From IMG/VR virus record IMGVR_UViG_3300006921_000202, positions 1-21,329 of that record: DNA of 21,329 bases; one strand, written 5' to 3'. Shown in pieces: positions 1-21,329 of the stretch; position 1 is the first letter of the stretch, and the number at the start of each line of letters is the position of its first letter. This DNA comes from a virus. A program made the position numbers and the translations under genes. The notes under the pieces are model-generated. The model was not told the DNA's origin, made no database searches, and saw only the letters and a program-made list of their open reading frames with translations.

Positions 1-782
1 CTAACATTATTCAGTAAACCGGTCGTTCCGGTATCCGCAGCATCTGTCCAGTGGAATTTGATTGTGTTGTTGTGTTGAGAAAGTTTGAAAGAATCTCCAC
101 TACCTCCAGTAAAACCACCACCACTGGTGCTGCCAGCAGTCTCACCACTTTCAGGGCCGGTATATCCTTGATTTGTGCTTGTATCCAACTTCGCAATAAT
201 GAGTTTATCGTTCTGGTACATCTGTGGCCAGATCCATCCGCTGATTAACCAGTTGTCTAGGGTAGAACCATCGTATCCTCCGCGAGAAGGTAAAACAATA
301 TTACCAGCATTTTCAAATCTGATAGTTTCCATAGCACAGGACTGTGTAATACCACTCCACTTCAGACCTGGAGGTGGATACGTTTGCATTACTCCACCAT
401 AGAAAGGAGATTTTATAGGGTTACTTGCATCGGGATCGTTCCGGGTGTGTGCCCTAATTTTATCAATCTCAACTCGTTCGTCGTGTGTGAAATTACCACA
501 CCCAAGAATCGCTCTGTAATACCAACCATCGTCACCACATCCACCTGCTGATGCACGGCGTTGTGTTGGGATGTCCATTGTTCCTCTAGGATCAAATCCT
601 TGAAGATTTGGGTTTGAGGTATTAAGTCTATCGAATAACTCTTGATCCATTGTAAAGACGCTATATGCTTTCTTCGATCTATACATCGAAGAGTTTTCTC
701 GTTCATCTAAAATGTCTACAATCCTGCCAGTTTTAGAATCTACGACAATTTGCTTTACTTTGTTGTTGAGAGTTTTAGCCAT
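1..782 (-). CDS. Laminin-G/concanavalin-like structural protein, partial (C-terminus beyond window)
   Basis: The frame is open from an ATG at 782 to the window edge, giving 260 residues (start MAKTLNNKVKQIVVDSKTG). The first ~130 residues match no fold I recognise and include two Cys (82, 95) in a Gly/Asp-rich stretch. Residues ~148-260 read like the first strands of a LamG_3 / concanavalin-type sandwich: SCAMETIRFENAGNIVLP (148-165), the core strand NWLISGWIWPQ (177-187), then KLIIAKLD and FKLSQHNNTIKFHW. These folds in phage fibres usually bind glycans or mediate trimer contacts, so a receptor-binding or decoration role is inferred. A Gly/Ser-rich loop (215-230) interrupts the sandwich. The gene lies 15 nt after the beta-helix spike gene; AAGGG 12 nt upstream is a weak ribosome site. 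A shorter ORF at 413-706 in another frame is a shadow. The frame is certain, the fold moderately so. Confidence 0.8.
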   Translation of the reverse strand, partial: MAKTLNNKVKQIVVDSKTGRIVDILDERENSSMYRSKKAYSVFTMDQELFDRLNTSNPNLQGFDPRGTMDIPTQRRASAGGCGDDGWYYRAILGCGNFTHDERVEIDKIRAHTRNDPDASNPIKSPFYGGVMQTYPPPGLKWSGITQSCAMETIRFENAGNIVLPSRGGYDGSTLDNWLISGWIWPQMYQNDKLIIAKLDTSTNQGYTGPESGETAGSTSGGGFTGGSGDSFKLSQHNNTIKFHWTDAADTGTTGLLNNV

Positions 783-797
783 CTAGTTCAATTACCC

Positions 798-3700
798 TTA
801 ATCAATGTTGGAAGGTTCTATGTTGGAAGAAGAATCTACCGCCCACTTTGTTGCAGAATTTGGTGTCACTGGATCTGTTGTTTGTTCTATCACACCAGTC
901 TTATTTATAAGAGAACCGAATCTAGAAAGACCGTGTGCGATTGACATCCCAGAATAAATCTTCGGAACAGAAAGTATACTAGTAGCAGTTTCAGTCCCAG
1001 CATTGACTGTGCGTCCAATGAATGAGATCGACTTAGTGCAGTTTACAACCGAATCATTAGTAGCAGAGAAGTTATAGTGTGCATTATCATATGCTTTAGC
1101 ACTAGTTGCTGAAACATTTGAGTTCATATTAGCACTATATCCACCGCGTGTTCTGATTGCTGCACTTCTGCGTGCATTAATACTAGAGTTCATTGATGCG
1201 TAAAATCCTGCTCCTGCACATCCTCTTGCAAATGCATAGTCAACGTCTAAGTTAGAATTTTCTAGTGCCATGTATGCTTGGTTTCTTAGCAATGAAACAT
1301 AAGATCTTTCTGCTTTAATTGAAGAATTATTATATGCTAAGAATCCGATACCCATTGGATGATCTACGAATCGATACAGTGTAGTGTCTGGAACTACGTC
1401 ATTACAAGGTCGAGTGCATGTTCCTGCATTGTCTGTACCGGGTGGACATTCACAGTCACCGTCAGTGCAGTCACTGCATTGTACATACCCAATATCAGTA
1501 TTACCATTTGGACAATCATCTCCGTTGACATCATCTCCACATGAGGCGTTATTGCAATAACATGGTTTACCAGTGGTTGAATCTGTGCAATCTCCACCCG
1601 GACAGTTACAGCAGCAACCGTGTCCGCCACAGTTTACTGGGAGGTCGCAATTCACGTCGCAACATTCTGCTGGTTGATCTCCGTTACATTCACAGGCATC
1701 CGGGTTCTCGCAGCAGAAAGATTCTTCTTCATCTACGCAAGCACATTGACAAGCACCGCCGGTGTTGTTGCACCCTGTACACCATTGACAGAAATCATCA
1801 CCACCAGACGGCGCACATTGTGCCAGGCACGGATCTTCTATACATTCACATTCTTCCTGCGAAGCACAACACGGTGGTTCACCCTCACCACCCCATTCGG
1901 GGCATCCGTTGTTTTCATTACAGAAATAGTCTTCACATGCACAGCACCTGTCTTCGTTATTACAGTTTTGAACCTGGCAGGTGTTATCGTCTCCCGTTCC
2001 ATCACCACCACATTGGGTAGAATTGCATCCACACTGGCCTGTGCAGGAGACCCCACCGTCATCGCCTCCCGTTCCATCACCACCTTCACCGTTACCACCG
2101 CCTTCGCCGCCACCTCCTGCGCCTTGTCCACCGCCGCTGCCGTCGACCGGATCGCTACCACCACCGTCTTGGACACCACCTTCATTAAGGTTTACTGGTC
2201 CATCTGCATCTAAATCATATCTATCCCCAATATAACCGGGAGGTATACAAACACCACCAGAAATATCTTGGTTGCTAGTACCACATGCATCAACTGGTGT
2301 GTATGTGGTTGGAAGACTTTCTTCTGGTAATACTCCTGCCCCAACTCCATAAACCTGAGTACCACCAAGTGTAAGTATTCGTGGAGGTGGTACTTCGTTA
2401 CCAGAGTCATCTGGTGGTATTGTAGTTTCCTCGCCGAGTGGAGCAACTGCTCTCAAGTAAATTTGATTTCCTGTAGTGAACGGGTAATAGTTATATGCAT
2501 CTCTAACCGAATCGGACATCTTGTTGTATGGTTTTAAGTATGAGTTCCATACAACTTGAACGTAAGACACTTGACTATTAGGTTGCACAAGTGATAATCT
2601 TTCACCTTGATTCAACGTGGAAATGGAGGTGCCTGGTTGATCCAAGTCAATTGTTAGTGGACTGTAACCAGCAGAGGCAACAATACTATTTGTTGCCGAG
2701 ATGGACGATGTGCCATTTGCAAGAACACCTGCAATATCACATCCAGTTATTACTGATTGCTTTGCATAGATTGCTGAGTTTTGTTCTGCAACCATACCAA
2801 AGGAACAGTCTGAAATTGCAACCCGATCGGTGTGGATCACTGAGTCGGTGTGTGCTGCCATTCCCGCATAAAATCCACAGATGCCAATGTTAGTACATGC
2901 TTGGGAACCCAACGAAGAATTTTTATATACAAGAATTCCTTCTCCACCAGATGCTGCCGGATTCATTTCATTGAAATGCTTATATCTAACATCACCTTGA
3001 AAAACTATATTACTAAGTGAAGCCAGACTACTGTTTGGTTTTACAACCAGACCCTTTAATGGTTTTCCGGGTCCAGATGCAATTGATCTTCTGTATTTAA
3101 ATACTGTCTTTATTATGGATGCCTCGATACGGTGATCGGATATAACAGTTCCGATTGTCGGATCGATTCCGCTGGTTGTTGTTGATCCATACTTACCCGT
3201 TGGATCTCCTGTTTCATGTGATGCCTCTCCCGGAGCATTTCTATATCCACCAACATAGATACCATCATCAACTGAAAATGATCCATCATCCGCATTGATC
3301 TTTGAACCACCAAGTCGGTGTAAGAAATTTTTTCCTCTTGATCTAAAAGTAACTGTATTATCTGATGAATTTACTCCGATAATCTCAAAACACCCAAGAA
3401 CATTAGTCCGGGCATCTCCGGTGGCACCAGTAATTCCTTCGGATGCAACTGATCCATCAACTTGTGATGGGTAGTATCCGCCATTAATGTTCGTTCTATC
3501 CCGAAGCATCATATAGTCACCTACTTCGATGCCAGTTGTACTTGGTGCAACTGTTGACGTTGTTGGGAAAGAAGCAGTATCGGCCAACTTTACTGTAATT
3601 CTATTATCAACAAGAGAACCGTTACCAAAACCATTATTGTTTTCAACTGCATCATACTGATAGTTTGTAACTTCTTGTAGATAAAAACCCAACGGAGTTT

Positions 3701-3983
3701 CGCCAGCAATACTAATACCTTTATGACTTGTATTGTTTATTTGAATAGACGTTGTAAGATCATACGTTCCCTTGAGACAACGAACAATTGCATGTCCTCT
3801 ATCAGTAAAGAACATACGTTCAATATTATTCAACGCTCTACCGGGAGTGTAAAATGGATTGGTTAAACTACCATCACCATCAATATCACTACCACTAGGT
3901 GAACAATAGAATGTAGTAACAGTGTCAATTACATTGACATTAAATCCACCCTGCGGAATTCTAATTGCACTTTGATCAGCCAT
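798..3983 (-). CDS. Beta-helix tail spike/fibre with Cys-rich insertion
   Basis: A 1061-residue structural protein, probably a trimeric spike or side fibre on the tail. The N-terminus (22-95) has the usual start of pectate-lyase-like phage beta-helices: YCSPSGSDIDGDGSLTNPF, then a predicted helix (RALNNIE) and GTYDL. Coils of ~22-24 residues follow the pattern Gly-x-x-Ala-x3-Ser-x-Ile-x-Ala-x2-Ser-x-Ile. They are visible at 349-440, with stacked Cys 369, 393 and 415, and again at 877-990. Between these blocks sits a 436-residue insertion (441-876). It holds a calcium-type loop (590-601), a Gly/acid-rich linker (602-644) and a domain with 46 Cys in 214 residues (647-860). Beta-helix spikes commonly bind or cut host surface polysaccharide; no catalytic residues can be assigned here. 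AGGAG lies 14 nt before the ATG and overlaps the previous gene's stop. The fold is well supported, enzymatic activity unknown. Confidence 0.85.
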   Translation of the reverse strand: MADQSAIRIPQGGFNVNVIDTVTTFYCSPSGSDIDGDGSLTNPFYTPGRALNNIERMFFTDRGHAIVRCLKGTYDLTTSIQINNTSHKGISIAGETPLGFYLQEVTNYQYDAVENNNGFGNGSLVDNRITVKLADTASFPTTSTVAPSTTGIEVGDYMMLRDRTNINGGYYPSQVDGSVASEGITGATGDARTNVLGCFEIIGVNSSDNTVTFRSRGKNFLHRLGGSKINADDGSFSVDDGIYVGGYRNAPGEASHETGDPTGKYGSTTTSGIDPTIGTVISDHRIEASIIKTVFKYRRSIASGPGKPLKGLVVKPNSSLASLSNIVFQGDVRYKHFNEMNPAASGGEGILVYKNSSLGSQACTNIGICGFYAGMAAHTDSVIHTDRVAISDCSFGMVAEQNSAIYAKQSVITGCDIAGVLANGTSSISATNSIVASAGYSPLTIDLDQPGTSISTLNQGERLSLVQPNSQVSYVQVVWNSYLKPYNKMSDSVRDAYNYYPFTTGNQIYLRAVAPLGEETTIPPDDSGNEVPPPRILTLGGTQVYGVGAGVLPEESLPTTYTPVDACGTSNQDISGGVCIPPGYIGDRYDLDADGPVNLNEGGVQDGGGSDPVDGSGGGQGAGGGGEGGGNGEGGDGTGGDDGGVSCTGQCGCNSTQCGGDGTGDDNTCQVQNCNNEDRCCACEDYFCNENNGCPEWGGEGEPPCCASQEECECIEDPCLAQCAPSGGDDFCQWCTGCNNTGGACQCACVDEEESFCCENPDACECNGDQPAECCDVNCDLPVNCGGHGCCCNCPGGDCTDSTTGKPCYCNNASCGDDVNGDDCPNGNTDIGYVQCSDCTDGDCECPPGTDNAGTCTRPCNDVVPDTTLYRFVDHPMGIGFLAYNNSSIKAERSYVSLLRNQAYMALENSNLDVDYAFARGCAGAGFYASMNSSINARRSAAIRTRGGYSANMNSNVSATSAKAYDNAHYNFSATNDSVVNCTKSISFIGRTVNAGTETATSILSVPKIYSGMSIAHGLSRFGSLINKTGVIEQTTDPVTPNSATKWAVDSSSNIEPSNID
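902..909 (-). promoter_or_regulatory. T4-type late promoter box TATAAATA
   Basis: On the minus strand the bases read exactly TATAAATA, the T4 late-promoter consensus used by a gp55-like sigma factor. The box is in the 3' end of the spike gene, ~120 nt before the ATG of the laminin-G-like gene and in the right orientation. It would give that gene its own late transcript in addition to read-through. It was the only exact match I found by eye on either strand. Confidence 0.5.
1014..1355 (-). repeat. Beta-helix coils after the insertion (residues 877-990)
   Basis: About five coils continue the same pattern (FLAYNNSSIKAERS, FYASMNSSINARRS, YSANMNSNVSATSA, NFSATNDSVVNCTKS). They show that the region between 441 and 876 interrupts one continuous beta-helix. 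Confidence 0.65.
1404..2045 (-). other. Cysteine-rich domain of the spike (residues 647-860)
   Basis: Forty-six of 214 residues are Cys, by hand count. Five units fit CxCx4C exactly (starting at 651, 681, 712, 792 and 808) and two fit CxCx7C (747 and 764). The motif CCx5CEC occurs twice (705-714, 757-766). Units begin roughly every 16-36 residues. The filler is Asn, Gly, Asp, Glu and Pro with almost no aliphatic residues, so the fold would have to be held by disulfides or bound metal rather than a hydrophobic core. The even number of Cys allows complete pairing. Confidence 0.85.
1986..2084. repeat. 24-nt direct repeat pair in the spike insertion
   Basis: Bases 1986-2009 and 2061-2084 are identical at 23 of 24 positions and lie 75 nt (25 codons) apart. 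On the coding strand they specify GGDGTGDD and GGDGTGGD. They flank the junction of the Gly-rich linker and the Cys-rich domain and suggest in-frame duplication. Confidence 0.8.
2052..2180 (-). other. Gly/acid-rich linker of the spike (residues 602-644)
   Basis: Residues 602-644 are almost entirely Gly, Asp, Glu, Ser and Asn, including runs such as GGGGEGGGNGEGGDGTGG. A flexible or polyglycine-like tether joining the Cys-rich domain to the beta-helix is the natural reading. The coding DNA is unusually GC-rich: 43 of 60 bases in 2101-2160 are G or C, against 23 of 60 in 2461-2520 of the same gene. Confidence 0.75.
2181..2216 (-). other. EF-hand/dockerin-type calcium loop in the spike (residues 590-601)
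   Basis: The twelve residues DLDADGPVNLNE satisfy the canonical loop: Asp at 1, 3 and 5, Gly at 6, an aliphatic residue at 8, Asn at 9 and Glu at 12. It directly precedes the Gly-rich linker. Flanking helices are not evident, so this would be a lone calcium loop, as in some adhesins, not a full EF-hand pair. Confidence 0.5.
2664..2939 (-). repeat. Beta-helix coils before the insertion (residues 349-440)
   Basis: Four successive coils of about 22-24 residues share Gly-x-x-Ala near the start and Ser-x-Ile pairs. Three of them end near a Cys (369, 393, 415), which would stack as a ladder in a parallel beta-helix. Confidence 0.65.
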
Positions 3984-4000
3984 TTTAGTTTATTATTCTC

Positions 4001-5224
4001 CTAGAGTTCGGCATCTACCGTAACCCAAATATTTCCTTCGACTTCTCCATCACCCTTATCGGATCCTACTGCACCACCACCGGGATTGTGATCTGTACCC
4101 AAACTGGCAATAAGATTTGTCCCAAGAACATTGCTCGGTGTAATCTGAAGGATGAAACTATCTGGGAGTGTTTCTAGTAACGAAACTCCACGGGTAGAAT
4201 CGATTGATCTCCAGTTACCATAAACAAGGTTGCTTGCCCAATATTTATTACGCTTTTCATCCATCAAAATTAATTTTGTGTTCTTTGATTTAACATTTCC
4301 AAGTGGACCATCTGTAGAAACATACGCACGAATGGTTTCAAAATATCGTTTACAGTCTCGGATATCATCTGCAATATCTCGCTGTTCGAAGTCTGTACTC
4401 TGTTCTCCTGATTCCAATTGAACCTGTGATATATCGATCGCTTCTGTTGCCCCAGTGTTCCAACCGAATACACTCGGAGCAGCAGGATTGTCAGATCCAG
4501 TTCCTCCCGTTCCGGCCTGTAGATACATTCTCATCGCAAGATAACTCGACGCAGTATCACCAGCACCAGTAGGAACTCGATCCCCGGTAAAACCAAGAAC
4601 CTTTCCTTCCAAATCAGGAACACTAAACGTATGAGAGAATTTAGTCCACGAAGAACTAAGTGCAAATGTCCCACCAGCAAGTCTTACATCAGTGGAGTGA
4701 TTACCAGCACCTGTACCAAAAACTTGAACAAGAGATGCACCAACAACTCTAGAGGATCCACTGACAGTTAAAAATTTTGCTTTGAATGAGAGTGTTGCAC
4801 TCTTACCGGCAAGTGTTTTTACATTTTCGATTCTTTGCTCTAAGTATGCTTCGGTTGTCAAACCAGTTGATAGGTTCGTTGGATCATAAAGATTCGACAA
4901 CGATGCACCTGTTCCGCTAGTTTGAACTCGAAGAAAGTGATTGCTCAATGGAGTAAATCCACTCGGACCATCTAGTTCGTGTTCCATTCTCTCGATCGTT
5001 AATTCAGGTTGGAACCCTTGTGTCGCACCGATCATATAAAATCGCCATCGATCTAATGTGTAGTCGAATGTTGATCCAAGAGTTGCTTCACCAAAAGTAA
5101 ACACATAAGGATCGACAGTAAATTCACCACGCTGACAGATATTAAAATCGCCATTGATGATCGAATTTCTTCTCTCCTGTGGACCTTGGTGTCCTCTTAA
5201 ATTTATTGCACTACTACTGTACAT
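4001..5224 (-). CDS. Jelly-roll (carbohydrate-binding-module-like) fibre protein
   Basis: A 407-residue virion protein that is essentially one jelly-roll domain plus a C-terminal tail. Diagnostic stretches are RRNSIINGDFNICQRG (18-33), DYTLDRWRF (54-62), YLEQRIENVKTLAGKSATLS (127-146), WTKFSHTFSVP (193-203) and ISQVQLESGEQSTDFEQRD (265-283), then a DDIRDCKRYFE helix. The order NGDF..WQRG / DRW / QRIENV / L.FKAK / VQLE.G..ATDFE / CQRYY is a familiar signature of phage fibre proteins. Related proteins are thought to bind carbohydrate on the cell surface or on another fibre. The 1118-aa protein ends in a diverged copy of the same domain, and both finish with DAEL or DAEL plus a short tail. The gene is 20 nt downstream of the collar protein. 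AAGGA stands 10 nt before the ATG. It may be an accessory tip or decoration protein; its place on the particle is unknown. Confidence 0.8.
   Translation of the reverse strand: MYSSSAINLRGHQGPQERRNSIINGDFNICQRGEFTVDPYVFTFGEATLGSTFDYTLDRWRFYMIGATQGFQPELTIERMEHELDGPSGFTPLSNHFLRVQTSGTGASLSNLYDPTNLSTGLTTEAYLEQRIENVKTLAGKSATLSFKAKFLTVSGSSRVVGASLVQVFGTGAGNHSTDVRLAGGTFALSSSWTKFSHTFSVPDLEGKVLGFTGDRVPTGAGDTASSYLAMRMYLQAGTGGTGSDNPAAPSVFGWNTGATEAIDISQVQLESGEQSTDFEQRDIADDIRDCKRYFETIRAYVSTDGPLGNVKSKNTKLILMDEKRNKYWASNLVYGNWRSIDSTRGVSLLETLPDSFILQITPSNVLGTNLIASLGTDHNPGGGAVGSDKGDGEVEGNIWVTVDAEL
4242..4249 (-). promoter_or_regulatory. Weak candidate late promoter AATAAATA
   Basis: Seven of eight bases match TATAAATA on the minus strand, inside the jelly-roll gene and ~260 nt before the spike gene. 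In an AT-rich genome one such near-match is expected by chance, so this is a weak call. Confidence 0.2.
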
Positions 5225-5244
5225 TTAGTTTAATTCCTTTTCTA

Positions 5245-8200
5245 TCAGAAAGATGAAAGTGCTACTCGTTTCCATGTGTTCCCCTCAACACACACATAGA
5301 AGTGTGTGCTACTCCACGCAATATCTCCGGTGTTTCCAGTGTCCGAAGCAGATACAGGAATATCAGGTCCGGTTCCACCAGAACCTTCGTCAGAACCGAG
5401 TCGGAATCTTCCCTTCGCATCAAAACTTGCTCTCTCTATACCATCAGTATCGAAAGACATCTTGTTTGTACTGTGTGTGTATTTGATCTGTCCTTCGTCT
5501 ACATCACCGGCAGAGTTGTGGAATCTTACAGATCCTGTTTTGCTTCCTAGAGATCGAACTTCGATTGCAGGATCTCCGGTTCCGTGACATACTATCTTAG
5601 TATCTGAACCGTAAACATAGAGATCAGAGTCAACAGAGGCATCTGGATCTGTGCAACTTGAACCAACGGCAAGTTTACCAGAGAACGATCCTGTTGAACC
5701 GAAACTAATTCCTATCAACGATGCTGTTATACCATGAGATCTAAGTGAACCCTTAACATCCAAAGATGCTCCGGGTGCGTTTGTGCCGATTCCAACATCG
5801 CCATCCATGTATGCAATATCGGGTGCATGATTTTCCCATTGTGAGAACGTGACACCTTGGAATGTTGTTCCGGAACTACCATCAGAAAGTAGTGCAGCAG
5901 ATGCTCCAGCAGGCGCTCCTGTTGGTAAGGTATATCCGTCAGTTCCACTATTGGTTACTTCGATAGATATTGTCTTCATTGTTCCCTGAACATCTAGAGA
6001 TGCTCCGGGAGCAGTCGTACCGATACCGATTCTGTGTGCTGCGGAAGCACCAGCAGAAACTCCAATCGTAAAGACTGGTTCGTTATCGTTTCCTGTTACG
6101 ACTATACCTTCACCAGAAACTCCCTTAATTCGCATGAAGTTTTCTGTGGTGGAATCTTCGTAGATATTAATCTGTGCGGTTATTCCATCGAGTCGAATTC
6201 CATTTGTCAAACCACCACCAGAACCTCCGATGTGGAGTCTAGACTGTGGATCTGAATTATTGATTCCGAGGAATCCGCCAGTTCCGAGACGCATTCGCTC
6301 AGTTCCTGTTACATCTACTGTACTCTGGGAAGCAGCAAAGATAAGATCTTCGCCGCTGTTTGGTCTGAGATCTCGGATCAGTGGTTTAAAATCATGATAA
6401 CCATCGTCACCATCAGTATCGTAGATGAGAATGTCACCATCAGAAACTCCCGTGTCATACACGTTTGTAAGTTCACCGGCAGTCAGTGCTACATCAAGTC
6501 CATTGATGAGCGATGCTTTTGCTGCTGATGTGAGTTTGATGATGTAGTTCACAACACCGTATGGTTGCATGTTGTTGTGACTGATACTCTCTCCTGTGTT
6601 ATCCAATCCAAGTGTATCGAAGTCCGTTGAGATATTACCTTCGATTGGAACATCACCAGTTCCATCCTCAGTTTGGAGATTCAGAGATCCTGCGGCGAAT
6701 GATGCATTACCGATGATATCGAGTTGACCTATACTCGGATCTAGTGGGGTATCGTTACTATTACTGAAAAGATCCTGAATGGGCGCGTTCGGGATTGGGA
6801 CACTGGAAGTAAATCTATATCCTGATCGATCTTCTCCAGAGAAACGATTTCTCGCCATATTCCGTTGATTACCGTTACCACATTCACCACACACGACATA
6901 GTTATCGACCACGCCGGTGGGGGTATTGGGTCTACCAACAAAGATACCATCTGTCTGTCCGTATTGTGGAGTGAAAAATTGACTATCATCATTATCGGCC
7001 GACATCGAATGTCCAACAACGTGAATGTGCTGCGGAACCTTGAGTCCCGTTGAGTTTACTGTTCCGGTTCCTGCGATCAGGATTTCACTGAGGTTCATGG
7101 TAAGATTTGCTTCAATTGATATCGAAGAATCGGCAGAAATTGCGTGGGTATGAACAGGAAGTTCTTGGACGGTAAGTTGATGAATTTCCTCACCACCTTC
7201 TTGTCCTAACTCATAATTGTAAATAGTGTTTGACGATCCACTACCATTTCCGACAATGGTTCTGCCACGAAGATCTGGTTTTCTAAATTCATTTGTTTCT
7301 TGTGACACAACATAGAAGGTTGCATTAATGTCATCGCCGACTGGAATATTATTAGAAGTAATAATAGTTAGCGTAGAGTGTTCAACACCTGTGCTATCTG
7401 TATCTTCTAGTGCGGGAAATCTTAAAACCGGATTGTCTGGAACAAGAACAGTTCCACCTGCACCCGCAATTTGCTTGGTGAGATGATCAACTGTAACCGT
7501 CATTGTATTTGTAGATTCATCCCAATCAGTAATGTCACCAGTGACAATTTCGGACCGTCCAAGTTCACCACCGATTGCATCGTAGATAAACGTGGATGTA
7601 ACTCTACCGCCTAATAGTGAATATGGAGATAAATCTACATCAAAACCATCCCGTCTCCCTATCACAAGTTTCTGTGTAAATCCGTATCGATTTCCGATGC
7701 GTGAATGAAGTTCGGGATATGATGTTGCAATTAAAGTTCCACCATCACACATACTCCAACCATCTGGCACATCATTTTGTTCTCCTGCGTATGGTGCAAT
7801 TACACCGGCAGGTTGAATACCTTCTAGACTTACTGTTGCTTCACCACCAATAAGTGTGCCGATATAATTTGTTACTAAACCTTTACCTTGCTCAGTTCTT
7901 GTAAGCATGGGTTTAATGACTGTACCACCGGCAGTCGGTGGTGCATCAATCAGTTTACCGTTAGATGTATCTGATAGGAACCATACTACCTTTTCTTCGT
8001 CATTAACTTCTTCCATTGCAGAAAGATCAATTTCACCCTGATACACAAGGGTAAATTGACTTGTACTGATTACCTTTTCAATCACACCAGATACTTCTGC
8101 GTTGATAGCAGAATTTGCTTGTGCCCCGGTGAATCCAGAAGTGGCAACATCCCAACGAACAACGTCCCCAGCAACAAATCCGTGTGTTGCTTGGGTTATG

Positions 8201-8262
8201 TTGTTCCGGATGGACTTTCCATCTGCGGATGCTGTTTGTAATTTGAATGCACTATATGCCAC
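5245..8262 (-). CDS. Collar-domain tail fibre, short-tail-fibre (gp12)-like, GTG start
   Basis: A 1005-residue fibre. Residues 6-140 are a module also present twice in the upstream 1118-aa protein. Residues 153-194 open a phage tail collar domain (PAGVIAPYAG, VPDGWSMCDGG, SYPELHSRIGNRYG). It continues with KPDLRGRTIVGNG (328-340), GGEEIHQLTVQELPVHTH (356-373) and SHNNMQPYGVVNYIIKL (561-577). About 130 and 185 extra residues are inserted between the conserved collar segments. HxH motifs at 371-373 and 412-414 resemble those of T4 gp12 and gp37, which bind metal at a trimer axis. Residues 664-886 hold four degenerate GIGTxxPxxxLDVxG repeats. The C-terminus (978-1005) has the GDIAW...WKRVAL ending common in marine phage fibres; no S74 chaperone is present. 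The start is GTG, chosen because GGAG lies 10 nt upstream and the 1118-aa gene ends 22 nt before it. The likely role is reversible or irreversible host binding. Confidence 0.85.
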   Translation of the reverse strand: MAYSAFKLQTASADGKSIRNNITQATHGFVAGDVVRWDVATSGFTGAQANSAINAEVSGVIEKVISTSQFTLVYQGEIDLSAMEEVNDEEKVVWFLSDTSNGKLIDAPPTAGGTVIKPMLTRTEQGKGLVTNYIGTLIGGEATVSLEGIQPAGVIAPYAGEQNDVPDGWSMCDGGTLIATSYPELHSRIGNRYGFTQKLVIGRRDGFDVDLSPYSLLGGRVTSTFIYDAIGGELGRSEIVTGDITDWDESTNTMTVTVDHLTKQIAGAGGTVLVPDNPVLRFPALEDTDSTGVEHSTLTIITSNNIPVGDDINATFYVVSQETNEFRKPDLRGRTIVGNGSGSSNTIYNYELGQEGGEEIHQLTVQELPVHTHAISADSSISIEANLTMNLSEILIAGTGTVNSTGLKVPQHIHVVGHSMSADNDDSQFFTPQYGQTDGIFVGRPNTPTGVVDNYVVCGECGNGNQRNMARNRFSGEDRSGYRFTSSVPIPNAPIQDLFSNSNDTPLDPSIGQLDIIGNASFAAGSLNLQTEDGTGDVPIEGNISTDFDTLGLDNTGESISHNNMQPYGVVNYIIKLTSAAKASLINGLDVALTAGELTNVYDTGVSDGDILIYDTDGDDGYHDFKPLIRDLRPNSGEDLIFAASQSTVDVTGTERMRLGTGGFLGINNSDPQSRLHIGGSGGGLTNGIRLDGITAQINIYEDSTTENFMRIKGVSGEGIVVTGNDNEPVFTIGVSAGASAAHRIGIGTTAPGASLDVQGTMKTISIEVTNSGTDGYTLPTGAPAGASAALLSDGSSGTTFQGVTFSQWENHAPDIAYMDGDVGIGTNAPGASLDVKGSLRSHGITASLIGISFGSTGSFSGKLAVGSSCTDPDASVDSDLYVYGSDTKIVCHGTGDPAIEVRSLGSKTGSVRFHNSAGDVDEGQIKYTHSTNKMSFDTDGIERASFDAKGRFRLGSDEGSGGTGPDIPVSASDTGNTGDIAWSSTHFYVCVEGNTWKRVALSSF
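5605..6273 (-). repeat. GIGTxxPxxxLDVxG repeats in the collar protein (residues 664-886)
   Basis: Four degenerate copies: FLGINNSDPQSRLHIGG (664-680), RIGIGTTAPGASLDVQG (744-760), DVGIGTNAPGASLDVKG (822-838) and a weak one at 863-886. This motif is common in trimeric fibre shafts close to chaperone domains. Confidence 0.7.
7843..8247 (-). repeat. Shared fibre module, copy C (collar protein, residues 6-140)
   Basis: The N-terminal copy in the next gene: HGFVAGDVVRW, AQANSAINAEVSGVIEKV, FTLVYQGEIDL, VVWFLSDTS, IKPML and LVTNYIGTLIGG. It sits directly before the collar domain. Confidence 0.75.
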
Positions 8263-8272
8263 TTGGTATTAT

Positions 8273-8276
8273 CTCC
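8273..8276 (-). promoter_or_regulatory. GGAG ribosome-binding site for the GTG-started collar gene
   Basis: GGAG is 10 nt upstream of the GTG at 8262, the same spacing seen before the 407-aa and 1118-aa genes. It supports GTG as the true start; the resulting N-terminus (MAYSAFKLQ) opens directly into the shared module. Confidence 0.65.
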
Positions 8277-8284
8277 GTGTTATA

Positions 8285-11200
8285 CTATTTAGTAATATTA
8301 TTCTTGAGTTCTGCATCGAATTCATATTCGGCAAGATATGTGGTATCAAGGGTAGTGGTTCCAGTATACGCCCTAGAAGGCATAAAACCTCTCTTTGTTA
8401 GGACTGGTACACCACCATAACCCAACGTCATGTCCTCGATTGATGCCGATCCCATATTCGCGCCGTCTATAATTGAAGTTGCTTTGACACAAGTTGGATT
8501 GATTCTCATCGGGGTTGCAAAGGTTGTGTAATTTCCGTATGTTCCCCGAATAGCAATGCTTGAGTTGTCAGCAGTTTCTTCACCTACAACACCATTCCAA
8601 CCACTCTGTGCAATCTGATAATACTTCTGACATGCTTCGAGATCGATTTCAGAAATTGGTGTCTGGAAGTTGGTTGCTTGCTGTCCGTGTTCTACCTGAA
8701 CCTGTGCGAGTGATAAGATACCATCATATGTCAGTCCGGTGGCAAATCCCTCAAGAGTTGCACCTAGTGAACTAGTAAATGATGCATTGTTATCACTAGA
8801 GTGAGTAATATATTTAAGATCAAAGAATGATGTGTCACCAATGCTAGTTCCTTGCAAGAATGCAGGTAATGATACTGTATGTGTAAACTTGTTCCAATCT
8901 GTACCAAGTCCAATATCTTGCACATGAATAGCGTTTCCTTCTGCGGTATTGCCAAGTGCTTGGTAGTCTTGAACAACTGCCACTCGAACATTTCCTGTTT
9001 TGGTTCCCTTTGCCCAATAACTAATGGTTACGTCTTTGTTCGCAAATCTACGGACGTTTTCAATTCTTTGTCCTACAGAAACAGTAGATTTATTTTCATT
9101 TCCAAAATTGGCATCAATATATCCTTGGAAGTTCAAGTAATGCTTAGGGTATCCGGGGACTGCTGTTTGTGCATCCAAGAATGTTCCTTGAGACATACCA
9201 CCAATAATATTAGAAACAGATCCCGATGATGTTAAATCTGGAATTACTTCTGCATTGAATCTATCTGCATGGAATGTATCATACTTAGATCCATCAGATG
9301 GGAAGTTCGTATCTAGAGTTGTTGGATCAGTGCCTCTCTGCCAGTGATCGAAGTTACTATTGATGATGAGGTTTCTTCCCTGTCGTCCAACAACAGGAGG
9401 AACCACTAAACCACCGTCTTCGATAAAGTATCCGAGGACTTCGACTTGCACAGAAAAGGTGTCTGTATAAGAGGGAGTTCCCTGATCTACATTATATGGT
9501 TTTCCAAGAGAAACTGCTATCTGTCCATTTGGATTTGAATTTTCAATTGGAACGATCTTTGTAAAGTTATTGGTATCAGCGTTAAAACTTTCCACTCCTG
9601 CATCTCTAGTAGATTGGGTGGCAATATTTTCAGTAGTTTCAAAATTGTTTGGGAAGTTCGCATTTGGAACACCAGCATAAACTTCTTCGAACCTACCAAT
9701 ACCTCTTCGCTTTACGTAAATCTTCACCATCATATGCGTGGCATTTGTTGGTGGTGTTATCTTTGTGAAGTAGTCACTGATGCTTGACCAGGCGCCTGTG
9801 TTGTTTGTATAATTATACTCAACCATATGTGGTTGACTGGTATTATCAGAAGATTCTGCTGTTCGACTGAAGAATATTCTGAACTTTTCATATGTCGAGA
9901 TTGCAGGATCATATGGAGACGGATTTGTTCCTGATGCTAAGAATGGCAGGGGAGCAGTTGGTGTTGCCTTCTTGAACATCAGTTTAGTTACTTTTTGTCC
10001 CTCGGTTGGGAAGAAAGTCTTACCTGTTAATGATCCGGTCTCTTCTGAATCCGAACCCGGTCCAGTCGGGGGCGCAGTATTTGTGGTGATTCTTCTGCCA
10101 ACATATGAAAGAACCAAACCCCGTGTGTTTGATGTCGCAATGAACATTGGTTTCTTAACCATACCCAGAGTTCTTGGATACTCAAGTCCAAGACTGCTTG
10201 CCGATGCAGCAGCAGTATTTGCGGTCAAGAAGTATACTCTTCCCGGTTCATATGTGTAGGGACCGTCTACAAGATCAACCCACCCTGAGTTTGTTAGATA
10301 GAATGCATCAGAAGATCCAGAAGCAGGAGTCACAACCTCACTGATAATTCCTTGTGTTTCAGCATCAACTTCGTTATTTGCCTGTGCTTTTTGATAAGTA
10401 CCAAAAGGTTGTGCTGAGTTCGTGATACCCGTATCAAATTTCATCACATCACCAACGGTGAATCCGTGATTTTCTTGATTAACAAGAAGTCGGTTTCCTT
10501 GTGCAACCACACCAGTCTCAATGGACTCTGCAATTTCACCACCAATATAACTTACGACGAATCCTGTATCCCCGGTCATACCAATCATCATTGGTTTTCT
10601 AACAAAACCAACCTGAGAATCAACTGGTGGGTTCTGCGAAAGCATTCCCGTAGCACCAGATGAAAGGAAGTATGCTTTACCAATTTCTAATGTATATCCA
10701 GAAGAAACATTATCGATGATCCTATCGAAGTTTCCTCTTACTTCACCTTGGAATGTAATGTCGAATGTTGTGTCGTCAATTACATCAGAAACAATACCAA
10801 CTGCTTCTGCTTGTTCTTTATTTGCAGCATAGGCCGCAGTAAATCCATTTCCGGTTGGTCTGACTGGCATACCAAAGGAAAGACCGTGTGCAGATGCTGT
10901 AGTTACTCTCTTCTTGTTAATACCGTGGTAGAAGTGTGCAAAACCATCTTCCGAAATTTCAGCAATATCGATGGGATTTGCTAATGTCGTGTTGTCATAT
11001 TGAAGAGAAACACTTCGGTGATCTCTAGTTATTCCACCGGCGTTGGTATGTCCGGGCGATGCAGTAAACCCAAGGATCATGACTTCGCATGATTCGCCAC
11101 CACCGATATGAATATTACCAGCAGTTCCTGTAACCAGGCCTCTACCATCACCAAATTCTATATTTTCGTTTGTTGTCCATGCACCAGTGTGACCACATGT

Positions 11201-11641
11201 ACCAACTTGATGTGGTTTCCATAACCATCCAGCACTGGGCCCATCACTTCTTGCAATGATAATACCACCACCACCGGCAGTTAAAATTTCTGAGTCTGCA
11301 CTACAACCAGTTCCGCCACTCTCATACGTTCCACCAAGAACTAGATTATAGTCTGCAACAGTAACATTGGTGGAATGCATCGTGGTCATTTGACCAAGGA
11401 TCGTAACCTCTCCACCGAATGTAACACCCTTCTCCACATAACCAGAGTGTTCTACTGCAAAAACACCATTGACATCAACACCAACAGAAATACCATCAGC
11501 AGAAATCCCAGTATACAATTTCAGTCTGTTTAGTTTGTCGATGATATCTTCGTTGGTAATTCTTCTCCACTCTTGGAAAGTATCACCCAACGAAACATCT
11601 GTAATTTCGTATGTGTTAAACTGTGGTCCGGTGCTAGACAT
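8285..11641 (-). CDS. Modular tail fibre / baseplate-attached adhesin
   Basis: A 1118-residue mosaic. Residues 7-45 (DVSLGDTFQEWRRITNEDII) look like the baseplate-anchoring N-terminus of marine myovirus fibres and recall the short N-terminal motif of T4 gp10. Residues ~70-180 are a fibre module (NYNLVLGG-like strand, GGGIIIARSDG, WTTNENIEFG). Residues 240-370 and 379-518 are tandem copies of a ~135-residue module whose third copy begins the next gene. Residues 520-750 match nothing I recognise. Residues 756-1010 are a jelly roll homologous to the 407-aa protein (GRNLIINSNFDHWQRG, VGQRIENVRR, AQVQVEHGQQATNFQ, CQKYYQ). A ~110-residue C-terminal domain ends in DAEL plus KNNITK. GAGGA is 10 nt before the ATG and falls in the last codons of the 62-aa gene, only 3 nt after its stop. 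A role in attachment is inferred from domain content and position. Confidence 0.85.
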   Translation of the reverse strand: MSSTGPQFNTYEITDVSLGDTFQEWRRITNEDIIDKLNRLKLYTGISADGISVGVDVNGVFAVEHSGYVEKGVTFGGEVTILGQMTTMHSTNVTVADYNLVLGGTYESGGTGCSADSEILTAGGGGIIIARSDGPSAGWLWKPHQVGTCGHTGAWTTNENIEFGDGRGLVTGTAGNIHIGGGESCEVMILGFTASPGHTNAGGITRDHRSVSLQYDNTTLANPIDIAEISEDGFAHFYHGINKKRVTTASAHGLSFGMPVRPTGNGFTAAYAANKEQAEAVGIVSDVIDDTTFDITFQGEVRGNFDRIIDNVSSGYTLEIGKAYFLSSGATGMLSQNPPVDSQVGFVRKPMMIGMTGDTGFVVSYIGGEIAESIETGVVAQGNRLLVNQENHGFTVGDVMKFDTGITNSAQPFGTYQKAQANNEVDAETQGIISEVVTPASGSSDAFYLTNSGWVDLVDGPYTYEPGRVYFLTANTAAASASSLGLEYPRTLGMVKKPMFIATSNTRGLVLSYVGRRITTNTAPPTGPGSDSEETGSLTGKTFFPTEGQKVTKLMFKKATPTAPLPFLASGTNPSPYDPAISTYEKFRIFFSRTAESSDNTSQPHMVEYNYTNNTGAWSSISDYFTKITPPTNATHMMVKIYVKRRGIGRFEEVYAGVPNANFPNNFETTENIATQSTRDAGVESFNADTNNFTKIVPIENSNPNGQIAVSLGKPYNVDQGTPSYTDTFSVQVEVLGYFIEDGGLVVPPVVGRQGRNLIINSNFDHWQRGTDPTTLDTNFPSDGSKYDTFHADRFNAEVIPDLTSSGSVSNIIGGMSQGTFLDAQTAVPGYPKHYLNFQGYIDANFGNENKSTVSVGQRIENVRRFANKDVTISYWAKGTKTGNVRVAVVQDYQALGNTAEGNAIHVQDIGLGTDWNKFTHTVSLPAFLQGTSIGDTSFFDLKYITHSSDNNASFTSSLGATLEGFATGLTYDGILSLAQVQVEHGQQATNFQTPISEIDLEACQKYYQIAQSGWNGVVGEETADNSSIAIRGTYGNYTTFATPMRINPTCVKATSIIDGANMGSASIEDMTLGYGGVPVLTKRGFMPSRAYTGTTTLDTTYLAEYEFDAELKNNITK
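8288..9376 (-). repeat. Jelly-roll plus tail domain, copy 1 (1118-aa protein, residues 756-1118)
   Basis: Parallel to the stand-alone 407-aa protein: LIINSNFDHWQRG, HADRFNAE, VGQRIENVRRFANKDVTISY, WNKFTHTVSLP, LAQVQVEHGQQATNFQ and ACQKYYQ, in the same order and spacing, ending in DAEL plus a short tail. Confidence 0.75.
10088..10507 (-). repeat. Shared fibre module, copy B (1118-aa protein, residues 379-518)
   Basis: A tandem neighbour of copy A with the same order of elements: HGFTVGDVMKF, AQANNEVDAETQGIISEV, GRVYFLT, VKKPMF and LVLSYVGRRI. Confidence 0.75.
10532..10924 (-). repeat. Shared fibre module, copy A (1118-aa protein, residues 240-370)
   Basis: The pattern is HGLSFGMPV, an Ala/Asn-rich stretch, VGIVSDVID, FDITFQGEV, a Tyr-Phe-Leu strand after Gly-Lys, KPM, and a closing VSYIGGEI. 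The order matches copies B and C. Confidence 0.75.
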
Positions 11642-11644
11642 TTA

Positions 11645-11833
11645 TTAGTTTTCCTCTTTGATTAAATCACGGAGCAGAGTTTTGAGATAATCTACCTCTT
11701 GCCTTAGATTATGTATGTCTTTTTTCTGTCTTCTTTTTTCCAATGCTTCGTTCATCTTTGTTTTATTAACAAGAATCAAAGCACCAGTTTCTAAATCCCG
11801 TTCATAATTTTTATTGTCAGTTTTTGCTCTCAT
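11645..11833 (-). CDS. Small conserved coiled-coil protein
   Basis: A 62-residue protein, highly charged, with no signal peptide or membrane segment. Residues 9-25 (NYERDLETGALILVNKT) resemble a short protein I have seen in other marine phages near tail genes; this is memory, not a search. Residues 40-57 form a clean parallel coiled-coil heptad: I40, L43, V47, L50, L54 and L57 at a/d positions. The ATG overlaps the stop of the 1750-aa gene as ATGA, which implies translational coupling. A GGTGG ribosome-site-like sequence lies inside the final codons of that gene. Its stop codon is 3 nt before the 1118-aa fibre gene. A small oligomerising connector or fibre-assembly factor would fit, but the function is unknown. 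The tight packing, overlap and heptad argue that it is real despite its size. Confidence 0.75.
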   Translation of the reverse strand: MRAKTDNKNYERDLETGALILVNKTKMNEALEKRRQKKDIHNLRQEVDYLKTLLRDLIKEEN

Positions 11834-14800
11834 ATCAATGCCACCACTCGAAGATCTTTAACTTGTGGTACAACTGAAGTATCTTCAGAGAACATGAGAA
11901 CCTTAATCTGCAAGGTTGCAAATGCCTGGACATCCTTTAATAATTTATAACTTGTTTCTGTAAACTCAAATGGATTGTCTGTTTCTGTTACTTCATTTAC
12001 TTGTTCTAATTGATAGAAAGGTTCTTCTGCAATTTCTTTATATGTTGTGGGCGGTAATGTCCGACAATATACCTCAATTGTTGTGCCAATCGGTCGATTG
12101 AGATCTAACATTACTCGAACATCATCTCCGTTTTCTTGGAGTTTGATTGATCGAGTCAAGTACCTAGCAACCGCAGAATCTGTGTAAGTTCCGGAACCAG
12201 TATATTCTCCACCACCAGAAGCGTCGTTAACAATATTTTCTACGGTAATAACAGTAAGATTTTTCGTATCAACAACAGGAGTTATGGTGGATGAGGATGG
12301 ATTCGAAATTTCAATTGTGTGCGTTGTTTGTTGTTCGGAAGATCCACCCGTAGCAGCAATGAGTTGACTGCTTGGGAACGTGTAGTTTTGATTTTGTGGT
12401 ACTTGGAAAGTAGTAGATGAAGTACCAAAAGTCAATTTATGAACTACGGATGTACTCGGTAAAATTAATTCGTTCGATATAATTTTTGTGAGGTTGACAT
12501 TAGTAGGTACGCCAGGTTCAGACAAATTGATTTGAAGTGTTCCCGGTGCAGTTGTAAATACGCACCGATTGATTTCACACATAAGTGAGGTCGAAGTATC
12601 TTCCTCTGCAACATTTGTATTCTGTGGTAAGAAAAGACTTCCCATATTCGGGTGCTTGGTAATAATATTACCAGTCAGAGAATCTTCTAAACCAACATTA
12701 CCTGTATAGACTTTATAGTCATCTGTATTAGACACTATACTTAATGAATAGTTTCCGGGTTGCAGATATACTGGTGACGAGAATTTGAAGTTTGTTGCAC
12801 TTGGGACATCATTACCAATTATAACTTCACTTGGATATAGAGTAACTTCCGAGAAAGGAATGATTGACGAAGCAGATGGGTATCCGCTGACAGTTGGTCT
12901 GATCTGTATTGTTACTGGTAAGGTTTCAGACTTACTGGAAAAGTATAGATTTATATCGTTTAAGAATACACCATTTGAATGAAGATTGGAGGACACTGTA
13001 AAGATCTGTGATAATGGATCAATCCACTGTGTTTCCAATGATAGGTTGAGTGAGTCCTCTCTAGTGTATACATCCCGGACGATCTTTTCGCTAGTTACTG
13101 TTTGTCTTCGGAGAACAAGTGGTCGAGTAGCACTGAATGTAGTGTCGGTTGTACTCTGTACACCTTGTGCATAGAAATCTCCTTCTGCTGAAGTCTCTGC
13201 ATCTGCGGCAGTGTTTGTTGACGAGTCAGTAAGTCTAAAGACCTTCTCTCCAGTCAGATACTTCTTTGGAGGAACAGCAAACTGGAGATTATCAATTTTA
13301 CCGAAAGAATCGGTTTGGATTGTACCACCAAGAGAACCACCACTAGGAGTGCAGAATTGACTTACATCGTCACCATCAAAGAATGGAATTACAATTGAAT
13401 TTGGTTTTAGATTTTCTGCTTTGATCGTTAGTGTTGAAGATCTAATGAATGGCACGACACTTACATCGATAATCTTATCGTTTACTCGTTTCTTTAATGT
13501 ATCAGGAACACTACCCAGTCTAATATTAAGTCTAGACTTTCTTTGATCTATAGTCTTTGCGATGTTTGATACAGAAGAAACATTCTTCTCAATTCGAGAT
13601 GCAATGAATATGTCGGAGTTTGTTCTTCTCGCTTGCTCTAGGAATCGCTCACCAACAACATTCTGTAGTTTGTCGTCGATGTTTTCAATACCAGACCAAA
13701 TACTAGACCATTCATTCCACTGAGTTCCGAATCCTCTGGAATCATTAAAGTTGTTAACCTTCCAGTTATCATTGGAACCCATGTCATTAATTTTAACGAC
13801 TGGACGAACTGATGTAGAGAACCATTGATCTGATGGTGGATCAATTTCCAAACGACCAATCCAGTTAATTAAGTCAAACTGATTTACAGAAATAAATCCG
13901 TTACTAAGAGATTGAGATACAATCGGTTGGGTGTCTGTTATCTTTGAGTGAATGAGTCCATCACTTGATTGTTGTAGATTATCCCCGATTACTAATGTCG
14001 TGGTATCAAGAGCATGATTTGTTTCTGCAAATCCGGGTCTAAGAGTGGAATTTTCGTAATCAATCGAACAGGCATATTTACTATCTGCTACATCGCCGAG
14101 TCCATGTCCCGCGAATGTATCTACTACGATTCCAACCTTCTCACCAATAACACCGGGTTCCGTACTCTTTTCTATATCCATTGCTTCGATTTCATTTTCG
14201 ATCAAGGATAGTTTGGTGTAAATTTCTAGATCATCAACTCGCTTCTCGACTCTACCAATATCTGACATTGTGTATCGATTGTTTTCGATATACTTAACTG
14301 CAACATCGGATGCATTGTGCGTGTATGGTGGCATCGCAATTGTGTATAGGGTCATCGAATCTGGTCTGTCTGCGGGTGCGACTGGTGAAAGATCCGGGAC
14401 ACCTTCGATGATATCAAAGTTAATATCATCACCAAAGGTTTGTCTTGCGACAATTTTGTCGATTCTTGCTTGGTAGTATGTGTGTGATTCTTCTATACTC
14501 ACCAGATTATCTTCTGGAACAACATGACCCCCAAGTTCGCCGCCCACAGGACCACTATGTCGGAAATCGATACATGATGCAAGAGAAGTTGTTTTACCTA
14601 AACTATTACTTGCAAACAGAGGAATGTCACCATAAGTAATACCAGCATAGGATTCTACAGTAAACGGACCAACCGATCCACTGTGCTGGAAGTAATCATA
14701 TGTTACTCCGAATGGAAGACTCAATATTCCGGTCGCAGGGTTATCCTCATTTGTTTCAATGTATTTGCTAAACTTCTCTGGTTTAATATACAATCTTCCG

Positions 14801-17082
14801 TTGATGTAACGTGTCTCTCTCTGACCGTCATCAAACAAGAAGTCACCCGGTTCACCCTCACTCATATGGGTTATTTTGTTAACATCAAATTTATTCATTT
14901 CAACGTACCAAATTGGATCTTGTCCCGTGCCTTCGTTCTTCAGATCCCCTGCACCAAACTCTTGGTAATTGTTCGTAAATGTTTTACTTCTGATTGTAGG
15001 TGAAGTAATATTTGCATCAGAAGCACCCTTATCTTGTGCAACGATTGGAGCAATCAACAAGTATTGGTTATCTCCATTACCGTCGCTGGGAATGGATATT
15101 GTAAGAGTTTTTCCATCGGAGGATCTGGTATAAACGGGTCTACTGTTGACATCATTATAGTAGTAATCTACTACTTCATATGGTAATCCATCTCCGGGTT
15201 TTGCCATAAGAATGTAGTCATTATTATTTGTGATGATTTCATCACCAGATTCATTAAAGAATTGATGCACACCATCGGGATCTGTTGCAACAGAAAGATT
15301 CCACGTTGCTACGTTATTTGCGTCTGTTGTGATTAATTGAGATCTTGTATAAACATATCTTAATTGATCAATTGATTTTACTGCTTTACCTTGAGGAACT
15401 TCAAATACTAATCCCGAGTTTTTAATATCTCGTAATGTCTGATCCGTATCTGATGTGTTCGATATGTTCCGAATTAATTTGAGTGTTGGGAAATCATTGT
15501 CTAAAATATTCGCTGATTCTCGACCCACTCCCGGCGTCATATATGTTGCATTTGGTAGTGTACTTAGAGCATTGCTTGCTGGTTCAAACGACTCGACATA
15601 CATTCTATAAACATATTGAGAATCAATATCACCACCATCGTGACGCTGTGGCCAGACATCAGGATTATCTCTACCAGAAAGATTTGCTACATCATCTTCT
15701 CTCTTAAATGCATGAACCCTAGCAGTTCCAATTAATTGAAAAGCACCATCCCAAAGTTGCACGGCCGCTGACGTTGTTATTATATTATTTCCATCATCAG
15801 GGTTTACAAGAGTGTTAAAGAATGATCTGTTACCATCCCATTCAGTACCATCCCCAACCGGAGTTGGTCCCTGCCCGTTGGCATTAACTTCAACACCAAC
15901 AAAGTAGGATCCTAGTTTTGCACCGGGTAACTTAGTTAGAGAAGATGTAGCAGTGGATCGTGATTTGTTAACATCCAAGAACTGTGGTGACTGTGTTTCG
16001 TATTCATATCCATAAAGATATGCCTTGCCTGGTTGCAATACAGATACCAGTTTGGCCGAATCCCCGCCGCGATCAGATGTATAAACACCACGGTTCGTCC
16101 CATTATTCAGGTGTTCTCGTAAATCAATCTCGAATGGTTTTACTGTGTATGATCCGGATTCATCGTATGTTCGTCTTGCAAGAGTCTTCTCTAACTCTGC
16201 ATAATCTGTATAGAGAGTCTTGAAAATTACCTTACCAATATCAAATCTAACAAGTTCGATAAAGTTTTTAGTGGTTGCAATATCGGTAACAAATCCCAGA
16301 TTAAGATCAATCTTATAACGATCTGCGCCAGGTGCATTGTAGTTATATGATCCAGAGGCGGGATCTCTTAGAGTGGCATCATCGCCTTCTGTTGCAACAC
16401 TTCTGCGAACACTGAAACCAACACTACCACTGGGGGTATCAAATTCTCTAGTTCCATCTCCAGTAAATCCGTAGATAGAAGTCGATTGCTTATCAGTTTT
16501 TACAAAGAACCCATCAGTATAGAAAATACCGGGACTGGTTGTGATAACTTTACATCTTCCCTGTACACCGTTAACCACGGTTGCATCGGTGGTGTCGCTA
16601 GAAACTGCTGCAATTTCACCTGCTCCAGTTCCACCAACAAAGGTGGATCCGAACGTGCCTCCGGGTTGGAAAGTATTTCCCTGAAGGAAGTTTACATACA
16701 GAAGATCATAGTCATCAACAGTCGAACTCGGAGTTCTTTCATAGTGAACGACTCTAGCACTAACATTTTCCGTTGTGCCTCCATCAGTCTTAATTTGACT
16801 GATATCGTACCCACCAATTTGATCTAGACTAGCACCCTTGACAACTCGAATATAAGAACAGTTCTGAACGGACTGATCACCGCCGATGATCTTTGCACCA
16901 TCTTCGAAGATGTGATCACCCATCCTAGAAACTTGGTTCTGGAGGATGCTTTGGAGTTGAGTGAGTTCTCTTGCTTGAACTGCATATCCAGGTCTAAAGA
17001 GGACTCTAAGAAACTTCTTGTCTTCGTCGTAGTCGTCATAGTATGGATCTATGTTCAGTAATGTCGGATCGTATGATGCCAT
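11830..17082 (-). CDS. Very large DUF4815-type virion structural protein
   Basis: A 1750-residue protein, the largest here. Its N-terminus (YDPTLLNIDPYYDDYDED, FLRVLFRPGYAVQARELTQL, LQNQVSRMGDHIFEDGAKI) is that of the DUF4815 family found beside baseplate genes in marine T4-like phages. Around residues 894-975 are a conserved-looking APADRPDSMTLYTIAMPPYT segment and a charged helix (RVEKRVDDLEIYTKLSLIEN) likely to form a coiled coil. Residues ~1434-1462 (SPVYLQPGNYSLSIVSNTDD) look like a beta-sandwich strand pair. The rest is beta-rich, with Ser/Thr-rich linkers. It follows gp8 in the position of T4 gp9/gp10, so a peripheral baseplate or fibre-connector role is inferred. No enzymatic motif was seen. 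It starts 13 nt after gp8 with AAGGTGG 8 nt upstream, and ends in a 4-nt overlap with the 62-aa gene. The family call is firm, the function is not. Confidence 0.85.
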   Translation of the reverse strand: MASYDPTLLNIDPYYDDYDEDKKFLRVLFRPGYAVQARELTQLQSILQNQVSRMGDHIFEDGAKIIGGDQSVQNCSYIRVVKGASLDQIGGYDISQIKTDGGTTENVSARVVHYERTPSSTVDDYDLLYVNFLQGNTFQPGGTFGSTFVGGTGAGEIAAVSSDTTDATVVNGVQGRCKVITTSPGIFYTDGFFVKTDKQSTSIYGFTGDGTREFDTPSGSVGFSVRRSVATEGDDATLRDPASGSYNYNAPGADRYKIDLNLGFVTDIATTKNFIELVRFDIGKVIFKTLYTDYAELEKTLARRTYDESGSYTVKPFEIDLREHLNNGTNRGVYTSDRGGDSAKLVSVLQPGKAYLYGYEYETQSPQFLDVNKSRSTATSSLTKLPGAKLGSYFVGVEVNANGQGPTPVGDGTEWDGNRSFFNTLVNPDDGNNIITTSAAVQLWDGAFQLIGTARVHAFKREDDVANLSGRDNPDVWPQRHDGGDIDSQYVYRMYVESFEPASNALSTLPNATYMTPGVGRESANILDNDFPTLKLIRNISNTSDTDQTLRDIKNSGLVFEVPQGKAVKSIDQLRYVYTRSQLITTDANNVATWNLSVATDPDGVHQFFNESGDEIITNNNDYILMAKPGDGLPYEVVDYYYNDVNSRPVYTRSSDGKTLTISIPSDGNGDNQYLLIAPIVAQDKGASDANITSPTIRSKTFTNNYQEFGAGDLKNEGTGQDPIWYVEMNKFDVNKITHMSEGEPGDFLFDDGQRETRYINGRLYIKPEKFSKYIETNEDNPATGILSLPFGVTYDYFQHSGSVGPFTVESYAGITYGDIPLFASNSLGKTTSLASCIDFRHSGPVGGELGGHVVPEDNLVSIEESHTYYQARIDKIVARQTFGDDINFDIIEGVPDLSPVAPADRPDSMTLYTIAMPPYTHNASDVAVKYIENNRYTMSDIGRVEKRVDDLEIYTKLSLIENEIEAMDIEKSTEPGVIGEKVGIVVDTFAGHGLGDVADSKYACSIDYENSTLRPGFAETNHALDTTTLVIGDNLQQSSDGLIHSKITDTQPIVSQSLSNGFISVNQFDLINWIGRLEIDPPSDQWFSTSVRPVVKINDMGSNDNWKVNNFNDSRGFGTQWNEWSSIWSGIENIDDKLQNVVGERFLEQARRTNSDIFIASRIEKNVSSVSNIAKTIDQRKSRLNIRLGSVPDTLKKRVNDKIIDVSVVPFIRSSTLTIKAENLKPNSIVIPFFDGDDVSQFCTPSGGSLGGTIQTDSFGKIDNLQFAVPPKKYLTGEKVFRLTDSSTNTAADAETSAEGDFYAQGVQSTTDTTFSATRPLVLRRQTVTSEKIVRDVYTREDSLNLSLETQWIDPLSQIFTVSSNLHSNGVFLNDINLYFSSKSETLPVTIQIRPTVSGYPSASSIIPFSEVTLYPSEVIIGNDVPSATNFKFSSPVYLQPGNYSLSIVSNTDDYKVYTGNVGLEDSLTGNIITKHPNMGSLFLPQNTNVAEEDTSTSLMCEINRCVFTTAPGTLQINLSEPGVPTNVNLTKIISNELILPSTSVVHKLTFGTSSTTFQVPQNQNYTFPSSQLIAATGGSSEQQTTHTIEISNPSSSTITPVVDTKNLTVITVENIVNDASGGGEYTGSGTYTDSAVARYLTRSIKLQENGDDVRVMLDLNRPIGTTIEVYCRTLPPTTYKEIAEEPFYQLEQVNEVTETDNPFEFTETSYKLLKDVQAFATLQIKVLMFSEDTSVVPQVKDLRVVALI

Positions 17083-17095
17083 TTATTTGTCCACC

Positions 17096-19444
17096 TTAAA
17101 AACCAAGAATAATCTTGAAGTCTTCTGCTTGTTCGATGTTGCGATCTATTTCTTTTATATTCTCTATGTATAATACATCACCAGATGATAATTTCAATTC
17201 TGGTTCAGATACACTGGTAATCCACTTATTACTTGGAGCATTGGGTGATCCACCAGAAAGACCAAAACCGTCTGTTCCAACTCCACCCCTAAATGTTCCA
17301 ACTACATCTGATAGAAGTAATTCACCTGTTGCACCAGATTCATACTTCCATTCAACTACACTTGCCTTAGCATAGTTTGAATTAATTTTGGATCCCTGTT
17401 CTATGATATCATCAGGGGAGAATGTAGTTTCTGTTAACTTGTTTCCAGTAGCAGATGTCGAATCTGATCTACCTTCAACAATAATATTTGTTGTAGTTCT
17501 GTATAGTTTATTCAGAATAGTGCTGGAAGTCTTATCATCAATAGAAACAATTCTAGCAATATCTTGTTGTCCCGCAATGTCTTGGAATGATATTGCATCT
17601 GTAGTGGAACCTTGGACAAACGTCTTTATGAGTTCTCCACCCTTGGCCTCAACTCGGTTGATATTTGGATAAAATGCTCCGCTACTAATTCCTTGCACTT
17701 CTGCGGCGAGAGTTGAACCAGAGAACGATCCGATGATAGGTTCCACTAGGAGTTCTTGTCTGACAGCATCCCAATCGACAACAGTTCCTTCCGCAGTTCC
17801 TGTGCCTATTCCCGTATATTGTGATACCTTCTCACCAACAACAAATTCACTCAAGTTGCCACTCGTAACTCCAAACACAATTCGTTTTGTATCATCGTTG
17901 ATGTCTTGTGTTTTGAAAACTCCATTTGAATTTTCGATGAGAATGTCAACATACTCAGAGTTTCTAGAATGGAACGATTGTATTTTGGCAGTTGCTTTAC
18001 TTTCCGTGCCTATGATATATTTACCTTCAAGGAAAGTACCTGTTGTGTTCGTATAATCAAAATTACCGTTTACAAATTCTGGTTTTCTCAACACGATTTC
18101 GGAAGTTCGAGCAAGTTCGCTACCAGCAACTCTGTCGGTGCCATCATTCAAGAGGGGATTCTTAACTATACCAAACTGTCGTATATCATTTTTTGTTGTG
18201 ATGAATGCATTTTCATCACGTTCGATTTTCATATTAATCATTGTTCTGGACGCATCCAGATCTATTACGATGTTACCACCATGTCCCCTCTTCGGACTAA
18301 TTACAGGTCGCCATGAATCGGCAGTTCCTGATGTGGGTGTTGTTAGGATATCAACAATAGCAACGCTATAGTCTTTTCCTTTTGTGATGGCAACAATATC
18401 ACTAACTTGATTCGCCGTATCTAATTTAGTTCTTACCGTACATTCACTGCCATCACCTGTGACGACTGCGTGTGGGATGATAATATAAGATGATGCACGC
18501 TTTTCTGAATCCAAGTTACCCAAACTTTCGTCTGGATATAATTCAAAATCAAACGGTTGATCTACAACGATATATGGATCACCATCAAATTTTGCTGTTC
18601 CAGTTCCATCTCTATAAATGTAGTTTGAAATTCTGCGATACTGACCTACTTCTGATCCCCTACCGTCTACAATATAAACTGCGTACCCTTCATAATACGA
18701 AGAAATTTCATTCGGAGAAGAATTTTTATCTAAGTACACGCGATTTAAATCACCAGTGTTTCCATGCTGACATGGTTTTCGTGTACCCTCGGAAAATCCG
18801 GCAGCATATACTGCGGAACCATCGACATCTCGTTTAAAATATTCAATTGCTCCGGGGACCGCTTTTTGCTGTGTTTCGTATTGATGAATATCATTTGTGT
18901 TTGTAATGTCAGTGACAGTACGAATAGGAATAAAATCAGTTGTCATGAAAGGTCTTAGATCTTCCGTAACCTTACCCAAGAATTTCCACTTGTAACCATC
19001 ATCTCCAATTTGGGTAATATCAGTTCCGAGAAATTCTGGTTTTAGTGTAGATTTTGCACCGTTGTTATTATCAATACATTTGTAAATTCTCTGTTCATCA
19101 GCAAGAACATAAAAGTTGTTTGCGGTAATACCGGCCGTTGGATTCTCGTATAAAGAAAGAGTGTCGTCATATGCATCATATACCGAACCAGAAATCCAGT
19201 TGTTCCTCGGGACAATATGAATCGCATTGTTCTTGTCTATCCGTTTTGCTGCAATGGCATTCCTAAATGCATCGTTTTGTACATCTACCGATCCAGTAAC
19301 ACCGGGTGGTACTGATTCATTGGGCCACTCATTTACGTTACCAATGAACAAGTAATATTGATCTTCGTTTGTTTTATCAAAGTCAGAGATCAATGAGGTC
19401 GCAAAATGACGACCGAAGGGTTTTTGAAAGTTTTCTATTGCCAT
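17096..19444 (-). CDS. gp8: Baseplate wedge protein, T4 gp8-like (expanded)
   Basis: A homologue of T4 gp8, a wedge subunit of the contractile-tail baseplate. From memory of T4 gp8, corresponding segments are FITFGRSEPW to YLFIGNVNEW (31-40), AVIPRRDWG to HIVPRNNWISG (76-86), VYRCLD to IYKCID (120-125), GDGYVWEYLF to GDDGYKWKFLG (147-157), and the C-terminus GEMIYMEN..INILFTF to GDVLYIEN..FKIILGF (755-782). Both ends match, so T4 gp8 (334 aa) is expanded here to 782 residues, mainly by material between ~180 and 750. An upstream ATG at 19498 would add 18 residues but overlap gp7 by 53 nt. The start at 19444 (MAIENFQKPFGRHFATS) lies 1 nt after the gp7 stop with GGAG 12 nt upstream, and is preferred. 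The order gp7-gp8 matches T4. Confidence 0.85.
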   Translation of the reverse strand: MAIENFQKPFGRHFATSLISDFDKTNEDQYYLFIGNVNEWPNESVPPGVTGSVDVQNDAFRNAIAAKRIDKNNAIHIVPRNNWISGSVYDAYDDTLSLYENPTAGITANNFYVLADEQRIYKCIDNNNGAKSTLKPEFLGTDITQIGDDGYKWKFLGKVTEDLRPFMTTDFIPIRTVTDITNTNDIHQYETQQKAVPGAIEYFKRDVDGSAVYAAGFSEGTRKPCQHGNTGDLNRVYLDKNSSPNEISSYYEGYAVYIVDGRGSEVGQYRRISNYIYRDGTGTAKFDGDPYIVVDQPFDFELYPDESLGNLDSEKRASSYIIIPHAVVTGDGSECTVRTKLDTANQVSDIVAITKGKDYSVAIVDILTTPTSGTADSWRPVISPKRGHGGNIVIDLDASRTMINMKIERDENAFITTKNDIRQFGIVKNPLLNDGTDRVAGSELARTSEIVLRKPEFVNGNFDYTNTTGTFLEGKYIIGTESKATAKIQSFHSRNSEYVDILIENSNGVFKTQDINDDTKRIVFGVTSGNLSEFVVGEKVSQYTGIGTGTAEGTVVDWDAVRQELLVEPIIGSFSGSTLAAEVQGISSGAFYPNINRVEAKGGELIKTFVQGSTTDAISFQDIAGQQDIARIVSIDDKTSSTILNKLYRTTTNIIVEGRSDSTSATGNKLTETTFSPDDIIEQGSKINSNYAKASVVEWKYESGATGELLLSDVVGTFRGGVGTDGFGLSGGSPNAPSNKWITSVSEPELKLSSGDVLYIENIKEIDRNIEQAEDFKIILGF

Positions 19445-19445
19445 A

Positions 19446-21311
19446 CTAGTATATATCTCCGCCAGTCGGTCCAACATTGTTGACATCCAACTGTACAAAG
19501 TTGTGTAATGTTATCCCATCAAAGGAAATTCCGGAGGGTATTGATGTTATACCCCGGACATTTGGATGAAAGTAGATTGAGAAATATGTGATTCCAAGAT
19601 TCTTCGCAGCAGTATATCCACCATCAATTGCAGTTCCATATCCGTGTGTTGCTCCGCTACTACCCAGCGGTCTTTCTAATGGATCGTGACTTGTTATTCC
19701 GCCTTCTGGCATGGTAACAAATGTAATTCCATGAACACCTTCGTTGAATACAGATCCGTCTGGACCTGTTGCTGCGAATGGGTTATACCCCCTCGGATAC
19801 AAATCTCCAGATGCACCGATCCATGTACCCGTGTTTCCAACATATCCATTGTTCCTTAAGTTCAATGTTGTTCCAGAAGTGTACGGAGTATAGTGACCAA
19901 TAATTGGATACTCTTGAATCTTAGTTATGTTTAAGTCTTGAGTTGAATTTCTACCCAATACTCTAATCAAAGATATTTCTCCAAACACCTTCATTCCTGC
20001 TGGGTGGATTAATTTTTTAATCACATCTTTATACTTGTTTAGAGTTATCTCAGATTTCAAAACGTAAGAGTGTACCTGATAATAATCATTATCTTGGAAA
20101 ACTTTGTTTGAACTAATCTTGCCTTTGTTTCCATCATAATAGCCAGGTTTTGTGTGTACTGCTTTGGGTATAAGATATCCATATGCAGAACCGTCTCCCG
20201 TTTGGGTTCTTACGCTAAATGGAACTGGTTCGTTATAAAATATCCCGCCGTCTGTTATGCTTATTTCTAGGATCTCACCTTGCAGTCCCACCTGAGAGAC
20301 GTATCCTGCTGCTCCCGCACCCGGAACCCCGTAAATCTCACCAATGGGTATCGAGGGGTCCTGTTCGTAAATACCAAATGCACAGCAGGGCGCACAACCA
20401 AAATTAGGTTGTGGGTATACTAAAACATCATCAGTTCCTGTTCTATACCTGTTCAATATAATTGGATCACCGACTCTATAGTTGAATCCGGGACTTGTTA
20501 TTTCAACATCGGAAAGAACGCCAAATGTATTTTCATAAACATCACCAGTCGTTCCACCAACATCACAAAACGCTGGTCGACCAGGAACAAATGTTCCTGT
20601 AATTTCCCGCAATGAAAGTTCTGCAATCGAAGCACCTCGCACCGTGTACTGTATTGCAGAATCTACTGTTGCGAAAGCGGTAATTTTTTTACTATAAGGA
20701 TCTCTCTGTCTTAATTTTTTATTAACAAAACTAAAGATATCATCGCCGCCGAATGCTGTTGTTTTTATAACATCTGGATTTTTCCACCTACCATCAGATG
20801 CTCGTAGCATATCTTCTTCTGGGTAGTAAAACTCAACGATACTATTGTAGATTACCCTGAATAAAAACTCAAAGGCCTTTTCGGTGCCTTTTAGTTTGTA
20901 AAATTCTTTTATGTTTTTTATTATACTCTGTATGTTTAGTGGAGTTACACCATCATCAGCAATTGCCAACTCTGTCGGGAAGTTTAAGAGGTAAGTATTT
21001 CGGAATTGATTAACGAACGAAGATATAGTGGTATCGATATCAGAAACTGTAGTTAGTCTACTAACTGCACCGACAGAATTTTCATTTTGTTCTACCCATT
21101 CATAGTATGCTTCAATAAATGAAATGAACATAGGGTAATCTGATCGAACAAATTCAGGAACCTGTGACTCAATAAAGGGAGATATACGGAAAAGAACCGA
21201 CTCTTGTTCTGGAGTCAGTTCAGCAAGCACCTGAGAGATATCCGATGGTTGGAGATCAATAAAGGACTTTAACTTGAATAATAGGGGTAAACTATTATAC
21301 TCGTTAGACAT
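19446..21311 (-). CDS. gp7: Baseplate wedge protein, T4 gp7-like (lacks T4 N-terminal region)
   Basis: A 621-residue protein matching the C-terminal third of T4 gp7 (1032 aa). The hallmark segments are SDYPMFISFIEAYYEWVEQ (57-75), IKEFYKLKGTEKAFEFLFRV (134-153; T4 has YDFYSTKGIEASYKFLFKV), and QDNDYYQVHSYVLKSEI (406-422) followed by DVIKKLIHPAGMKVFGEIS (429-447; T4 has DVIRFVHPVGFGFIAITL). These are comparisons from memory. It would form part of the six-fold baseplate wedge that triggers sheath contraction. Residues 270-380 are Gly-rich and beta-like, with a CAPCC cluster (306-310). Residues 475-621 form a Gly-rich C-terminal extension of unknown fold. Compared with T4 the first ~600 residues are absent, as appears usual in marine relatives. 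The ATG overlaps the preceding stop as TAATG, behind a run of five G. Confidence 0.78.
   Translation of the reverse strand: MSNEYNSLPLLFKLKSFIDLQPSDISQVLAELTPEQESVLFRISPFIESQVPEFVRSDYPMFISFIEAYYEWVEQNENSVGAVSRLTTVSDIDTTISSFVNQFRNTYLLNFPTELAIADDGVTPLNIQSIIKNIKEFYKLKGTEKAFEFLFRVIYNSIVEFYYPEEDMLRASDGRWKNPDVIKTTAFGGDDIFSFVNKKLRQRDPYSKKITAFATVDSAIQYTVRGASIAELSLREITGTFVPGRPAFCDVGGTTGDVYENTFGVLSDVEITSPGFNYRVGDPIILNRYRTGTDDVLVYPQPNFGCAPCCAFGIYEQDPSIPIGEIYGVPGAGAAGYVSQVGLQGEILEISITDGGIFYNEPVPFSVRTQTGDGSAYGYLIPKAVHTKPGYYDGNKGKISSNKVFQDNDYYQVHSYVLKSEITLNKYKDVIKKLIHPAGMKVFGEISLIRVLGRNSTQDLNITKIQEYPIIGHYTPYTSGTTLNLRNNGYVGNTGTWIGASGDLYPRGYNPFAATGPDGSVFNEGVHGITFVTMPEGGITSHDPLERPLGSSGATHGYGTAIDGGYTAAKNLGITYFSIYFHPNVRGITSIPSGISFDGITLHNFVQLDVNNVGPTGGDIY
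19457..19460 (-). promoter_or_regulatory. GGAG ribosome-binding site deciding the gp8 start
   Basis: GGAG lies 12 nt before the ATG at 19444, inside the last codons of gp7 (Gly-Asp-Ile-Tyr-stop). It supports the start one base after the gp7 stop rather than the in-frame ATG at 19498. Confidence 0.6.
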
Positions 21312-21329
21312 TAATATCCCCCACCCGGC
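21311..21329 (-). CDS. Possible 3' end of upstream gene (gp6 by synteny)
   Basis: Reading inward from the edge, one frame gives Pro-Gly-Gly-Gly-Tyr then TAA, the stop sharing one base with the gp7 ATG (TAATG). Glycine-rich tails ending in an aromatic residue, and overlapping stops and starts, fit the neighbours (gp7 itself ends Gly-Gly-Asp-Ile-Tyr). In T4 the gene before 7 is 6, so gp6 is the synteny guess. Only five codons are visible, and a second frame (ending Asp-Ile-Asn-Val then TAA) cannot be excluded. Confidence 0.3.

Follow-up and report, generated by a model that had tools for sequence, protein, structure and literature searches.

The window, by which we mean the whole stretch of DNA analyzed (a 21,329-base virus record in IMG/VR), encodes on its minus strand a tail-fibre cassette that opens with a gene for a VrlC/DUF4815 baseplate protein and that includes a large tailspike ORF with an unusual concentration of Cys residues. 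The relevant features, of which the beta-helix rungs are predicted, are

11830-17082, minus strand: VrlC/DUF4815 baseplate protein, opening the tail-fibre cassette (family matches)
798-3983, minus strand: tailspike ORF of 1061 aa with 57 Cys (ORF translation and homologues)
2643-3056, minus strand: upstream beta-helix rungs, aa 310-447 (match of the C-terminal-part profile to aa 376-442, AF2 strands, and a weak Beta_helix match)
1380-2321, minus strand: whole Cys-rich module, aa 555-868, with 48 Cys, including the conserved C567-x11-C579 (homologue alignment)
2046-2225, minus strand: linker, aa 587-646, Gly-rich in close relatives (sequence and alignment)
1404-2045, minus strand: Cys core, aa 647-860, with 46 Cys, hypervariable between the Cys (sequence, alignments, dN/dS, and nucleotide identity)
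1020-1376, minus strand: downstream beta-helix rungs, aa 870-988 (profile and AF2 strands)

The VrlC protein is ~29-36% identical to VrlC of Kyanoviridae, those of Pelagibacter phage Mosig and of Prochlorococcus phages being the nearest. Based on the VrlC/DUF4815 and gp8-like genes, we placed the phage with Kyanoviridae-like T4 relatives, and the gene order of VrlC, fibres, and neck matches that of pelagiphages and cyanophages. The terminase of the relative L009 is 74% identical to that of Marine virus AG-345-P14, and the relatives indicate that the phage group is probably of marine origin. A cyanobacterial host, considered by way of psbA, was set aside because the related contigs yielded no psbA. 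The 128-kb relative G005 encodes a Porin_O_P-type protein (L024:12313-13338, minus strand), which might hint at the host and had no match in the phage and plasmid records, as well as a trypsin-like protein (L024:3908-4714, plus strand) and a long run of genes that by eye appear to concern sugar nucleotides, glycosyltransferases, and methyltransferases (L025:10390-20000 and L026:1-3966). In the window, the gene after the spike gene (3-782, minus strand) is truncated by the window end; its counterpart in L009 (L009:7023-9089, plus strand) has a large product that includes a Laminin_G_3 (concanavalin-like lectin) domain and is possibly a partner adhesin.

The initial annotation had reported 46 Cys among the 214 residues at aa 647-860, and both this count and the coordinates were exact; the other 847 residues of the spike contain 11 Cys, and the Cys content of the remaining window ORFs is 0-1.2%. 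The domain limits given there hold for the core and not for the full extent, as the module also takes in C567-x11-C579 and the linker, with 48 Cys over aa 555-875. A wrong reading frame as the source of the Cys was rejected, because the two alternative frames across the core contain stops (4 and 27) and few or no Cys (0 and 9), showing that the spike frame is the right one. The core is also acidic, with 41 D/E vs 3 K/R, and contains a single His.

A profile of the part of the spike that follows the Cys-rich insert matches aa 376-442 ahead of the insert (i-E 2e-4; 0.013 in L008), and NSxI/V-type motifs recur approximately every 23 residues on either side. AF2, run with six sequences on a single chain, placed short strands at aa 310-447 and 870-988, mostly with pLDDT 50-80. 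Thus, the repeated ~20-25-residue rungs of a beta-helix tailspike are indicated by the profile and, at moderate confidence, by the AF2 strands, while the Pfam matches to Beta_helix (15.6 bits vs a cut-off of 25.9, E=0.013) and TSP_Ig-like (15.6 bits vs 27.9, E=0.02) place the spike in no known beta-helix or tailspike family above a curated cut-off. Because like rungs of ~23 residues lie on either side of the Cys domain, we read the protein as a right-handed beta-helix that is interrupted by an insert consisting of the conserved C-x11-C, then the linker, and then the Cys core. AF2 left the core unfolded (the full spike and the Cys module each had a mean pLDDT of 38); when the module was modeled alone, ~45 residues (spike ~706-751) reached pLDDT ~57-75 with small helices, and the remainder was not resolved. 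In BFVD, a phage tail fibre protein gave the best structural match of the spike, with E=1.4e-4 and a low TM-score. Foldseek searches of the PDB returned nothing at E<0.001 for the single-chain AF2 spike model and no match whatever for the AF2 model of the Cys module. In the relatives, the spike gene is located within the tail-fibre gene cluster, between the VrlC/DUF4815 and neck genes. Gene order, the rung profile, and the VrlC neighbor support that the protein is very probably a tail spike within a phage tail-fibre cassette, as originally annotated.

A Cys-rich insert is present at the same spike position on six other IMG/VR contigs (spike identities to the window of 94% for L002, 79% for L003 and L004, 55% for L009 and L010, and 48% for L008) and in every relative retrieved using N-terminal or C-terminal patterns; a further fragment, L014, repeats the L009 sequence. 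Because these six contigs derive from several metagenomes, we rejected a misassembly or chimera, which the initial annotation had named as a concern. The domain therefore exists and recurs in several lineages, and it sits between beta-helix-like rungs in a tail-fibre cluster. Over aa 555-875, the distinct homologues have 48, 48, 50, 46, and 44 Cys, i.e., an even number every time, but these represent four distinct cases (44, 46, 48, and 50), for which the probability by chance is ~1 in 8. When the most diverged homologues, L008 and L009, are included in the alignment, 30 of the 72 columns holding any Cys are invariant. Because many Cys columns do not align in these two, the fold of their Cys domain may differ from that in the window.

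The spike and its core had no significant match in Pfam, PHROGs, NCBIfam, or the PDB sequences. Specifically, the Cys core had no match in Pfam at E up to 10, and the A4 profile had none among the PDB sequences at E up to 5; weak PDB sequence matches, which were to antibody light chains (best E=0.11), were rejected as chance. Using tblastn with the spike, we found no match in 50,697 phage records or in plasmids, in searches in which the BLAST low-complexity filter may hide some matches, and a pattern-limited search of GTDB genomes was likewise empty. Known Cys-rich extracellular domains in Pfam, including EGF and granulin, gave no profile match, and the literature searched, which was mostly outside subscription journals, contained no report of a phage tail domain rich in Cys. 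The proposal that no described phage domain has this pattern thus held up in Pfam, PHROGs, NCBIfam, the PDB, and cultured phages, and, in phages, a concentrated Cys domain on a tailspike has apparently not been described before. The same searches bear on the possibility that the domain was captured from a host or a eukaryotic Cys-rich adhesin and acts by mimicry. Some stretches do look EGF- or granulin-like by eye; the lack of any match in Pfam, NCBIfam, the PDB sequences, or GTDB (a pattern-limited search of non-eukaryotic genomes) leaves this possibility, which had been listed among three readings of the domain, without support, and we consider it highly improbable.

The Cys were initially described as following repeated CxCx4C / CxCx7C units, which is an overstatement. 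In comparison with shuffled sequences of equal Cys content (46 of 214 residues), the core has about as many CxC as expected (10 vs 9.6), CxxC is scarcer than by chance (5 vs 9.5), and CxCx4C is slightly more frequent (5 vs 1.95, P=0.037 uncorrected). TRF reports no tandem repeat across the core DNA. Since the CxC frequency equals that expected by chance for such a Cys content and TRF is empty, we rejected a tandem CxC repeat; the spike core is a Cys-dense domain and not a regular CxC repeat. CxxC is the pair favored by metal sites and redox centers, and the enrichment of CxC or CxxC pairs that would mark a metallothionein or a metal-thiolate domain is not seen in the core. If the domain were of that type, the Cys would bind Zn, Cu, or Fe-S, stay reduced, and either stabilize the spike or sense metal. 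The Cys density and the acidity of the core would suit such a function, and iron-loaded phage spikes exist by way of HxH motifs, according to work cited in PMC10811340. However, with CxC at chance level, CxxC depleted, one His in the core, and no metal-binding match in Pfam, a metal-loaded domain, the second of the three readings, is not supported, and we regard it as improbable.

The Cys of the core are conserved among homologues to a greater extent than the residues between them. Relative to L002, 46 of 46 Cys columns are common at a core non-Cys identity of 79%, and relative to L003/L004, 45 of 47 are common at 54%. The Cys codons differ from those of L003 by 13 synonymous changes, with 1 codon lost or moved. 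By hand arithmetic, if the Cys sites changed at the rate of the other sites, the probability that 46 of 46 Cys are kept at 79% site identity would be ~2e-5, a value that overstates the case because Cys is in general more conserved than the average residue. These comparisons support that the core Cys are selectively retained, beyond what is expected by chance.

Between the Cys, the dN/dS of the core is 0.96 relative to L002 (dS 0.16; one close pair), vs 0.14 in the C-terminal part of the spike, and 0.54 relative to L003. The dS of the flanks is 0.03-0.05, and that of the core is 3-6 times higher. Nucleotide identity drops to 83-91% in the core stretch vs 95-100% in the flanks, and this drop is confined to the core stretch. 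Over the 21-kb alignment with the nearest relative, G001, in which the median divergence is 1.3%, three hot spots stand out: the one at 1501-2400 is the Cys insert, and those at 9301-10200 and 6601-7200 are in neighboring tail genes, which encode proteins of 1118 aa and 1005 aa (collar domain). The observation that dS and dN are both raised in the insert suggests that this segment is exchanged as well as diversifying. A variable, diversifying stretch is the usual picture for receptor-binding regions, and from the position and variability of the insert, we infer that it may bind a receptor.

Based on these data, we favor, at slightly better than even confidence, that the insert is a diversifying receptor-recognition domain that is scaffolded by disulfides, carried by a beta-helix tailspike, and oxidized after lysis. 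The domain, an adhesin, would be spliced into the right-handed beta-helix body of the spike and protrude from it. Its shape would be held by ~23-24 disulfide bonds and not by a large hydrophobic core, in which case the surface between the Cys could vary freely while the frame is kept. No signal peptide is evident in the spike; its folding and assembly would therefore take place in a reduced state in the host cytosol, and the Cys would pair once the virion meets oxygenated water after lysis. We found no thioredoxin or glutaredoxin genes in the incomplete contigs of the relatives, and thus the phage gives no indication of redox control.

This chemistry has a precedent in phages of bacteria. Cryo-EM shows dense disulfide networks in the virions of phages Milano (PMC10811340) and 7-7-1 (PMC12796354), and in Milano, the tail spike itself holds disulfides (PMC10811340). 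The premise that a disulfide domain would be unexpected in a phage protein was therefore too strong. The even Cys counts (a weak argument), the depletion of CxxC, the single His, and the Milano/7-7-1 precedent favor disulfides formed after lysis, and, with the Cys also retained among homologues, a post-lysis disulfide domain is the best supported of the three readings in the initial annotation. The disulfides might instead serve mainly for stability by linking the three spike chains, or the spike to its neighbors, with recognition located elsewhere. Disulfides of the Milano spike and short fibre do join chains and neighbors (PMC10811340), and the retention of the Cys among homologues would fit this function as well. 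However, the neighboring tail proteins are Cys-poor, the Cys being gathered in a single variable insert; an even number of Cys in each chain is consistent with pairing within the chain; and a clamp with a purely structural role would not need to be a hot spot of variation. We therefore consider a stability function rather unlikely and prefer a disulfide-braced domain for receptor recognition.

Two other Cys-dense proteins were found in tail clusters of related phages. In G005 (L029:14884-17616, minus strand), the gene next to that of a gp5-like baseplate hub encodes a protein of 910 aa, in which 128 of the 129 Cys lie from residue 240 on; its sequence shows CC pairs in close succession as well as a GACC motif at the C-terminus. 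This protein is also present on three other contigs, had no match in Pfam, PHROGs, NCBIfam, the PDB, or cultured phages, and displayed no detectable homology to the spike Cys core. In Marine virus AG-345-P14 (L045:1209-2057, plus strand), the tail-gene region encodes a 282-aa protein with 26 Cys soon after a partial VrlC-side gene. One IMG/VR homologue (L050, 73% identity) keeps 24 of these Cys and lacks C103 and C253, so that, as in the window core, Cys density goes along with Cys retention; unlike the window core, the 282-aa protein is not inserted in a beta-helix, and the Cys profile detects no sequence relation between the two. Counting the spike core, the tail clusters of these related uncultured phages contain three Cys-dense proteins that are unrelated to each other.

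The spike insert is a real and conserved domain, apparently one not yet described, on a protein of an otherwise familiar kind, and the mechanism proposed for it would have wider implications. Tentatively, and at distinctly less than even confidence, such inserts may represent an undescribed receptor-binding class, in which a disulfide-knotted, hypervariable insert on a beta-helix spike made in the cytosol does not stiffen until it has been released into oxygenated water. If so, then, given the unrelated Cys-packed tail proteins of related phages, disulfide domains of an extracellular style would be a strategy for adhesion that recurs in this phage group. Because the binding domains of uncultured phages match nothing, how these phages recognize their hosts is mostly unread. 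A disulfide-braced variable domain would mean that phages share a design principle with Cys-rich binders of animals, i.e., a fixed frame with free loops, and raises the question of whether the redox jump at lysis is used by a phage as a folding switch.

Among known systems, the window spike has in common with P22 gp9-type, pectate-lyase-like right-handed beta-helix tailspikes the rungs of ~23 residues and the place in a tail-fibre cassette; unlike these, it carries a Cys-rich insert of ~300 residues, scores below the Pfam cut-offs, and has no homologue in cultured phages. The Kyanoviridae MED4-213, HTVC008M, Mosig, and S-WAM1 have the order of gp8-like gene, VrlC/DUF4815, fibres, and neck that is found in the group of the window, whereas none of these four sampled tail regions has a homologue of the spike or its Cys core. 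Their tail-region ORFs have at most 9 Cys/100 aa vs 25 in the case of the window, in agreement with the initial assessment that a domain so rich in Cys is unusual in a phage tail. With Milano and 7-7-1, the window spike would share disulfides in a virion protein and, in the case of Milano, in a tail spike (PMC10811340, PMC12796354). In those two phages, the Cys are spread over the sheath, baseplate, or capsid, where they link subunits, and are raised across many virion proteins; in the window, they are packed in one domain, and no comparable rise is seen in the other proteins. If the proposed mechanism is correct, the spike would represent another way, besides the Milano network, in which virions use disulfides.
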